Origin: Flexistipes sp.
GTDB taxonomy: Bacteria; Chrysiogenota; Deferribacteres; Deferribacterales; Flexistipitaceae
Reading direction: 5' to 3'
Assembly: GCF_036172515.1 (NCBI RefSeq)
Contig: NZ_JAXKVW010000002.1
Span: 124,001-188,000, forward strand
DNA: 64,000 nt
How positions within the stretch are numbered: the first letter of the stretch is position 1; every line of letters starts with the position of its first letter. This document shows, piece after piece, positions 1-64,000 of the stretch. Position numbers and translations under genes: made by a program. The notes beneath the pieces are model-generated. The model saw nothing but the letters and a program-made list of their open reading frames with translations. It was not told the DNA's origin and ran no database searches.

Positions 1-2088
1 AACATTTTTACACAGACTGAGAAATTGCAGAGGGTGAGAAAAACTGCTATTGAGCTTCTACTCATTAACCACCCACTCGATTGCCCTGTTTGTGATAAGG
101 GTGGCGAGTGCACGCTGCAGGACTTGACATTTGAGTTTGGTATAAATGATGAGCGTTTTGATGCTGAGCCTAACGATACTCCCGTGGATCATTCAAATCC
201 TTTTATTGAAAGAGATATAGACAGGTGTGTTTTATGCGGAAAGTGCGTAAGAATTTGTGATGAAGTCGTTAACATACAGGCAATCAGCTTTCAGAACAGG
301 GGCACGGATACTATAATCGGAACCTCGTTTGATCAACCGTGGCATTGTGAATACTGTGGTCAGTGTATGAGTGTTTGCCCGGTCGGATCACTTAATAACA
401 GGGTATACCTCTTTAAGAACAGACCGTGGAATTTGGAAAGCACTTATTCTACATGTGGCTTCTGTTCATGCGGCTGCACTGTTGTTGTAGATCATCAGGA
501 CAATGAAGTATTCAGAATTTCCGAAGATCCGGAAGCAGGTATAAACCACGGTTTTCTGTGTGCCAAAGGCAGGTTTGGGTTCGAGCTTTTTAACTCAACC
601 AAGCGCAAAAGCAAACCTATGATAAAAGGGAAATCCGGTTTTAGCGAAAAAGAATACACCGATGCTATTGATTTTAGTGCTGATAAAATTGTAAAAATAA
701 AGGAAGAACACGGTCCGGAGTCTATTGGTGTGATTGTTTCACCGAGACTTACCAACGAAGAAGCTTTTCTGGCTCAGAAATTCGGAAGAGATGTTATCGG
801 CACAAAGAATATTTATTCATTCGAAACAGCAGATGCCCTTCCGGAAGGAACTTATGAAGATGTGGAAAACAGTGATTATATATTGGTGCTTAATAATGAT
901 GTAACCGAATCAAATCCAATACTGGGACTAGCCGTAAGACGTGCTGCAAGGCACAACCCGGCGAAACTTAATGTTTTCTACAGTAAATATACTGCCTTAA
1001 GAAGGGTTTCCAGTGAATTTATCAAAGATAACCCGAAGAAAATTTATGAGGAAATTGATGATTTGGTTTCCACAGTAGAGAGCGGAAAAGGTAACTATAA
1101 AGCGATGGCTGAAGAGCTTAGCAAAGCTGAAAAACCTGTGGTTATTTATGATCCGTATGCAAGAAAAGATATAGAATTTGCCAAAAGGCTGAAAAACTCT
1201 GTGAATAATCTCATAACAGTGCCATGCAAATGGAAAAATAACTCTCAGGGCATAGCTGACATGGGATGTGTTAACGGATTGAAGCCAGGATACAAAGAGG
1301 CCGAAAAAGGCGAAGGCCTGAGAGAAGCTCTGGAAACAGACAAATTAAAGGCACTTATTGTTTTTGGTGAAAATCTTGCAACAAAAGCTGAATTCAAGGA
1401 TCTCACAGGTTCTTTCAAAAAGTTAGATTTTGTAATGGTAAGTGACCCGTTCTTCAGTGAATCTGCCGAATTGGCAGATGTTTATCTGCCTGTGGCTACT
1501 TTTACCGAAAAGGATGGCAGTTTTACCAACCTGGAAGGTCGTGTTCAGCAGATTTTTAAAGCTGTGGAAAAGGGGTTACCAACGGATGCTGATATAATAG
1601 GTGATTTATCCGCTAAGTTGTCAAAGGAACTGCCGAGGGATATTGAGTCCGTAAGAGATATGATTAAAAAAGAAAATAAACTATACTCTTCAATAAATTT
1701 TGACGGTGAGGTAATAAGTTATCCATACTTGTTTGCAGAAGACATAAAAGATGAAAAGATGGAGCTTGCCAGTACCGGTAAATATTATCTGGCTCCCGCT
1801 TCGCTTAGACTGCATTCCGGTTCATATACGAGACATTCACCTGATTTATCCAAAGTATATAGTGAGGCAATGCTTGAGATAAATCCGGAGGATGCAAAAG
1901 CGTTGAATGTTGAAGAAGGTGAATACCTCGCTGTTAAGGTGGGTGATATGACCCGTAAATATAAGGTTAATATTGATAAACATGTGGACAAGGGAACTGT
2001 TTTTCTCCCGAACGACTATAATGAGACGGCGGCGGTATTTCATAAAGGACGCTATCTCAAAGTGGACCTGGTTAAACACGAGGCATAG
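1..2088 (+). CDS. nuoG: NADH-quinone oxidoreductase subunit G, 5' truncated by the window
   Basis: Electron-input arm subunit of complex I; it carries Fe-S clusters that pass electrons from NADH or ferredoxin towards quinone. The reading frame is open to the first base, so the true start and the N-terminal 2Fe-2S region lie outside the window. Counting from the first visible codon, cysteine motifs are CPVCDKGGEC (28-37), CVLCGKCVRIC (about 76-86), CEYCGQCMSVCP (about 116-127) and CGFCSCGC (about 152-159); the last begins a molybdopterin-oxidoreductase-like domain that fills the rest of the protein. The CGFCSCGC set resembles the extra N7-type cluster site known in some bacterial NuoG proteins. 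First of eight nuo genes here, 63 bp before nuoH. Confidence 0.95.
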   Translation, partial: NIFTQTEKLQRVRKTAIELLLINHPLDCPVCDKGGECTLQDLTFEFGINDERFDAEPNDTPVDHSNPFIERDIDRCVLCGKCVRICDEVVNIQAISFQNRGTDTIIGTSFDQPWHCEYCGQCMSVCPVGSLNNRVYLFKNRPWNLESTYSTCGFCSCGCTVVVDHQDNEVFRISEDPEAGINHGFLCAKGRFGFELFNSTKRKSKPMIKGKSGFSEKEYTDAIDFSADKIVKIKEEHGPESIGVIVSPRLTNEEAFLAQKFGRDVIGTKNIYSFETADALPEGTYEDVENSDYILVLNNDVTESNPILGLAVRRAARHNPAKLNVFYSKYTALRRVSSEFIKDNPKKIYEEIDDLVSTVESGKGNYKAMAEELSKAEKPVVIYDPYARKDIEFAKRLKNSVNNLITVPCKWKNNSQGIADMGCVNGLKPGYKEAEKGEGLREALETDKLKALIVFGENLATKAEFKDLTGSFKKLDFVMVSDPFFSESAELADVYLPVATFTEKDGSFTNLEGRVQQIFKAVEKGLPTDADIIGDLSAKLSKELPRDIESVRDMIKKENKLYSSINFDGEVISYPYLFAEDIKDEKMELASTGKYYLAPASLRLHSGSYTRHSPDLSKVYSEAMLEINPEDAKALNVEEGEYLAVKVGDMTRKYKVNIDKHVDKGTVFLPNDYNETAAVFHKGRYLKVDLVKHEA

Positions 2089-2151
2089 CGCTTAAATGCG
2101 CCGGGATTAGAGATTTAAGTATTTAATATAAAAATTTTAACGAGGTTAGCT

Positions 2152-3138
2152 ATGCTAATTGATGTGGTTTTGATATTAATCAAAATTTTACTTGTAATCA
2201 CAGTACTGTTACTCGGTGTTGCCTATATGACATGGGCAGAGAGAAAAGTAGTCGGGCATATGCAGGTAAGGCTCGGTCCTACGCATGTGGGATGGAAAGG
2301 TCTTTTGCAGCCTATTGCAGATGGTCTGAAACTGGTGTCCAAAGAAGATGTTGTCCCTACAATGGTGGACAAACCGGTGTACATTCTTGCTCCGCTTTTA
2401 AGTCTTATTCCTGCTCTTGCCGCGTTTGCGGTGATCCCCTTTGCCGATAAATTTATGTTTATGGGAAGGGAAATGCAGCCTTATATTACGGATGTCAATA
2501 TTGGATTGTTATATGTTCTGGCGATTTCATCTGTGGGCACTTACGGAATAATCATGGCTGGTTGGGCTTCGAATTCAAAATATGCTCTGCTTGGTAGTCT
2601 TAGATCTTCAGCACAGGTTGTCAGCTACGAAACAGCTATGGGGCTTGCGCTTGTCGGCCCGGTATTGCTTGCAGGAACACTTAGCCTCAGGGAAATCACT
2701 CTGGCGCAGGGACAGACTGTATGGTTCATTGTCCCCCAAATTGTTGCTTTTGTGGTTTACCTCATTTCTGCTGTGGCTGAAACAAACAGAGCTCCTTTTG
2801 ATTTGCCGGAAGCGGAAACAGAAATTGTAGCCGGCTTTCATGTAGAGTATTCAAGTATGAAATTTGCTCTGTTTTTCCTGGCTGAATATGCCAACATGTA
2901 TGTCGTTTCCTCCATTGCTGCAATTGTTTTTCTTGGAGGATTCAGCGGACCTGTTCTGCCGGGATTCATATGGTTCGTGCTGAAAGTTTTGCTGTTCATG
3001 TTTTTCTACCTGTGGCTGAGAGCTACATTCCCGCGTTTACGTTTTGATCAGCTTATGCATCTTGGTTGGAAGGTGCTGATACCTGTTGCTCTTGCTAATA
3101 TAGTGGTAACGGCAGTAATAGTTTACATTGTGAGGTAA
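2152..3138 (+). CDS. nuoH: NADH-quinone oxidoreductase subunit H
   Basis: Membrane subunit of complex I next to the quinone-binding site, 328 residues, the usual length, with about eight membrane helices. Recognisable family segments are [20 protein letters not shown] near residue 28, [20 protein letters not shown] near residue 207 and a C-terminal segment [13 protein letters not shown]. The ATG at 2152 has a GAGGT Shine-Dalgarno eight bases upstream. It lies between nuoG and nuoI in the operon, and the stop is 10 bp before the nuoI ATG. Confidence 0.97.
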
Positions 3139-3148
3139 GGAGTTGGCT

Positions 3149-3583
3149 ATGAAAAATATATTTAACACAATATTATTTACTGAAATGCTGCAGGGGATGG
3201 GTGTCACACTTAAACATTTTTTCAAGAAGCCCGTTACTTATAAGTACCCTTATGAAGCGACGCCTATTTTTCCGAGATTCAGAGGTTTGCACTATATGAA
3301 GACTAACGAGAAAGGTGAATCTTTGTGCGTGGGATGCTACCTCTGCGAAGCAGTTTGCCCTTCGGATTGTATTCATATAGAAACCGATGCCGGTCCGAAA
3401 GGCGAGCGTCTTGTAAAAAAATATGAACTTGATTTAGCAAGGTGTATATACTGTGGATTCTGTGAGGAAGCCTGTCCAGTGGATGCTATACATATGGGTA
3501 ACAGATTTGATATTGTACAGTCCAGAAGAGATACATACACAGTAAACATGAAATATTTGGTACAAAATTATAAAGGAGAATAG
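3149..3583 (+). CDS. nuoI: NADH-quinone oxidoreductase subunit I
   Basis: Peripheral 8Fe ferredoxin-like subunit that carries electrons between the NuoG arm and NuoB. Two complete 4Fe-4S motifs are visible: CVGCYLCEAVC (about residues 60-70) and CIYCGFCEEAC (about 99-109), each followed by the expected Pro. I chose the ATG at 3149 (144 residues) rather than an in-frame TTG at 3143, because the AGGAG at 3138-3142 abuts the TTG but is six bases from the ATG. It is translated tightly with nuoJ, whose start is 3 bp after the stop. Confidence 0.95.
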   Translation: MKNIFNTILFTEMLQGMGVTLKHFFKKPVTYKYPYEATPIFPRFRGLHYMKTNEKGESLCVGCYLCEAVCPSDCIHIETDAGPKGERLVKKYELDLARCIYCGFCEEACPVDAIHMGNRFDIVQSRRDTYTVNMKYLVQNYKGE

Positions 3584-3586
3584 ATT

Positions 3587-4087
3587 ATGGAACAGTTGGC
3601 ATTTTACGTACTCGCATTTGTAGCGATAATTTCAGCCCTGTTCATGATTACACGGATTAACCCGGTACACTCGGCACTGTGGATGCTTTTGACGTTTTTT
3701 GCCGTGGCTGGGATATTTGTGCAGCTTAATGCTGAATTTATCGCGGCAATCCAGGTGCTCGTTTATGCGGGTGCAATTTTGGTTTTGTATTTATTCGTTG
3801 TAATGCTACTGAATCCGAAAAGCCGCGGATTTATCAAAGTGCCTGTAAGGTACACATTAGGCACACTAGTGGCTCTTGTGGTGGTTATCCAGATTTTTGC
3901 CACACTCCGAAGCACTAATGTCATCGGAAAGCAAGGAACTATAACCCCTGAAATCATGAAAGAATCCGGAAATGTGTTTCTTTTTGGTAAAGAGCTGTTT
4001 ACCACTTATCTGGTGCCTTTCGAGGTATCATCAATATTGCTGCTTGTGGCAATGATCGGGGCCATAGCCCTTGCGAAAAAAGATTAA
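3587..4087 (+). CDS. nuoJ: NADH-quinone oxidoreductase subunit J
   Basis: Small membrane subunit of complex I, 166 residues with five predicted hydrophobic segments. The conserved stretch [20 protein letters not shown] (about residues 56-75) is the family's hallmark helix with its mid-membrane kink, and it identifies the gene securely. A GGAG Shine-Dalgarno sits in the last codons of nuoI. The role is structural and proton-path linkage between NuoH and the antiporter-like subunits, known from the family rather than seen here. Confidence 0.95.
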
Positions 4088-4098
4088 GGGGGAAGGCG

Positions 4099-4398
4099 AT
4101 GTTATTGCAGCATTATTTGATATTAAGCGCGGTATTGTTCGGGATCGGTATCACCGGCGTGCTTATACGAAGAAATCTGATTGTTATGTTTATGTCAATG
4201 GAACTAATGCTTAATGCGGTCAACATAAATATGGCTGCTTTTTCCAAATATTTACATGCAATGAGCGGACAGATATTTATCGTTTTCATTATGTGCGTAG
4301 CGGCTGCTGAGGCGGCAGTAGGTCTTGCATTAATTATTTCACTTTTTAGGAACAAACAGACGATAAATGCAGATGAGTTTAATTTAATGAGTAAATAG
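4099..4398 (+). CDS. nuoK: NADH-quinone oxidoreductase subunit K
   Basis: Complex I membrane subunit of 99 residues with three helices, exactly the usual size. The two intramembrane glutamates essential in the family are present at Glu35 ([12 protein letters not shown]) and Glu71 ([13 protein letters not shown]). A GGGGGAAGG Shine-Dalgarno precedes the ATG. The gene follows nuoJ by 11 bp and nuoL starts 9 bp after the stop. Confidence 0.97.
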
Positions 4399-4407
4399 GA
4401 GAGGAAA

Positions 4408-6321
4408 ATGATTGAGTTAGGGATACTATTAGGACCTCTTGCAGCAATAATTATAAACGCCTTTTTCGGTAGGCTTTATTTGAAGGAGAAAGCAAGTTAT
4501 GTATCCATTGCAGGTGTACTCATATCACTTGTGCTCTCCATTCTGACTTTTGTGAGAGTTGCCGGCGGATATCACCTCGATACAGTTGTATACGAATGGG
4601 TAATAGCCGGAAATATACACATACCGTTTGGAATTCTTATTGACCAACTAACGGCGATTATGCTTATAGTCGTGACCTTTGTAAGTACAATGGTTCATAT
4701 CTATTCTCTAGGCTATATGCATCATGATCCTGGTCACTGGAGATTCTTTACATATCTTTCCATTTTTACATTATCGATGCTTATTCTGGTACTTGGCAAC
4801 AATTTCCTGATGCTTTTTGTTGGCTGGGAACTTGTTGGTCTTTCATCATACCTACTGATCGGTTTTTGGTTTCATAAAGACAGTGCAGCTGATGCCAGTA
4901 AGAAGGCTTTCGTGGTCAATAGAATTGGTGACTTCGGTTTTTATATAGGACTATTACTGGTTATAATTACATTTAACAGTCTCAGTTACAGCGACGCATT
5001 CAATATCCATGCGATAGAACAGGCAAAAGAGATAACTTATCCGATATTCGGCATCCAGATGAGTCTTCTGGATATAATGACTTTTGGACTTTTCTGCGGT
5101 GCAATTGGAAAATCTGCTCAATTTCCCCTGCATGTATGGCTGCCGGATGCTATGGAAGGTCCTACTCCGGTTTCAGCATTAATACACGCAGCTACAATGG
5201 TTACAGCCGGTGTTTACATGGTAGCACGCTGTAATCCTCTTTTCGCTCAGGCTGAGGTTACCAGTGTAATTGTAGTGTATGTGGGTGCAATTACAGCCTT
5301 TTTAGGGGCAACAATCGGTTTGACACAGTTCGACTTCAAAAGAGTACTGGCTTATTCAACAGTCAGCCAGTTAGGATATATGATAATGGCTGCAGGTGCG
5401 GGAGCATATGTGGCGGCAATATTCCACCTGTTCACACATGCATTCTTCAAAGCTCTGCTCTTTCTCTGCTCAGGTAGTGTAATGCATGCTATGCAGGATG
5501 AACTGGACATCAGAAAGATGGGCGGGCTTATTAAGAAGATGCCTATTACCGGCTATACCTTTTTGATTGGATGTATTGCAATAGCAGGTATTCCACCGCT
5601 TGCAGGCTTCTGGAGTAAAGACGAAATTCTTGCTATGACCTTTTCCGCTGATTTTAAGTTTGCATGGTTTATCGGTGCAGTGGTTGCTTTTATGACTGCA
5701 TTTTACATGTTTAGGCTTTGGTGGATGGTCTTCAAAGGTGAACCAAGGGATAAGCACCTTTACGATCATGCTCATGAATCACCGTCTTCAATGACAGTAC
5801 CGCTTATTTTGCTTGCGATACTTTCGGTTGTTGTGGGTGCTATATTCGGATATCCGCTTGAAAACGGTTACATACATTCTTTCCTCGGACCGGTACTTAC
5901 ACCGGCTCATGCCGGAGCACATCATATGAGTGCTGCACTTTCAACCGGCTTGATGATTTTATCAATTGTTCTTGCAGCAGCAGGTATATATGTATCGTAT
6001 CTTTATTACATTCAAAAACCCGAACTGCCCGGTAAAACGGTTAAAGCCTTTAAGCCGGTGCATAACTTCTTTTACCGTAAATGGTACTTTGATGAAGTGT
6101 ATGATGCAGTTATTATCCAGCCGATTGTGCTTATTTCAAGATTCCTGTGGAAAGGATTCGACAACAATGTGATAGATTTTATAGTGAATGGTGTCGGATG
6201 GATTGCAAGATCACTGGGAAGCTTTCTCAGGATTATTCAGACCGGCCGTATGCAGACTTATCTGTTCACAATGGTGCTGGGTGTTGTGATTTTACTATCA
6301 ATATTTTATATGGGATATTAG
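4408..6321 (+). CDS. nuoL: NADH-quinone oxidoreductase subunit L
   Basis: Distal antiporter-like proton-pumping subunit of complex I, 637 residues. Visible family features are GWELVGLSSYLLIGFW with the helix-5 glutamate (Glu141), the lysine-containing segment GKSAQFPLHVWLPDAMEGPT (about residues 233-252), and HAFFKALLFLCSG. The C-terminal region (about 500-637) has the amphipathic stretch and final membrane anchor expected for the long lateral helix that clamps the pump subunits. Length and order match a standard bacterial nuoL. Confidence 0.97.
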   Translation: MIELGILLGPLAAIIINAFFGRLYLKEKASYVSIAGVLISLVLSILTFVRVAGGYHLDTVVYEWVIAGNIHIPFGILIDQLTAIMLIVVTFVSTMVHIYSLGYMHHDPGHWRFFTYLSIFTLSMLILVLGNNFLMLFVGWELVGLSSYLLIGFWFHKDSAADASKKAFVVNRIGDFGFYIGLLLVIITFNSLSYSDAFNIHAIEQAKEITYPIFGIQMSLLDIMTFGLFCGAIGKSAQFPLHVWLPDAMEGPTPVSALIHAATMVTAGVYMVARCNPLFAQAEVTSVIVVYVGAITAFLGATIGLTQFDFKRVLAYSTVSQLGYMIMAAGAGAYVAAIFHLFTHAFFKALLFLCSGSVMHAMQDELDIRKMGGLIKKMPITGYTFLIGCIAIAGIPPLAGFWSKDEILAMTFSADFKFAWFIGAVVAFMTAFYMFRLWWMVFKGEPRDKHLYDHAHESPSSMTVPLILLAILSVVVGAIFGYPLENGYIHSFLGPVLTPAHAGAHHMSAALSTGLMILSIVLAAAGIYVSYLYYIQKPELPGKTVKAFKPVHNFFYRKWYFDEVYDAVIIQPIVLISRFLWKGFDNNVIDFIVNGVGWIARSLGSFLRIIQTGRMQTYLFTMVLGVVILLSIFYMGY

Positions 6322-6331
6322 GGGGAAGGTC

Positions 6332-7825
6332 ATGATAGATAACATTTTGACTACACTTATATTTTTCCCGCTTCTGGCTGCATTTCTGATCTTTTTGTTC
6401 TTCAGAAGCGGAAAAGCCACAATGTGGGCTACTTTTGTGGCCAGCGTTATTGAACTGATAATGACAATGCCCCTGATGTTTAACTTTAACAAGGGGACTG
6501 CAGCTATGCAGTTTGTTGAAAAAGTAGACTGGATTCCGGCTTTTGGTATTCAGTATTATCTTGGCGTTGACGGTATATCAGTACTAATGATTTTTCTTAC
6601 AACTCTTCTTACAGCGATTGCAATACTGGGGTCTTTTACGTATATACAAAAAAGACAGAGAGAATTTTACCTTTCCATGCTGGTATTAGAAACAGGTATG
6701 GTAGGGGTTTTTCTTGCTCTTGACTTCTTTCTCTTTTACATCTTCTGGGAAGCAATGCTTATTCCCATGTATCTGATAATCGGTGTATGGGGCGGCCCAA
6801 GACGTATATACGCTGCAGTTAAGTTTTTCCTATATACATTGGGCGGTTCCCTGTTGATGATGCTGGCAATTATTGCACTTTACTTTAAACATGGTGCTAT
6901 TACCGGAGTATATACATTTGATATCTTACAAATTGCATCTGTTACTTATCCCGCTGAATTTCAAATATTTGTATTCCTGGCGTTTTTCCTTGGGTTTGCT
7001 ATTAAGGTTCCCATGTTCCCGTTTCATACATGGCTTCCGGATGCACACGTGGAGGCTCCAACAGCCGGTTCAGTCATACTGGCAGGAGTACTGTTGAAAA
7101 TGGGTACTTACGGCTTTCTGCGTTTCTGCCTCCCCATTACGCCTCTTGCGTCAATAAAATTTGTTCCATTGATTGCAACACTTTCCGTAATTGCAATTAT
7201 TTACGGTGCATTAGTGGCAATGGTGCAGGATGATATCAAGAAACTTGTGGCGTATTCTTCAGTCAGTCACATGGGTTTTGTTACATTGGGAATTTATGCC
7301 TTTAACCCTGCCGGAATTGAAGGTGGCATACTTCAGATGTTTAACCATGGGATAATTACAGGGGCCCTTTTCCTTTTGGTGGGGCTTATTTACGAAAGAA
7401 CTCATACACGTATTATCAACGAATACGGTGGTATTGCTGCGAAAGTGCCGGTATTTGCGACATTTTTTCTTATTTTTACTATGGCATCAGTAGCTCTGCC
7501 GAGTATGGGCGGTTTTATTGGTGAATTTCTCATACTGGTTGGTAGTTTTCAGGCATTTTCAAATTATGCGATAGTAGCTACAATCGGTGTTATTTTTGCA
7601 GCAGTTTATATGTTGTGGATGTATCAGCGGGTGTTTTTCCACAAATTGAACCCAAAATGGGAGAAACTGCTGGATGTGAATGTCCGGGAAGTAATATATA
7701 TGGCACCGTTGATTATACTGGTGTTCTGGGTAGGTCTATATCCGGAAACTTTTACCTCATACATGCATGAGAGCGTGGCAAAATTGGTTGAAAATATCCA
7801 AGCTGTTAAAGTAGCGATGAAATAA
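6332..7825 (+). CDS. nuoM: NADH-quinone oxidoreductase subunit M
   Basis: Second antiporter-like proton-pumping subunit, 497 residues and about 14 helices. The family glutamate lies in FYIFWEAMLIPMYLIIGVWG, and the conserved lysine in FAIKVPMFPFHTWLPDAHVE. SSVSHMGFVTLG follows as in other NuoM proteins. The ATG is preceded by GGGGGAAGG, the same strong Shine-Dalgarno type seen before nuoK. It sits 10 bp after nuoL and 10 bp before nuoN. Confidence 0.97.
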   Translation: MIDNILTTLIFFPLLAAFLIFLFFRSGKATMWATFVASVIELIMTMPLMFNFNKGTAAMQFVEKVDWIPAFGIQYYLGVDGISVLMIFLTTLLTAIAILGSFTYIQKRQREFYLSMLVLETGMVGVFLALDFFLFYIFWEAMLIPMYLIIGVWGGPRRIYAAVKFFLYTLGGSLLMMLAIIALYFKHGAITGVYTFDILQIASVTYPAEFQIFVFLAFFLGFAIKVPMFPFHTWLPDAHVEAPTAGSVILAGVLLKMGTYGFLRFCLPITPLASIKFVPLIATLSVIAIIYGALVAMVQDDIKKLVAYSSVSHMGFVTLGIYAFNPAGIEGGILQMFNHGIITGALFLLVGLIYERTHTRIINEYGGIAAKVPVFATFFLIFTMASVALPSMGGFIGEFLILVGSFQAFSNYAIVATIGVIFAAVYMLWMYQRVFFHKLNPKWEKLLDVNVREVIYMAPLIILVFWVGLYPETFTSYMHESVAKLVENIQAVKVAMK

Positions 7826-7835
7826 GGAGGAGATA

Positions 7836-9263
7836 ATGGGTCAAAGTATAATTGCGATTATGCCTGAAGTTCTGATGACTTTTTTTGCAATTGGCCTTCT
7901 GGTTATAGATTTGGTTGCAAGTGATGAGAAAAAGTCAGGCATAGCATATTTCGGAATAGCCTTTATATTGATAACACTATTATTAACAATACCGGTCAGC
8001 GGATTCAAGGTAGTTGGTTTTGACGGAATGCTTGTCTGGGATTCTTATGCTTATGCATTTTTTGTAGTATTCAGCATAGCTTTTATACTTGGTTCCTTAG
8101 GTGCTGTGGACTATATGAAAAGACTTGGTATTAATAAAGGTGAATATTACATAATTATGTTCCTTAGTATCATAGGGATGCTGTTTATGGTCAGTGCAAC
8201 TGATTTGACCATACTCTATCTTGGAATGGAGACAATGGCTCTTTCAATGTATATTATAGCCGGATTTAATAAATGGAATATGAAATCCAATGAATCCGGA
8301 ATAAAATACTTTATTATCGGTGCATTTTCATCAGCTATATTTCTATTTGGTCTATCCTATGTATATGGATACACAGGCAGCACAAAATATGCTGAAATTG
8401 CACAGATGATATCAGCAAACGGTCTGGATCACTTAAGCTTGAAACTTGGTTTGGTAATGATGCTTGCCGGTCTCGCATTCAAAATCTCGGCTGTTCCTTT
8501 CCATATGTGGGCTCCTGATGTTTACTCAGGTGCACCTACACCAGCTACAGGATTTATGACTGTAGCACCTAAGGCTGCAGCTTTCGGCGCTCTTATTAGA
8601 TTTATCTGGGTAGCTTTAGAGCCCGCTACAGCTTCATGGCAGCTGTTTTTCAGTATATTAGCTGTTCTGACTATGACTTACGGTAACCTTGTTGCTATAG
8701 CCCAGAACAATGTTAAAAGAATGCTTGCTTATTCAGCTATTTCTCATGCTGGTTATATGCTTATAGGTGTTGTGGCTGCAAATGATTTGGGATATCAGGC
8801 GATAGCACTGTATATGATTATATACGGCTTCATGAATATAGGAGCTTTTACAATTCTGGCTCAGATGAAGAATAAGGGCGTTATTGAAGATGAAAGGCTG
8901 GAAAGTTTTGCAGGTCTGTCTAAGAGTAATCCTCTGACGGCTCTGGCTATGCTGTTATTTATGTTTTCACTTGCGGGCATTCCTCCTCTGGCTGGGTTTA
9001 TAGGTAAATTTTATATTTTTGCCGCTGCGATAAAGAGCAATTTTGTGTGGCTGGCTATTGTCGGTGTACTGAACAGTGCTGTAGCATGCTATTACTACAT
9101 GCGTGTCACAATCTTCATGTATTTTAAAGAGCCTGAATACGAGGTTGAAGCTGACTTACAACCAGCAGGTGCCATTGTCACTTTTGTTGCCACTGTTTTT
9201 GTTATACTTATAGGAGTCTTCCCAACATTCTTTGTGAATTTAGTAAAGAATATGGTAATATAG
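7836..9263 (+). CDS. nuoN: NADH-quinone oxidoreductase subunit N
   Basis: Third antiporter-like pump subunit, 475 residues, contacting the NuoA/J/K end of the membrane arm. Diagnostic segments include YLGMETMALSMYIIAGFNKW, AFKISAVPFHMWAPDVYSGA and AYSAISHAGYMLIGVV. An AAGGAGG Shine-Dalgarno precedes the ATG. It completes the nuoG-H-I-J-K-L-M-N order. The next gene is only 19 bp downstream and shares the final terminator, so it is probably cotranscribed. Confidence 0.96.
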   Translation: MGQSIIAIMPEVLMTFFAIGLLVIDLVASDEKKSGIAYFGIAFILITLLLTIPVSGFKVVGFDGMLVWDSYAYAFFVVFSIAFILGSLGAVDYMKRLGINKGEYYIIMFLSIIGMLFMVSATDLTILYLGMETMALSMYIIAGFNKWNMKSNESGIKYFIIGAFSSAIFLFGLSYVYGYTGSTKYAEIAQMISANGLDHLSLKLGLVMMLAGLAFKISAVPFHMWAPDVYSGAPTPATGFMTVAPKAAAFGALIRFIWVALEPATASWQLFFSILAVLTMTYGNLVAIAQNNVKRMLAYSAISHAGYMLIGVVAANDLGYQAIALYMIIYGFMNIGAFTILAQMKNKGVIEDERLESFAGLSKSNPLTALAMLLFMFSLAGIPPLAGFIGKFYIFAAAIKSNFVWLAIVGVLNSAVACYYYMRVTIFMYFKEPEYEVEADLQPAGAIVTFVATVFVILIGVFPTFFVNLVKNMVI

Positions 9264-9282
9264 TAAAAAAGGGTGTGATATA

Positions 9283-9747
9283 ATGGCTGAGATAACGATT
9301 AAGAAAGCACTTGAAGATGCTAAAGAGAAAGAGATTCTGGCTTATGAATTTTACAAAAAGCTGGAAAACATAGTGTCAGACTTGGGTGCAAAATCCATAA
9401 TAAGAGAGCTTGCCGAGGAAGAGGTCAAACACAAAGAATTTATTGAAAAAGTTATTGAAACCGGAAAAATCGATGAATTTACGATGAATACCAAATGTTA
9501 TTATACTGACCTGGGTATTTCCAAAATAGTAATTCCTGAGGTCATTACGGAGGATTTGTCTGTACAGGATGTTCTCAGAATTGCAATGAAACATGAAGAT
9601 AATTCCAGAATATTTTATGAAAAAATGGCTGAACGCTTTAAAGGGGAAGAAGCCGAGGAAGTTTTTCAAAAACTGGCAGTTGAAGAGTCATGCCACAGAA
9701 ATAATATACAAGAAATTTATGACAATATAATACTTAGTGAGAATTAA
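9283..9747 (+). CDS. ferritin-like/rubrerythrin-type di-iron protein
   Basis: A 154-residue helical protein of the ferritin-like superfamily. Two half-sites are visible: glutamate in EKEILAYEFYKKLE (about residues 14-27) with AEEEVKHKEFIEK (about 44-56), and KHEDNSRIFYEKMAE (about 103-117) with AVEESCHRNNI (about 130-140). Each second helix gives the ExxH pattern of a di-iron centre. There is no C-terminal rubredoxin CxxC domain, so it is an erythrin-type rather than a full rubrerythrin. A peroxide-reducing or iron-handling role is inferred from the family. It is placed as the last gene of the nuo operon, which is unusual (see findings). Confidence 0.85.
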   Translation: MAEITIKKALEDAKEKEILAYEFYKKLENIVSDLGAKSIIRELAEEEVKHKEFIEKVIETGKIDEFTMNTKCYYTDLGISKIVIPEVITEDLSVQDVLRIAMKHEDNSRIFYEKMAERFKGEEAEEVFQKLAVEESCHRNNIQEIYDNIILSEN

Positions 9748-9774
9748 AAAAGCCGGCTTAAGCCGGCTTTTTTA
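9746..9774 (+). terminator. Rho-independent terminator of the nuo operon
   Basis: A perfect palindrome, AGCCGGCTTAAGCCGGCT, is preceded by an A-run and followed by six T, overlapping the stop codon of the ferritin-like gene. It is a textbook intrinsic terminator and symmetrical enough to act in both directions. Confidence 0.92.
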
Positions 9775-9924
9775 TTATCTACCAAAATATCGTGAGAATC
9801 AATGTCCAATACTTATATTAATATAACAGTATCAAAGTATATCAAAATTTTTACAAATTATTTCATATAAGTCCAACAATGCATCTTACATTGATTTTGA
9901 ACTCAAAAAAAATTATAAATTAAT

Positions 9925-10050
9925 ATATGAGACTTTTGAATAACTCTATTTGCCATGCTGAATTTATTTCAGCATCTCGTATTATCAATAAGTTATGAGA
10001 CCCGAAACAAGTTCAGGGTGACAACATCCCAAATATTCAAAAGTCTCTAT
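9925..10050. repeat. MITE-like palindromic element upstream of gpsA
   Basis: The 14-base arms GAGACTTTTGAATA (9929-9942) and TATTCAAAAGTCTC (10034-10047) are perfect inverted repeats about 90 bp apart. Inside them lie a hairpin ATGCTGAA/TTCAGCAT (9955-9975) and an imperfect pair around ACCCGAAAC/GTTCAGGGT (about 10000-10019). The inner motifs look like the dispersed palindromic repeats found between genes in many bacteria. No open reading frame is present. The rest of the 9775-10076 gap is AT-rich, and I see no gene in it. Confidence 0.7.
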
Positions 10051-10076
10051 ATTCTAAATGGGCACCGGAGGAAATT

Positions 10077-11072
10077 ATGAGTGAATGTATCAGTATAATC
10101 GGTGGTGGAAGCTGGGGAACTGCTCTTGCTGATCTTATAGCCGGCAATGGATACGAAGTGACTGTTTTTGCTAAGGAAAAAGAGGTTGTTGAGGGTATAA
10201 ATAAAGATAATGAAAATGGTCTGTTCCTTGCGGGGCACAAACTGCACAGTAGTATTAAGGCAGAGGCTTTGGAGAAAATTAAGGAGAGTAAAGTCCCCAG
10301 AGCTGTTTGGGCTGTACCAACGCAATTCAGCAGGGATGTAGCAGCTATGGCACTGCATGCACTTGAAAACAGCTCAGTAATGATTGCAACAAAGGGAATA
10401 GAAATAAGTACCGGTGAGCTGATATACGATATTTTGAATGAAGAGCTAAACAGTAACCTTACGATTTTGTCAGGACCCTCCTTTGCTAAAGAGGTTGCCG
10501 CTAAAAAGCCGACTGCAGTCAGTATAGCATCAAATGAAGAAACGGAGAGAATTTACTGGCAAAAGGTGGTCTCAAACACATTCTTCAGGGCTTATACTTC
10601 TGAAGATGTTATTGGTGTTGAAGTCGGTGGAGCAATCAAAAATGTCATTGCTATAGCTACCGGCATATCAGATGGATTGGGATTTGGGCTTAATGCGAGG
10701 GCTGGTCTGATTACCAGAGGTTTGGCTGAGATAACCCGCCTGGGGCTTTCACTTGGGGCAAAACATGAAACGTTTATGGGGCTGAGCGGCATGGGTGATC
10801 TTGTTCTAACAGCCACCGGTGATTTAAGCAGGAATAGAAATGTAGGGCTGAAGATTGCAGAAGGCTTGAGCTTAACAGAAATAACGGAAAACATGAAGAT
10901 GGTGGCTGAAGGTGTATATACTGCTAAAGCAGCACATTTTTTATCAGATAGAATAAAAGTTGATATGCCGATTACAAAAGAGGTTTATAAAATATTGTAT
11001 GAAAATAAAAAACCTTACCAATCAGTGATGGACTTAATGAGCAGAGACCTTAAGTCTGAAAGTGTAAAATAA
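10077..11072 (+). CDS. gpsA: glycerol-3-phosphate dehydrogenase [NAD(P)+]
   Basis: Cytosolic enzyme that reduces dihydroxyacetone phosphate to sn-glycerol 3-phosphate for phospholipid synthesis. The 331 residues begin with the Rossmann motif GGGSWGTALADLIAGNG (about residues 7-23). They contain the family segments SGPSFAKEVA, the catalytic-lysine region VGGAIKNVIAIATGI and GLSGMGDLVLTATG. The ATG has a CCGGAGG Shine-Dalgarno. It is the first gene after the nuo terminator and the MITE-like element; manC follows 26 bp later, probably in the same transcript. Confidence 0.96.
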   Translation: MSECISIIGGGSWGTALADLIAGNGYEVTVFAKEKEVVEGINKDNENGLFLAGHKLHSSIKAEALEKIKESKVPRAVWAVPTQFSRDVAAMALHALENSSVMIATKGIEISTGELIYDILNEELNSNLTILSGPSFAKEVAAKKPTAVSIASNEETERIYWQKVVSNTFFRAYTSEDVIGVEVGGAIKNVIAIATGISDGLGFGLNARAGLITRGLAEITRLGLSLGAKHETFMGLSGMGDLVLTATGDLSRNRNVGLKIAEGLSLTEITENMKMVAEGVYTAKAAHFLSDRIKVDMPITKEVYKILYENKKPYQSVMDLMSRDLKSESVK

Positions 11073-11098
11073 CATAAATAATATTTGAGAGGTTATAT

Positions 11099-12508
11099 AT
11101 GATTAATCTGATTCTTTGTGGAGGAAGCGGGACACGGCTGTGGCCTCTGAGCAGAAAACATCTGCCAAAACAGTTTGTTAAAATTTTTGATGGAGAATCG
11201 CTTTTTCAGAAAACAGTAAAAAGGAATATGCATCTCTGTGACGAGCTGTTCATAATTTCCGGTGAAAACCAGTATTTTCTTGCGGTGGATCAACTTGAAG
11301 AACTTGATATTTTAAAAAATAAAAAAGTCAGGTTTTTTCTGGAATCGGAAGGGAGAAACACAGCGCCTGCAATTGCATTAAGCTGTTTTGATATGGATCC
11401 TCAGGAAACTGTATTAGTTTGCCCGTCAGATCACATAGTCTCCGATCCCGATGTATATGAGCAGGCTGTTGCCCGGGCAGCGGAGCTTGCGGAGGACGAA
11501 AATCTTGTTACTTTCGGAATTTCTCCTTCATATCCTGAAACAGGATACGGATATATACAAGCAAAGGGTGAAGATGTCAGAGCATTCAAAGAAAAGCCTG
11601 ATGCTGCGACTGCCCAAAAATACTTAAAAAGCGGAGATTATTTATGGAACAGCGGAATGTTCTGTTTTAAATCCAGCACTATTCTTAAAGCGATGGCTAA
11701 ACACGCCAAAGATATTTTTGAAGCCAGTGAAAATGCATACAATAACAGATCAATAATTGGAGAGAATCAGTTTAAAATAAAAAAGAAAGACATGCAGAGT
11801 ATTCCGGCTGAAAGTATAGATTATGCAGTTATGGAACGGACTGATAATGTTAAGGTAGTCTACGGAGAGTTTGGCTGGAATGATGTTGGAAGTTTTAAGT
11901 CATTGTTTGATCTGTCTGAAAGGGATATTGTAAATAATGCAGTACTGAATCTTCAAACTGAAAAAGCCTTGGAACCGGTGGTGATAAACGCCCGCAATAA
12001 CCTTATAATAAACAATAAAAGGCAGATTGCGATAATAGGGGAGGACAATCTCGTGGTGGTGGACACAGATGATGCTCTGCTTATTGCCAACAAGTCGGAA
12101 AGCCAGAAGGTTAAAGAGATTGTTAACCAGCTAAAGGAAAGAGGTTCTGAACTCGCAGAAATTCACAAAACGGTCATAAGGCCATGGGGGTCATATGCGA
12201 TACTTGAGGAGGGTCCGCAGTATAAAATTAAAAAGATTACAGTAAAAGCTGGTAAACGCCTCTCTCTTCAGAAGCATTTCCACAGAAATGAACACTGGGT
12301 GGTTGTGAGCGGAACGGCGAAGGTAACTCTGGATGATGAAGTTTTTCTGCTGAGGCAGAACGAATCCACATTTATTAAAATGGGAGCTGAGCACAGGTTG
12401 GAGAATCCCGGCAATATAGAATTGGTCATAATTGAATCGCAGGTGGGGGAGTATACCGGTGAAGATGATATCGTCAGAATCGAAGATGATTTTAAAAGGA
12501 ACGAATAA
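11099..12508 (+). CDS. manC: mannose-1-phosphate guanylyltransferase / mannose-6-phosphate isomerase
   Basis: Bifunctional type II enzyme of GDP-mannose synthesis, 469 residues. The N-terminal nucleotidyltransferase domain (about 1-280) has the pyrophosphorylase signature GGSGTRLWPLSR with the following KHLPKQF, and FKEKPD. The C-terminal cupin (about 355-469) has RPWGSY, the metal-site segment LQKHFHRNEHWVVVSG and EHRLENPG, typical of the phosphomannose isomerase half. Products feed surface polysaccharide; the glycan locus at 52.8-64 kb is a plausible user, but that link is inference. It converges with trkH, with only 3 bp between the stops and no obvious hairpin. Confidence 0.93.
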   Translation: MINLILCGGSGTRLWPLSRKHLPKQFVKIFDGESLFQKTVKRNMHLCDELFIISGENQYFLAVDQLEELDILKNKKVRFFLESEGRNTAPAIALSCFDMDPQETVLVCPSDHIVSDPDVYEQAVARAAELAEDENLVTFGISPSYPETGYGYIQAKGEDVRAFKEKPDAATAQKYLKSGDYLWNSGMFCFKSSTILKAMAKHAKDIFEASENAYNNRSIIGENQFKIKKKDMQSIPAESIDYAVMERTDNVKVVYGEFGWNDVGSFKSLFDLSERDIVNNAVLNLQTEKALEPVVINARNNLIINNKRQIAIIGEDNLVVVDTDDALLIANKSESQKVKEIVNQLKERGSELAEIHKTVIRPWGSYAILEEGPQYKIKKITVKAGKRLSLQKHFHRNEHWVVVSGTAKVTLDDEVFLLRQNESTFIKMGAEHRLENPGNIELVIIESQVGEYTGEDDIVRIEDDFKRNE

Positions 12509-12511
12509 TAA

Positions 12512-13963
12512 TTATTTTTTCCAAAAGTACGGAGTAAAGATTATTATAAATGAATAAAGCTCTAACCTTCCGGCAATCATTGCAAAGCTTAAGACCCATT
12601 TAATGTAGCCGCTGAAACCGGCATAATTGTCCATAGGCCCGGCTGAGCCGAATGCGGGACCTATGTTGCCGATAGTTGCAAGAGAGGCGGTGAGTGAGGT
12701 CATAAGGCTGTTACCGCCAGAGGCAACTATAACTGTTACAATAATATTTGTTGCTATATAAAGAAAAAAGAATCCCGATACTGCATAAACGATGTCTTTT
12801 TTAACAGGCATCTTGTTTAATTTGATTGTAAATATACCGCGGGGATGCAATAAAAATTTCATTTCATTCAAGGACTGCTTAAAAAGAAGCAAAATACGAA
12901 CTACTTTGATTCCACCGGCGGTTGAACCTGAACAACCTCCAACAAACATAAGTGAAAACAGAATTATTTGGGACAAAAACGGCCAGGATTCGTAATTATC
13001 AGTGACAAAGCCTGTTGTTGTTATAAAACTAAGAGCTTGAAAAATGGCAAGTCTGAAAGATTCTTCTCCGCCTGACTCAAAATTATAATACAAATTCAAA
13101 GTAACGATCACAGTTGAAGTGAGAATAATAATTATAAAAGCTTTTATTTCGGAATTATTAAAAATATTTTTAAAATTGCCTGTAATTAAATTAAAATGAA
13201 GCGCAAAGTTCGCACTGGCAAGAAACATAAAAAAGGCTATCACATACTGAATAAAAGGTGAGCCGTAGTGGGCTATGCTGTTCTGTTTGGGTGAGAAACC
13301 GCCGGTTGACAGGGTGGAAAATGTATGGGTAACGGAATCAAAGAAAGTCATGCCGCCAAATACAAGCAAAACAATAAGTACAACTGTCAGTGATAAATAT
13401 ATAAGCCATAAATATTTAGCAGTAGTGGTAATGCGGGAGGAAATTTTATCCACAGATGGGCCTGGAGCTTCAGCTTTGATCAGTTGTAGCCCCCCGATAC
13501 CCAGCAGAGGTAGAATTGCAACAGTCAGAACAACAATTCCCATTCCCCCGAGCCATTGTGTTAAAGACCGCCACATCAAAAGTGATTTGGGCAAGCTTTC
13601 TATATCCCCTAAAATTGAAGCACCTGTTGTTGTGAATCCGGAAGCAGTCTCAAAAAAAGCGTTGGTAAACTGCGGAATATCACCGCTTAAATAAAAAGGC
13701 ACAGCCCCGAAAAAAGAAGCTGTGATCCATGCAAGGCTCACAAGTAGAAAGCTTCCTTTTGTTGATAATATTTTTTGATTTGACTTTTTGTTTAGGAGTA
13801 AAAATAACAGGGAGATGGAAACAATTATTATAATGGTTATTTGAAAAGACTTGAACGCAGAGATTTCATTGTAGTAAAGAGAGGTCAAACTGCACAAAAA
13901 CATAAAAAAAGCGAGTATGAGCCAGATTACACTAAGTGTTTTGAATACAAGTGAAAATCTCAT
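12512..13963 (-). CDS. trkH: Trk-type potassium uptake protein, membrane subunit
   Basis: Ion-conducting subunit of a Trk/Ktr system in the inner membrane, 483 residues with about ten helices. The four selectivity-filter loops of the superfamily are recognisable: GFTTTGAS (about residues 110-117), STLSTGGFS, SFITTTGFV and TIGNIGPAFG near the C-terminus. Transcribed after trkA with a 4-bp gap, so the channel and its regulatory subunit are made together. TrkH versus KtrB cannot be separated with certainty, but the length and the two-domain TrkA partner favour TrkH. Confidence 0.92.
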   Translation of the reverse strand: MRFSLVFKTLSVIWLILAFFMFLCSLTSLYYNEISAFKSFQITIIIIVSISLLFLLLNKKSNQKILSTKGSFLLVSLAWITASFFGAVPFYLSGDIPQFTNAFFETASGFTTTGASILGDIESLPKSLLMWRSLTQWLGGMGIVVLTVAILPLLGIGGLQLIKAEAPGPSVDKISSRITTTAKYLWLIYLSLTVVLIVLLVFGGMTFFDSVTHTFSTLSTGGFSPKQNSIAHYGSPFIQYVIAFFMFLASANFALHFNLITGNFKNIFNNSEIKAFIIIILTSTVIVTLNLYYNFESGGEESFRLAIFQALSFITTTGFVTDNYESWPFLSQIILFSLMFVGGCSGSTAGGIKVVRILLLFKQSLNEMKFLLHPRGIFTIKLNKMPVKKDIVYAVSGFFFLYIATNIIVTVIVASGGNSLMTSLTASLATIGNIGPAFGSAGPMDNYAGFSGYIKWVLSFAMIAGRLELYSFIIIFTPYFWKK

Positions 13964-13967
13964 AAGC

Positions 13968-15311
13968 CTATTTTGATATAAATTCTTCGATTTTGTCTAT
14001 TGCACTTTTCTTTGCGAAGAGAATCAAGTTGTCACCTTCATCCAAAATGAAATTGCCGTCAGGAATAATATTTTTATTGTTTCTGTTTATTGCAACAATA
14101 AGAGAATTTTTAGGTAAAGCGAGATTTTTTATGGGAACATTTTTGTGTTTGCTTTTTGGTTGGATTGTAAATTCTATAATCTCGGCTTTACCGTCAAAAA
14201 GGCTGTAGACACCCTTAATATTGCCTTTGCGTATATGTTTTAAAATAGCATTTGCCGAACTGATTTTCGGGCTGATAGTTGAGTCTATGCCAAGTTTTGC
14301 CGCCATATTCAGATAATTGACTTTGCTTACAAGCGAAATTGTTTTTTTTATGCCACTCTCTTTGGCATAAACAGATGTTAAAATATTAAGTTCTTCATTA
14401 TCGGTAACCGATAGCATCAGGTCAAAAGAACCGAGATCCTCTTCATCAAAAATACTCTCGTCAGATATATCTGCATGTATAACTGTAATATCCGGTATCT
14501 GTTCTGCAATTTGTTTGCATTTGTTATAATCTTTTTCGATCAGCTTTACATTTTTATCTATAGAAGCCAGATATTCGGCTACAAATTTTCCAGTTCTTCC
14601 CCCGCCTACGATAACAATGTGCTTCAACCGCTTAAATATTACACCGGATTTGGAGAGAAATCTGTTCACCCCGACCCTTTCTCCGGTAACAAAAAGGTGA
14701 TCGCCTTCATAAACTTTTGTATCCCCTTTGGGAATGATGATATCATTTTTTCGCAGGATGCCGGTAATCAGGTATTCTTCGCTTATTTTTTGTCTTATAT
14801 CTTTTACGCTTGCCCCGTTTAGAATGGAATCCTTGTGAATGAAAAGGTCCCGAAGCTGCAGGTTTCCGCTTTCAAAAGTTGTGGTGCCTGCGGTCACGCC
14901 CTGTTGAATAGTATTTACTATCGAACGGGCTGCCTCCAGTTCAGGATTTACTACAAAATCAACACCTACATAATTATTCTGGAGAAGATTACTTCGTGAG
15001 TAGTCAAGACGTCTTACACGAGCTATCTTGGTTTTAAGCTTAAGCTCACTGGAGACCAGAAAACATGTAATGAGGTTGACTTCATCTGAGTCGGTTACTG
15101 CAATAAAAATATCATCCTTCTCTATATCAAGAGATCTGATAAGATCCATGTCCGTGCCTTCACCTTTGACTACCATGCAGTCAAGATGAGTCTGGGCATA
15201 TTTCACTTTATTGATATTTTTGTCTATCAGGACAACGTCTTTGTTTTCCTTTATCAGCTGCTCAGCAAGGTGATAACCGACTTCGCCTGCTCCTACTACT
15301 ATTACTTTCAT
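13968..15311 (-). CDS. trkA: Trk system potassium uptake regulator TrkA
   Basis: Cytosolic NAD-binding regulatory subunit of the Trk channel, 447 residues. It has two tandem RCK modules: VGAGEVGYHLAEQL near residue 5 and VGGGRTGKFVAEYL near residue 235 are the two Rossmann glycine motifs, each followed by an RCK-C half. This duplicated form is typical of TrkA, in contrast to the single-module KtrA. First gene of the trkA-trkH minus-strand pair, divergent from the Na+/H+ antiporter across 236 bp. Confidence 0.94.
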   Translation of the reverse strand: MKVIVVGAGEVGYHLAEQLIKENKDVVLIDKNINKVKYAQTHLDCMVVKGEGTDMDLIRSLDIEKDDIFIAVTDSDEVNLITCFLVSSELKLKTKIARVRRLDYSRSNLLQNNYVGVDFVVNPELEAARSIVNTIQQGVTAGTTTFESGNLQLRDLFIHKDSILNGASVKDIRQKISEEYLITGILRKNDIIIPKGDTKVYEGDHLFVTGERVGVNRFLSKSGVIFKRLKHIVIVGGGRTGKFVAEYLASIDKNVKLIEKDYNKCKQIAEQIPDITVIHADISDESIFDEEDLGSFDLMLSVTDNEELNILTSVYAKESGIKKTISLVSKVNYLNMAAKLGIDSTISPKISSANAILKHIRKGNIKGVYSLFDGKAEIIEFTIQPKSKHKNVPIKNLALPKNSLIVAINRNNKNIIPDGNFILDEGDNLILFAKKSAIDKIEEFISK

Positions 15312-15547
15312 TTTTAACTCTCAAAAACAATATTTGATGGAATCTTATAATTTAATATTAATACACCGATTTTGCAAATTATTTTGTCTCCGGTGTTAAC
15401 TTAAGTTCATAAGATATCTTAACAGCTTGGCGCAAAAAAGCCAGGTTTTATGAAGAGGGAGATTATTATATCTTTTATAACCAAATTTCAACAAGTTTTT
15501 TACTATTGATTTTTAATATCAACAGCTTTATTTGTAAATGACTGTTT

Positions 15548-16759
15548 ATGAATGAATTATTCTTTATTGGACTACTTATTATAATCGGTTATTTTGCCGG
15601 TCTGCTTTTGGAAAAAGCAGGAATTCCTAAAATCATAGGATATATTGTCACCGGCGTGATTTTCAGTCCGTATACTTTTGAATTTGTCCCTGAAAATATA
15701 TTAAGAAGTACAAGCCCTTTAATAGATACCTGCCTGGGATTTATTATATTTGAAGTGGGCGGCTCACTTAAATGGTCTAAACTTAAAAATTATAAAAAAC
15801 AGCTTGTCAATATATTACTTTTTGAAAGTTTAACCACCTATATATTAATTATTTCTGTACTTGTTGCAGCAGGCTATATTTTTGCGGATCTTTTCACAGT
15901 TGAGTTTCTGTGGATCTTTATCCTTGCGCTTTTGTTAGCCCCCATGGGAGCTCCCACAGATCCCACTGCAACTTTTGCCATTATTCATGAATACGGTGCA
16001 AAGGGTAACGTTTCAAATACAATTATTGAAGTGGCGGCACTGGATGATGCAATGGGCGTTTTTTTGTTCAGTTTGTCAACCAGTGCAGCTTTTATATTGG
16101 CAGGAGACAGCGGCAGCAGCATAAGTATCTCCTTGTTAAAAGCCTGTTATACGATTATGGGAGCCCTGGGGTTTGGATTCCTGTGCGGATGGTTAACGCG
16201 AAAAATAAGTAATTTTTTAAATATAAGAAATGAAGGGCAGTGGATAGTTTTGCTGGCAGCGTTTATAATCTTTACTTTTGGCTTATCATCAATGCTCGGA
16301 CTGGACGAAATTCTTGCTGTGATGGCTTTTGGGGCTTATACCACTAATTTTAACGAGCAGCAGGAGCAGATATTTAATATTATAGAGCGATATACGGAAG
16401 AATTGATTATTTTGTTTTTTTTCTTATTGTCCGGTTTACACATAGACATAACGGCAATAGCAAATGCAGCCCCTATTATCGGGATTTTTGTGATTTTCAG
16501 AATATTGGGTAAATATTTTGGTGCAAGAACAGGGGCGTACTTCGGCGGTGCTCCGAAGGAAGTGAGGAAATGTATCGGTGGCGGACTTTTGCCTCAGGGA
16601 GGTATCGTTATCGGTTTGGCACTGATGATATCTCAGGATCCTGCGTTTGCTGTAATATCTGATACTTTGCTGGCAACAGTTATGGGCAGTACTGTTTTAA
16701 ATGAAATTATAGGTCCTTTTGGTGCTAAGACAGCCTTAAAAAAAGCAGGTGAAATTTAA
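15548..16759 (+). CDS. Na+/H+ (cation:proton) antiporter, CPA family
   Basis: Inner-membrane exchanger of 403 residues with about 12 hydrophobic segments. The core motif TDPTATFAIIHEYG (about residues 138-151) followed by ALDDAMGVFLFS (about 167-178) corresponds to the unwound helix and the cation-binding acidic pair of CPA antiporters. No C-terminal RCK or cytosolic regulatory domain is present. The start has only a weak Shine-Dalgarno. Placement beside trkAH suggests joint control of cytosolic Na+, K+ and pH, as expected in a halotolerant organism; the exact ions exchanged are not known. Confidence 0.88.
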   Translation: MNELFFIGLLIIIGYFAGLLLEKAGIPKIIGYIVTGVIFSPYTFEFVPENILRSTSPLIDTCLGFIIFEVGGSLKWSKLKNYKKQLVNILLFESLTTYILIISVLVAAGYIFADLFTVEFLWIFILALLLAPMGAPTDPTATFAIIHEYGAKGNVSNTIIEVAALDDAMGVFLFSLSTSAAFILAGDSGSSISISLLKACYTIMGALGFGFLCGWLTRKISNFLNIRNEGQWIVLLAAFIIFTFGLSSMLGLDEILAVMAFGAYTTNFNEQQEQIFNIIERYTEELIILFFFLLSGLHIDITAIANAAPIIGIFVIFRILGKYFGARTGAYFGGAPKEVRKCIGGGLLPQGGIVIGLALMISQDPAFAVISDTLLATVMGSTVLNEIIGPFGAKTALKKAGEI

Positions 16760-16787
16760 GCAAATTGAATGTGTTTATAACATTTAA

Positions 16788-17924
16788 TCAATAAATTTCG
16801 TAAACAGCGACTCGACCGTCAAGGTTGGCGTTTCTTAATGGAATTTTGCGTGTCGTTCTAAGCCCCACACTTTTTATCAGCTCCCTTCTGCCAAAATATA
16901 TATAAGCTGTCGAACCTTTACAGTTTTGTTTCAGGAAATCACCCATCTGCTTGACAAAATCTTCCATTCTCAAATTTTTACCGATACGTTTTCCATAGGG
17001 CGGATTTGTGACTATTGTTTTATTCTGAAGTTTTAAGTCTCTGAAATCGGAATTTTGTATTTCTATATTTTCTCCATTGGGAAGAGCGGAAAGATTTTGC
17101 CGGGTGAATTTGACAGCCGTTACATCTATGTCATAACCGCTTATTAGATTTTTGTCCAAAGGTTTTATGTTTTCACTGGCATTCTTTTTTATTTTTTGCC
17201 AAACACTATTGTCAAAATCGGGCATATGCATAAATCCGAAATGCTTTCTCAGATATCCTGCAGGTATATTACAGTGCTTGATTAACGCCTCAGCCAGGAT
17301 TGTACCCGAGCCACACATAGGATCAATCAATGGTTTTTCACCATCCCACCCGCTTATATCTATCAGAGCGGCTGCCACATTTTCCATCATGGGCGCTTCT
17401 ACTGCATTTTTTCTGTATCCTCTTCTGTGAAGAGAGCCGCCTGAAGTTTCCAGACTGAGAACAGCTTTATTGTTGTTGATTAGTATATGAAACCATACAT
17501 CAGGAGTCTTGGGGTTGACGTCGGGGCGTTCGCCATACTTTTTTCTGAACTGATCGACAATTGCATCCTTAACACACAAACCAGCATATTGGGAATGGTT
17601 TATAATACTGCCGGCAACGTTTGCAAAAACGGCAAATGTATCATGCAAATCCATGAAATCACTGAAATCGATTTTTCTGACAGTATTGTAGAGATATCTT
17701 GTGCTGTGGCAGTCAAAACTGATTAAAGGTGCAACAATCCTGGTTGCTATTCGTGTATAGTAATTGATTTTATATAGAGTTTCAGGGCTGGAGGTGAAAA
17801 AAACGCCTTTGAAAGATTTCTCTATATCTTTTGCACCAAGTTTTTCTGCTTCTGCCGAAAAAAATTCTTCCAGCCCCTCGGCAGTTTGTGCAAAATATCT
17901 GTTGGTTTTCTGATATTGATACAT
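16788..17924 (-). CDS. THUMP-domain class I SAM-dependent RNA methyltransferase (RlmL/YpsC-like)
   Basis: Probable 23S rRNA guanine-N2 methyltransferase, 378 residues. The N-terminal third (about 45-150) matches a ferredoxin-like plus THUMP RNA-binding region. The catalytic domain shows DPMCGSGTILAEAL (about residues 201-214) for SAM binding and the N-methyltransferase motif NPPYGKRIG (about 307-315). It lacks the second RlmK-type methyltransferase domain found in the E. coli fusion. The ATG has AAGGAG seven bases upstream. The exact target nucleotide cannot be read from sequence. Confidence 0.88.
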   Translation of the reverse strand: MYQYQKTNRYFAQTAEGLEEFFSAEAEKLGAKDIEKSFKGVFFTSSPETLYKINYYTRIATRIVAPLISFDCHSTRYLYNTVRKIDFSDFMDLHDTFAVFANVAGSIINHSQYAGLCVKDAIVDQFRKKYGERPDVNPKTPDVWFHILINNNKAVLSLETSGGSLHRRGYRKNAVEAPMMENVAAALIDISGWDGEKPLIDPMCGSGTILAEALIKHCNIPAGYLRKHFGFMHMPDFDNSVWQKIKKNASENIKPLDKNLISGYDIDVTAVKFTRQNLSALPNGENIEIQNSDFRDLKLQNKTIVTNPPYGKRIGKNLRMEDFVKQMGDFLKQNCKGSTAYIYFGRRELIKSVGLRTTRKIPLRNANLDGRVAVYEIY

Positions 17925-18038
17925 TATGTCTCCTTGGAAAGACGGTGATGTTATAGTCTACAGGAAAAATTGTCAATATTTATACTGCTCTGCCGCTACG
18001 TTGTTTTTCAGTAAAAAAACATTTTCTGAAAAAAAGTC

Positions 18039-18066
18039 TTGCACAATGTATAATATGGTGTATTAT
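18039..18066 (+). promoter_or_regulatory. sigma-70-type promoter of the cold shock gene, overlapped by a palindrome
   Basis: TTGCAC (18039-18044) and TATTAT (18061-18066) are separated by 16 bases. The predicted start near 18073 gives a leader of about 120 nt before the cold shock ATG, long as in many csp genes. The -10 hexamer lies inside a perfect 8-base inverted repeat, GTATAATA (18048-18055) and TATTATAC (18061-18068), a candidate operator. The leader also contains a short TCCC/GGGA hairpin just before the Shine-Dalgarno. Confidence 0.6.
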
Positions 18067-18191
18067 ACACATCAAAGTAGTACAGAAGTATTTAGAAGCG
18101 TGCTGTATTCTTTCTGGATACGGTTTCTTGTTTTCGATTAACTTCCACTACTCAAATAAAATATCCCGGAAAGGGAACGAGAGGTTATGTT

Positions 18192-18392
18192 ATGGAATTA
18201 GGAACAGTCAAATGGTTTAGTGATGCAAAAGGATTTGGATTCATCACAAAAGAAAATGGTGATGATGTGTTTGTTCACTATACCGCAGTGCAAAAAGACG
18301 GATTTAAAAGCCTTAGTGAAGGCGAAAAGGTTCAATTCGAAGTTGAAAAAACACCAAAAGGTGCTTCAGCTGTAAACGTTCAGGAAGTATAA
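18192..18392 (+). CDS. cold shock protein, CspA family
   Basis: Single cold-shock domain of 66 residues that binds single-stranded RNA and DNA. Both RNA-binding motifs are intact: KGFGFI (about residues 13-18) and DVFVHY (about 25-30). The typical start MELGTVKWF and the ending AVNVQEV complete the family pattern. GAGAGG provides the Shine-Dalgarno. The gene is alone, with its own promoter and a terminator that it shares with the convergent nagZ-like gene. Confidence 0.97.
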
Positions 18393-18416
18393 ACCTATTT
18401 AATTCTAAAAAAGCAC

Positions 18417-18447
18417 AAAGCCCCGTCTTTATAAGGCGGGGCTTTTT
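18417..18447. terminator. bidirectional terminator between csp and the nagZ-like gene
   Basis: Stem AAAGCCCCG/CGGGGCTTT with a run of T on the plus side, after the csp stop. The minus-strand gene's last codons and TAA (18429-18431) lie inside the hairpin, which is A-rich on the far side, so it can serve both convergent genes. Confidence 0.88.
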
Positions 18448-19511
18448 ATTTTCTCTTTTAATTTCATGATTTTTCTGTAGGAATTTTCAATATTTTCTTT
18501 ATCTACGACTTTATTCTTAACCGCCTGCTTCAAAATTGATATTACTTTGTTTGGAAGATATTTATCCGGATTAAAGTAATTGGCAAATATCAGAATGTCA
18601 CATCCGGCATTTACTGCTTTTATGACAACCTCTTCCATGGAATAATATCTGCTCAGAGCTTTCATCTGTAAATCGTCAGAAATTACTGCACCGCCAAAGC
18701 CGAGCTGTTTTCGTAAAATATTGCCGATAATTTTCTGTGAGAGGGTTGCAGGATATCTTTTATCTAAGTGCCTGTTAAACAGGTGCCCTACCATAACGCT
18801 GTCAGCCAAATTATCTTTTATGAGGCTCTTAAAAGGTTTTAGCTCATTCTCCGACCATGTTTCTGTTATGTCAGTAATACCTTTATGACTGTCTTTAAGA
18901 GCACTGCCGTGTCCCGGGAAATGTTTTAAAGTGGTTAATATATTAAATTCGTGATGGGCTGTGATAAATGCTCGGGCATATTTTATCACTGTATGAGGGT
19001 TTTTAGAGAAGCTGCGCTCCAAAGCTCCGATAGCGGGGGAGTTTTCGTTAATATTAAGATCAACCACCGGCGCCAGATTGAAATTAATCCCTGTTTTTTT
19101 TAGCTGGGAAGCCATCTTTTTGTACTGTTTTAAAGCTTTATTTGTTGTCAGCATATCGGCTGTATCTTCCGCAGTCTTGTAATCAGTGAAACCGTTTGTT
19201 TTACTAAGTCGCTGTACATTGCCGCCTTCCTGGTCGACTGCAATAAACAATGTCTCTGAGGAAATATTCTGCAAATAGGAAGTGAGCTGTTTAATCTGGG
19301 AAGGGGAAGTTATATTTCTTTTCAAAAGCAAAATACCGCCCACCCGTTTTTCTTTTATCTGTTCTGCAACTGTTTCTGTCCATCCGTTATTTACCGCTGT
19401 TCCTTTAAAACCGATCATTATCATCTGGCCTATCTTTTCTTCAAGAGTTACTGCAGAGGCATTAGAAGTAATGGTAAAAAACAGCAATAAAAGTAATCGT
19501 ATCATATTCAC
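18429..19511 (-). CDS. nagZ: glycoside hydrolase family 3 protein, beta-N-acetylhexosaminidase-like, secreted
   Basis: Hydrolase of 360 residues resembling NagZ, which removes N-acetylglucosamine from muropeptides. The GH3 hallmarks are AVDQEGGNVQRL, KHFPGHGSALKDSHKG (the family's His/Asp loop, about residues 190-205) and the nucleophile region VISDDLQMKAL. An N-terminal signal peptide is clear: a charged start then LLLLLFFTITSNASA before VTLEEKIGQMIMIGFKG. E. coli NagZ is cytosolic, so a periplasmic or lipid-side location is a notable difference. Its 3' end is embedded in the shared terminator. Divergent from ettA across a repeat-filled gap. Confidence 0.85.
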   Translation of the reverse strand: MNMIRLLLLLFFTITSNASAVTLEEKIGQMIMIGFKGTAVNNGWTETVAEQIKEKRVGGILLLKRNITSPSQIKQLTSYLQNISSETLFIAVDQEGGNVQRLSKTNGFTDYKTAEDTADMLTTNKALKQYKKMASQLKKTGINFNLAPVVDLNINENSPAIGALERSFSKNPHTVIKYARAFITAHHEFNILTTLKHFPGHGSALKDSHKGITDITETWSENELKPFKSLIKDNLADSVMVGHLFNRHLDKRYPATLSQKIIGNILRKQLGFGGAVISDDLQMKALSRYYSMEEVVIKAVNAGCDILIFANYFNPDKYLPNKVISILKQAVKNKVVDKENIENSYRKIMKLKEKIKSPAL

Positions 19512-19592
19512 ACTCTGACTTTTTTGTTTTCAGCTGCATTATAGATTAATATTTTTATCCGGTAAAGATAAGCTGACGTCACCCCATTTTTC

Positions 19593-19898
19593 GCAGTGCA
19601 AATATTTTTCAATGTAATTTGCACGCATTTCACAGCCGAAACTCGAAACTACTGCCGCTAACCGCCTACACCCTCCTCTCATAATTGTTTTTATTTGCAG
19701 ATAGTTATCCACTTTGCATTCCAACACAGGGTGTGACCGCTAACCGGCAGTACGTTTCTCTAGCACCAGCCGAAAGGCTGGTAAATATGTGGAACACATT
19801 CGACATCGGCTGCTTCATTTGTGCAAATTACATTGAAATCAGTGTCATGTTAACTAAGTATATGTAAAACAATATTTTTATATAATTTTTGGGGTGAT
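19593..19898. repeat. nested inverted-repeat element, copy 1
   Basis: A 306-bp sequence with a homologous copy at 30719-30985. Four nested perfect stems can be traced: 19607-19624 with 19821-19838 (18 bp), CAGCCGA 19633-19639 with 19806-19812, TACTGCCG 19650-19657 with 19745-19752, and ACACCCT 19668-19674 with 19728-19734. Copy 1 carries about 40 bases absent from copy 2 (about 19761-19802), including a 7-bp hairpin with a GAAA loop. It has no conserved reading frame. It lies between the divergent nagZ-like gene and ettA, in a 463-bp gap with no other recognisable content. A mobile MITE-like element or a structured RNA are both possible. Confidence 0.8.
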
Positions 19899-19974
19899 AT
19901 CAATAAAGATAAGCCCTTGTAAATTCTTTTTTAATTCGTTAGCCTTGGATAAAACAAAACACAGGAGCAGTAAT

Positions 19975-21660
19975 ATGAGCAATAATTCTCCGGAAAAGAT
20001 TATTTATTCGATGAACAGGGTGAGTAAAAGATATCAAAATAAGGAAGTAATTAAAGATATTTCCCTGTCGTATTTTTATGGGGCTAAAATCGGCGTAGTC
20101 GGTTTGAACGGTGCAGGCAAAAGTACTGTTCTTAAAATTATGGCAGGGGTCGATAATGATTTTGAAGGCGATGTTTCCATTTCACCCGGCTATTCAATAG
20201 GCTATCTTGAACAGGAGCCGGAGCTGGACAAATCCAAAACAGTGAAGGAAATTGTCAGTGAGGGAGCCGGGGAAGTGGTTGATTTGTTAAATGAGTTTAA
20301 TGAAGTAAGTGAAAAATTTGCAGAACCTATGTCTGATGATGAGATGAACGACCTCATCACAAGGCAGGGTGAGCTGCAGGAACAGCTGGACAGGCTGGAC
20401 GGCTGGGATATAGATTCAAAGCTGGATATGGCTATGGACGCTCTCAGGTGTCCTCCGCCGGAAACTCCGGTGGATGTTATATCAGGCGGGGAAAAAAGAA
20501 GGGTTGCGTTATGCAGACTCCTTTTGCAAAAACCTGACATTCTTCTCCTTGATGAGCCCACTAACCATCTGGATGCGGAAACGGTAGCATGGCTTGAACA
20601 ACATTTAAAGCAGTATCCCGGTACTGTTATAGCAGTTACCCACGACAGGTATTTTCTGGACAATGTGGCTGGCTGGATACTGGAACTGGAAAACGGTTAC
20701 GGTTTGCCCTGGAAAGGAAATTACTCCTCCTGGCTTGAACAGAAACAGGAAGAGTTGCGCCAGAGCAAAAAGAAAGAAAGTGAGAGGCGGAAGACTCTGG
20801 AGCGTGAACTTGAATGGATTCGGATGTCAAAAAAAGGAAGACAGTCCAAATCCAAGGCAAGAATCAATTCATATAATGAACTTCTCACTCAGGACAGCAG
20901 TGTAAAATCGAAAGATATGCAGATATATATTCCTCCCGGCCCCCGTCTTGGTGATGTTGTTATCGAAGCTGAAGATGTGAGCAAGGTTTATGATGACAGA
21001 ATTATTTTTGAAGGGATGAGCTTTAAAATGCCAGCCGGGGGAATTGTCGGCGTAATCGGTCCTAACGGAGCAGGTAAAACCACTCTTTTTAAAATGATTA
21101 CCGGTAAGGAAGAACCCGACAGCGGCTCTATAAAAGTCGGAGACACTGTAAAACTTGCATATGTTGACCAGGAAAGGGATACACTGGAGCCTTCCAAAAC
21201 CGTTTGGGAAATTATTTCCGAAGGCAACGATGTCATGAATCTGGGTAATGTTGAAGTCAACAGCAGGGCATATGTGGCAAAATTTAATTTCTCCGGAGCA
21301 GACCAGCAAAAGAAAGCAAATATGCTTTCCGGGGGAGAAAGCAACAGGGTCCACTTAGCATGTGTTCTAAAAGAAGGAGCAAATGTTCTTTTATTGGATG
21401 AGCCGACAAACGATCTGGATGTAAATACTATGAGGGCGCTTGAAGAAGCTCTGGATAATTTTGCCGGGTGCGCCATTGTGATTAGTCACGACAGGTGGTT
21501 TCTTGACAGAATTGCCACCCATATCCTTGCTTTTGAAGGGGACAGCAGTGTCGCATGGTTTGAAGGCAATTATTCGGAATATGAAGAGGACAGAAAGAAA
21601 CGTCTTGGAAACGATGCACTGCAGCCTAAAAGGGTTAAGTACAGGTATCTTACACGTTAA
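19975..21660 (+). CDS. ettA: ABC-F ribosome-associated ATPase, EttA-like
   Basis: Soluble tandem ABC protein of 561 residues that acts at the ribosomal E site, with no membrane domain. Domain 1 has Walker A GLNGAGKST, signature SGGEKRRVALC and Walker B LLLDEPTNHLD. Domain 2 has GPNGAGKTT, LSGGESNRVHLA and LLLDEPTNDLD. The charged linker around residues 255-310 (EWIRMSKKGRQSKSKAR) corresponds to the tRNA-interaction motif, and the arm insertion in domain 1 fits EttA. I chose the ATG at 19975 with an AGGAG eight bases upstream over a longer in-frame GTG at 19894, whose extra 27 residues overlap the repeat element and look unlike the family. Confidence 0.92.
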   Translation: MSNNSPEKIIYSMNRVSKRYQNKEVIKDISLSYFYGAKIGVVGLNGAGKSTVLKIMAGVDNDFEGDVSISPGYSIGYLEQEPELDKSKTVKEIVSEGAGEVVDLLNEFNEVSEKFAEPMSDDEMNDLITRQGELQEQLDRLDGWDIDSKLDMAMDALRCPPPETPVDVISGGEKRRVALCRLLLQKPDILLLDEPTNHLDAETVAWLEQHLKQYPGTVIAVTHDRYFLDNVAGWILELENGYGLPWKGNYSSWLEQKQEELRQSKKKESERRKTLERELEWIRMSKKGRQSKSKARINSYNELLTQDSSVKSKDMQIYIPPGPRLGDVVIEAEDVSKVYDDRIIFEGMSFKMPAGGIVGVIGPNGAGKTTLFKMITGKEEPDSGSIKVGDTVKLAYVDQERDTLEPSKTVWEIISEGNDVMNLGNVEVNSRAYVAKFNFSGADQQKKANMLSGGESNRVHLACVLKEGANVLLLDEPTNDLDVNTMRALEEALDNFAGCAIVISHDRWFLDRIATHILAFEGDSSVAWFEGNYSEYEEDRKKRLGNDALQPKRVKYRYLTR

Positions 21661-21775
21661 TTAGTGCTTAGTTAAGGATTGTAGTAAAAATAAGGGTTGA
21701 AATAGTTGCAACACAACAAATCGCCTGAAATATTTAAAGAACGTGAAAGGGTATATTTTGCAACCTTCTTAAATC

Positions 21776-23227
21776 TCACGAATTTGTAAGAATAATATCG
21801 TATCCGGGTATTTCAATCCTTTTAATTCCGTCTTTAGTTAATATGAGACGCACTTTGTAAGAAGAATGTTCTTCATCGGACTTGAACTCGATTACCAGAT
21901 TGACGTGATAGACTTTGGATGCTGTAATCTTTTTCATGCCTTTTTCGAGAGTGTGCAGAGTAACTGAAGGGTCATCCATCTTTCTGATAAAATGATTGAC
22001 ATTAAATCGGATAATGTCGTTCAGACCTTCTATTTTGTCATTAAATGATTTTAAGATTTTTTTGTTGTTTAATTTTATCTTTTTCTCGTATTTCATTATA
22101 TCTTCGCCGGTGTACCATGTGGAAAGACTGCTGTCTGCCTTTTGCAGTCGGGTCTGGAGAATTTTTTCGGGGATTTGGTTTTTATTAATAAATCTTACCC
22201 GCTCTTTATAAAATCCAAAAAGATTGTAACGTTCAGGGTCGTATATTTTATTTCTGAAATCAAAAACTTTCCTGAAAAATAGTTTGTTTTCAAATATTTG
22301 CCTGAACAAATCCTTTATCCTGTCCTTAAACATATAACTGATTACTAAGGCTACGAAAAAGGACAGAGTGAAATTTCCGTATTTTTTCTGAGACAAAAAA
22401 GCCACGGTTGTAGCAAAAATCATTGCTATACCTGCTGCTATTGCATAAAGAAAATGCCTGAATTCCACCGCATCCTCTCTTCTTTTTTGAAAAAGAAAGA
22501 GTATGTTATAAAAATATTTTTTGAATACCGAATATTTGTAAATTAATTCTTCATTTTTTGAGTCGTCTTCTGATGCGTATGACATTCCCCGGAGTTTTCT
22601 GTACTCAATTTCATTGTTGATCATGTTTAGAATTTGGGCATTGATGTCAGATTTATTTTTCGATAAAAAGTCATAGATTCTGAATATATACATTACTGTT
22701 AACAGACTGCTGTATTCATCGGTAAATATAAGCAAATCTTTTAAAGGCTGCTGGTTTGTGTTTTCTGTAAAGGCAGGTAATTTCTTAATTTCATGCCTGA
22801 AAGCTTGTATTTCTTTGACTAAATTGTTTATGTTTTCATTGCTGTAATGATTTTTTTTTACTTTTTTAGCAAAATCTCTCAAATATGCCCGATATGAGCA
22901 TATGGTTATTTTGAGTTCGTAGTTTATGTATCCGAAGTGTTTATCAATATTATCTTTTTTTAAATTCATAGAGTTAATTATACTTTTTATTCTTTCAGTT
23001 AAATCCGGCAGACTGCTTTTAGGAGTTATTAATCTTACATATCCGTACAAATCTTCGAAAAACTGACTGTTTGAATAGTTATATCTGTTTATCCCCAAAT
23101 TATTCGGCAGAAAAAAATACAGATTAATATCGTATTCGGTCTTTTTCTTTTTATGATTAATGAGGTAACCCAGTTTTATCTCAAATTGGTTTCTGTCGTG
23201 AATTCGTATGAGCTCTTCTATATTCAT
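21776..23227 (-). CDS. hypothetical membrane protein with long cytosolic arms
   Basis: I do not recognise a named function. The 483 residues have a charged, mostly helical N-terminal part (1-255), two adjacent hydrophobic helices (about 258-278 and 286-300: YAIAAGIAMIFATTVAFL and a following FFVALVISYMF), the conserved-looking KDRIKDLFR immediately after, and a C-terminal half rich in beta-like segments. There is no signal peptide and no Cys or His motif. I used the ATG at 23227 with AAGGGG upstream, rather than the adjacent TTG. It stands alone between convergent ettA and divergent typA. Homologues of this layout exist in other anaerobes to my memory, but no role can be assigned. Confidence 0.75.
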   Translation of the reverse strand: MNIEELIRIHDRNQFEIKLGYLINHKKKKTEYDINLYFFLPNNLGINRYNYSNSQFFEDLYGYVRLITPKSSLPDLTERIKSIINSMNLKKDNIDKHFGYINYELKITICSYRAYLRDFAKKVKKNHYSNENINNLVKEIQAFRHEIKKLPAFTENTNQQPLKDLLIFTDEYSSLLTVMYIFRIYDFLSKNKSDINAQILNMINNEIEYRKLRGMSYASEDDSKNEELIYKYSVFKKYFYNILFLFQKRREDAVEFRHFLYAIAAGIAMIFATTVAFLSQKKYGNFTLSFFVALVISYMFKDRIKDLFRQIFENKLFFRKVFDFRNKIYDPERYNLFGFYKERVRFINKNQIPEKILQTRLQKADSSLSTWYTGEDIMKYEKKIKLNNKKILKSFNDKIEGLNDIIRFNVNHFIRKMDDPSVTLHTLEKGMKKITASKVYHVNLVIEFKSDEEHSSYKVRLILTKDGIKRIEIPGYDIILTNS

Positions 23228-23345
23228 CAATGCCCCTTATTATTGTTCTGCTTTAAAAGATACTTCCAATATAATATTTTTCTCAGATATTACAACATCA
23301 TGCAACAGTTTGCTGGATAGGGACTTATTTTAGAAATCTTTTACA

Positions 23346-23373
23346 TTGACTTAAAGTTGTGCTTGTCTATTTT
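23346..23373 (+). promoter_or_regulatory. candidate promoter of typA
   Basis: TTGACT (23346-23351) and TATTTT (23368-23373) with a 16-base spacer, about 85 bases before the typA ATG. It lies in the 229-bp divergent gap. The -10 matches only partly. Confidence 0.45.
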
Positions 23374-23456
23374 ACGGTAAAGCTTCTGTTTGCTATTTAA
23401 GCAGGTTGGTGTTATAAGCTATCGGTCAAAAAATTATAAAGAAGGTAAAAAGTAGA

Positions 23457-25298
23457 ATGAGTAAACGTAAAGTAAATGAGAAAATAAGAAATATTGCAAT
23501 TATTGCACATGTTGATCATGGTAAGACTTCACTGGTTGACAGTCTGTTTAAACACAGCGGACTGTTCAGGGAAAATCAGGATGTGGACGATAGAATTATG
23601 GATAATATGGATCTTGAAAAGGAGCGGGGGATCACCATTGCCGCCAAGAACTGTTCCGTGTTTTGGGACGATGTTAAAATAAATATTATAGACACTCCGG
23701 GGCACGCTGATTTCGGCGGAGAAGTTGAACGTGCACTCTCTATGGCTGACGGAGCAATTCTGCTTGTGGATGCGTCTGAAGGCCCCTTACCTCAGACAAG
23801 GTTTGTGCTGCAAAAAGCTTTTACTGCCGGACTTAAGATGATGGTGGTGGTAAATAAAATTGACAGGAAAGATGCAAGGGTGGACGAAGTTCTGGATGAA
23901 ATATATGAACTGTTCTTCGATCTTGATGCAAATGATGAGCAGATAGAGTTCCCGGTTGTTTACGCTGTGGGAAGGGATGGTATTGTTAAAAATGAAATGA
24001 ATGAGCCAGATGGTAATATGGGTATTCTTCTGGATAAAATTGTAGATGAGATGCCGGGTGCTGAATATGAAAGTGATGAGATCCTGCAGATTCTTGTATC
24101 AGATCTTGGTTATTCCGATTATCTTGGCAGACTTGCCATAGGAAAAATTTTTAACGGCACTATTAATAATAACGAACAGCTTGTCTGTATCGGGGCGGGC
24201 GGTGAAATAAAACCACTTAAAGTAAGTAAGCTGCAGGCCTATGAAGGATTGTCGCTGAAAGAAGTAAACCGTGCTGAAATGGGAGATATTGTTTTAATAT
24301 CAGGAGCCGATGAGATAAGAATTGGCGATACGATAAGCAAAAAGGATGCTCCAAAAGCTCTGAAAAGAATCAAGGTGGACGAGCCGACTGTTTCCATGAA
24401 ATTCAGTGCCAACACATCTCCCATGGCAGGTAAAGAAGGCAGTATTGTACAGGCCAGCAAAATTTATGAAAGGCTTTATAAAGAGACATTGAGAAACGTC
24501 GCGATAAGACTTGAAGAAACAGATGACAAAGATGCCTTCCTTGTGAAAGGGAGAGGAGAATTTCAACTGGCAATTCTCATCGAAACCATGAGAAGGGAAG
24601 GATTTGAGCTTTCAGTGGGCAGACCTGAAGTTATAGTAAAAAAAGATGCAAACGGCAAAGTTCTCGAGCCGGTGGAACATCTCTTTGTGGATTGTGATGA
24701 ATCTTTTGTGGGTGTTGTTACAGAGAAACTCTCTCTGCGAAAAGCGAGAATGTCTAACTTGGTAAACAGGGGCAGCGGCCGCGTCAGAATTGAGTTTTAT
24801 ATTCCTTCCCGGGGACTCATCGGTTATCGTGACGAGTTTTTATCAGACACAAAAGGGACAGGGGTTCTGAACTCATATTTACATGATTATGAGGAATTCA
24901 AAGGGGACATTCCTACACGTTTTACTGGTTCGATAGTTGCCGACAGGAGAGGCAAAGCTGTACCTTATGCCCTTTTTCATCTTGAACCCAGAGGCAGACT
25001 TTTTATAACACCCGGAACGGAAATTTATGAAGGTATGATAATTGGGGAATACAATAAAGCAGGTGATCTGGATGTGAACGCCTGCAAGGAGAAAAAACTG
25101 ACTAATGTCAGAGCTGCGGGCAAGGATGACAATATTCTCCTAAAACCTGTGTCTCCGTTGACACTTGAGCAGGCTATACACTTTATTGCAGAGGATGAGA
25201 TGGTGGAGGTGACGCCGCAGTCAATAAGATTAAGGAAGTCTTTTCTCCCTTTTCAGAAACGCCAGACGTTGAAATCGAGGAAGCTAAATAATAATTAA
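23457..25298 (+). CDS. typA: translational GTPase TypA/BipA
   Basis: Ribosome-binding GTPase of the EF-G-like family involved in stress adaptation and ribosome assembly, 613 residues. GTPase motifs are AHVDHGKTSLVD (G1, about residues 17-28), a threonine-containing switch ERGITIAAKN, DTPGHADFGGE (G3) and NKIDRKDA (G4). The C-terminal region contains RGLIGYRDEFLSDTKGTG, the TypA-specific segment that enters the peptidyl-transferase centre. The stop overlaps the stop of the convergent small membrane protein by 4 bp. Confidence 0.97.
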   Translation: MSKRKVNEKIRNIAIIAHVDHGKTSLVDSLFKHSGLFRENQDVDDRIMDNMDLEKERGITIAAKNCSVFWDDVKINIIDTPGHADFGGEVERALSMADGAILLVDASEGPLPQTRFVLQKAFTAGLKMMVVVNKIDRKDARVDEVLDEIYELFFDLDANDEQIEFPVVYAVGRDGIVKNEMNEPDGNMGILLDKIVDEMPGAEYESDEILQILVSDLGYSDYLGRLAIGKIFNGTINNNEQLVCIGAGGEIKPLKVSKLQAYEGLSLKEVNRAEMGDIVLISGADEIRIGDTISKKDAPKALKRIKVDEPTVSMKFSANTSPMAGKEGSIVQASKIYERLYKETLRNVAIRLEETDDKDAFLVKGRGEFQLAILIETMRREGFELSVGRPEVIVKKDANGKVLEPVEHLFVDCDESFVGVVTEKLSLRKARMSNLVNRGSGRVRIEFYIPSRGLIGYRDEFLSDTKGTGVLNSYLHDYEEFKGDIPTRFTGSIVADRRGKAVPYALFHLEPRGRLFITPGTEIYEGMIIGEYNKAGDLDVNACKEKKLTNVRAAGKDDNILLKPVSPLTLEQAIHFIAEDEMVEVTPQSIRLRKSFLPFQKRQTLKSRKLNNN

Positions 25299-25669
25299 TG
25301 TAACTCAGGTTTCTGGTAGAGCTCTTCTTTGTCGATAAGCTTCAGCCACCCCTTTACGATACGGTATATTAACCATATGTTTGCTGCTGCCAAAATTACA
25401 AAGCCTATACCTACCGGGATTAAGATCCCGCCGAGAACTGTCCATAATAATGTATACCAGAATGATCGTATCTGCCATTTTATGTGTGATGCCAACCAGG
25501 TATTTTCTGCATCCCCGCGTTTTACATAATCGATAATAACGGCAATGATCAACGTTATTCCGAAAACAAAATAAACAGCCTGAAGTATATAAACAACGTT
25601 AATAACAGTTTTCAACCGGCGCAGCTTTTCAGTATCACCGGTTTTTTCCATACTTTCAACTTCGCTCAT
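25295..25669 (-). CDS. small membrane protein, DUF4870-like
   Basis: A 124-residue protein with three hydrophobic segments; the pattern of HIKWQIRSFWYTLLW followed by a GxxxPxG-type helix is that of the DUF4870/Tic20-like family, function unknown. I chose the ATG at 25669, which has GGAGG six bases upstream, instead of a longer frame starting at 25756 with 29 extra residues and no ribosome site. Convergent with typA, tail overlap 4 bp. Confidence 0.75.
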   Translation of the reverse strand: MSEVESMEKTGDTEKLRRLKTVINVVYILQAVYFVFGITLIIAVIIDYVKRGDAENTWLASHIKWQIRSFWYTLLWTVLGGILIPVGIGFVILAAANIWLIYRIVKGWLKLIDKEELYQKPELH

Positions 25670-26040
25670 TTTGCCCTCCGGAAATCTGTATGGCTTTTTT
25701 TGATAAGAATAACACGGATAATAAATTTTAACAACAAACTGAATTTCATTTTGCACCGAGAGTTTCGTGTATGTGTACTACTTATGTAAAACTCTTAAAA
25801 CCGTGCATCTAAATTTAAAATACTAAATAAAGCTTCGCACTTAATTTGGTCAATGCGAAATCGAGCACTTAAATTCTTAAGTGCTCGGCTGTGGCAATTT
25901 CAAAATAATATAAAAAGAGAGATTATCTTGTTGTTGTAACTCCTCGCAAAGACTTATAATATGCGCAAGTGCGAAACTTGAATATTAATTTGTTTTGATA
26001 ACCCCTTTTAAATCAAAGTTGTAAGTGGTATATTTTATCT
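25670..26040. other. 371-bp divergent intergenic region with palindromes
   Basis: No gene is visible. Two inverted repeats stand out: TTCGCA/TGCGAA at 25834-25859, and a perfect 11-base pair of arms at 25862-25872 and 25877-25887 around a 4-base loop. The latter has no T-run in either direction, so it looks more like an operator or structured leader than a terminator. Promoters of the DUF4870-like gene and of the symporter-phosphatase pair must lie here, but none is clear enough to mark. Confidence 0.6.
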
Positions 26041-26244
26041 ATGAAGAAGGTTTTATATCTCTGGCTTTTGTTTTTTTTCATGGGATTTGTTATGATAAAT
26101 TTTCCTTTTCTCCTTATTTTTGACAAATTTCAGCTTATTTTTAATATCCCTTTAATTTATTATTATCTGATAATAGGATGGCTGTTTTCGATACTGATAG
26201 TGTATGTGTTTGTTAAAAAAATAGACAGAGACGAAAATGATTAG
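26041..26244 (+). CDS. small two-helix membrane protein preceding the symporter-phosphatase gene
   Basis: A 67-residue protein made of two hydrophobic helices (about 5-27 and 37-58) and a charged tail, KKIDRDEND. It overlaps the start of the next gene by 8 bp, which suggests translational coupling. Small hydrophobic proteins encoded directly upstream of symporter-type sensors are known, for example CbrX before CbrA in Pseudomonas, and accessory subunits of some sodium symporters. Similarity here is in layout only. The ribosome site is weak. It probably works in the membrane with its neighbour; that is inference. Confidence 0.7.
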   Translation: MKKVLYLWLLFFFMGFVMINFPFLLIFDKFQLIFNIPLIYYYLIIGWLFSILIVYVFVKKIDRDEND

Positions 26245-29200
26245 TCCGCCTGTTCTGGCAAGTGTGACATTCAGTTATCTTATTCTACTGTTTGTTGTAG
26301 CGTATTATTCTGAGAAAATTTATAAAAATAATCCTGCATTCCTGAACAATCCTTATGTGTATACGTTAACTCTGGCAGTATACTGCACCAGCTGGACCTA
26401 TTATGGTTCTGTGGGAAGGTTTACTACTCACGGGATTGAGTTTCTGGCAATTTATCTGGGGCCTACTCTTGTAATTTTTACGTGGTGGTTTCTGCTCCGG
26501 AAAATGGTACGGATTTCTGAAGAGTACAGCATAACATCATTGGTGGATTTCATCAGTTTCAGATATGGGAAATCCAATATCCTTGGTATTGTTGCGGCTA
26601 TATTTTGTTTACTGGGAGTTATTCCTTATATTTCTCTGCAGTTGAAATCTATGAGCGATACCATTCAGATAATGCTCGGATATGAGCTTGTCAGAGAGGC
26701 TAATATTTTTAAAGACGAATCGTTTTACGTAGCCCTTTTTATTGCCATTTTTTCAGCTGTTTTTGGTACGAGGCATTTTGGAGATAAACGTAAACACCCT
26801 GCCTTAGTTGGTGCAATTGCCTTTGAATCGATTCTCAAACTGTCCATTTTTCTGCTGGCAGGATTTATGATCACCTTTGTGATGTTTAATGGTGTTTCCG
26901 ACATCTTCACACAGATGATAAATAATGACAATATCGAGGTTCAAAGAAAGTTTTATTCCCTTGCCACTATTCAGGGAGCAGCCGCTTCACCCTCCGAGTG
27001 GCTGGCTGTGATTCTTATGAGTATGATGGCTGTAATGTTCCTGCCAAGGCAGTTCCACATGGCTGTTGTGGAAAATCTCAATGAGCGTCATATACCCAAA
27101 TCAATGTACTTGTTTCCATTGTATCTTTTTCTTATAAATCTGTTTGTAATACCTATTGCTTTTGCGGGCATAATTATTTTTCAGAATTCGGGTAATGCCG
27201 ATTATTATTCTTTAACGATATTTTTAAAAGAAAAACAGTTCTTCTGGGCAATACTGGTATATCTGGGCGGAATAGCTGCCAGTACAGGAATGGTTATTAT
27301 TGCTTCGGTCAGTCTTGGGACGGTGTTTGTGAACAATATACTTTTACCGTTTTTCGTCCGTATTCTTGTTAGAAAAAAGATCGGCTCTATTCTTATTAAT
27401 TTAAAAAGACTTATGATAATTGTGATTATTCTGCTTGGATATTTGTATTATTATTTTGTGGGCAACTCATTTTCACTTGTGAGCCTCGGTCTTACATCTT
27501 TTGCGGCGGTAACTCAACTTGCTCCGATTATTATATGCGGCATGTTTTTCAAAACAGTAAATGAAAAAGGTGCAATTGCCGGGATTATTGCAGGATTTGT
27601 GATATGGTTTTACACACTTATTATTCCATTTGTTGTAAAAGCCGGGCTTCTGCCTGACAGTATTCTTTACGACGGGTTATTCGGAATATACCTGTTTAAT
27701 CCGACAGCCTTATTCGGGCTTTCCGGGTTTGATATGTGGTCGCATTCACTTTTCTGGAGTCTGCTTCTTAATATTATCTTCTTTTTCGGAGTTTCCATAT
27801 TTTCAAAACAGAGTGAATCGGAAAAAGAAACCGCTACAGCATGCGTGGAAGCACTGAAACTGGAGCGATTTATCAGGTCCAAAGCGGTGATTTCGGGACT
27901 TGGTGTGGATGATATGCAAAATATTCTGAAAGATTTCTTTGGTGAAAAATATGCTGCTAATAAAATCGATGAATATCTTGAATCCATTGATAAAAAGCGT
28001 GGTGAACTGAATGCTTTTGAAATTACAGAGATTAAGTCATTGACTGAAAAATATCTGTCAGAAGCTGTTGGACCGGGTGCCGCCAGACTGATTTTAAATT
28101 CATATATGGATATGATCGGTTCAAAGGAACAGAAAGTAATGGATGTGTTTAAGGATCTTGTTTCACTGAGTGTCACAGAATCGCGGGAAACACTCATAAA
28201 AAGATTATCAGAGCTTAATCTCCTGCTTGATGTTTCAAAGGTTTTTGCCGGAGTGGGAGATTTGCAGTCAAAGATTGACAGAGCACTTTCACTTATCAAG
28301 GAAACATTCCGTTTTGACCTTGTAATTCTGAGAAATATCAGAGAGGAAAAGCTTGTTGCTGTATCTTATGTGGGTGATATGACCGGAGGGCTTATTTCCA
28401 GTTACAGGGTACTTGAGCCTGAGCATTCTTATATAGGAAAAGCTGTAAAACTTAGAAAGCAGTTTGCTGTTAATGATATAGACCATATAGAGCTGAATCA
28501 GTTTTCTTCTGAGTTAAAAAGACACGGTATAGTTTCTTTCTGTCACACCCCTATTATTATCGGGGGCAGGTTGCAGGGGATGCTTTCATTTTTCTCAAAG
28601 GAATATAAAGGGCTATTTACGGATGAATTCCTTGATCTTCTGCAGAGTGTTGCAAACCAGATGGGTTTTTTGATTGATAACAGTAAACAGACAGAGCAGC
28701 TTATAAAGATGCGCGAAATTTCCAAAGAGCTCCAAATTGCCAAAGAGATACAAAACTCACTCCTGCCGGATAAATTTCCTGAAGTAAGAGGACTTAAGGT
28801 TGATGCAACCTGTATTTCTTCTGAATATGTGGGTGGGGACTATTTTGATTTTTTCAATGTTACGGAAGACGGTTTTGATTTTGTTGTGGCTGATGTTTCC
28901 GGGCATAATATTGCATCCGCTCTTGTCATGTCCGAAGTGAGAAGTCTTATAAAAAGCATTGTAAACAGCAGAGGAGAGTTATCTCCTGCGGAAATTCTCG
29001 GACACATTAACAGGGGAATGTACGATGATTTGGCAAAACTGGAATTCATCATTACCATGATTTATATGAGAGTGGATACAAAGAACAATAGGATTATATA
29101 TGCCAATGCCGGTCAGAACCCTCCTATAATATGTGACAAAGGTAAAGAAGCTTATGAAATTACCGGCGGAGATCCGCTTCTGGGGGTATTTTCCGAGTAT

Positions 29201-29449
29201 TCATTCAAAGAATTTACGGTTGAGCTGAAAGGTAATGAAACAATTCTTGCTTATACCGATGGCTTAACGGATACACAGAATATTTATGGAGATTTTTTCG
29301 GTATTGAAAATCTGAAAAAGACACTATGCGGAGTGATGTTTAAAGACCCCTCTGAACTTAAGTCATATATTCTGGATACACTCATTGAATTCAGGGGAGA
29401 CAGAGACCAGACGGACGATGTAACCATGGTTGTGATAAGTCTTAAATGA
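26237..29449 (+). CDS. sodium:solute symporter-like / STAC / GAF / SpoIIE phosphatase fusion
   Basis: A 1070-residue membrane signalling protein. Residues 1 to about 520 form a 12-13 helix SLC5/SSS-like domain; YCTSWTYYGSVGRFTTHGIE and FLAIYLGPTL resemble the transporter half of CbrA-type sensors. Residues about 535-625 match a STAC linker, ending LSEAVGPGAARLIL. A GAF-like domain spans about 655-815. Residues about 820-1070 are a SpoIIE/RsbU-type PP2C phosphatase with all metal-binding motifs: VGGDYFD (about 865), VADVSGH (about 883), YTDGLT (about 1006) and TDDVTMV (about 1059). So a transporter-like sensor drives a serine phosphatase instead of the usual histidine kinase. The target is likely an anti-sigma-factor antagonist encoded elsewhere (inference). 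It converges with the DUF1634 gene. Confidence 0.9.
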   Translation: MISPPVLASVTFSYLILLFVVAYYSEKIYKNNPAFLNNPYVYTLTLAVYCTSWTYYGSVGRFTTHGIEFLAIYLGPTLVIFTWWFLLRKMVRISEEYSITSLVDFISFRYGKSNILGIVAAIFCLLGVIPYISLQLKSMSDTIQIMLGYELVREANIFKDESFYVALFIAIFSAVFGTRHFGDKRKHPALVGAIAFESILKLSIFLLAGFMITFVMFNGVSDIFTQMINNDNIEVQRKFYSLATIQGAAASPSEWLAVILMSMMAVMFLPRQFHMAVVENLNERHIPKSMYLFPLYLFLINLFVIPIAFAGIIIFQNSGNADYYSLTIFLKEKQFFWAILVYLGGIAASTGMVIIASVSLGTVFVNNILLPFFVRILVRKKIGSILINLKRLMIIVIILLGYLYYYFVGNSFSLVSLGLTSFAAVTQLAPIIICGMFFKTVNEKGAIAGIIAGFVIWFYTLIIPFVVKAGLLPDSILYDGLFGIYLFNPTALFGLSGFDMWSHSLFWSLLLNIIFFFGVSIFSKQSESEKETATACVEALKLERFIRSKAVISGLGVDDMQNILKDFFGEKYAANKIDEYLESIDKKRGELNAFEITEIKSLTEKYLSEAVGPGAARLILNSYMDMIGSKEQKVMDVFKDLVSLSVTESRETLIKRLSELNLLLDVSKVFAGVGDLQSKIDRALSLIKETFRFDLVILRNIREEKLVAVSYVGDMTGGLISSYRVLEPEHSYIGKAVKLRKQFAVNDIDHIELNQFSSELKRHGIVSFCHTPIIIGGRLQGMLSFFSKEYKGLFTDEFLDLLQSVANQMGFLIDNSKQTEQLIKMREISKELQIAKEIQNSLLPDKFPEVRGLKVDATCISSEYVGGDYFDFFNVTEDGFDFVVADVSGHNIASALVMSEVRSLIKSIVNSRGELSPAEILGHINRGMYDDLAKLEFIITMIYMRVDTKNNRIIYANAGQNPPIICDKGKEAYEITGGDPLLGVFSEYSFKEFTVELKGNETILAYTDGLTDTQNIYGDFFGIENLKKTLCGVMFKDPSELKSYILDTLIEFRGDRDQTDDVTMVVISLK

Positions 29450-29451
29450 TT

Positions 29452-29790
29452 TTAACTTCCCAGCCCCATTATTACTGCTGATACAATTATACACAGCACT
29501 GTAAAAGAAAAAATAATCATAGGAATATCTTTGGCTATCAAGAAAAAGAAGGTTAAATATATCAAACTGGCTACCGGGGTAAAAATTATCACCAGAAGTG
29601 CGCTGTACAATGTATCTGTGGGATTCATTGAAAAAAGTCCGTTGAGAATGGGGAGAATATCAACCGATGAGTAGGTTTCAATGGATGTATGCAGTAAAAG
29701 CATTTCAATCAAAGCCAAAACAATAAGAAGAAGACTCAGAACTGTTCCGTATGTGAGAATTTTTGACGTAGTAATATGAACTTTTTTCAT
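29452..29790 (-). CDS. DUF1634 family membrane protein
   Basis: A 112-residue protein with three hydrophobic helices. Pattern and position fit DUF1634, a small membrane family that commonly accompanies TauE/SafE exporters. It is the second gene after the TauE/SafE gene, with a 2-bp gap, so it is likely a partner subunit or modulator. No catalytic motif is present. It ends 2 bp from the stop of the convergent symporter-phosphatase gene. Confidence 0.78.
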   Translation of the reverse strand: MKKVHITTSKILTYGTVLSLLLIVLALIEMLLLHTSIETYSSVDILPILNGLFSMNPTDTLYSALLVIIFTPVASLIYLTFFFLIAKDIPMIIFSFTVLCIIVSAVIMGLGS

Positions 29791-29792
29791 TA

Positions 29793-30614
29793 TTAACCCA
29801 GCGACCTTATAAGCATCTGAATTGCCACAAAAACTATGAATATCAAAAATATGTTCTTTATTGTAGCATCTTTTATTTTGCCGACTGTTCGAGCCGAAAT
29901 ATTTGAACCAAGAACCACTCCAATAACCATCATACCCGAAGGCAAAGGCTGGACATAACCCGATTTAAAATATATCAGAGCTCCTGCCGAAGCAGTCATG
30001 CCTATCATAAAATTACTTGTGGCTGTGGCTGTTTTCATAGGTAACTTAGACACAGCGTTCATTGCCGGTACTTTGAAAATACCCCCTCCAAGCCCCATCG
30101 AACCGGAGATCAAGCCTGCAAAACCTGACAGAAGTGTGGTTAAAGGAATATTTTTTGCTTTGTAAGTTACATAATCCTTCTTTTGGGTATCGTAAAACTT
30201 TGCCTGAAATACTCCGGAAGTGTCTTTTTGTTGATATTCCATAACATCTTTGGCTCGGGTTCCTTTGTAAAATAAGAATGCCATTATCAAAAGGAAAATG
30301 GAAAATGAGAGCATAAGAGGTTTTTCAGGGAGATTTGTACTGATTAAGCCGCCTGCAACAGCACCGGCAGCTGTAATCATTTCAAGATATATACCAAGGC
30401 GTATATTTACCAGTCCTTTTAGGACATTTACAGAAGCTGCACTTGAGCTTGTTGCAACAATTACTATAAGACTGGTTGCAATAGCCGTATGTATGGGATA
30501 ACCGAATACTATCACCATTACCGGAATAATTAAAGCTCCTCCGCCGATTCCCAGCAGAGCGCTGAGAAAACCTACGCAGATTCCTGTAAAAACAAGAGCA
30601 AAGGCTGTAATCAT
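29793..30614 (-). CDS. TauE/SafE family (DUF81) anion exporter
   Basis: A 273-residue inner-membrane protein with about eight helices in two repeats. The family's glycine-rich repeats are seen in GFLSALLGIGGGALIIPVM (about residues 15-33) and GFAGLISGSMGLGGGIFKVP (about 164-183). Known members export sulfite, sulfoacetate or other sulfur-containing anions; the substrate here is not known. It is coupled to the DUF1634 gene downstream and divergent from the beta-propeller-like gene across a gap holding repeat copy 2. Confidence 0.9.
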   Translation of the reverse strand: MITAFALVFTGICVGFLSALLGIGGGALIIPVMVIVFGYPIHTAIATSLIVIVATSSSAASVNVLKGLVNIRLGIYLEMITAAGAVAGGLISTNLPEKPLMLSFSIFLLIMAFLFYKGTRAKDVMEYQQKDTSGVFQAKFYDTQKKDYVTYKAKNIPLTTLLSGFAGLISGSMGLGGGIFKVPAMNAVSKLPMKTATATSNFMIGMTASAGALIYFKSGYVQPLPSGMMVIGVVLGSNISARTVGKIKDATIKNIFLIFIVFVAIQMLIRSLG

Positions 30615-30718
30615 TGCTGAAGATTATAGGAGAAATGCTGTAAAGTCAATGTGTATAGCTGTTTTACCTTCCCATTTTTTATTGTGTACACAAATTTATC
30701 GGTTTTCGACCGATGCTA

Positions 30719-30985
30719 GCAGTGCAAATATTTTTCAATGTAATTTGCACGCATTTCGCAGCCGAAACTCGAAACTACTGCCGCTAACCGTCTACACCCT
30801 CCTCTCATAATTGTTTTTATTTGCAAATATTTATCCATATTTACATTCCAACACAGGGTGTGACCGCTAATCGGCAGTACGTTTCTCAAACATCGGCTGC
30901 TTCATTTGTGCAAATTACATTGAAATCAGTGTCATGTTAGCTAAGTATATGTAAAACAATACTTTTATATGATTTTTGAGGTGAT
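30719..30985. repeat. nested inverted-repeat element, copy 2
   Basis: Homologue of 19593-19898, 267 bp, with the same four nested stems: 30733-30750 with 30908-30925 (18 bp), GCAGCCGA 30758-30765 with 30893-30900, TACTGCCG 30776-30783 with 30872-30879, and ACACCCT 30794-30800 with 30855-30861. The GAAA-loop hairpin of copy 1 is missing. Just to the left, ATCGGT/ACCGAT around 30698-30714 makes a separate hairpin. The rest of the 528-bp gap 30615-31142 contains no gene that I can see. As with copy 1, the element sits between divergent genes. Confidence 0.8.
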
Positions 30986-31142
30986 GCCAGACAAGACCAA
31001 AATATGTTTCAACAACTGATGTGGCCAATGTTTTTTGAACTTTTTGTGCGGTAAAACCAACTTATATTCAGGCAATTTTATTTTGCATGGTTTTATGAAA
31101 CATGTTAAAGATATGTATAATATTATTGAAACGAGGTTTAAT

Positions 31143-32747
31143 ATGAAAAAGATCATTACGATATTTCTGCTGATTTTGCCGGTCATGGCTTTTGCCAGAT
31201 TTGAACCGGTTATAAAAGATATTGATGCGTTCTTTGCCGGCAAAAGCGGTTATATTATAGAGGTTTCTTCCGATGAGGTTTATACTGATCTTACTGCAGA
31301 AGATGGTGCTTATCCGGGGAAAGTGTATAATGTTTATAGAGAATCTGAAGTCATCAAGCACCCTATTACAGGGGAAGTTCTTGGAAAGAAGAAAGAAAAG
31401 GTCGGAAAGATAAAGATAGATAAGTTGTTTGAGAAATACAGTACAGCTGATATTGTGAGCCGGGAAAAACCTTTTAAAAAAGCGGATCTTGTTATGGTTA
31501 ATCCCCCTTTTGATGTTTCGGTTACTTTTGAGAATTTTGGTCAGCGATTGCAGCTTTTGTTAAAACAGGAGATGAGTGGTGCCAAAAACATTAGAATATC
31601 TGAAAACCCTGAATATGGCATAAAATTCATTCAGGATAAACAGGGTGGGATTACCGCTGACATTTACGCAAATCAGCAGGAAATCAGATCTTTTTACTAT
31701 GCAGATATTGCTGCAACTGCAGAATCCGGCAAATCCTCCACAGTGGATTTGCTTAGAAGCAGCCCGATAGATGCTGAATATAAATCCATTGCAGTGGGAA
31801 ATATTTATAAAGACAATTTTGATTATATTGTTGCTGCCGGGGATGAAAAGATTGATATTTACAAGTTTAAAGCCAAAGGCTTTGCCCGTGCAGATGAGAT
31901 AAAAGGTGACTTTGATGAAATTGTCAGTATTGAAGTAGCAGACCTGAACAAAAACGGACATGATGAAATATATGTATCCAATATTTCAAATACACGGTCG
32001 ATAAAATCGATGATATTCGAGTATTCGGCAGAAGAAGGGAGATTTAAACTTCTTAAATCGGATATTCCGTTTTTATTCAGAACAGGTCTTGTAAATGACG
32101 AAAAGAAAATCTTTTGCCAGCGTGTTTCATATAAGGGCGAGTATTATGGCAATATTTATGAATACGCATTTGATACCGGTTTCCACAGAGGTGAATCCAT
32201 ACCGAACACTTCCGAATTTGGTGTGTTTGGATTTGGAATGGGTAATATCGACGGTGATAAAAAGTTGGAAAACTTTTACGTCGACGATGATTATAATCTG
32301 GAAATATACGAGTCCGGAAAGAAAATCTATGAAAGTAACGTCCGTTTTGGTGATACACCAAATTATTTTGTGATTTCTGAAGAGATAAAGCAAAAGCTCA
32401 GCAGTGAAGATTATGCGGACAAACCTTTTGAATTGGCGAAATACAAAAATTATCTGAAAGGAAGGGTTTTTGTTACTAAAGATAAAGTGCTTTATATGAT
32501 TAAAAATAAGCCTTTTGCCAGTTTTCTTCCCAACTTTGATAAGTTTACCGATTCCCAGTTCGGCGGTTACAAATGGGAAGGCAATATGCTTCGGAGAGTG
32601 TGGGAATCTGATGTTTTTAAGCCGGTTATAGTGGATTATTATTTACAGGAGCGTTTCGGCAAGGTTTATGTTTTTCTTCTTCGCACATACAGCGGAGGGC
32701 TGTTCGATGGGGAAAAGAGTGAGCTTATATATATGGAAATTAAATAA
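31143..32747 (+). CDS. secreted FG-GAP/VCBS repeat-like protein with FlgT-C-like N-terminal domain
   Basis: Exported protein of 534 residues. A signal peptide (KKIITIFLLILPVMAFA, then RFEP) is clear. Residues about 30-115 (GYIIEVSSDEVYTDL, then IKHPITGEVLGKKKEKVGKI) resemble the small beta domain at the C-terminus of FlgT and related envelope proteins. Residues about 200-440 contain loop-rich segments such as ADLNKNGHDEIYVSN and GMGNIDGDKKLENFYVDD, typical of FG-GAP/VCBS beta-propeller blades with Asp-rich calcium-like loops. I used the ATG at 31143 with GAGGT upstream; a longer frame from 31035 would hide the signal peptide. Precise function unknown; it stands alone. Confidence 0.75.
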   Translation: MKKIITIFLLILPVMAFARFEPVIKDIDAFFAGKSGYIIEVSSDEVYTDLTAEDGAYPGKVYNVYRESEVIKHPITGEVLGKKKEKVGKIKIDKLFEKYSTADIVSREKPFKKADLVMVNPPFDVSVTFENFGQRLQLLLKQEMSGAKNIRISENPEYGIKFIQDKQGGITADIYANQQEIRSFYYADIAATAESGKSSTVDLLRSSPIDAEYKSIAVGNIYKDNFDYIVAAGDEKIDIYKFKAKGFARADEIKGDFDEIVSIEVADLNKNGHDEIYVSNISNTRSIKSMIFEYSAEEGRFKLLKSDIPFLFRTGLVNDEKKIFCQRVSYKGEYYGNIYEYAFDTGFHRGESIPNTSEFGVFGFGMGNIDGDKKLENFYVDDDYNLEIYESGKKIYESNVRFGDTPNYFVISEEIKQKLSSEDYADKPFELAKYKNYLKGRVFVTKDKVLYMIKNKPFASFLPNFDKFTDSQFGGYKWEGNMLRRVWESDVFKPVIVDYYLQERFGKVYVFLLRTYSGGLFDGEKSELIYMEIK

Positions 32748-32815
32748 TTTTTCAAATTTTACATTAGGATTGGATAGCGATAAATGATTTAATATGTTTT
32801 GATATTTGGATTTTC

Positions 32816-32844
32816 TTGACATTTTAAATATCGCTTAATAATAT
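32816..32844 (+). promoter_or_regulatory. sigma-70-type promoter of ilvE
   Basis: TTGACA (32816-32821), a 17-base spacer and TAATAT (32839-32844). Near-consensus, about 55 bases before the ilvE ATG. Confidence 0.72.
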
Positions 32845-32898
32845 TCAATAGCACAAAAATATATCCGTTTTTTTTAAACGATACAGGAGCATAGCTTT

Positions 32899-33987
32899 AT
32901 GAAAATTGCATATAATCTAAAATCCTCAAATGAAAGAAGAAATAATCAGTTGAAGCCTGAAAAAACTCTTCCCTTTGGACAGCTGAGAACTGACCATATG
33001 TTCCTTATGGATTATAAAGATGGTGAGTGGGAAAATGCCCGTATCGTGCCCTATTCTGATTTCAGTATTTCACCAGGTGCTACTGTTTTGCATTATGCAC
33101 AGTCCATTTTTGAGGGTGCGAAGGCATTTATGCATGAGGATGGAGAGATTTATACATTCAGGTTTGACAAAAATGCAAAAAGATTAAATAAATCTGCCGG
33201 TGTTTTGTGTATGCCTGAAATCCCCGAGGATATCCAGATGAAGGCTGTTCATGCACTGATTGATACGGACAGATTGTGGTTTCCAGTGCAACAGGGAGCT
33301 TCACTTTATATAAGACCTTTTGTTTTTGGCACACAAGATTCACTTGGCGTGTTTCCCAGCTCGTCTTATACTTTTGCAGTAATTCTTTCTCCAAGCGGAC
33401 CGTACTATCCCCAAGGCTTTACTTCTCCAATAAAACTATTGATAACTAAAAAGTATCATCGTGCTGTTCCCGGAGGCACAGGGCATGTAAAAGCTTCCGG
33501 CAATTATGCTGCCTCACTTCAGGCTGGCGAATATGCCTACAAAAACGGTGCCAATCAGGTATTGTATCTGGATCATACAAATACTTATATCGATGAAGCC
33601 GGTTCCATGAATCATTTTCATATTAGCCGTAATGATAGTGTTGTTATTCCTGAGTTTACAGACACAGTCCTGCGTTCCATTACTTCCGAGTCTGTCATAG
33701 AATTGCAAAAAAGACTTCAGCTGGATATTGTCCAAAAACGGGTTAAGGTGGATGATTTTATTTCAGAAATTAAAAACGGTGATATTAAAGAAGCCGGTGG
33801 ATTCGGCACAGCAGCTGTGGTCTCAGCTGTTGGGGAATATCTGCTTGAGGACGGAGGTAAGCTGACAGTGGGCAACGGCGAAGTGGGCGAGATTACCAAA
33901 TACATCTATGATTTATATACAGGAATTCAGACGGGCAAATATGAAGCGCCTGAAGGCTGGCTTCAAAAGGTGGAAAGAAATATCTAA
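32899..33987 (+). CDS. ilvE: branched-chain amino acid aminotransferase
   Basis: Cytosolic PLP enzyme of fold type IV that makes or degrades leucine, isoleucine and valine, 362 residues. The N-terminal region FGQLRTDHMFLMDY and the segment ATVLHYAQSIFEGAKAF are those of the longer, eukaryote-like BCAT group. The PLP lysine lies in GTGHVKASGNYAASL, and IDEAGSMNHF follows as expected. AGGAG precedes the ATG. Its last bases overlap the convergent hypF stop by 4 bp. Confidence 0.95.
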   Translation: MKIAYNLKSSNERRNNQLKPEKTLPFGQLRTDHMFLMDYKDGEWENARIVPYSDFSISPGATVLHYAQSIFEGAKAFMHEDGEIYTFRFDKNAKRLNKSAGVLCMPEIPEDIQMKAVHALIDTDRLWFPVQQGASLYIRPFVFGTQDSLGVFPSSSYTFAVILSPSGPYYPQGFTSPIKLLITKKYHRAVPGGTGHVKASGNYAASLQAGEYAYKNGANQVLYLDHTNTYIDEAGSMNHFHISRNDSVVIPEFTDTVLRSITSESVIELQKRLQLDIVQKRVKVDDFISEIKNGDIKEAGGFGTAAVVSAVGEYLLEDGGKLTVGNGEVGEITKYIYDLYTGIQTGKYEAPEGWLQKVERNI

Positions 33988-36230
33988 CGGTTATCCAGTA
34001 TATATTTATAAACCTGTCCCAATGAAATCCCCCCATCATTTGGGGGGATATTTTTATGGATATAAACGTTGAAACCGTTTTTCTGCAGAAGTTTTTCCGA
34101 TTTTTCCAAAAGATATATATTCTGAAAAACGCCGCCGCTTAAAACAACACTTGTGCATCCGCTTTGCTGCCGGATTTTGCTGCATATATCTGTTATCATC
34201 ATTGCTACACTGTTGTGAAATTTCTTTGATATGACTCCGGGATGAAGATCTTTATCAAGGTCGTGCAGCATTCCTTCAAAGAAATTTTTAAAGTCAATTT
34301 CGTCTTTCTTTAAATCCCACGGATAGTATTCGGATGCTTGCTTATCTTTAATTATATTTTCCAAAAGAATAGCGGTGAAACCCTCGTACTCATTTACTGT
34401 TTCGCCGGTCAAAAGAGTTCCGGCAGCCTCAAAAAGCCTGCCTGCGCTTGAAGTGGGGATACTGTTGAGTTTTCTGTCTGTCATCTTTTTTATCAGAGTT
34501 ATCTCATTTTGCCGGATTAAAGGTGTAATTTTATCGATATGCTCATTTAACAGATTCATCTGATGCAGATAACCTGTAAGCATGCGGACAGGATGTTTTG
34601 CTGCAGAGTCCAGGCCCGGCTGAAGATAATTTTTCAGATGAAATTGCCTGCTGAGACTTTTTTGGAGAAGAAAAAACTCACCACCCCAGATGCTTCCGTC
34701 ACTGCCCAAACCGGTTCCATCAAATATAACGCCTATAACATTGTCTGTAATACCGTGTTCAGCCATGCATGAATATAGATGCGCATGGTGATGCTGTATG
34801 GTTACAATTTTTCCTGTACAGATTTTTTTGGCAAATTTTGAAGAAAAATAATCCGGATGGAGATCTGTCAGCAAAATTTCAGGTTTGAGGCCGAAAAGTC
34901 GCTTCATCTTTTCATAAACCTCTTTGTAAAAATCTGTTGTTTTGCTGTTGTCAAGGTCTCCTATGTATTGACTTGTGAAAGCGTAGTTGTTTTTTGCCAG
35001 TGTAATGCTGCTTTTAAGATGGGCTCCCATTCCCGCAATGCACAAATGTGTCTTCTCAGGCAAGATAACAGGGAGAGGCGCATACCCCCGTGCTCGTCTG
35101 AGCATATACTCTTTGCTTCCGGCCGTTGTGATGACTGAGTCGTCTACTCTGGTGTGAATTGGTCTGTTATGGGTGAGAAAATTTTTGCTGAAATGAGATA
35201 ATTTATCGTATGCTTCCTGCTCATTTATACAGATGGGCTCATCCGCCAGGTTGCCGCTGGTTGCTACTATAAAGTCCGTTTTCAGATAATTGAAAAGAAT
35301 GTAATGAAGCGGCGTGTAAGCTTTCATAATGCCGATTTTCTCCCCAGAAGGATTTATGAATCCCGATACTGGGAGTTTACCCCAATTTTCTATAACAATA
35401 GGTGCAGAAGGTGTATCAAGGATTTTGATGGTTTTTTGGCTGTCAATGCTGATATGTTTTCTCAATGTATCGGCATCTTTTACCATTAAGGCTAAGGGTT
35501 TGTTTTTTCTGTTTTTTAGTTTTCTGAGTTTTTTTGCTGCCTTATCATCAGCGGCGTTGCAGATGATCTGATAGCCTCCGAGACCTTTTAAATTGAGAAG
35601 TTCGCCTTCATTTATTATCGCGGCAGCAGCTTTAAAAGCATTCTCACCTGCTTGCCCGTTTAACATGATCTGAGGACCGCAAACATGACAGCAGACAGGC
35701 TGAGCGTGATATCTGCGGTCGAGAACATCTTCATATTCGATCAGACACGATTCGCACATCTGAAATTCCGCCATTGTCGTTTTGGATCTGTCATAAGGTA
35801 TGTTTTTAATGATGGAATATCTCGGTCCGCAGTTTGTACAATTTGTGAATGGATACCTATAACGTTTGTTGTCAGGTTCAGAAATATCTTTTATGCAGTC
35901 AAAACATATAGACAGATCAGGAGGAATTGCCGTCAGTCCTTCGGAGTGTTCTGATTTTCTGATTTTAAATTCTGAATAATTGGTATTTTCGCACTGTTTA
36001 TACTCAATATCTCTTATTATTGCTCCAGCCGGGGATAAATCTTTAATATCCCGGCAAAAAAGCTCTAATTGATTTATAGTGGCATCAGATACAAGAATTT
36101 CCACACCGTTTTTCGTATTTTTGACAAAACCGTTAAAATTATATTTTCTGGCAAGTTTATAGATAAAGGGTCTGAATCCTATTCCCTGAACTACACCTTT
36201 TACAATTATTTTAAATGACTGTTTAGCCAA
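33984..36230 (-). CDS. hypF: carbamoyltransferase HypF (NiFe hydrogenase maturation)
   Basis: Makes the carbamoyl group that becomes the cyanide ligands of NiFe hydrogenase, handing it to HypE. The 748 residues show the full HypF order: acylphosphatase-like domain (about 1-90, with GIGFRPFIYKLA), two zinc-finger motifs (CFDCIKD with CTNCGPRY, and CESCLIEYEDV with CHVCGP), a YrdC-like domain (about 200-385) and a Kae1-like domain with HHHAHLYSCMAEHG and FDGTGLGSDGSIWGGE. The start is a TTG at 36230 with GGGGAA upstream. No other hyp or hydrogenase gene is in the window. Confidence 0.95.
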   Translation of the reverse strand: MAKQSFKIIVKGVVQGIGFRPFIYKLARKYNFNGFVKNTKNGVEILVSDATINQLELFCRDIKDLSPAGAIIRDIEYKQCENTNYSEFKIRKSEHSEGLTAIPPDLSICFDCIKDISEPDNKRYRYPFTNCTNCGPRYSIIKNIPYDRSKTTMAEFQMCESCLIEYEDVLDRRYHAQPVCCHVCGPQIMLNGQAGENAFKAAAAIINEGELLNLKGLGGYQIICNAADDKAAKKLRKLKNRKNKPLALMVKDADTLRKHISIDSQKTIKILDTPSAPIVIENWGKLPVSGFINPSGEKIGIMKAYTPLHYILFNYLKTDFIVATSGNLADEPICINEQEAYDKLSHFSKNFLTHNRPIHTRVDDSVITTAGSKEYMLRRARGYAPLPVILPEKTHLCIAGMGAHLKSSITLAKNNYAFTSQYIGDLDNSKTTDFYKEVYEKMKRLFGLKPEILLTDLHPDYFSSKFAKKICTGKIVTIQHHHAHLYSCMAEHGITDNVIGVIFDGTGLGSDGSIWGGEFFLLQKSLSRQFHLKNYLQPGLDSAAKHPVRMLTGYLHQMNLLNEHIDKITPLIRQNEITLIKKMTDRKLNSIPTSSAGRLFEAAGTLLTGETVNEYEGFTAILLENIIKDKQASEYYPWDLKKDEIDFKNFFEGMLHDLDKDLHPGVISKKFHNSVAMMITDICSKIRQQSGCTSVVLSGGVFQNIYLLEKSEKLLQKNGFNVYIHKNIPPNDGGISLGQVYKYILDNR

Positions 36231-36305
36231 AAAATTCCCCGCATGCAGCCTTCACGGCTGATTATTATTGCAATTGTTTCAACAATTATCTATTAATGAA
36301 TTAAT

Positions 36306-37682
36306 ATGTCCATTATCAATTTAAAACGATTTGAAGATAAATACAAATATTTATTGGGTGAAAAGTTCAGCGGATTTCACGAGGCTTTACAGCTGCCGCC
36401 CTTGAAGTATTTTAGAATCAATTCTGTCAGAAATATTAATTATTTAAAAGAGCTGAACGACAGGGGAATTAAATATTTACCCGACCGTTATTTTGGTGAT
36501 TTTTACAAATTAACGGATGATATTCCTGTTTCTGATACGATAGCTTTTTTAACCGGAGGCATATACATACAAAACCCCTCGTCAATAATACCTGTGGATA
36601 TGCTTTCCCGTGCTTTAAAAAACAATGAGGAGCCCGTTTTACTGGATATGTGCGCTGCACCCGGCGGGAAAACTACCGGTCTAAGTGAAAAAATTGCCCG
36701 AAGAGGCTTGATTGTGGCAAATGAGGTTTCCAAATCCAGATTAAAATCACTTCATTTCAATCTGGAGAAATACGGTGCATGGAATGTTAAAACCACTTCT
36801 GTCGATGGAAGGGTGGTTGGAAAAATGTTCCCAGAAACTTTTGACGGCATTCTTCTTGATGCACCGTGCAGCAATGAAAATAAAATATTCAGGAATCCTG
36901 AGGTCAGCCGGAATTGGTCTGAAGATTTAGTGAAAAAAATGCAAAAGCTGCAGACTGAGTTGATTTTTAGCGCTTATGAGGCTCTGAAGCCTGGCGGCGT
37001 TTTGGTGTATTCCACCTGCACTTTTTCCGTTGAAGAGAACGAAGGTGTGATCAAAAGCCTTTTAGACAAATACCAGGATATCGAATTTATCAGGTTTGAG
37101 GCTGATTTTGCATATAAGGGACTCAGCGGGGATGGGCGAATTGATGATAATGTATTTCGAATTCTTCCCGAAATAGAAAATATGAAAAATAACATGCAGC
37201 GAACCACTTATGACGGATTTTTCTCTGCTGCTTTAAGGAAACCGGGGGCAATGCAGCAGAAGGCCAGTAGAAAAGAGTCAAAAAACAAATATACTCAAAC
37301 TTTTCAGAAATTTTTTAATAAAGAACTGCCACCGGGGGTGTTTAGAGAAGTAAAAGGTTTGATTTTTATGGAGAATAACATTGATCCCGGCATAAAATTT
37401 TTCAAAACAGGCTTAAAATCGGGAAAATTTGCAGGAGATGATATTGAGGTTTCTTCACAGTTTTTATGGGAATTCGGTTGCTCGGCAAAGGAGCCTTACA
37501 TAGTAAGGCTGAGTATCGATGAAGCCGATAATTACCTTAAGGGCCATGATATCAATAAAGTACCTCCGTTAAAAGGGAATAATCTGTTTGCATTTTATGA
37601 CAACTTACCTGTGGGAACCGTTAAGGGAGTTAACGGCAGACTGAAAAATAAGCTAGACAGATATTTTCTGTACGGGAAATAA
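36306..37682 (+). CDS. RsmF/NSUN-type rRNA cytosine-C5 methyltransferase
   Basis: SAM-dependent RNA m5C methyltransferase of the NOL1/NOP2/Sun family, 458 residues. The catalytic domain has DMCAAPGGKTTGLSE (about residues 113-127) for SAM, DAPCS (about 187-191) and YSTCTFSVEEN (about 234-244) with the two family cysteines. The C-terminal 160 residues fit the extra RsmF-type RNA-binding domain (pattern like PUA). The target is likely 16S rRNA by analogy with RsmF; this is not certain. Divergent from hypF across 75 bp that contain a small CAGCC/GGCTG hairpin. Confidence 0.87.
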   Translation: MSIINLKRFEDKYKYLLGEKFSGFHEALQLPPLKYFRINSVRNINYLKELNDRGIKYLPDRYFGDFYKLTDDIPVSDTIAFLTGGIYIQNPSSIIPVDMLSRALKNNEEPVLLDMCAAPGGKTTGLSEKIARRGLIVANEVSKSRLKSLHFNLEKYGAWNVKTTSVDGRVVGKMFPETFDGILLDAPCSNENKIFRNPEVSRNWSEDLVKKMQKLQTELIFSAYEALKPGGVLVYSTCTFSVEENEGVIKSLLDKYQDIEFIRFEADFAYKGLSGDGRIDDNVFRILPEIENMKNNMQRTTYDGFFSAALRKPGAMQQKASRKESKNKYTQTFQKFFNKELPPGVFREVKGLIFMENNIDPGIKFFKTGLKSGKFAGDDIEVSSQFLWEFGCSAKEPYIVRLSIDEADNYLKGHDINKVPPLKGNNLFAFYDNLPVGTVKGVNGRLKNKLDRYFLYGK

Positions 37683-37690
37683 GTGTTTTG

Positions 37691-38245
37691 TCACACTTCC
37701 AGCTTATCCGCTATTTCGGATAATGATTTTATAACGAACTCAATATGCCCGTCCTTATCCACATCAAGTTCTATTATTCCTTTTTCAATATCGTCTCTAT
37801 TGACGCCTTTTGCGAACGATTTATCCTTTAGCTTTTTCTTTACGCTTTTTGTTTTTACATTCTCGATTTTTCTATCAGGTCTCACGTAAGCACATGCCAT
37901 AAGAAAACCGCATAGTTCATCCACAGCAAAAAGTGTTTTTGCCATGAGCGATTCCCTTTTAACATCTGTATAGTCAGCATGAGATAGAACAGCATCGATA
38001 ACATCCTGAGGATAGCCGTTGTTTTTAAGTATTTCAGCACCTTTAAACGGATGCTGGTCAGCAGAAGGATACTGTTCGTAGTCAAAATCGTGCAGCAGAC
38101 CGGTGATACCCCATTTTTCAACATCCTCACCGAATTCTGAAGCATATGAGCGCATAGCCTGCTCCACAGCATAAGCATGTTTTAACAGGGAATCGGATTT
38201 TGTATATTCTTTTAAAAGTTTTTCGGCATCTTCTCTTGTTTTCAT
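37691..38245 (-). CDS. HD-domain metal-dependent hydrolase
   Basis: A 184-residue HD-superfamily protein, probably a phosphohydrolase. The metal ligands are seen in LLKHAYAVE (about residues 19-27), GLLHDFDYEQYP (about 49-60, the HD doublet) and HPFKGAE, with a downstream VLSHADY. Its start overlaps the end of lgt by 4 bp (ATGA type), the last gene of a four-gene minus-strand operon. The substrate is unknown. Confidence 0.82.
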   Translation of the reverse strand: MKTREDAEKLLKEYTKSDSLLKHAYAVEQAMRSYASEFGEDVEKWGITGLLHDFDYEQYPSADQHPFKGAEILKNNGYPQDVIDAVLSHADYTDVKRESLMAKTLFAVDELCGFLMACAYVRPDRKIENVKTKSVKKKLKDKSFAKGVNRDDIEKGIIELDVDKDGHIEFVIKSLSEIADKLEV

Positions 38246-39189
38246 GTATTCCTCCTTTTAACCGCTATTATTATAATACCGCTTATAATCATAACAAAGC
38301 TTGCCACATGCGGCGCTCTGAACATCAACATCATAAGATCATCAGCCCTGAAAAATGAAACAAAGAAACGTATAATACCGTAAAATATTAGATAAAGTCC
38401 GGTTATGAAACCTTTACCGATATTGTCGTCATTCTTCCAGAAGTAAATCAGTATAGATGCAAATATAACATTCAGAATCATTTCATAAAAGAATGTCGGG
38501 TGTACAGCCAGTGTGCCGAATTCCTGGTATGCCGGCGGGTTGTATTTTGGAGGAAAGCTGATCCCCCATGATACATATTCCTTTAACTCATACATCTTTC
38601 CCTGAAAATTGATAAAGATTTCCTTATTCTTATCAATCATTGCTGCCAGTTTGTTCATCCCTTCAGGAGTGTTTGACAGATTCAGCGTATTTAATACTTT
38701 TTGCCAGAATTCAGGAAAAATGTTTTGCATTCTGAAAATAATGGAAGGAGGTGTTATTACAGGTACTCCGTGAGCTTCTCCGTTGGCGAAATTTCCAAAT
38801 CGCCCTATCCCCTGTCCCAGCAGTAAAAAGGGAAGTATTATATCACCAAATGTGAACAGTTTTATTCCATAGTGTTTTCCAACCAAATATGCAGTAATAA
38901 TTCCACCTATGATCCCACCGTGTATTGCCAGACCGCCGTGCCATATTGCAATGATTTCCGAGGGAAACTGCGAGTAATACTCCCATTTGAACAGAACATA
39001 GTAAATCCTTGCCCCTAATATACCCCCCAGGAAAGCAAAAATAACAATATTTTCCGTGTAATTGGGATTTATTTGCATTTTCTTGCTTTTTTGGCGTGCA
39101 AAGTACAGTGCAATTAAAACGGCTATCAGATACATTACGCTGTATACACGGATCTGAAAACCACCGATTTCAAAAAGATATGGAAACAT
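38242..39189 (-). CDS. lgt: prolipoprotein diacylglyceryl transferase
   Basis: Inner-membrane enzyme that attaches diacylglycerol to the lipobox cysteine of prolipoproteins. Family motifs are HGGLAIHGGIIGG (about residues 84-96), the signature GRFGNFANGEAHG (about 131-143) and HPTFFYEM (about 229-236). At 315 residues it is longer than most; the periplasmic loop between the signature and HPTFFYEM is roughly 85 residues, with a charged helix (NKLAAMIDKNKEIF). The start is 1 bp from the stop of the upstream exporter gene. Confidence 0.94.
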   Translation of the reverse strand: MFPYLFEIGGFQIRVYSVMYLIAVLIALYFARQKSKKMQINPNYTENIVIFAFLGGILGARIYYVLFKWEYYSQFPSEIIAIWHGGLAIHGGIIGGIITAYLVGKHYGIKLFTFGDIILPFLLLGQGIGRFGNFANGEAHGVPVITPPSIIFRMQNIFPEFWQKVLNTLNLSNTPEGMNKLAAMIDKNKEIFINFQGKMYELKEYVSWGISFPPKYNPPAYQEFGTLAVHPTFFYEMILNVIFASILIYFWKNDDNIGKGFITGLYLIFYGIIRFFVSFFRADDLMMLMFRAPHVASFVMIISGIIIIAVKRRNT

Positions 39190-40089
39190 TTAGCTTTCCT
39201 TTGCTCCTCTTCTGGAAGCTGTTATTATAGCGGCAAAAATCAGTATCATACCTGCCAGCTGAAATATACCCAGCTTTTCTTCAAATATAAAATAAGCAAG
39301 AATGGATGCTCCTATAGGCTCGCCTAAAATAGATATAGCAACCATACTTGTCTTTAAATGCTTCAGCGCCCAATTGAAAGAAGTATGTCCTAACAGCTGG
39401 GGCACAACTGCCAGTAAAATCATAAAAATATATGAAGACGGATTATAGCCTGTAAACGGAGTTTGCGTCAACAGTGAGGTAACAATTAGTGTCGCTGCAC
39501 TGAATCCGTATGCAATGGTGATATATGTCAGTAAGTCCACATTTTCCCTTACTTTGCTCCCCAGTATTAGATAGCCGCTTGCAGCTATTGCGCCAAGCAG
39601 CGCAAGTCCGTCACCTATAAGGGCTGTTTTGTCTGTCATAGCCAGATTGTGCAGTCCGCCGTCACCCACAGCAAGTATCGCACTGCCCAGAAAAGAGAGA
39701 ACTATACCGGCAATTAGAGCAGGACTCTGTTTTTCTTTCAGTATGAACCATGAAAAAATTCCAACGAAAATAGGATTTGTGGTAACAAGTACCACACTGC
39801 TTGCCACTGAGGTCATTTTTATAGAAGCAAACCAGCTGACAAAGTGAATTGAAAGAATGATGCCGCTCAGCATAGAGAGTAAAAAATCCTTTTTGTTCAA
39901 TCTGCCGAAAGTATGCCCTCTTAATCTGTATATTACCGCAAGAATTATTGAGGCAATTGTTAAACGGTAAGTGGCAATCATAAGGGAAGGAACATCGGCG
40001 CAGAATCTGACGAATATAGCGGCAAATGATATGGAAACAATTCCCACAAGAAGTACGGAAAAGGTTTTCAGCATTTTTTCTTTCTCCAT
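39190..40089 (-). CDS. EamA/DMT family transporter
   Basis: Inner-membrane carrier of 299 residues with ten predicted helices in two EamA repeats (about 10-145 and 160-295). The conserved ends of each repeat are visible: ASIKMTSVASSVVLVTTNPIF in the first and KTSMVAISILGEPIGASIL in the second. Substrates of such exporters are often amino acids or metabolites, not predictable here. It overlaps the preceding EamA gene by 22 bp, and lgt follows directly. Confidence 0.87.
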   Translation of the reverse strand: MEKEKMLKTFSVLLVGIVSISFAAIFVRFCADVPSLMIATYRLTIASIILAVIYRLRGHTFGRLNKKDFLLSMLSGIILSIHFVSWFASIKMTSVASSVVLVTTNPIFVGIFSWFILKEKQSPALIAGIVLSFLGSAILAVGDGGLHNLAMTDKTALIGDGLALLGAIAASGYLILGSKVRENVDLLTYITIAYGFSAATLIVTSLLTQTPFTGYNPSSYIFMILLAVVPQLLGHTSFNWALKHLKTSMVAISILGEPIGASILAYFIFEEKLGIFQLAGMILIFAAIITASRRGAKES

Positions 40090-40970
40090 TTAAGAGATGT
40101 TCCTGTTTCAGCGATTATCATAGCAGAGAACATTAAAAATGCACCAATATATTGTTTGATTTTAAGTATTTCCCCGGCTATGAAATATCCGAAAAACGGG
40201 GCTGAAACCGGTTCCATGGACAGGATTATGGCAACTTTTGTGGGCGTTGTATATTTTTGCATGGATGTTTGTATAAAAAAAGCGACAACTGTTGCAAAAA
40301 CCCCTGTTAACATCAGTGCGAAAATGTTCTGAACATCAGGAATGAAGTTGAAATTGCCTGAATCCATCAGCAGGATCAGTATAAAAGATGCAAAGGCGAT
40401 AAAAGTCATCTGAACCGTTGTAAGCTCAAAAGCACTGAATTTTCTGGAATAATAATCTGTCAGTATCACATGAACAGCAAGAAAAAAAGCGTTAAGCAGC
40501 AGAATAATTTCACCTTTACTGAAAGAGAAACCGCTGCCCGATGTTATATAAAACAGTCCGGCCAGTGATACGCAAACCCCCACCCAGGACATTGGATGAG
40601 GATACTTTTTGAGGAATACCGTTGAGAGTATCGGGACAAAAACAATGTTCAGACCTGTCAAAAATCCGGCTATTGATGCCGGGGCAAGACCTATTCCAAC
40701 TGTTTGGAAAGTAAAAGTAAGAAAAAGGGCACTTCCGAGAATGCAACCGCCTTTGATAACACCCCGTTTATATTTTCTTTTGAATATAATGGAAAGTATT
40801 ATAAGTAATACAGATGCAATCAGAAATCTGTAAAAATTAAAGAGGTACGGGCTCATACTCTCAAGGGATTCCTTGATTATGATAAAAGTACTTCCCCACA
40901 AAAGAGCCACAAAAAAAAGGGAGGTATCAGCAAAATACTCCCAGGTTTTTCCTTTTAAACGGTTTATCAT
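40068..40970 (-). CDS. EamA/DMT family transporter
   Basis: First gene of the minus-strand operon EamA-EamA-lgt-HD, 300 residues and ten helices. First-repeat signatures are LLWGSTFIIIKESLESMSPY (about residues 19-38) and LAPASIAGFLTGLNIVFVPI; the second has TTPTKVAIILSMEPVSAPFF. The two neighbouring EamA proteins are clearly different in sequence, so they are not a recent tandem duplication; they might act separately or as a heteromer. Confidence 0.87.
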   Translation of the reverse strand: MINRLKGKTWEYFADTSLFFVALLWGSTFIIIKESLESMSPYLFNFYRFLIASVLLIILSIIFKRKYKRGVIKGGCILGSALFLTFTFQTVGIGLAPASIAGFLTGLNIVFVPILSTVFLKKYPHPMSWVGVCVSLAGLFYITSGSGFSFSKGEIILLLNAFFLAVHVILTDYYSRKFSAFELTTVQMTFIAFASFILILLMDSGNFNFIPDVQNIFALMLTGVFATVVAFFIQTSMQKYTTPTKVAIILSMEPVSAPFFGYFIAGEILKIKQYIGAFLMFSAMIIAETGTSLKWRKKKC

Positions 40971-41059
40971 TTACTTTCCGCCTTTGAAAAAAGCCAATAT
41001 TATCATTTTAAAATTCTTTTGCAACATATAAAAAAGCGGGTGAAATGGTGAATTAGTAT

Positions 41060-41229
41060 TAAGTGTTAAGGGCTAAGTGCTAAGATTAAGGTAGAAAGTC
41101 CAGGTTGAGGTTGAGATGGTTGAAGAGGTTGATAAAGTTGAGAAGGTTGAAAGGGTTGAGTGGTACATGGGTTTGGGTTACGTGTGATGGCACGTTTTAC
41201 GTTTCACATTTTATCTCTCACGTTTTCAC
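41060..41229. repeat. three consecutive short tandem arrays upstream of pta
   Basis: Array 1: four degenerate heptamers TAAGTGT, TAAGGGC, TAAGTGC, TAAGATT (41060-41087). Array 2: GGTTGA followed by six 9-base units of form GGTTGANNN (41103-41162). Array 3: five heptamers CACGTTT, TACGTTT, CACATTT, TATCTCT, CACGTTT, then TCAC (41191-41229). There are no palindromic units and no spacers, so it is not CRISPR. The remaining part of the 353-bp gap 40971-41323 holds the pta promoter and no gene. Confidence 0.8.
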
Positions 41230-41255
41230 TAAAACTGAAAAAAATATAAAACCGC

Positions 41256-41284
41256 TTGACATTGAATATATATGATTTTATAAG
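41256..41284 (+). promoter_or_regulatory. sigma-70-type promoter of pta-ackA
   Basis: TTGACA (41256-41261), a 17-base spacer and TATAAG (41279-41284), close to consensus, about 40 bases before the pta ATG and AGGAGG ribosome site. It lies immediately after the tandem arrays. Confidence 0.8.
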
Positions 41285-41323
41285 AGTAAAAAATAAAATA
41301 CTATTTTATTTAGGAGGCATATT

Positions 41324-42310
41324 ATGTCGCTTATGGATCAGTTTTGGGAAATGGCAAAGTCGGCAAAAAAGACTATTGTTCTGCCGGAAGGAAATGATGA
41401 GAGAACAATTGATGCTGCACATACTATTACGGAAAACGGTTTGGCTAAAGTAATTGTTTTGGGTAATGAAGAAGATGTCAAAGATCTATTTAAGCAGAAG
41501 GGTTATCCTGTAAACTGCGAAATAATGGATACTGAAAGAAGCTCATATCTTGATGAATTTGCAGATGAATACTACATGATAAGAAAATCGAAAGGGATCA
41601 GCAGGGATGAAGCCCTCGAAACAATGAAAGACGTTTTATATTTCGGCAGTATGCTTATCAAAAAAGGTATTGCTGACGGCTGCGTTACGGGAGCCTGCCA
41701 CACTACTGCGGATGTGCTTCGTTCGGCAATTAGGATTATCGGCACAAAAGAAGGGATGAATACTGTATCAAGCTGTTTTATCATGGTTACAAATAAAAAA
41801 GAGTTTGGTAAAGACGGCGCTCTTGTTTTTGCCGATTGTGCTGTGAATCCTAACCCGGATTCTTCACAGCTGGCAGATATAGCGCTTGCTACGGCCGAGA
41901 GCTGTAAATCTTTTCTGGAAGAAGAACCGAAGGTAGCTATGCTTTCCTTTTCGACCAAAGGCAGCGCAAGTCACCCTGATATTGACAAGGTTAATGAGGC
42001 ATTAAAAATAATCAAACAAAATTCGCCTGATCTGAAAGTGGATGGAGAGTTACAGGCTGATGCAGCACTGGTTAAAAGTGTAGGGGAGAGAAAAGCAAAG
42101 GGCAGCGAAGTGGCAGGAAATGCCAACGTACTAATTTTTCCCGATTTGGATGCAGGTAACATAGGTTACAAACTGGTGGAAAGAGTAGCCGGCGCAGAGG
42201 CGATTGGTCCGATTATTCAGGGTTTAAATAAACCGGTTAATGACTTGTCCAGAGGATGCAAGTATATGGATATTGTAAATGTAGCGGCTATTACCGCTGT
42301 ACAAGCTTAG
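41324..42310 (+). CDS. pta: phosphate acetyltransferase
   Basis: Converts acetyl-CoA and phosphate to acetyl phosphate, the first step from acetyl-CoA to acetate (or the reverse in assimilation). The 328 residues are the short single-domain form. Family segments are [15 protein letters not shown] (about residues 18-32), [17 protein letters not shown] (about 125-141), [26 protein letters not shown] and [14 protein letters not shown] with AGGAGG. AckA follows 17 bp after the stop. Confidence 0.96.
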
Positions 42311-42327
42311 TTTCAGGAGGTTTATGG

Positions 42328-43575
42328 ATGAAAATTTTAGCATTAAACTGTGGAAGTTCTTCGGTAAAATATCAGCTCTATTACTGGGAAGAGCATAGGG
42401 TTATCGCAAAAGGTGTTGTTGAAAGAGTCGGTATCGGCGATTCTTTTATTGTTCATGAAGTACCCGGAAGGGATACTTATAGAGATGAATATGAGTGTCA
42501 CGATCACAATACGGCAATAAATCTGATAGTTGATACGCTCGACAGCGGTGATACTGCTGTTATAGATAAGATTACCGATATATCAGCGGTTGGGCACAGA
42601 GTTGTACATGGCGGAGAAAAATTTGCGAAAAGCGTAATGCTTGACGATGATGTTATTAAAGCTATTGAAGAGGTTCAGCATCTTGCACCGCTGCACAACC
42701 CCCCTAATCTTGCAGGGATTAAAGCAGCCAAAAACGTTTTACCTGATGTACCTCATGTGGCTATTTTCGATACAGCTTTTCATCAAACAATGCCTGATTA
42801 TGCCTATACTTATGCTGTACCTTATGAATGGTATGAAAATTATGGTGTAAGGCGCTACGGTTTTCACGGTACCAGCCATTTATATGTTTCAAAAAGAGCG
42901 GCTGCATTACTCGGTAAACCCGCCAAGGAATGTAATATTATCACAATGCACATTGGAAACGGTGTTTCCCATACTGCGATTAAAAACGGAGTTTCTGTGG
43001 ACACATCCATGGGACTTACACCCCTTGAAGGGGCGGTTATGGGAACGCGCTGTGGTGATCTGGATCCTGCAATACCGCTTTTTATGCAACAGCAGCTTAA
43101 TATAGGACCGAAAGAGATGGATACGATTTTAAATAAAAAATCCGGTATTTTAGGCATTACCGGAAAATATACCGACCGCAGGGATGTATTAAAGCACTGT
43201 GACATGAATGAAAAACGCTGTCAGGTTGCAGTGGATGTAGAGTCGTACAGGCTGAAAAAATATATAGGGCAGTATTGTGCAGTATTGGGAAGAGTTGATG
43301 CTATTGTTTTTACCGCAGGTGTCGGAGAAAATGCCGGTATAATCAGACAAAAAGCATTGGAGAATTTAGAAAATCTTGGGATAGTAATTGATAAAGAAAA
43401 AAATCTTTCCACCTTCAGCAAATCAGGTGAAACTGAAATTTCTACCCCTGATTCCAAGGTAAAGGTTTTTGTGATACCTACCAATGAGGAGCTTGTTTTT
43501 GTGGAAGATGTTGTTGCAATTCTGAACGGAACATATAAAGATCACACGGAATATCCGTATACATTTTTAGATTAA
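42328..43575 (+). CDS. ackA: acetate kinase
   Basis: Produces acetate and ATP from acetyl phosphate, completing the Pta-AckA pathway. The start is the ATG at 42328 with AGGAGG eight bases upstream (415 residues); a longer frame open from 42256 overlaps pta and lacks family resemblance. Signatures are LNCGSSSVKYQLY (about 5-17), the phosphate-binding GHRVVHGG, HIGNGVSHTAI, MGLTPLEGAVMGTRCGDLDP (about 230-249) and FTAGVGENAG (about 328-337). Convergent with the ABC importer operon. Confidence 0.97.
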   Translation: MKILALNCGSSSVKYQLYYWEEHRVIAKGVVERVGIGDSFIVHEVPGRDTYRDEYECHDHNTAINLIVDTLDSGDTAVIDKITDISAVGHRVVHGGEKFAKSVMLDDDVIKAIEEVQHLAPLHNPPNLAGIKAAKNVLPDVPHVAIFDTAFHQTMPDYAYTYAVPYEWYENYGVRRYGFHGTSHLYVSKRAAALLGKPAKECNIITMHIGNGVSHTAIKNGVSVDTSMGLTPLEGAVMGTRCGDLDPAIPLFMQQQLNIGPKEMDTILNKKSGILGITGKYTDRRDVLKHCDMNEKRCQVAVDVESYRLKKYIGQYCAVLGRVDAIVFTAGVGENAGIIRQKALENLENLGIVIDKEKNLSTFSKSGETEISTPDSKVKVFVIPTNEELVFVEDVVAILNGTYKDHTEYPYTFLD

Positions 43576-43582
43576 TTTTTAT

Positions 43583-43606
43583 GAGGGGTTTTAGCCCCTC
43601 TTTTTT
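43583..43606. terminator. terminator after ackA
   Basis: Stem GAGGGG/CCCCTC with a 6-base loop, followed by six T, directly after ackA. It lies in the 30-bp gap to the convergent dppF-like stop and may serve both. Confidence 0.85.
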
Positions 43607-44616
43607 CAAATCCTTCCTTCCTCCACGCCGTGACAGGCTATTTTTCTGCCGTCTTTCTCAATAAGAGCGGGGACTTCGTTTTTGCATCGCTCGTTTGCAT
43701 ATCTGCATCTGCCGTGGAATACGCAGCCGGAAGGCAAATTTATAGGTGTCGGCACTTCCCCCTTGAGTGGGATATGTTTGGTTGAGGGGGTACCCAGCTT
43801 TGGAATTGCACTGAAAAGTGCTTTGGTGTAAGGATGCCTGGGATCGGAAAATAACGTTCTTGTATCTGCAAGTTCGCAAATTGTCCCCAGATACATCACC
43901 ATCACTTTATCGCTAATATGCTCCACCACTGATAAATCGTGGGCAACAAAAAGGTATGTCAGCCCTCTTTTATTTTGCGCTTCTATCAGAAGATTGATTA
44001 TTTGAGCCTGAATGGATACATCAAGTGCTGAAATAGGTTCGTCAGCCACTATAAATTCAGGTTCTACAATCAAAGACCTTGCAATGCTGATTCTTTGTCT
44101 CTGCCCTCCGGAAAATTCATGTGGAAGCCTTTTGAACCACGCTGTGTCACCACCCACCAGCTCCAGCACTTCTGAGGCTTTATCATTTATTTCAGAATCG
44201 GATAAATCCGGAAAATGAAATTTCAGGGGTGCCGTTAAAATACTTTTAACACTTTTTCTGGGGTTAAGAGATGCGTAGGGATCCTGAAAAACCATCTGCA
44301 TTTTTTTTCTGTAATCAAGCATCTGCTTTTCACTTAAATTATCAATCCGTTTGCCGGAGTAATAAATCTCACCCTGATTGATTTTATATAAGCCTATAAT
44401 ACTCCGTCCCAAGGTGGATTTACCGCATCCGCTTTCACCAACAACGCTGAACGTTTCACCGGTATTTATATCAAAAGAAACATTGTTGACGGCTTTTACA
44501 TAAGTTTTGTTAAGATAAGGCTTGCCCTTTTCAAAGCTGAGCTTATCGAGAAAACCGCCTGAAATATCAAAATGTTTGTAAACTCCTTTTACTTCCAATA
44601 ACGGGGTTTCCGGCAT
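43606..44616 (-). CDS. dppF: peptide-type ABC importer, ATP-binding protein (OppF/DppF-like)
   Basis: Second ATPase of a peptide/nickel-family importer, 336 residues. Walker A GESGCGKSTLGRSI, signature SGGQRQRISIARSL, Walker B FIVADEPISALD, and a C-terminal cysteine segment GCVFHGRCRYANERC, which is the standard oligopeptide ABC tail. It starts at the stop of the dppD-like gene (1-bp overlap). Last gene of the operon, ending at the shared terminator with ackA. Confidence 0.92.
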   Translation of the reverse strand: MPETPLLEVKGVYKHFDISGGFLDKLSFEKGKPYLNKTYVKAVNNVSFDINTGETFSVVGESGCGKSTLGRSIIGLYKINQGEIYYSGKRIDNLSEKQMLDYRKKMQMVFQDPYASLNPRKSVKSILTAPLKFHFPDLSDSEINDKASEVLELVGGDTAWFKRLPHEFSGGQRQRISIARSLIVEPEFIVADEPISALDVSIQAQIINLLIEAQNKRGLTYLFVAHDLSVVEHISDKVMVMYLGTICELADTRTLFSDPRHPYTKALFSAIPKLGTPSTKHIPLKGEVPTPINLPSGCVFHGRCRYANERCKNEVPALIEKDGRKIACHGVEEGRI

Positions 44617-45596
44617 TACAGCTCCTTTTCATTGTAAAGATGACACGATATTTTACGGTGTAATTTTTTATATTCTTTTAATTCAGGCTCATCCGTTAAA
44701 CAGATGTCCATCATTTTAGTGCACCGTGGATGGAAACTGCATCCCTCAGGTATTTTGCCCAGTCCGGGCATATTGCCCGGTATTTGATTAAGTTTCTCTT
44801 TTGTATCTGCACTTTCAGGCAGCGCTGCAATCAGTCCTTCAGTGTAAGGGTGCTTGGGACTTTCAATGATTTCCAGAGTTTTGCCTTCTTCAATAATTTT
44901 ACCTGCATACATCACAGCCATTCTGTCGGTAACCTGGGATACAACAGCCAGATCGTGTGTAATGAGAATTAATCCCATACCCATGGAGTCACACAGCTGG
45001 AGAAGCAGTTCCATAATTTCAGCCTGGATTGTTACATCCAGAGCTGTCGTAGGCTCATCTGCTATAATCAGTTCCGGATCAGTGAGCAGTGAAATAGCAA
45101 TAATTATACGCTGTCTCATTCCGCCGGAAAACTCATGGGGATACTGCTCAAGCCTTTTTTCCGGAGAAGGGATATGGACTTTTTTTAGTTTTTCAACGGC
45201 AATTTTTCTGGCTTCAGATTTTGATATATTTTTGTGTGCCATCAGTGTTTCCATCATCTGGGTTCCGATGGTAAGCACGGGGTTAAGTGTCATCATCGGA
45301 TCCTGGAATATCATGCTGATACGATTACCTCTTATTTTTCTGACCGATTCGTAATCCAATTTTGCCAGGTCTTTGTTTTTAAAAAGAATTTCTCCTGATT
45401 TTATGTATCCGGGTTTACTGATAAGGTTTATTATCGAAAAGCCCGTCACAGATTTACCGGCTCCGCTTTCACCAACCAGTCCGAATTTTTCACCTTTTAG
45501 CAGAGAGAATGAAACATCGTTAATTGCCGTCACCTCACCGCTGCGCATTTTGAAATTCACAACAAGATTTTTAACATCAAGCAACTTTTCGGACAT
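44616..45596 (-). CDS. dppD: peptide-type ABC importer, ATP-binding protein (OppD/DppD-like)
   Basis: First ATPase of the importer, 326 residues. Walker A GESGAGKSVTGFSI, Q-loop MIFQDPMMTLNPV, signature SGGMRQRIIIAISLL, Walker B LIIADEPTTALD, and the C-terminal cysteine tail GCSFHPRCTKMMDIC. It follows the dppC-like gene by 7 bp. Confidence 0.92.
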   Translation of the reverse strand: MSEKLLDVKNLVVNFKMRSGEVTAINDVSFSLLKGEKFGLVGESGAGKSVTGFSIINLISKPGYIKSGEILFKNKDLAKLDYESVRKIRGNRISMIFQDPMMTLNPVLTIGTQMMETLMAHKNISKSEARKIAVEKLKKVHIPSPEKRLEQYPHEFSGGMRQRIIIAISLLTDPELIIADEPTTALDVTIQAEIMELLLQLCDSMGMGLILITHDLAVVSQVTDRMAVMYAGKIIEEGKTLEIIESPKHPYTEGLIAALPESADTKEKLNQIPGNMPGLGKIPEGCSFHPRCTKMMDICLTDEPELKEYKKLHRKISCHLYNEKEL

Positions 45597-45603
45597 TGAG
45601 TCT

Positions 45604-46524
45604 TTACCCCTTGTAGAGTTTAGGATTTAGTGTATCCCTCAGCCAGTCACCCAGCATGTTTACAGATAATACAAGAATTACCAGCACGATACCCGGAAAA
45701 GCCGTGATCCACCAGGAACCGCTGAAAATATATTCGAAACCTGAATTTATAAGTGAGCCAAGGGAAGGTCTTGTTACAGGCATACCGAGTCCCAGAAAAG
45801 AGAGGGCGGCTTCGCTCATTACTGCATTTGCAACCTGAATTGTTGAAAGTACAAAAATTGGGGATAAACAGTTGGGCAGTATATGTGACCACATAATTTT
45901 TACAGATCCAAAACCTGTAACCCTCGCTGCCTGCACGTATTCTTTCTCTTTCTCAGCCAATACAGAAGCCCGTACGGTTCTGGCATACTGAGGCCACTGG
46001 GCAAGTCCTATAACAATTATGAGAAAGGGTACAGCTACTTCACCGAAAGTGCCGACACCAAAAGCGGCTTTGAATATTGCACTGAGAAAAATTGCCACCA
46101 TAAGATATGAAAACGAAAGCTGAACATCGGCCAAACGCATAAAAAAAGAATCTATTTTACCGCCTACGTAGCCTGAAATTAGTCCTATTATTATTCCCAG
46201 TACTGCCTGCAAAAGCACTGCACCTATGCCAATGATTATTGAAATTCTGAGTCCGTAAATCATTGTGGAAAGTAAATCCCTTCCCTGATCGTCTGTACCC
46301 AGCAGAAATTCTTTGCTTCCCCCGTCAATCCAGAAAGGAGGCATTTCGGCATTGAGAATAAAAATATTGTCAGGGCTGTAAGGGTTATAAGGTGAAATAA
46401 TCGGTGCAAATACTGCTATAATTAACAGTAACATGAAAACCAAAAAACTGGCTATTGCAAATTTGTCGTTTTTAAAACTGTACCAGAGGTATGAGTTTCT
46501 GAATTTGCTGATTTTGTCCATCAT
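45604..46524 (-). CDS. dppC: peptide-type ABC importer permease (DppC-like)
   Basis: Inner-membrane permease of 306 residues with six helices. It has the N-terminal OppC_N-type segment, LGTDDQGRDLLSTMIYGLR (about residues 75-93), and the ATPase-coupling EAA-like loop around RVTGFGSVKIMWSHILPN (about 202-219). Its ATG overlaps the stop of the dppB-like gene by 4 bp, indicating coupled translation. Confidence 0.93.
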   Translation of the reverse strand: MMDKISKFRNSYLWYSFKNDKFAIASFLVFMLLLIIAVFAPIISPYNPYSPDNIFILNAEMPPFWIDGGSKEFLLGTDDQGRDLLSTMIYGLRISIIIGIGAVLLQAVLGIIIGLISGYVGGKIDSFFMRLADVQLSFSYLMVAIFLSAIFKAAFGVGTFGEVAVPFLIIVIGLAQWPQYARTVRASVLAEKEKEYVQAARVTGFGSVKIMWSHILPNCLSPIFVLSTIQVANAVMSEAALSFLGLGMPVTRPSLGSLINSGFEYIFSGSWWITAFPGIVLVILVLSVNMLGDWLRDTLNPKLYKG

Positions 46525-47498
46525 TTTCCCGACCCCGTCACTCTGATTGTGGGATTTACAAGTCCGTATATTATATCAACCAATGTATTTACAACAACCA
46601 TTACGATACCTACGAACATAAGATATGCAATGAGCAGGGATGTATCTGAACGCTCAACCGCTTCCATAAAAAGAAAACCCAAACCCTGCCACTGAAATAC
46701 GGTCTCAGTAAGTATTGTAAAAGCTATTGTTATCCCCAGCTGTACACCGCCCACAGTTATCACAGGCAGAAGTGTATTTTTGAAAGCATGGACGAACCAA
46801 ACCCGGTATTTATCAAGCCCTTTAGCCCATGCGTATTTTATGTATTCCGACTCGAGAACTTCCATCATTTCCGAGCGTATCAGTCTGATGAAAAGCGGAA
46901 GCATGATTGAAGAAAGTGAGATGCTGGGCAGGATTAGATGTTTCCACCCGCTAACAGTTAGAAAACCTGTCTGCCAGCCGTTTATATTAACCAATTCGCC
47001 TCGTCCGTAAGAGGGGAGCCATCCCAGCTGAATGGAAAAGATATAAATTAAGACGATAGCCGTAAGAAAAACAGGTATGGAAACACCGACAATACTTCCC
47101 CCCATCAAAAATCGTGAGAAAAGTTTTTTCGGATAAATTGCCGAATAAATACCCAGAGGCACGGATAGAAAAACTATTATAAATGAGCTGACCAATACGA
47201 GCTCAATGGTTGCCGGGGCTTTTGAAATAATAACATCCACAGCGGGTTTTCTGTAGAAATAAGATACCCCGAAATCCCCCTGAACAGCTTTTTTCATAAA
47301 TCTAAAATACTGGATATGAACGGGATCATTTAATCCGAGCTTCTCCCTCAGCTCATCCCTTTCTTTTTCCGATACGGATACACCTGTCATCTGCCTGACT
47401 GGATCACCGACATTACTTTTAATGGCAAATGAAATGATGCTGATGACGAAAACCACAATAAGAGCCTGTACAATTCTTCTTACTACAAAAGCAAACAA
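46521..47498 (-). CDS. dppB: peptide-type ABC importer permease (DppB-like)
   Basis: Inner-membrane permease of 325 residues and six helices. The family N-terminus FVVRRIVQALIVVFVISI and the coupling loop YAWAKGLDKYRVWFVHAFKN (about residues 219-238) are clear. Translation starts at TTG (47498), with GAGGGGA upstream. It is separated from the binding-protein gene by a 57-bp spacer containing a hairpin. Confidence 0.93.
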   Translation of the reverse strand: MFAFVVRRIVQALIVVFVISIISFAIKSNVGDPVRQMTGVSVSEKERDELREKLGLNDPVHIQYFRFMKKAVQGDFGVSYFYRKPAVDVIISKAPATIELVLVSSFIIVFLSVPLGIYSAIYPKKLFSRFLMGGSIVGVSIPVFLTAIVLIYIFSIQLGWLPSYGRGELVNINGWQTGFLTVSGWKHLILPSISLSSIMLPLFIRLIRSEMMEVLESEYIKYAWAKGLDKYRVWFVHAFKNTLLPVITVGGVQLGITIAFTILTETVFQWQGLGFLFMEAVERSDTSLLIAYLMFVGIVMVVVNTLVDIIYGLVNPTIRVTGSGK

Positions 47499-47528
47499 AA
47501 TATTCCCCTCAATAAATTTTTCATAAAG

Positions 47529-47550
47529 AAGCGGGCATTAAAGCCCGCTT
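47529..47550 (-). promoter_or_regulatory. intercistronic hairpin between the binding protein and permease genes
   Basis: Perfect 8-base stem AAGCGGGC/GCCCGCTT with a 6-base loop, just after the binding-protein stop. The minus-strand sequence after it is only moderately T-rich, so it is likelier a leaky terminator or mRNA 3'-end stabiliser that keeps binding-protein expression above that of the permeases, a known arrangement in such operons. Confidence 0.65.
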
Positions 47551-47555
47551 TCTGA

Positions 47556-49109
47556 TTATTTTATTACGAGATCACTAAAATATGGGAAATTCATTACATT
47601 TACAATAGGTTTTATCTGCAGATTGTCTTTTCCTGCCCATGATAAGTGCTGCCAATGAAGAGGTACGTAAGCTGCATCTTTATAAACAATACGGGCTGCT
47701 TCTTTTAACAGCTTGGCACGTTTTTTTGTGTCTGTTTCACTTTGGGAAGCAAGTATAAGCTTGTCGACCTTTGGGTTACAGTAATTTCCGCTGTTATATT
47801 GTCCGTATCCTGTTTTTTTGCTCGGACACATAAGAAGAAATTCAAAATAATTTGCCGAATCCTCGGTATCAGGGTGCCAGCCTATCATTTGCATATCTGC
47901 CACCTGTTTATCAAATTCTGCCCAATATTGGGCTTTGGGCATGGTTGTGAGATTGACTTTTATATTGATTTTACCAAGCATGGCAACAATTGCTTCTGCA
48001 ATTTTTTCATCATTAACATATCTGTTATTCGGTGCAATCATACTCAATTCAAAACCGTCTTCATAACCGGCTTCTTTCATCAGTTTTTTTGCTTTTTCCA
48101 AATCATATCTTGGCTTCAGCTCAGGTACGTGGCCGAGAAAGCCTTTCGGGGACTGTTGCCCGGCTGCAGTTGCTTTTCCTTTCATGAGTATTTTTGCAAT
48201 GCCCGGGTTATTGATTGCATGTACAATTGCCTGGCGTACTTTTGTGTTCTTCAGTTCCTCTTTGCGTTCCTGATTCATCTGGAACGTGATGATTCTACTG
48301 CCGGGCATTGTTACCAATTTTACACCGTTCGTACTATCAATTCTGGCATAATCCTGGGGAGGAACAGGCATGATAAAGTCTACATCCCCTGATAACAGTG
48401 CAGCTACTCTTGTGGCATCCTTTTTGATAGGGGTTAAAACAATTTTGTCCACGTTGCCGGGGGATTTTTTATCCCAATAATAGCCGGTGGCTTCCAAAAT
48501 CATCTTTACTCCCTGCTCACGATATGTGACCTTGTACTTACCGGTTCCTGATTCATGGGAATTTGCAAAAGATGCGCCCACTTTTACAATGGCATCCTTT
48601 GGTTTGCCGTTTTCATCCACACCGGAATAAAAGTCTTTATCCATGGGAAAGATGTATGTAGCCATATTCAGCAACAACGGATAAGGTTTTTTGGTAATAA
48701 TATCCACCGTGTATTTATCCACCGCCTTTGCACCTTTAAACGGTTCAAAAAGACCTTTGAAGTCAGGGCTTCTTTTTAATCTGTCCAGTGTCCAGACCAC
48801 ATCTTCAGCGGTGAACTCGTTACCGCTGTGAAATTTCACTCCTTCTCTTAGGTAAAATCTCATTGTCGTATCATTGAGTCTTTCCCACTTTTTTGCCAAT
48901 CTGGGTTCAAAAGTCATATCCTGAGTCCATCTGACAAGTGGATCGAAGACCATATGGGAATATTGAAGCATTCCCCCTGAAAGCTGGGAGTGCGGATCCA
49001 GAGAAACGGGATCAGCATCCATGGCAAGCTCAAGTGTTTTGGCGTTTGCACTTAGTGCAAATATGCCGGTGATGAAAAAAACTGATAAAAAGGTAAAAAG
49101 CTTCTTCAT
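47556..49109 (-). CDS. peptide-type ABC importer, periplasmic substrate-binding protein
   Basis: Solute-binding protein of the SBP_bac_5 (DppA/OppA/NikA) family, 517 residues. A Sec signal peptide (KKLFTFLSVFFITGIFALSANA) precedes the mature protein, which has ADPVSLDPHSQLSGG, FEPRLAKKWERLNDTTMRF and YLREGVKFHSGNEFTAEDV, the family signature region. It has no lipobox. I used the ATG at 49109 with AGGAGG upstream rather than an extension of 10 residues. First gene of the importer operon. Peptides are the likeliest cargo, but nickel, glutathione or opines cannot be excluded. Confidence 0.92.
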   Translation of the reverse strand: MKKLFTFLSVFFITGIFALSANAKTLELAMDADPVSLDPHSQLSGGMLQYSHMVFDPLVRWTQDMTFEPRLAKKWERLNDTTMRFYLREGVKFHSGNEFTAEDVVWTLDRLKRSPDFKGLFEPFKGAKAVDKYTVDIITKKPYPLLLNMATYIFPMDKDFYSGVDENGKPKDAIVKVGASFANSHESGTGKYKVTYREQGVKMILEATGYYWDKKSPGNVDKIVLTPIKKDATRVAALLSGDVDFIMPVPPQDYARIDSTNGVKLVTMPGSRIITFQMNQERKEELKNTKVRQAIVHAINNPGIAKILMKGKATAAGQQSPKGFLGHVPELKPRYDLEKAKKLMKEAGYEDGFELSMIAPNNRYVNDEKIAEAIVAMLGKINIKVNLTTMPKAQYWAEFDKQVADMQMIGWHPDTEDSANYFEFLLMCPSKKTGYGQYNSGNYCNPKVDKLILASQSETDTKKRAKLLKEAARIVYKDAAYVPLHWQHLSWAGKDNLQIKPIVNVMNFPYFSDLVIK

Positions 49110-49362
49110 AAAATCCTCCTGTAAAATTTGCCTGAACAAAAATAAGCTAAACTTAAATTTTGCTTTATTAGCAATTACATACAGATAAGAAAAATTTTAT
49201 AACGTGTCAATATATTTATTAAGGTTTAATAATTGTGTTAATTTTTATGTTTTATTGTGTATGAAATGGTTTGGTAACAAAAAATAAAATAAATTTGCTT
49301 GCAAAATGCGAGTATTTTTGCCAACAATAATTAAGTATCAGATTGTTTTAAGGTGGTGACGT

Positions 49363-50586
49363 ATGGAGATGATTGATCCTTTTGTGGCACTTGAAACAGT
49401 TTTAAGGGAATCTGAAACAAAAGGTTCCGAAATAGTAAGTGTTTTTGATTCACTTAACAGAGTAGTTGCAAAAAAAGTTCAGTCAGGCAGAAATCTCCCT
49501 CCAAAGGATAATTCAGCTATGGATGGTTTTGCTGTTCGGCATGAGGATATAGACACAATTCCCGCTGCAGTTAAAATCAAGGGGCTTATAAAAGCGGGGG
49601 ATAACATAGATTCCCTTAAAATTGATAAGGGTGAATGTTACAGAATCATGACCGGAGCTTTTGTTCCTGAAGGTGCGGATACAGTCGTTGAGTTGGAAGC
49701 AACAGAAGAAGAGGGAAACAGTAAAGTAAAAATTGTCAAAGAGAAAAAACGGGGAGCCAATATAAGAAAGAGGGGAGAGGATATAGGCAAAGGCGATCTG
49801 ATTGATATGTCAGGCTATCCCGTAAATGCATACAGGCAGTCCAGGCTGATTTCCGTTGGTACCACTGTATTGCCGGTTTACAGAAAACCAAAAGTAGCCA
49901 TTATTGCAACAGGTGATGAGTTAGAGTATCCTTCGGCCGGTGTTAATGAAGATAAAATTATAGATTCGAATTCATTTTTTATCAAATCCACATTGGATAA
50001 TATGGGAATAGATGCCCAATACATCGGAATATCCAAAGATAACGTGGAGGATCTGATTGATATATTTTCCGGTTTGGAAAATTATGATGTGATCGTTACT
50101 TCAGCCGGCATATCTTTCGGTGATTATGATGTTATGACCAATGCCGCCGAAAAACTGGGGATCAACTGGCTGTTTACAACTGTTAATCAAAAGCCGGGCA
50201 AACCTTTTTCATTCGGAAAAAGGGATGGCTCTCTTATATTTTCACTTCCGGGCAATCCCGTAAGCTCTGCTTTCTGTACTTATTTTTATCTTCAGCCTGC
50301 TTTGCGCAAGATGATGGGGTATAAAATGTATCACAATAAGCAAATTACAGCCGAGCTGAATGGAAAATTTCACAAACGTAATGAGCGTGTTCATTTTAAC
50401 AGGGTAAATATTGTGTATGACGATAATCGTTTTTTTGCTGTTCCTTACGATTCCCAGGGCTCTCATCTTATTTCCTCTTTGGTTGTGTCAAACGGTTTCG
50501 CAGTCATTGATGCTGATAAAACAGGAGAAATACCATCCGGAAAACAGCTGAAAGTGTATGTGTATGATTTCGAATCCATCTTTTAA
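49363..50586 (+). CDS. moeA: molybdopterin molybdenumtransferase
   Basis: Inserts molybdate (or tungstate) into adenylated molybdopterin, 407 residues. Visible segments include NLPPKDNSAMDGFAVRHED (about residues 45-63), RIMTGAFVPEGADTVVELE, KRGANIRKRGEDIGKGDL, ATGDELEYP and the active-site signature TSAGISFGDYD followed by KPGKPFSFGKRDG and SLPGNPVSSAFC. Implies molybdo- or tungstoenzymes in this organism. The downstream pseudouridine synthase gene overlaps its end by up to 29 bp. Confidence 0.95.
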   Translation: MEMIDPFVALETVLRESETKGSEIVSVFDSLNRVVAKKVQSGRNLPPKDNSAMDGFAVRHEDIDTIPAAVKIKGLIKAGDNIDSLKIDKGECYRIMTGAFVPEGADTVVELEATEEEGNSKVKIVKEKKRGANIRKRGEDIGKGDLIDMSGYPVNAYRQSRLISVGTTVLPVYRKPKVAIIATGDELEYPSAGVNEDKIIDSNSFFIKSTLDNMGIDAQYIGISKDNVEDLIDIFSGLENYDVIVTSAGISFGDYDVMTNAAEKLGINWLFTTVNQKPGKPFSFGKRDGSLIFSLPGNPVSSAFCTYFYLQPALRKMMGYKMYHNKQITAELNGKFHKRNERVHFNRVNIVYDDNRFFAVPYDSQGSHLISSLVVSNGFAVIDADKTGEIPSGKQLKVYVYDFESIF

Positions 50587-51253
50587 AGAATATTTAGTAT
50601 ATGAAGATGAAAGTATAGTTGTGCTGGACAAACCCCATGGCCTGCTGGTAACGGAAGATAGGTATGATAAAAATATTCCTTACTTGAAGAAAATACTTTC
50701 TGAATATTACGGAAATATCTATGTTGTCCACAGACTTGATAAAGGCACCGGAGGACTCCTGGTTTTTGCCAAAAATAAGGATGCCCACCGATTTTTGTGT
50801 TCAGCTTTTGAAAAAGCAGAGGTACGTAAAGAGTATCTTTGTATTGTCAGGGGGAAATTTGAATATGCTGTGACCTGTATGCTTCCATTATCGGCAAGAG
50901 CTCAGCGGGGTAAGTATAAAATCAATTTTAAAAGTGGCAGGAAAGCTGTTACATCCTTTTATCCGGTAAGAATCGGGGAAAAATCCAGCCTGGTGAAAGC
51001 GGAATTGCATACCGGCAGGACGCATCAGGTCAGAATACATTTAAAAGCACTGGCACATCCCCTCTTTCAGGATTTTTTGTATAATGAAAAGATAGAGGAT
51101 AAAAGGTTGACTCTCTATTGCAGCAATATTTCGTTTAAACATCCTTTAAGAGGAGTTACAATGCATTTTGAAAGACCTTTGAGCAGTTTCATGCAGGGTA
51201 TAAGTGAGAGATATTTAAATAATTCTGAATTAAAGGTTAAGACATTTGAATAA
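50558..51253 (+). CDS. RluA-family RNA pseudouridine synthase
   Basis: Isomerises uridine to pseudouridine in rRNA or tRNA, 231 residues (229 if translation begins at the ATG at 50564). The catalytic aspartate lies in VVHRLDKGTGGLLVFAKN (about residues 57-74), and the fold motif ELHTGRTHQVRIHLKALAHP (about 149-168) is typical. No N-terminal S4 domain, so it is the compact RluA/RluC-core type. It overlaps moeA with no separate Shine-Dalgarno, so it probably depends on coupled translation. The target site cannot be deduced. Confidence 0.87.
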   Translation: MCMISNPSFKEYLVYEDESIVVLDKPHGLLVTEDRYDKNIPYLKKILSEYYGNIYVVHRLDKGTGGLLVFAKNKDAHRFLCSAFEKAEVRKEYLCIVRGKFEYAVTCMLPLSARAQRGKYKINFKSGRKAVTSFYPVRIGEKSSLVKAELHTGRTHQVRIHLKALAHPLFQDFLYNEKIEDKRLTLYCSNISFKHPLRGVTMHFERPLSSFMQGISERYLNNSELKVKTFE

Positions 51254-51270
51254 TGCATTCTTATAAATTT

Positions 51271-51355
51271 CACCACCCCTTAATCCCCTCCTAACTCTTT
51301 GATAGGAGGGGAGATAAAGCTCTTTCCCTAAATTAGGAGAGGCTGGGTGGGGTAC
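51271..51355. repeat. palindromic repeat between convergent genes
   Basis: A perfect 9-base hairpin CCCCTCCTA (51285-51293) and TAGGAGGGG (51303-51311) is flanked by imperfectly complementary C-rich and G-rich outer arms near 51272 and 51340-51352. Such C/G-rich palindromes recur between genes in many bacteria. It lacks a T-run, so termination is uncertain. Confidence 0.6.
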
Positions 51356-51423
51356 TTATTCAAAACTCTAAGGTTTGCTATTGAGTTAGCTTTGAAATAA
51401 ATACTTGTTAACTGCAGCTGAAA

Positions 51424-51777
51424 CTATTTTTGTGATTTATTGTGGCAGTTCTGACACGTTTCAAGCGGGGCATGATAGCCGTCTTTGGGCCACTGGTCAT
51501 GGCATTCAAAACAATTTTCTCCGCAGCCTTCATCCCCGCGGGGCATATTTAAAAGTGAATCTGCAGACAGATCAGGTTTTTTTTCGGCGGGGTCGTGACA
51601 ATCGATACATGTTTTAAGGGATTTGTGTTCCTCTGAATTTTTAAGTTCCGCATGGCAACTCATGCAGTCACCGGCGCATCCGGCATAAGCCTTATTGCCA
51701 ACAACTCCAAAAACTACAATTCCCAGATATATTGCTGCACAGAGTCCAATAAAAGCGAGCCTTTTTGTGAAAGACAT
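51424..51777 (-). CDS. small periplasmic tetraheme c-type cytochrome
   Basis: A 117-residue protein with an N-terminal signal or anchor helix (LAFIGLCAAIYLGIVVFGVVG) and four heme-binding motifs: CMSCH (38-42), CIDCH (57-61), CFECH (89-93) and CQNCH (108-112). With extra histidines available as distal ligands, bis-His hemes are plausible. It likely transfers electrons in the periplasm; the partner is unknown. The start has GGAG eleven bases upstream and lies inside the hemW coding region (64-bp overlap, different frame), so it appears cotranscribed with and coupled to hemW. Confidence 0.87.
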   Translation of the reverse strand: MSFTKRLAFIGLCAAIYLGIVVFGVVGNKAYAGCAGDCMSCHAELKNSEEHKSLKTCIDCHDPAEKKPDLSADSLLNMPRGDEGCGENCFECHDQWPKDGYHAPLETCQNCHNKSQK

Positions 51778-52802
51778 ATGTTATCTCCATTTACAGTTAA
51801 TAAGTTTTCATCAATAAGAAGCTGTATTTCGTTTATAAATACGGAAAAATTTTTATCGTATTTTTTTGCAATAAAATCAAGATTAATTCCTTCTGATTTT
51901 CTTAAACCAAAGATGATATCTTCTTTAAACATTTCCTCTTCTGAAATATGATTGACTTCCTTGCTGAAAGTTCCCGAGAGATATGTGTTTAGATCGGCCG
52001 GGTTTGAATAGCGGATTCTGCAGCCGTTTTCATTATAGAGCATGGAATGGGCCGCAGCCCCAAGGCCAACATATTCATTCATGTCCCAGTAAAGGAGATT
52101 GTGTCTGGAATGATACCTCTGTCTGCTGTAATTGGATATCTCATACTGGGTGTAACCGTTTCGTGAAAGTGTATCTTTTACCAGCATGTATTCCTCTTCA
52201 GAGTCTTTGGATTCTATATTTTTAAAATAATCGGTATCGGTGGAGAAAGAGTATGCGGAAATATGTTCCGGCTGAAGTTTTTTTAAATAATGCAGTGAAT
52301 TTTCTGTGTTTTGTCTGGAAATACCGGGAATGTCAAAAATAATATCAAGGTTTATTGCAATATGATCGCTGAAACTCTTTATCATTTCATAAGATTTCAG
52401 TATGTCATCTTTTTTATGAATTCTTCCCAGGTATTGAAGTATGTAATCATCAAAAGATTGTGCACCGAGACTTATTCTGTTAAGACCATACTCTCTCAAC
52501 ACCTGCAATTGTTCAAAAGTAAAAGATTCCGGGTTAACTTCAAAGGTAAATTCGGTATTTTTATATTTAACAATTTTGAACAATTCACTGAAAAGCTTGC
52601 CCAGCATTGTTGGATCTATTATACTGGGAGTGCCGCCGCCTATATAGAGTGTATCGAAGTTTTTGGTTTGAATTTCAGAAGCTTCTTTTATAAGTGAGTC
52701 AATGTATTGTGAAATATAACCGTTATAGTTTGACAGGGAATAAAAACCGCAATATTTACACTTGCTTTTGCAAAATGGGATATGTATATATAAGCCTCGC
52801 AT
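51714..52802 (-). CDS. hemW: HemW-type radical SAM protein (heme chaperone)
   Basis: Radical SAM protein of the HemN/HemW family, 362 residues. The 4Fe-4S cluster cysteines are CKSKCKYC (residues 11, 15, 18) after YIHIPF; the following GF instead of the HemN-type fourth Cys points to HemW, which binds and transfers heme rather than oxidising coproporphyrinogen. Further family segments are YIGGGTPSII, EVNPESF and RISLGAQSFDD. The C-terminal HemN_C-like region runs to the stop at 51714, inside the tetraheme cytochrome gene. A heme-handling protein next to a cytochrome is a sensible pairing. Confidence 0.9.
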   Translation of the reverse strand: MRGLYIHIPFCKSKCKYCGFYSLSNYNGYISQYIDSLIKEASEIQTKNFDTLYIGGGTPSIIDPTMLGKLFSELFKIVKYKNTEFTFEVNPESFTFEQLQVLREYGLNRISLGAQSFDDYILQYLGRIHKKDDILKSYEMIKSFSDHIAINLDIIFDIPGISRQNTENSLHYLKKLQPEHISAYSFSTDTDYFKNIESKDSEEEYMLVKDTLSRNGYTQYEISNYSRQRYHSRHNLLYWDMNEYVGLGAAAHSMLYNENGCRIRYSNPADLNTYLSGTFSKEVNHISEEEMFKEDIIFGLRKSEGINLDFIAKKYDKNFSVFINEIQLLIDENLLTVNGDNICLSQKGSLLLDSVQQYIWEL

Positions 52803-52861
52803 GCAATCAATAATTACAACAGTTTATGAAATATGCAAGAGAATTTTTCTAGGAGCAAATT

Positions 52862-54592
52862 TTGGGTAATCTAAAGCGTTTATGGGTTTACTTTAAACCC
52901 TATAAATGGCTGATTTTGTTATCTGTCGTAGCATCGATTTTTGTAGCAGCTACCAGCGGTGCAACAGCCTATATAGTAAAGCCAACTTTGGATAAAATTT
53001 TTATTAATGAAAACAGAACAGGCTTAGTACTGATGCCTTTTATTATAGTTATTATTTATTTTATAAGAGGAATTTTCAGATTTATTCAAACATTCAGTTT
53101 GAAATATATTGGACAAAGGGTCATTCAGAGTCTCAGAAATGATTTGTATGTAAAGATAGTGAAGTTACCGTTGAAATTTTTCAATGAAAATTCAACAGGA
53201 ATACTGATGTCACGTATCACAAACGATGTAAATATGATGCAATCATCCATCCCCGCATTTGTCAATATTATCAGGGATTCTTTCACAATTGTAGGTCTCG
53301 CCTGTGTATTAGTGTATCAAGATTATATTATGGCAGTCTCTGCTTTTGTTGTTTTGCCTTTTATTGGCATAATTATTGTAAAAGTAGGTAAGAAGGCTAA
53401 GAAATATACAAAGAAAGGTCAGGAAAGGATGGGGGATTTAAATTCTGCTCTTCAGGAGACTTTTACAGGGGTTCGAGTAGTAAAATCATTTGTTGCAGAG
53501 AACAAAGAAGTTGATAAATTTGAAGGGCATAATGAAAGGTTTGCGAAATATCAAATAAAAAAAGCATTTGTATCTGCGTTAAGTTCACCCTTTCTTGAGC
53601 TTATTGGGGCACTAGGTTTAGCAGTTATTATTTACTACGGAGGATTAAAGGTTATTAACGGTGTGTCGACACCGGGGACTTTTTTTTCATTTATGACTGC
53701 ACTAATTATGATGTATGAACCTTTTAAGAAAATAAATGAATCAAATCAAAAAATACAGTCAGCTATTGGGGCAGCAGACCGTGTTTATGAAGTGCTGGAT
53801 ACCTATAATGAAATATTGTCTAAAGATGGATTTATGGAGTGTAACGCTAGAAATAAAAAAATTTCTTTTAATAATGTATTTTTTAAATATTCGAAAAATG
53901 ATGAGTATGTTCTTAAAGACATTAATGTGGAATTTCCTTTTTGTACTACAAATGCCTTAGTCGGAGCAAGTGGAGCTGGTAAAAGTACTTTTGTTAATCT
54001 TATACCAAGGTTTTATGATGTAAGTGAAGGTTCAATAAAGATAGGTGATGTGGATATAAAAGATTTTAAAGTGTATTCACTCAGGAAAAATATCGGTATT
54101 GTATCTCAGGATGCTTTTTTGTTTAATGACAGTGTTAACAATAATATAGCTTACGGTACAGGTGATGTGAGCCAGCAGGAAATTATTAATGCTGCCAAGG
54201 CGGCGTTCGCACATGAATTTATAACTGATTTGCCTGAAGGATATGAGACGATAATAGGTGAAAGAGGTGTCAGGCTTTCCGGCGGCCAAAAACAAAGGAT
54301 TACCATAGCAAGAGCTATACTTATGAATCCGCCTATTTTGATATTGGATGAAGCAACAAGTGCTTTGGATACAGAATCAGAAAAAATTGTTCAAAGGGCT
54401 CTTGAAAATCTTATGCAGGATAGGACAAGTTTTGTTATTGCGCACAGATTATCGACGGTGATAAATGCCGATAAAATAGTGGTTTTGGATAAAGGCGAAA
54501 TAGCTGATACGGGAAAACATTCGGAACTTCTGGAAACTTCTGAAATCTATAAAACACTTTACAGAATGCAATTTAAGGATAATGAGGTATGA
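52862..54592 (+). CDS. msbA: lipid A export ABC transporter, MsbA-like
   Basis: Homodimeric half-transporter in the inner membrane that flips lipid A-core, 576 residues. Six helices (about 1-310) are followed by an ATPase domain with Walker A GASGAGKSTFVNLI (about 373-386), signature LSGGQKQRITIARAI and Walker B ILILDEATSALD. Translation starts at TTG (52862) with AGGAG six bases upstream. It opens the envelope polysaccharide locus, and the next gene overlaps by 4 bp. A general multidrug half-transporter is the alternative, but the context favours MsbA. Confidence 0.88.
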   Translation: MGNLKRLWVYFKPYKWLILLSVVASIFVAATSGATAYIVKPTLDKIFINENRTGLVLMPFIIVIIYFIRGIFRFIQTFSLKYIGQRVIQSLRNDLYVKIVKLPLKFFNENSTGILMSRITNDVNMMQSSIPAFVNIIRDSFTIVGLACVLVYQDYIMAVSAFVVLPFIGIIIVKVGKKAKKYTKKGQERMGDLNSALQETFTGVRVVKSFVAENKEVDKFEGHNERFAKYQIKKAFVSALSSPFLELIGALGLAVIIYYGGLKVINGVSTPGTFFSFMTALIMMYEPFKKINESNQKIQSAIGAADRVYEVLDTYNEILSKDGFMECNARNKKISFNNVFFKYSKNDEYVLKDINVEFPFCTTNALVGASGAGKSTFVNLIPRFYDVSEGSIKIGDVDIKDFKVYSLRKNIGIVSQDAFLFNDSVNNNIAYGTGDVSQQEIINAAKAAFAHEFITDLPEGYETIIGERGVRLSGGQKQRITIARAILMNPPILILDEATSALDTESEKIVQRALENLMQDRTSFVIAHRLSTVINADKIVVLDKGEIADTGKHSELLETSEIYKTLYRMQFKDNEV

Positions 54593-55674
54593 AAGTACTG
54601 CATATAGATACAGGTTCTGAATGGAGGGGCGGGCAGCGTCAGGCCTTGCTTCTGCATGAGGGTTTGCTGGAGAATGGTGTCGAAAGCTACCTGTCTGGAA
54701 ATGAGTCAGGAAAACTGATGAAAAAATGTAAGAAAAACTGCCTGCCTTATACATATAAAGGAGAGATTAACCCAATCAGCGTTATCAATCTGAAAAAGAT
54801 TATAAAGTATGTAAAACCTGATATTGTGCACTCCCATGATGCTCATTCACTCACCCCTCCATTAATATTAAAATATTTAGGTTTTGAATATAAACTGGTT
54901 CATACCCGCAGAGTGGATTTTCATATCAAAAATAGTTTGATGAGCAGATGGAAGTACAATAATAAAAATATCGATTCTTTGGTTGCAATATCAGATGCTG
55001 TAAAAAATATTCTTATCAGTGACGGGATAAAAAGACCTGTTGAGAAGATTTACAGCGGATTAGACAGAAATTTTGTTGTTAAGTTCTCAGATAATAAGAA
55101 AAATGATTTAAGAAGAAAGCTGGATATAAATCCCGGAGATTTTGTAATAGGCAGTGTTGGAAATTTTGTTCCGCATAAGGATTTTGAAACACTAATCAGA
55201 GCTTTTAAATTGATTTATGATGAAAAAAAGAATGTTAAGCTTTTGCTTGTTGGAGATGGAGAACTGTTAAATGATATGAAAAAATTGTCCGAAAAGCTTA
55301 ATATATCCGCCAGTGTTATTTTTACAGGTTATGCGGAGAATGTTGGTGAACTGATGAATATTATGGATTTATATGCCGCCACTTCCCAGGAAGAAGGTCT
55401 CAATACCTCTGTGATTGAGGCAATGATGCACGGCTTACCTGTTGTTGCTACAAAAGCAGGTGGATTACCGGAGCTGGTGAAAGATAATTATAACGGCTAT
55501 CTGTGTAATGTTAAAGATTACAAAGGCGTAGCGGATAAGTCCGTTATTCTTTTAAATAATAAGGAAAAGATGCAGCGGTTTTCCTTAAATTCTCTCGAAA
55601 TTTCTGAAGAATATGGTGATAAGAACATGAATGAAAAATATAAGAATCTTTATCAGAAGATTTTAAGTGTTTAA
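54589..55674 (+). CDS. glycosyltransferase family 4 protein
   Basis: GT-B fold retaining glycosyltransferase, 361 residues. N-terminal domain (about 1-170) begins LHIDTGSEWRGGQRQALLL. The nucleotide-sugar domain has VGDGELLNDMKKL and the catalytic ExxxxxxxE segment SQEEGLNTSVIEAMMHGLPV (about 264-283). Its ATG overlaps the msbA stop (ATGA). Probably adds a core sugar to lipid A or a later glycan; the sugar and acceptor are unknown. Confidence 0.9.
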   Translation: MKVLHIDTGSEWRGGQRQALLLHEGLLENGVESYLSGNESGKLMKKCKKNCLPYTYKGEINPISVINLKKIIKYVKPDIVHSHDAHSLTPPLILKYLGFEYKLVHTRRVDFHIKNSLMSRWKYNNKNIDSLVAISDAVKNILISDGIKRPVEKIYSGLDRNFVVKFSDNKKNDLRRKLDINPGDFVIGSVGNFVPHKDFETLIRAFKLIYDEKKNVKLLLVGDGELLNDMKKLSEKLNISASVIFTGYAENVGELMNIMDLYAATSQEEGLNTSVIEAMMHGLPVVATKAGGLPELVKDNYNGYLCNVKDYKGVADKSVILLNNKEKMQRFSLNSLEISEEYGDKNMNEKYKNLYQKILSV

Positions 55675-55681
55675 CAAAAAA

Positions 55682-56371
55682 TCATATTAACTTTTTTTTC
55701 AACTTTTCCTCAAGGTATTTTTTAGAAAAATATACTTTAATAGAAAAATTCTTAATTAATTCTTTCATACTCTCTAAATTCAAATAATAACTGTCATGCT
55801 TATCAATCACCTTATAATAGGCCTTTTTATTTAAAATTTTTTCAAAGGCATTTACTATTTCAAAAATGCTGTATCTATAAGGGTTAGCAAAGTTGATAAC
55901 CTGCCGGGGTGGCATCTTATAAATAAATTGTGTTGTGAGCAATCTGACATCGCTAACTTCAATAACATATCTAAAACCATTTTTGTAAATGAAAAACGAT
56001 TCTTCGTTGATTATTTTGTGATATAGAAAATTAAATAAAGTGTTGTGCTCTTTGAAAATATTGCCTATTAGCTGGGGCAGTCTTATGATGTAATAATTGT
56101 CCGATTTTGTTCTTATTATACTTTCCATATTTTGTTTGTGGAGATAGTATTCATTTAAAGGGTAATCTTTTGCAGACAGGACACAGCTGCTGAAATATAC
56201 AAATTTTTTATTTTCTGATAGTTCAAGGTTTTTTTTAAGTAATTTTTCTTCTCGAATAAACTCATTTTTATCTTTGCATTTTGAATTGGCAACACCACTT
56301 GCAAAAATTAGTACATCTTCAGTATCGACAGGAAGAAAAGCTTTTGCAATTTGCCCCGAGCCTATTATCAT
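55682..56371 (-). CDS. SDR-type sugar-nucleotide epimerase/reductase-like protein
   Basis: A 229-residue extended short-chain dehydrogenase-like protein. It begins IIGSGQIAKAF, a Rossmann glycine motif with the first beta strand shortened to the very N-terminus. YFSSC (about 59-63) and YYLHK (about 76-80) supply the usual Ser and YxxxK positions, and LPQLIGNIF follows. At 229 residues it is short for the family, lacking much of the C-terminal substrate domain. Its GAGGTGA ribosome site lies within a dispersed repeat. Encoded against the direction of its neighbours. Function beyond NAD(P)-dependent sugar modification is not clear. Confidence 0.72.
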   Translation of the reverse strand: MIIGSGQIAKAFLPVDTEDVLIFASGVANSKCKDKNEFIREEKLLKKNLELSENKKFVYFSSCVLSAKDYPLNEYYLHKQNMESIIRTKSDNYYIIRLPQLIGNIFKEHNTLFNFLYHKIINEESFFIYKNGFRYVIEVSDVRLLTTQFIYKMPPRQVINFANPYRYSIFEIVNAFEKILNKKAYYKVIDKHDSYYLNLESMKELIKNFSIKVYFSKKYLEEKLKKKLI

Positions 56372-56383
56372 CTCTCACCTCGC

Positions 56384-56700
56384 ACTGGATACCCCGTCAT
56401 TTATGTCTGGGAGGAAAATTAGATATGATATCTATTGAAATACATATATTAATACTATATAAAATTCTATCAATATTTATAAGGGATTTTAAATAGAAAC
56501 CAGAAATTATTATAATATAGAGACACTGTTGTGTTATTTGACAAGAGACCTCTCCATTTCTGTCTAGGTGACAGGAAATTGTGATGGTATCCAGAGGTGT
56601 CATGGCGAGGGCGGTAGACTGTGGCGCTCTCAAGTTCCAAATGGTGTCATTTCGACCGGAATGGAGTGGAGTGGAGAAATCTCCACTGTGAGGAACAGTA
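56384..56700. repeat. degenerate dispersed palindromic repeats flanking the GT2 gene start
   Basis: The gap 56372-56726 has no gene. CTGGATACC near 56392 and GGTATCCAG near 56587 are inverted 9-mers, each next to a CTCGC or GCGAG motif. Further right, CATTTCGACCGGAATG and GGAGAAATCTCC resemble short intergenic repeats common in many genomes. A long frame from 56568 across this region is an artefact. The left end supplies the ribosome site of the epimerase-like gene. Confidence 0.6.
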
Positions 56701-56726
56701 TAGCAAATAAATATGCGAGTATACTT

Positions 56727-57506
56727 ATGAGCGCCGAAATTACAGGAGTTGTACTGACTTATAATGGCGAAAAATATATTGATGAGTGCCTGAACTCTTT
56801 AAGATCCTGTGTGGATGAGCTTGTTATAGTTGACTCAGGCAGTGTGGATAAGACATTAGAAATAGCTAAAAAATATTCTGAAAAAGTTATTCATCACGAT
56901 TTCGAGAATTATGGCAAACAATGTATATATGCCATTGAACAGGCTCCCAATAGCTGGATTTTTATTTTGGATCAGGATGAAATTCTGGAAAGTAAATTAA
57001 TTGATGAAATTAATGATTTAAAGAAATCTGGATTTAAGCACGATGCCTATTCTATCGGACGGAGAAATTTCCTTTTTAATAAAGAAATAAAACATGGAGG
57101 ATGGGGAAATGACTTTGTCATAAGGTTATTTGATAGAAATAAAGCTTTTCCAACGGATAACAATTTTTCTGTAGTTAAGACTGAAGGAAATGTAAAAAGG
57201 TTAAAAAACAAAATAATTCATTACCCATGTGACTCGATAGATAAATATTTTGCCAAGATGCATAGTTATGCGAGGATTTCTGCTAAGGAGATGCTGGAAA
57301 AAAACAGGAAGTTCCGACTTCATAATCTGTTGTTTAATCCTTTATATAGAGCTTTTAAAAAATATTTTTTTCAAAAAGGTTTTCTTGACGGTATGCATGG
57401 GTTTATTCTGGCTGTTATCTCGTACTATTTTGTATTTCTTAAATATCTTAAACTATGGGAGCTTACAAATATTAATCATGAAAACAAAAATAATGGTGAT
57501 ATATGA
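56727..57506 (+). CDS. glycosyltransferase family 2 protein (WaaE/KdtX-like)
   Basis: GT-A fold inverting glycosyltransferase, 259 residues from the ATG at 56727. Upstream in-frame sequence lies in repeats and is excluded. Starts ITGVVLTYNGEKYIDECLNS; the UDP-binding and metal motifs are IVDSGSVDKT (about 36-45) and FILDQDEILE (about 78-87, DQD). FVIRLFDRN fits the WaaE-type lipopolysaccharide core glucosyltransferase group. The stop overlaps rmlA by 4 bp. Confidence 0.87.
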   Translation: MSAEITGVVLTYNGEKYIDECLNSLRSCVDELVIVDSGSVDKTLEIAKKYSEKVIHHDFENYGKQCIYAIEQAPNSWIFILDQDEILESKLIDEINDLKKSGFKHDAYSIGRRNFLFNKEIKHGGWGNDFVIRLFDRNKAFPTDNNFSVVKTEGNVKRLKNKIIHYPCDSIDKYFAKMHSYARISAKEMLEKNRKFRLHNLLFNPLYRAFKKYFFQKGFLDGMHGFILAVISYYFVFLKYLKLWELTNINHENKNNGDI

Positions 57507-58387
57507 AAGGTATTGTTTTGGCGGGTGGAACCGGCTCAAGACTCTTTCCAGTTACAAAAGCTGTCTGTAAACAGTTGTTGCCTGTTTATGACAAACCCAT
57601 GATTTATTATCCCCTTTCCGTATTAATGCTGGCTGGTATAAATGAAATTCTTATTATATCAACTCCGGAAGATGTCCCGAGGTTTGAAAACCTTTTAGGG
57701 GACGGCAGCTCTTTTGGATTAAAATTAAAATATAAAGTGCAAACAACTCCGAGAGGGCTGGCAGAAGCGTTTATTCTTGGCGAAGAGTTTATCGGAGATG
57801 ACGATGTTTGTTTAATTCTCGGAGATAATTTATTTTATGGAGACAGGCTTACTTCACTTCTTAAAAACAGCATTGAGCATGTGCGCAATAAAAGGGGTGC
57901 CAGGATTTTTGGTTATTGGGTCAAAGATCCTCAAAACTACGGGGTAGCTGAGTTTGATAGTTTTAACAATGTTACAAGTCTTCAGGAAAAACCGGAAAAT
58001 CCAAAAAGCAACTACGCTTTGGTGGGGCTTTATTTTTATGATAATAAAGTTGTAGATATAGCAAAAAAAGTTGTACCTTCTGAAAGGGGAGAACTTGAGA
58101 TTACATCTGTAAATGAAAAGTACCTCAATGAAAAAAAACTTTCTGTGGAGCTCTTGGGCAGAGGGTACGCCTGGCTTGATACTGGTACACATCATGCTCT
58201 GTTGGAGGCTGGTAATTTTATCAGGACAATTGAAGAAAGACAGGGACTTAAAATAGGCTGTATCGAGGAGATTGCATTTCACAATAAATGGATTGATAAA
58301 AAGCAACTGAAAAAACATGTCCATTTAAACAAAAACAGCCAGTACGGTAATTATTTAGAAATGGTTATGACACAGTGGAATGACTGA
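57503..58387 (+). CDS. rmlA: glucose-1-phosphate thymidylyltransferase
   Basis: Makes dTDP-glucose from dTTP and glucose 1-phosphate, 294 residues. It has GGTGSRLFPVTKAVCKQLLP (about residues 8-27), VCLILGDNLFYG, FGYWVKDPQNYGVAEF and the C-terminal GYAWLDTGTHHALLEA (about 224-239), all close to canonical RmlA. The gene overlaps both neighbours by 4-8 bp, so GT2, rmlA and rmlB form one transcript. Confidence 0.96.
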   Translation: MKGIVLAGGTGSRLFPVTKAVCKQLLPVYDKPMIYYPLSVLMLAGINEILIISTPEDVPRFENLLGDGSSFGLKLKYKVQTTPRGLAEAFILGEEFIGDDDVCLILGDNLFYGDRLTSLLKNSIEHVRNKRGARIFGYWVKDPQNYGVAEFDSFNNVTSLQEKPENPKSNYALVGLYFYDNKVVDIAKKVVPSERGELEITSVNEKYLNEKKLSVELLGRGYAWLDTGTHHALLEAGNFIRTIEERQGLKIGCIEEIAFHNKWIDKKQLKKHVHLNKNSQYGNYLEMVMTQWND

Positions 58388-59411
58388 TATGACAGAAAAC
58401 AAATATAATAATATTCTGGTAACGGGTGGGTGCGGGTTTATCGGAACGAATTTTATCAAATATAATTTCAATCAAACTGACTTCAAAGGCAGAATAATAA
58501 ATGTAGATGCTTTAACCTATTCGGGAAATGAAGCTAATCTGGGAGATATATATGAGGCGTACGGGCATGAAAGGTATTTTTTCTATAAAGTTGATATATG
58601 TGATAAATTGGGGATTGAAAAGGTTTTTGAAAAGCACAATATCGACTGCATTATACATTTCGCAGCTGAGAGCCATGTGGACAGGTCTATTTCCGGTCCT
58701 TCCCAGTTCATCAAAACAAATGTGGTGGGGACGCATAATTTATTAGAAGTAGCACGAAAGTTTTGGATAAAAAAAGATGATTTTAACAGTAAGAGATTTC
58801 ATCATATTAGTACAGATGAAGTATACGGTTCCTTGAGCAGTGAAGGGTATTTTTATGAGGATACATGTTACAATCCAAGGAGTCCTTACTCTGCCTCCAA
58901 AGCTTCTTCTGATCATTTAGTGAGATCTTACTATCATACTTTCGGTTTACCGGTCACTGTTTCCAACTGTTCGAATAACTACGGTCCTTATCAGCATCCC
59001 GAAAAGTTAATTCCTCTTATGATTACAAAGATGCTAAATGAAGAGAGATTGCCAGTGTATGGCAAAGGGAAAAATATACGGGACTGGCTTTATGTTGAAG
59101 ATCACTGTTCAGCAGTATGGAAAATAGTACATGAAGGTAAAGTTGGTGAAACTTATAATGTTGGTGGAGATAATGAATTAAAGAATATAGATTTGGTTTA
59201 TCTGCTCTGTGAAACAGTTGCTAAATATAATGATAAAAATCCTGATTACTATAAAAAACTGATAAGCTTTGTGAAAGACAGACCCGGACATGATTATAGG
59301 TATGCAATTAACTGTGAGAAAATCAAAAAAGAGCTTAAATGGAATCAGAAAATGACGTTTGAAAAGGGACTGGATTTTACTGTCGAATGGTATTTGAATA
59401 ATTGGGATTGA
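58380..59411 (+). CDS. rmlB: dTDP-glucose 4,6-dehydratase
   Basis: Converts dTDP-glucose to dTDP-4-keto-6-deoxyglucose, 343 residues (or 340 from the ATG at 58389). The Rossmann motif GGCGFIGTNF, HFAAESHVDRSI, the catalytic region STDEVYGSL with the acidic pair, and YSASKASSDHL (YxxxK) are all present. rmlC and rmlD are not in the window, so the sugar could be rhamnose or another 6-deoxyhexose, depending on genes beyond the edge. Confidence 0.96.
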   Translation: MTDMTENKYNNILVTGGCGFIGTNFIKYNFNQTDFKGRIINVDALTYSGNEANLGDIYEAYGHERYFFYKVDICDKLGIEKVFEKHNIDCIIHFAAESHVDRSISGPSQFIKTNVVGTHNLLEVARKFWIKKDDFNSKRFHHISTDEVYGSLSSEGYFYEDTCYNPRSPYSASKASSDHLVRSYYHTFGLPVTVSNCSNNYGPYQHPEKLIPLMITKMLNEERLPVYGKGKNIRDWLYVEDHCSAVWKIVHEGKVGETYNVGGDNELKNIDLVYLLCETVAKYNDKNPDYYKKLISFVKDRPGHDYRYAINCEKIKKELKWNQKMTFEKGLDFTVEWYLNNWD

Positions 59412-59425
59412 TTTAAAAGGTTTTG

Positions 59426-60376
59426 CTAAATCTCAAAACGTGATTTTTCAGGAAACATTTTTTTATAAGTATCAATCAGCAATTTTCTTTCATAACCTGA
59501 AGCTTTGGGTGCGTCATTGAAGCAAAAGCTTAAAGGCTTTAAATATTTTGCTGTTAATAGTTTTTTCCTAAAATTTTTATCCCCTAAAGATGCTCCAATG
59601 TGAGGGAGTTTAAATCCGAAATACCTGAATGACGGGACAATTTTATTTATTGGCAGTATTTCATTGAGGTTATTATAATATGCAAAATGCGGGAAAAAAG
59701 TTATAATTCTTAAGTCGGTACTCGATCTGAAGCGGTGCTTTAATGTTAATCTTACCTCATCTTTAAATTCCTCCCATATTTTTAACATAATTGTTTTCTT
59801 AAAAACTTTTGGATAGTGTCTTACTTTGAATAAAAAAGGGGAAGACATTTTCTTTTCAATTATTTGTTTTGTATAATAATCATGCGAGCTTTTTTTGATT
59901 TTAGAAGATTTTTTTTCTATCGCCCATGATCTGGGTGTTCCGTTTTTGTTGAAAAAATAGTCGGGATAAACAGCGTTTCCCAAAATAAAGTCATCATTGA
60001 ATAGCATATAATGCTCATTTAAATTTTTTATACGGTGACTACATAATTCGATAGCATTGGAGTTGAAATTTGGCAAAGTCGCCCAATCAGGAAATATTTC
60101 TTTATGATCTATAATTTGAATTTCTTTCTCGTTTATCCATGAAGGCTTTTGATTATCTGCAATAATAAATACATTGTTTATCCAGGGTGCGTATTTTTCT
60201 AATGATCTTAGAGAATATCGCAGCTCATCATTGTCTCTGAAACGGCATTCATGAACGGCAGCAGAGTTATTTTTTGAGTTTGAAGAACAATAGAAATTCT
60301 TTTTCTCACGCCACTCTGAATCATTATCATCCACCCATAAATAAACCGCATCAATTTTTAAGCTTTTACTTATCAT
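59426..60376 (-). CDS. Stealth-family sugar-phosphate transferase
   Basis: Hexose-1-phosphate transferase-like protein, 316 residues. Conserved regions in order: IDAVYLWVDDNDSEW (about residues 8-22, CR1), RFRDNDELRYSLRSLEKYAP (about 46-65) through NVFIIADNQKP and LPNFNSNAIELCSHRI (CR2), then MLFNDDFILG (CR2/3 acidic site) and PHIGASLGDKNFRKK. Relatives build phosphodiester-linked capsular or exopolysaccharide in pathogens and many environmental bacteria. It is encoded opposite to its neighbours and is short, lacking an evident CR4. Confidence 0.85.
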   Translation of the reverse strand: MISKSLKIDAVYLWVDDNDSEWREKKNFYCSSNSKNNSAAVHECRFRDNDELRYSLRSLEKYAPWINNVFIIADNQKPSWINEKEIQIIDHKEIFPDWATLPNFNSNAIELCSHRIKNLNEHYMLFNDDFILGNAVYPDYFFNKNGTPRSWAIEKKSSKIKKSSHDYYTKQIIEKKMSSPFLFKVRHYPKVFKKTIMLKIWEEFKDEVRLTLKHRFRSSTDLRIITFFPHFAYYNNLNEILPINKIVPSFRYFGFKLPHIGASLGDKNFRKKLLTAKYLKPLSFCFNDAPKASGYERKLLIDTYKKMFPEKSRFEI

Positions 60377-60463
60377 ATTATTAATTTTTTGCTTAATTTA
60401 TTTTTTATATTAGTGTAAGAATATTTAATTGACATTTTAGTACATTACAATAGGTTTTTTTAA

Positions 60464-61690
60464 ATGGTATTGAAAACATCTTATTTTGGTAAGTTCGATG
60501 TAAATTTTTTATATATTTTTGGATTCTCTTTATTTATATTGTTTATCCCTATTTCTGTAAGTTTAAGGCAATCAGGAATCGGGATATTATTTTTTGCTTT
60601 TTTAATTGATTACATTCAATTTAAAAAAAATTCTTATAATAAAGAGTCATTTATACAAATTGATAAAACAATTTTGTTTTTAATTTTTTCTTTTATTTTT
60701 ATTATGCTTATTAATGTATTATTTATATCTTATTATCCCAGCAGAAGTTTTGAAGTGTTTTTTCGCATATTATGGAAAGCTTTTCCTTTATTTTTTATTG
60801 CTGCAAGATTTGTTCAAAGGAAAAGCGAGAATATTCGTTATTTATCATTGATATATGTTGTGTCTATGACTGTTCAAGGTATTGATGCAATGTACCAGCT
60901 TAACACAGGAGTAAGTTTTATATCCGGAGATCCAGGCTCTTTGGTGAGTAGATTAACGGGTACTATGGGCGACCCGCGGGTCACTGTTTATATTGCTATC
61001 GGTTTGTTTTCATACTTTGTTTTGTTTGATATATTTAAGAAAAAATTTAATTATTTTACTTCATTTATTATTACATTTTGCTTATCTGCGCCTGCTATGT
61101 TGTTTTTAATCCTTTCAAAAACCAGAAGTGCATGGTTTGGAGCAATCGCCTTTATTGTCTTTTTGATAATTTTTAAAAGAAAACTAATTCTTCCTTTTGT
61201 TTTCACTATAATAATTATTGCCAGTATTTTTATTAAAACGATTATCGCAAGATTAAACTTTGAAACAATTGCAAGTGATTACAGATGGGATTATTGGACT
61301 ATAGGACTAAAACTTTTGAAAAAAAAACCTTTCATAGGTCACGGATTAGGCATTTACGAGCAAGCGTTCACTAAATACGGCTTGATACCTCCAAGTCCAT
61401 ATGAACACGTTGGTCATCCTCACAATATATACATTCAGCTGCTTGTAAATGTTGGTTTAATTGGGACAGCTATTTTTCTGTTGTTTGTTTCATTACTTTT
61501 TTATTGTGGAATAAAAAGATATTTAATATCAAAAAATCACTATATAATCTTTACTTTGGGGGCATGTTTGGCTTATTTGGTATCTGCTTTTTCTAATGCA
61601 TCATTTTACCTACCATGGTGGCTTGGTTTGGCAATGATAATGTTTGGTGTTTCAGCTGGGCTAACATTTACTAATAATTTTAAGGAGTAA
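60464..61690 (+). CDS. O-antigen ligase / polymerase-like membrane protein
   Basis: Integral inner-membrane protein of 408 residues with 10-12 helices. The Wzy_C/WaaL core is seen at about 250-345: a long periplasmic loop with a RWDYW segment and GHGLGIYEQAF, then GHPHNIYIQLLVNVGLIGT, the H-P-H-N pattern of O-antigen ligases. It would attach polymerised O-chain to lipid A-core, or polymerise repeat units. Strongly AT-rich compared with the first 50 kb. Confidence 0.85.
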   Translation: MVLKTSYFGKFDVNFLYIFGFSLFILFIPISVSLRQSGIGILFFAFLIDYIQFKKNSYNKESFIQIDKTILFLIFSFIFIMLINVLFISYYPSRSFEVFFRILWKAFPLFFIAARFVQRKSENIRYLSLIYVVSMTVQGIDAMYQLNTGVSFISGDPGSLVSRLTGTMGDPRVTVYIAIGLFSYFVLFDIFKKKFNYFTSFIITFCLSAPAMLFLILSKTRSAWFGAIAFIVFLIIFKRKLILPFVFTIIIIASIFIKTIIARLNFETIASDYRWDYWTIGLKLLKKKPFIGHGLGIYEQAFTKYGLIPPSPYEHVGHPHNIYIQLLVNVGLIGTAIFLLFVSLLFYCGIKRYLISKNHYIIFTLGACLAYLVSAFSNASFYLPWWLGLAMIMFGVSAGLTFTNNFKE

Positions 61691-61696
61691 CAAAAA

Positions 61697-63523
61697 ATGA
61701 AGTTTAGGCATATATTTTCTAACTTATCAAAATACATTTTGGTGAATTTGCTGGTGACAATTATTATATTTTTCTTTTATTTGGTTTTTACAAGTAAAAG
61801 TGAAAGTGCTTTAAGTTGGATTTTCTTACCAACTGCATTAATTTCGACAGCATTTATGCTCCAGTTTGTTATTTTTATTGTTTTAGCTATAATAGCTTTT
61901 ATTTTGCCCAGAAAAAAAATTGTTTATTTTATTTTTATAGTAGCACAATCTGTCTTTGTAATTTTTTGTGTTGTGGACTTATTTATATTCAGACTCTATA
62001 ATTTCCACTTTAACGGAATGGTTGTTAATATGCTTACTACTGATGGTTTCTGGGATTCTGTCAGTCTTGGCTCTGGTACATGGCTTGGGGCATTTGTTAT
62101 TATAGCTTCAGTGTTATTTATTCAGCTGCTATTGTTTGTTTTGAGCACCAAAATTCATATTAAAAAATCTATAATTTTGAAAGTTTTTGTTTTGTTGCTT
62201 ATTATTACTACTTTTGAGAAATTTCTTTATGCCTATGCGGACATTTATAACAAAATAAGTGTTACAAGATATTCAGAGTTGTACCCTTTATACCAACCTC
62301 TAACTATGAAAGGGTTTGCAAGTAATTTTATAAATATTAATAAAGAAAAAAGAATAGATTTTAATAAGGAAAACTCAAGGCTGGATTATCCCAAGGAAAA
62401 GATTGAAATTTCAGACAACAAATCAAATTTACCAAATATAGTGCTTATCGCGATTGATGGCTGGCGTTTTGATATGTTTAATAAAAGTGTGAGTCCTAAT
62501 ATTACAAATTTTGCTGAAAAAGCTCTTGTTTTTAAAAATCATTACAGCGGTGGGAATGCATCCCGTTTTGGCATTTTTAGTATATTTTATGGGATACATG
62601 GCTATTATTGGCATTCCTTTTTAAATGAAAGACAAAGTCCTGTCTTTATTGATACACTGCAGAAGTTGAATTACAATTTCAGAATAATTTCCAGCACTCG
62701 ATTAACCTTTCCGGAATTCAGGAAAACCGCGTTTGTTAAAATTCCAGAATATATTGAAGATTCTTTGCCAGGCAAAGATACCATATACAGAGATGCTAAT
62801 GCAGTAAAAGACTTTGTGAATTGGCATAAAAATTATAATAGTAACGACCCGTTTTTTAGTTTTATGTTCCTTGATGCCCCGCATGCCAAAGAATTTCCCG
62901 AGGAGTTTAATAAATTTAAATCAGAAAGCGAAGATCCCAATTACCTTTTTATTAATGAAAAAAATATTACAAAATTAAAAAATGCTTATATGAATGCTGT
63001 ACTTTACGATGACTATTTGATAAGTAAGCTTTTGGATTACTTGAAAAAGTCGGGCTCTTTAAAAGACACTATCATTATTATTACAGCAGATCATGGTGAA
63101 GAGTTTTATGAAGAGGGCAATTTTGGACACAATAGTGCATTTACTGAGTATCAGCTGAAAGTTCCGTTTGTAATGTATATCCCCGGCAGAGGACATGAAG
63201 AAGTTAAATACATGACAAGTCATCTGGATATTGTCCCAACTCTAATGAGAAAACTGGGAGTAAAAAATAATATCTATGATTACAGCTTAGGCACCAATAT
63301 GCTTAATAAGACTGAAAGAAATTACATAGTTGCCTGTAATTGGGACAGCTGTGCTACATATGACAAAAATTATTCTTTTGTATTCTCATTTGAAACATAT
63401 AAGTCAACTTTTGGTGCGTTGTACGATAAAAATTATAATCTTATTGACAATAATACAATCAGGCAAAAGCAGACCAAAAGGGTATTGTCAATTGCAAAGG
63501 ATTTTGCTCATTTTTTTAAATAG
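61697..63523 (+). CDS. YejM/PbgA-like membrane protein with sulfatase-fold domain
   Basis: Five N-terminal helices (about 1-185) followed by a periplasmic alkaline-phosphatase/sulfatase-fold domain (about 235-560), 608 residues. It aligns by eye with YejM through LPNIVLIAIDGWRFDMFN, YSGGNASRFGIFSIFYG and SHLDIVPTLMRKLGV. Unlike E. coli YejM, which lacks part of the metal site, this protein retains TADHGEEFYEEGNFGHN, with candidate metal ligands, plus a Ser in GGNASR at the nucleophile position. It could be a phosphoethanolamine/phosphoglycerol transferase or a regulator of lipid A synthesis. It follows the ligase gene by 6 bp. Confidence 0.82.
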   Translation: MKFRHIFSNLSKYILVNLLVTIIIFFFYLVFTSKSESALSWIFLPTALISTAFMLQFVIFIVLAIIAFILPRKKIVYFIFIVAQSVFVIFCVVDLFIFRLYNFHFNGMVVNMLTTDGFWDSVSLGSGTWLGAFVIIASVLFIQLLLFVLSTKIHIKKSIILKVFVLLLIITTFEKFLYAYADIYNKISVTRYSELYPLYQPLTMKGFASNFININKEKRIDFNKENSRLDYPKEKIEISDNKSNLPNIVLIAIDGWRFDMFNKSVSPNITNFAEKALVFKNHYSGGNASRFGIFSIFYGIHGYYWHSFLNERQSPVFIDTLQKLNYNFRIISSTRLTFPEFRKTAFVKIPEYIEDSLPGKDTIYRDANAVKDFVNWHKNYNSNDPFFSFMFLDAPHAKEFPEEFNKFKSESEDPNYLFINEKNITKLKNAYMNAVLYDDYLISKLLDYLKKSGSLKDTIIIITADHGEEFYEEGNFGHNSAFTEYQLKVPFVMYIPGRGHEEVKYMTSHLDIVPTLMRKLGVKNNIYDYSLGTNMLNKTERNYIVACNWDSCATYDKNYSFVFSFETYKSTFGALYDKNYNLIDNNTIRQKQTKRVLSIAKDFAHFFK

Positions 63524-63532
63524 GGGATTTTG

Positions 63533-64000
63533 TTGAAAGTTTTGTATGTAATAGGGGCTCTACCTTACGGTGGTGTGGAGAATCTTCTTTTTGAAACTGT
63601 AAATAATATGAAGCATTATGGCGTGACTCCTTACATTGTAAATCTGGCAGGAATAGGTGAGCAGCACCAAGCTTTTGTAAATAGCGGAATAGAGACAATA
63701 AGTGTTGGAAAGGGAAATGGATATATAAAAACTCATAGATTAGATACAGCATGGAAACTTAGAAAAATTATCAAGTCAATTGCCCCAGATGTAATACATA
63801 CTATGCATTTTTCTGCTGATTTTTTCGGACGTTTGTCTGCGTTGTTTATGAATATTCCTGTAATTGTGCATATCCACAATCCTAGAATAGCCGGAAAAAT
63901 TCACCGGAAGATCCTAAATAGAGCTCTTTCATACAAGACGTCTGCTTATATTTCTGTATCACAGGAAGTTAAAAAACAGGTCGAATTATATCATAATCTT
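63533..64000 (+). CDS. glycosyltransferase family 4 protein, 3' truncated by the window
   Basis: The N-terminal 156 codons are visible. The frame starts with two successive TTG codons (63530, 63533) after AGGGGA, and the sequence VLYVIGALPYGGVENLLFET opens a GT-B N-terminal domain, followed by VIHTMHFSADFFGRLSALF and HIHNPR. The C-terminal nucleotide-sugar domain with the catalytic glutamates lies beyond the window. It continues the polysaccharide gene cluster. Confidence 0.8.
   Translation, partial: MKVLYVIGALPYGGVENLLFETVNNMKHYGVTPYIVNLAGIGEQHQAFVNSGIETISVGKGNGYIKTHRLDTAWKLRKIIKSIAPDVIHTMHFSADFFGRLSALFMNIPVIVHIHNPRIAGKIHRKILNRALSYKTSAYISVSQEVKKQVELYHNL

Follow-up and report, generated by a model that had tools for sequence, protein, structure and literature searches.

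The stretch of DNA analysed here (hereafter the window; 64,000 nucleotides, G000:C2:124001-188000) belongs to the 2.47-Mb draft genome of a Flexistipes species, G000, which we compared with two congeners, G001 (one contig, 2,526,590 bases) and G002 (88% complete). It carries two copies of an element described in the initial annotation as four nested perfect stems lying between divergent genes. The stem sequences were found as stated in both copies, each of which does lie between divergent open reading frames. Homology extends past the right arm, as had been noticed, but the limits then given were too narrow, copy 1 in fact running from 19573 to 19903; similarly, the GGGGTGAT seen on the right is present but belongs to the right terminal inverted repeat (TIR). 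The features of the two copies are listed below, with the basis of each in brackets.

19563..19572, no strand: left target-site duplication TAAAGATAAG (10/10 bases the same as the right one)
19573..19903, + strand: MITE copy 1, 331 bp, TIR to TIR (TIR pair in locus L001; alignment with 15 other copies)
19573..19586, + strand: left terminal inverted repeat CTGACGTCACCCCA (TIR pairing)
19607..19624, + strand: left arm of the 18-bp stem, TTTCAATGTAATTTGCAC (sequence; fold of sibling L003)
19761..19801, + strand: nested mini-element, CCAG class, site B (empty siblings; scan; DNA fold z = -5.2)
19821..19838, + strand: right arm of the 18-bp stem, GTGCAAATTACATTGAAA (sequence; fold of sibling L003)
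19890..19903, - strand: right TIR, a degenerate one whose reverse complement is TTGATATCACCCCA (TIR pairing)
19904..19913, no strand: right target-site duplication TAAAGATAAG (10-bp duplication of copy 1)
30659..30990, + strand: MITE copy 2 (left end decayed, position approximate)
30680..30718, - strand: nested mini-element, ATCGG class, site A (empty siblings; scan; fold)
30977-30990: right TIR of MITE copy 2 (one mismatch)

An alignment of 16 copies places the ends of the element (CTGRCRTCACCCCA ... TGGGGTGAYGYCAG) outside the four stems, with terminal inverted repeats of 14 bp (CTGRCRTCACCCCA) enclosing a non-coding interior that forms a long palindrome. Further nested stems pair AGCCGA with TCGGCT, ACTGCCG with CGGCAGT and ACACCCT with AGGGTGT. 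Folded as DNA, the insertion-free sibling L003 gave stems of 18, 8, 8+5 and about 7 bp, one inside the next, at -47.6 kcal/mol, equalled by none of 200 shuffles. This very stable fold (z = -7.3) and the divergent genes on both sides of each window copy agree with the earlier suggestion of a dispersed structured RNA or cis-regulator, whose stems would be conserved for RNA function. We nevertheless regard that explanation as highly improbable. In an alignment of 11 copies the stem columns hardly vary and so yield no compensatory signal, and neither the window nor six loci matched an Rfam family at the gathering threshold. Three loci (L012, L059 and L060) exchange their outer arms wholesale, and 38 of the 43 terminal-repeat pairs have target duplications, as detailed below. 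These three loci are variants of the MITE in which the swapped arms read inward to the conserved core, each end bearing the sequence of the opposite end of the common form.

Searching the own genome and its relatives for further copies, as had been proposed, was productive: the two copies noted in the window are both real but belong to a dispersed family, a copy-1 query matching 48 times in G000 and 52 times in G001, counts that pool whole copies, fragments and nested pieces. Across 59 genomes (its own included) the matches were confined to G000, G001, G002 and G030, the last with one weak match. A wider genome collection contained the 18-bp stem in 13 unrelated genomes, with one match each; a wider spread was rejected, these single matches being judged chance, although near genomes are possibly absent from that collection. 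A script that paired terminal repeats in the fetched loci recovered 43 distinct pairs, 37 of MITE size and six of 1473 bp. Target duplications of 8-11 bp with at most one mismatch flank 38 of the 43 pairs, compared with 12 of 1806 mismatched flank pairs, while the other five lack a duplication. Two loci of G000, L022 (1465-1565, contig C16) and L024 (1496-1596, contig C19), contain 101-bp mini-versions of the MITE that keep both terminal repeats and duplications of 9-10 bp, their interior being nearly gone.

The six longer pairs correspond to a 1473-bp insertion sequence (IS) present in six copies in G001, which has both ends in common with the MITE: its right end is the left end of the MITE over 24 bp, and its left end is the right end of the MITE over about 50 bp. 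Six intact transposase frames of this IS were found in G001, with products of 471-473 aa that match DDE_Tnp_1 above its cut-off (E 3.8e-14). The nearest NCBIfam model is IS4 (NF033591, E 3e-18), followed by IS701 and IS1634; because its score of 66 bits falls below the curated cut-off of 152, we call the transposase 'IS4-type' and do not file it as an IS4 member. In the G000 draft we found no intact transposase, only a 63-aa remnant. That assembly is broken at the MITE, at least four contigs (C9, C21, C26 and C28) starting or stopping within copies, and IS copies may therefore be missing from it. G001 also contains a second DDE transposase family with about 41% identity to that of the MITE partner, in at least seven copies (G001:C1:28257, 322784, 697098, 720647, 867877, 1402087 and 2030704).

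The window feature is a MITE, and its partner is an IS4-type DDE transposase. Mechanistically, this transposase very probably mobilises the MITE in trans, and the MITE ends derive from both ends of the 1473-bp IS. The initial annotation had been right in what it observed and partly right in interpretation: it had offered a non-autonomous mobile element, adding that precise terminal repeats with a transposase copy would make it simply a MITE, and such repeats are found, as are duplicated targets and a partner that bears a transposase. As such the MITE is ordinary, one more member of an element type already known. It resembles bacterial IS4-type MITEs in its TIRs, its target duplications of about 9 bp, its lack of coding sequence and the ends common with an autonomous IS, and differs from them in its palindromic interior of four nested stems and in having been used repeatedly as a landing site by a second family of mini-elements. 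The novelty lies in this smaller mobile family, which is present within both window copies and had been missed.

Comparison of the two copies locates the first of these mini-elements, since copy 1 has a 41-nt insertion (19761-19801) that is absent from copy 2. At this site (site B) many sibling MITE copies keep the empty form TTTCTC^AGACATCGG, and the inserted element reads TAGC-ACCAGCC(GAAA)GGCTGGT-AAAT-ATGTG(GAA)CACAT-T, plus a replaced base C. Copy 2 has its own element of 39 nt at site A, TAGC-ATCGGTCGAAAACCGAT-AAAT-TTGTGTACACAA-T plus a replaced base A, and sibling copies have the empty form GCACTRC^GAAAAATGG. The unit can be written as T[AG]GC-hairpin1-AAAT-hairpin2-Y and is mostly 38-41 nt long. 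Classes with unrelated stems have this T[AG]GC/AAAT plan in common (reversed control 0):

CCAG class: hairpin 1 ACCAGCC...GGCTGGT, hairpin 2 ATGTG-GAA-CACAT
ATCGG class: hairpin 1 ATCGGTC...GACCGAT, hairpin 2 TTGTGTACACAA
ATCCG class: hairpin 2 ATGCC-GCA-GGCAT (locus L205)
AGCTAT class: head TGGC, hairpin 2 TTGAC-GAA-GTCAA

Among 239 T[AG]GC..AAAT candidates collected without requiring a stem, 154 had stems shorter than 5 bp and 85 had stems of 5-8 bp, and a second stem of at least 4 bp directly followed the AAAT in 59 of these 85, compared with 4 of 340 flank windows. A control with random half-hairpins also paired often, because the stems are common to many copies, and our argument is therefore based on the bimodal split together with the control on the flanks. 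A pattern of the feet only (ATTTA, 12-24 of any base, RTGCTAG), which reads the unit from its other strand, had 64 occurrences in G000 and 53 in G001; reversed, it had 5 and 2. In a 400-kb sample of G001, made up of 20 stretches of 20 kb at even spacing, all six T[AG]GC-headed matches with two hairpins had the AAAT linker, and the reversed sample gave no two-hairpin T[AG]GC match.

The stems of the mini-element covary. An 18-row alignment misplaced the TGGC class and the short forms of hairpin 2, so five rows were dropped, and both the model and the pair counts are based on the 13 rows that remained. Seven of 12 pairs change on both sides (four in hairpin 1 and three in hairpin 2), with a covariation score of 0.468 against 0.181 after shuffling; the rows were picked by a scan that requires stems, which biases the percentage of paired positions. 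At E <= 0.001, the resulting covariance model found 95 mini-elements in G000, 79 in G001 and 33 in G002, whereas the remaining 56 genomes had none. In larger dispersed repeats (for example L148-L156, L164, L175 and L186) many copies contain a mini-element doublet, whose flanks often resemble TTCGCTCGAGGTGACA. A mini-element lies near the 3' end of a presumably IstB-like gene in five copies in G001 (G001:C1:29687, 762729, 881029, 1823071 and 2030449) and in a related copy in G002 (G002:C2:14093).

How the unit inserts can be read from natural pairs of empty and filled sites. A script comparing flanks with all loci gave an uninterrupted counterpart for 32 of 71 distinct element contexts, which we grouped by eye as 11 target sites and a possible further one in G002 (L280, with 3+3 mismatches) that was dropped as too weak. 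The twelfth site, site H (L205 against L148), comes from a separate comparison and was not recovered by the stricter script. At all 12 sites the unit T[AG]GC...Y is inserted without a target duplication. The base before the insertion is C at nine sites, G at two and T at one. The base after it is A in 11 of the 12 empty sites and G in the other, and in the filled sites it is C in six and A in six, having been altered at seven sites and kept at five. These counts take in four sites within hairpin 2 of other mini-elements, and the p-values calculated from them treat the sites as independent. The 12 sites have no fixed target tetra- or pentanucleotide in common, just the C before (9/12) and the A after (11/12). 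The mini-element thus inserts mostly after C and before A, without duplication, the next target base ending as A or C.

The four sites within another mini-element's hairpin 2 follow a strict geometry, always two bases from the ATTT linker and on the opposite strand. One gene provides a three-stage series: it is empty in G001 (L248), has one element in G000 (L247) and has two in another G000 locus (L250), where the second sits in hairpin 2 of the first. Profile searches gave no match for this gene, which is presumably transposase-like, of the IS110 kind. Nesting reaches four levels in L131 and L051, in which the MITE harbours an ATCGG element, this one a TGGC element, and the latter a CCAG element. 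By a count made by eye on the feet-pattern list of G000 and G001, close pairs on opposite strands are heads-out in 11 of 11 cases and 13-15 bases apart. Mini-elements that enter hairpin 2 of existing members on the opposite strand produce such inverted heads-out pairs, with REPIN-like geometry.

We hold with high confidence to the MITE and its partner and to the limits, structure, clean insertion and nesting of the mini-element. A possible origin in host processes, by which hairpins would spread through template switching, gene conversion or palindrome repair without a dedicated enzyme, has some appeal: no enzyme is linked to the hairpins, the one-base replacement resembles repair and the loops vary among site B copies. 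Such an origin appears quite unlikely to us, given that the boundaries are constant at 12 unrelated or partly related sites and that the unpaired TRGC, AAAT and terminal Y are kept while the stems change. For the mini-element, the lack of target duplication speaks against mobilisation by a DDE enzyme. We propose instead that it may move as single-stranded DNA through a trans-acting HuH Y1 transposase, of the REP-associated or the IS200/IS605 type. This is our best guess at the enzyme, and the chances that it is right are about even. Hairpins with unpaired tetranucleotides at their feet, the C|T 5' edge and the C^A targets fit the cleavage rules of TnpAREP proteins, whose cleavage site is C|T, one of them cutting C|A as well (available part of PMC8266576).

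The Y1 genes of G000 and G001 match the REP_Tyr_transpos model with scores under its cut-off. In the seven Y1 loci scanned (L134-L140) no mini-element stands beside the gene, and a RAYT as partner in cis was rejected on that account. G002 gave no Y1 match despite its 33 mini-elements (genome 88% complete). A 223-aa transposase of the REP-associated type (G000:C25) is flanked by a palindrome of its own, TCACACTTCGTAAGTGTGA (L135, 690-980 and 1560-1760), and is possibly a separate REPtron. A 294-aa Y1 transposase occurs in several copies (G000:C4:44499, C14:4929 and C18:35827; G001:617721 and 1008130), and the pairs compared have common flanks from about GGGGACAGGTAAATAAT to TTATGTTTGAT, so that this gene seems to move. 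The ends of its unit do not resemble the mini-element. Co-distribution with the mini-element was tried and rejected: the 294-aa gene is in G000 and G001 and not in G002, with weaker relatives in genera free of mini-elements.

Among known systems, REP/REPIN sequences with their RAYT resemble the mini-element in being short covarying hairpins in tens to about 100 copies, with inverted doublets and a C|T 5' end. According to the available portion of Bertels and Rainey 2011 on Pseudomonas, doublets are the replicative unit and singles defunct remnants (PMC3116915). A strict REP/REPIN reading, with the inverted doublet mobile, single hairpins as remnants and a cognate RAYT, would account for the copy numbers (95, 79 and 33), the covarying stems, the inverted doublets and the RAYT-type Y1 genes of G000 and G001; TnpAREP cleavage at C|T and C|A, as given in the accessible text of PMC8266576, would also agree with the C|TAGC edge and with C^A as the frequent target. 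It seems unlikely all the same, as singles are cleanly inserted at eight sites outside the hairpin 2 of other mini-elements, doublets come from a second insertion and the element flanks no Y1 gene. The GTAG tag is absent too: the head is T[AG]GC after C, and where GTAGC appears, at some sites, its G is the base that precedes the element. Unlike REP/REPIN, moreover, the mini-element consists of two different hairpins in tandem, inserts as a single and forms doublets by self-targeting.

The ends of IS200/IS605 elements (IS608, ISDra2) offer the other close likeness, having subterminal hairpins with a tetranucleotide 5' to each hairpin foot. Their hairpins, tetranucleotides and insertion without a larger target duplication are described in the parts available of PMC6006769, PMC8266576 and PMC2817692. 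The mini-element could be a non-autonomous derivative reduced to the left-end and right-end hairpins with TRGC and AAAT as guides, a serious possibility that we nonetheless hold to be doubtful. The two subterminal hairpins with a conserved unpaired tetranucleotide 5' of each, the absence of target duplication and the orientation fixed relative to the target all point in that direction. On the other side, we found no relative of full length that has these ends, and the target is C (9/12) before A (11/12) and nothing more. One target base is altered at 7 of the 12 sites; a replaced target base is not known to follow from IS200/IS605 chemistry. Nor is there a replichore strand bias in G001 (19+/14- against 16+/16-, p = 0.62), in a weak test that covers the 65 of 79 matches that were listed, carried copies included. 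The mini-element further differs from IS200/IS605 in its size of about 40 nt, gene-free between the ends, with one target base replaced and a loose target.

The small dispersed repeats of cyanobacteria are very short palindromic repeats. The palindromic elements of Rickettsia are, by description, like the mini-element as well, being very short palindromic repeats, some of them within genes (available part of PMC3733652). Unlike in both of these, the boundaries of the mini-element come from empty and filled pairs nested up to four deep. In its behaviour the mini-element recalls a REP, or an IS200/IS605 element stripped down, yet it lacks defining features of each. In the literature covered, general and on the genus and for the most part outside subscription journals, we found no nested two-hairpin unit.

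We consider possible, at somewhat less than even chances, a reading in which the unit of about 40 nt would be a complete transposon with precise boundaries, made of two hairpins and two tetranucleotides and nothing else, which moves singly, swaps one target base and homes to hairpin 2 of its own kind; the REPIN-like inverted doublets would then result from nested insertion, and the ancestral mobile unit would not be the doublet. On the same reading, and just as tentatively, the unit would be among the smallest with both ends defined by natural empty and filled sites. For REP-like hairpins, cleavage is known in vitro and, in vivo, a few excised doublets, going by the accessible portions of PMC3116915 and PMC8266576. 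Here, at least 12 natural empty/filled pairs fix both ends of the unit, its target rule and the route from singles to inverted doublets, and the mobile unit and its enzyme are directly testable within one genus. A passage from singles to REPIN-like doublets through nested insertion would be the opposite of the Pseudomonas view published in PMC3116915, as far as the available part of that paper sets it out. Nests of mini-elements are thereby a readable record of how tiny bacterial repeats spread.
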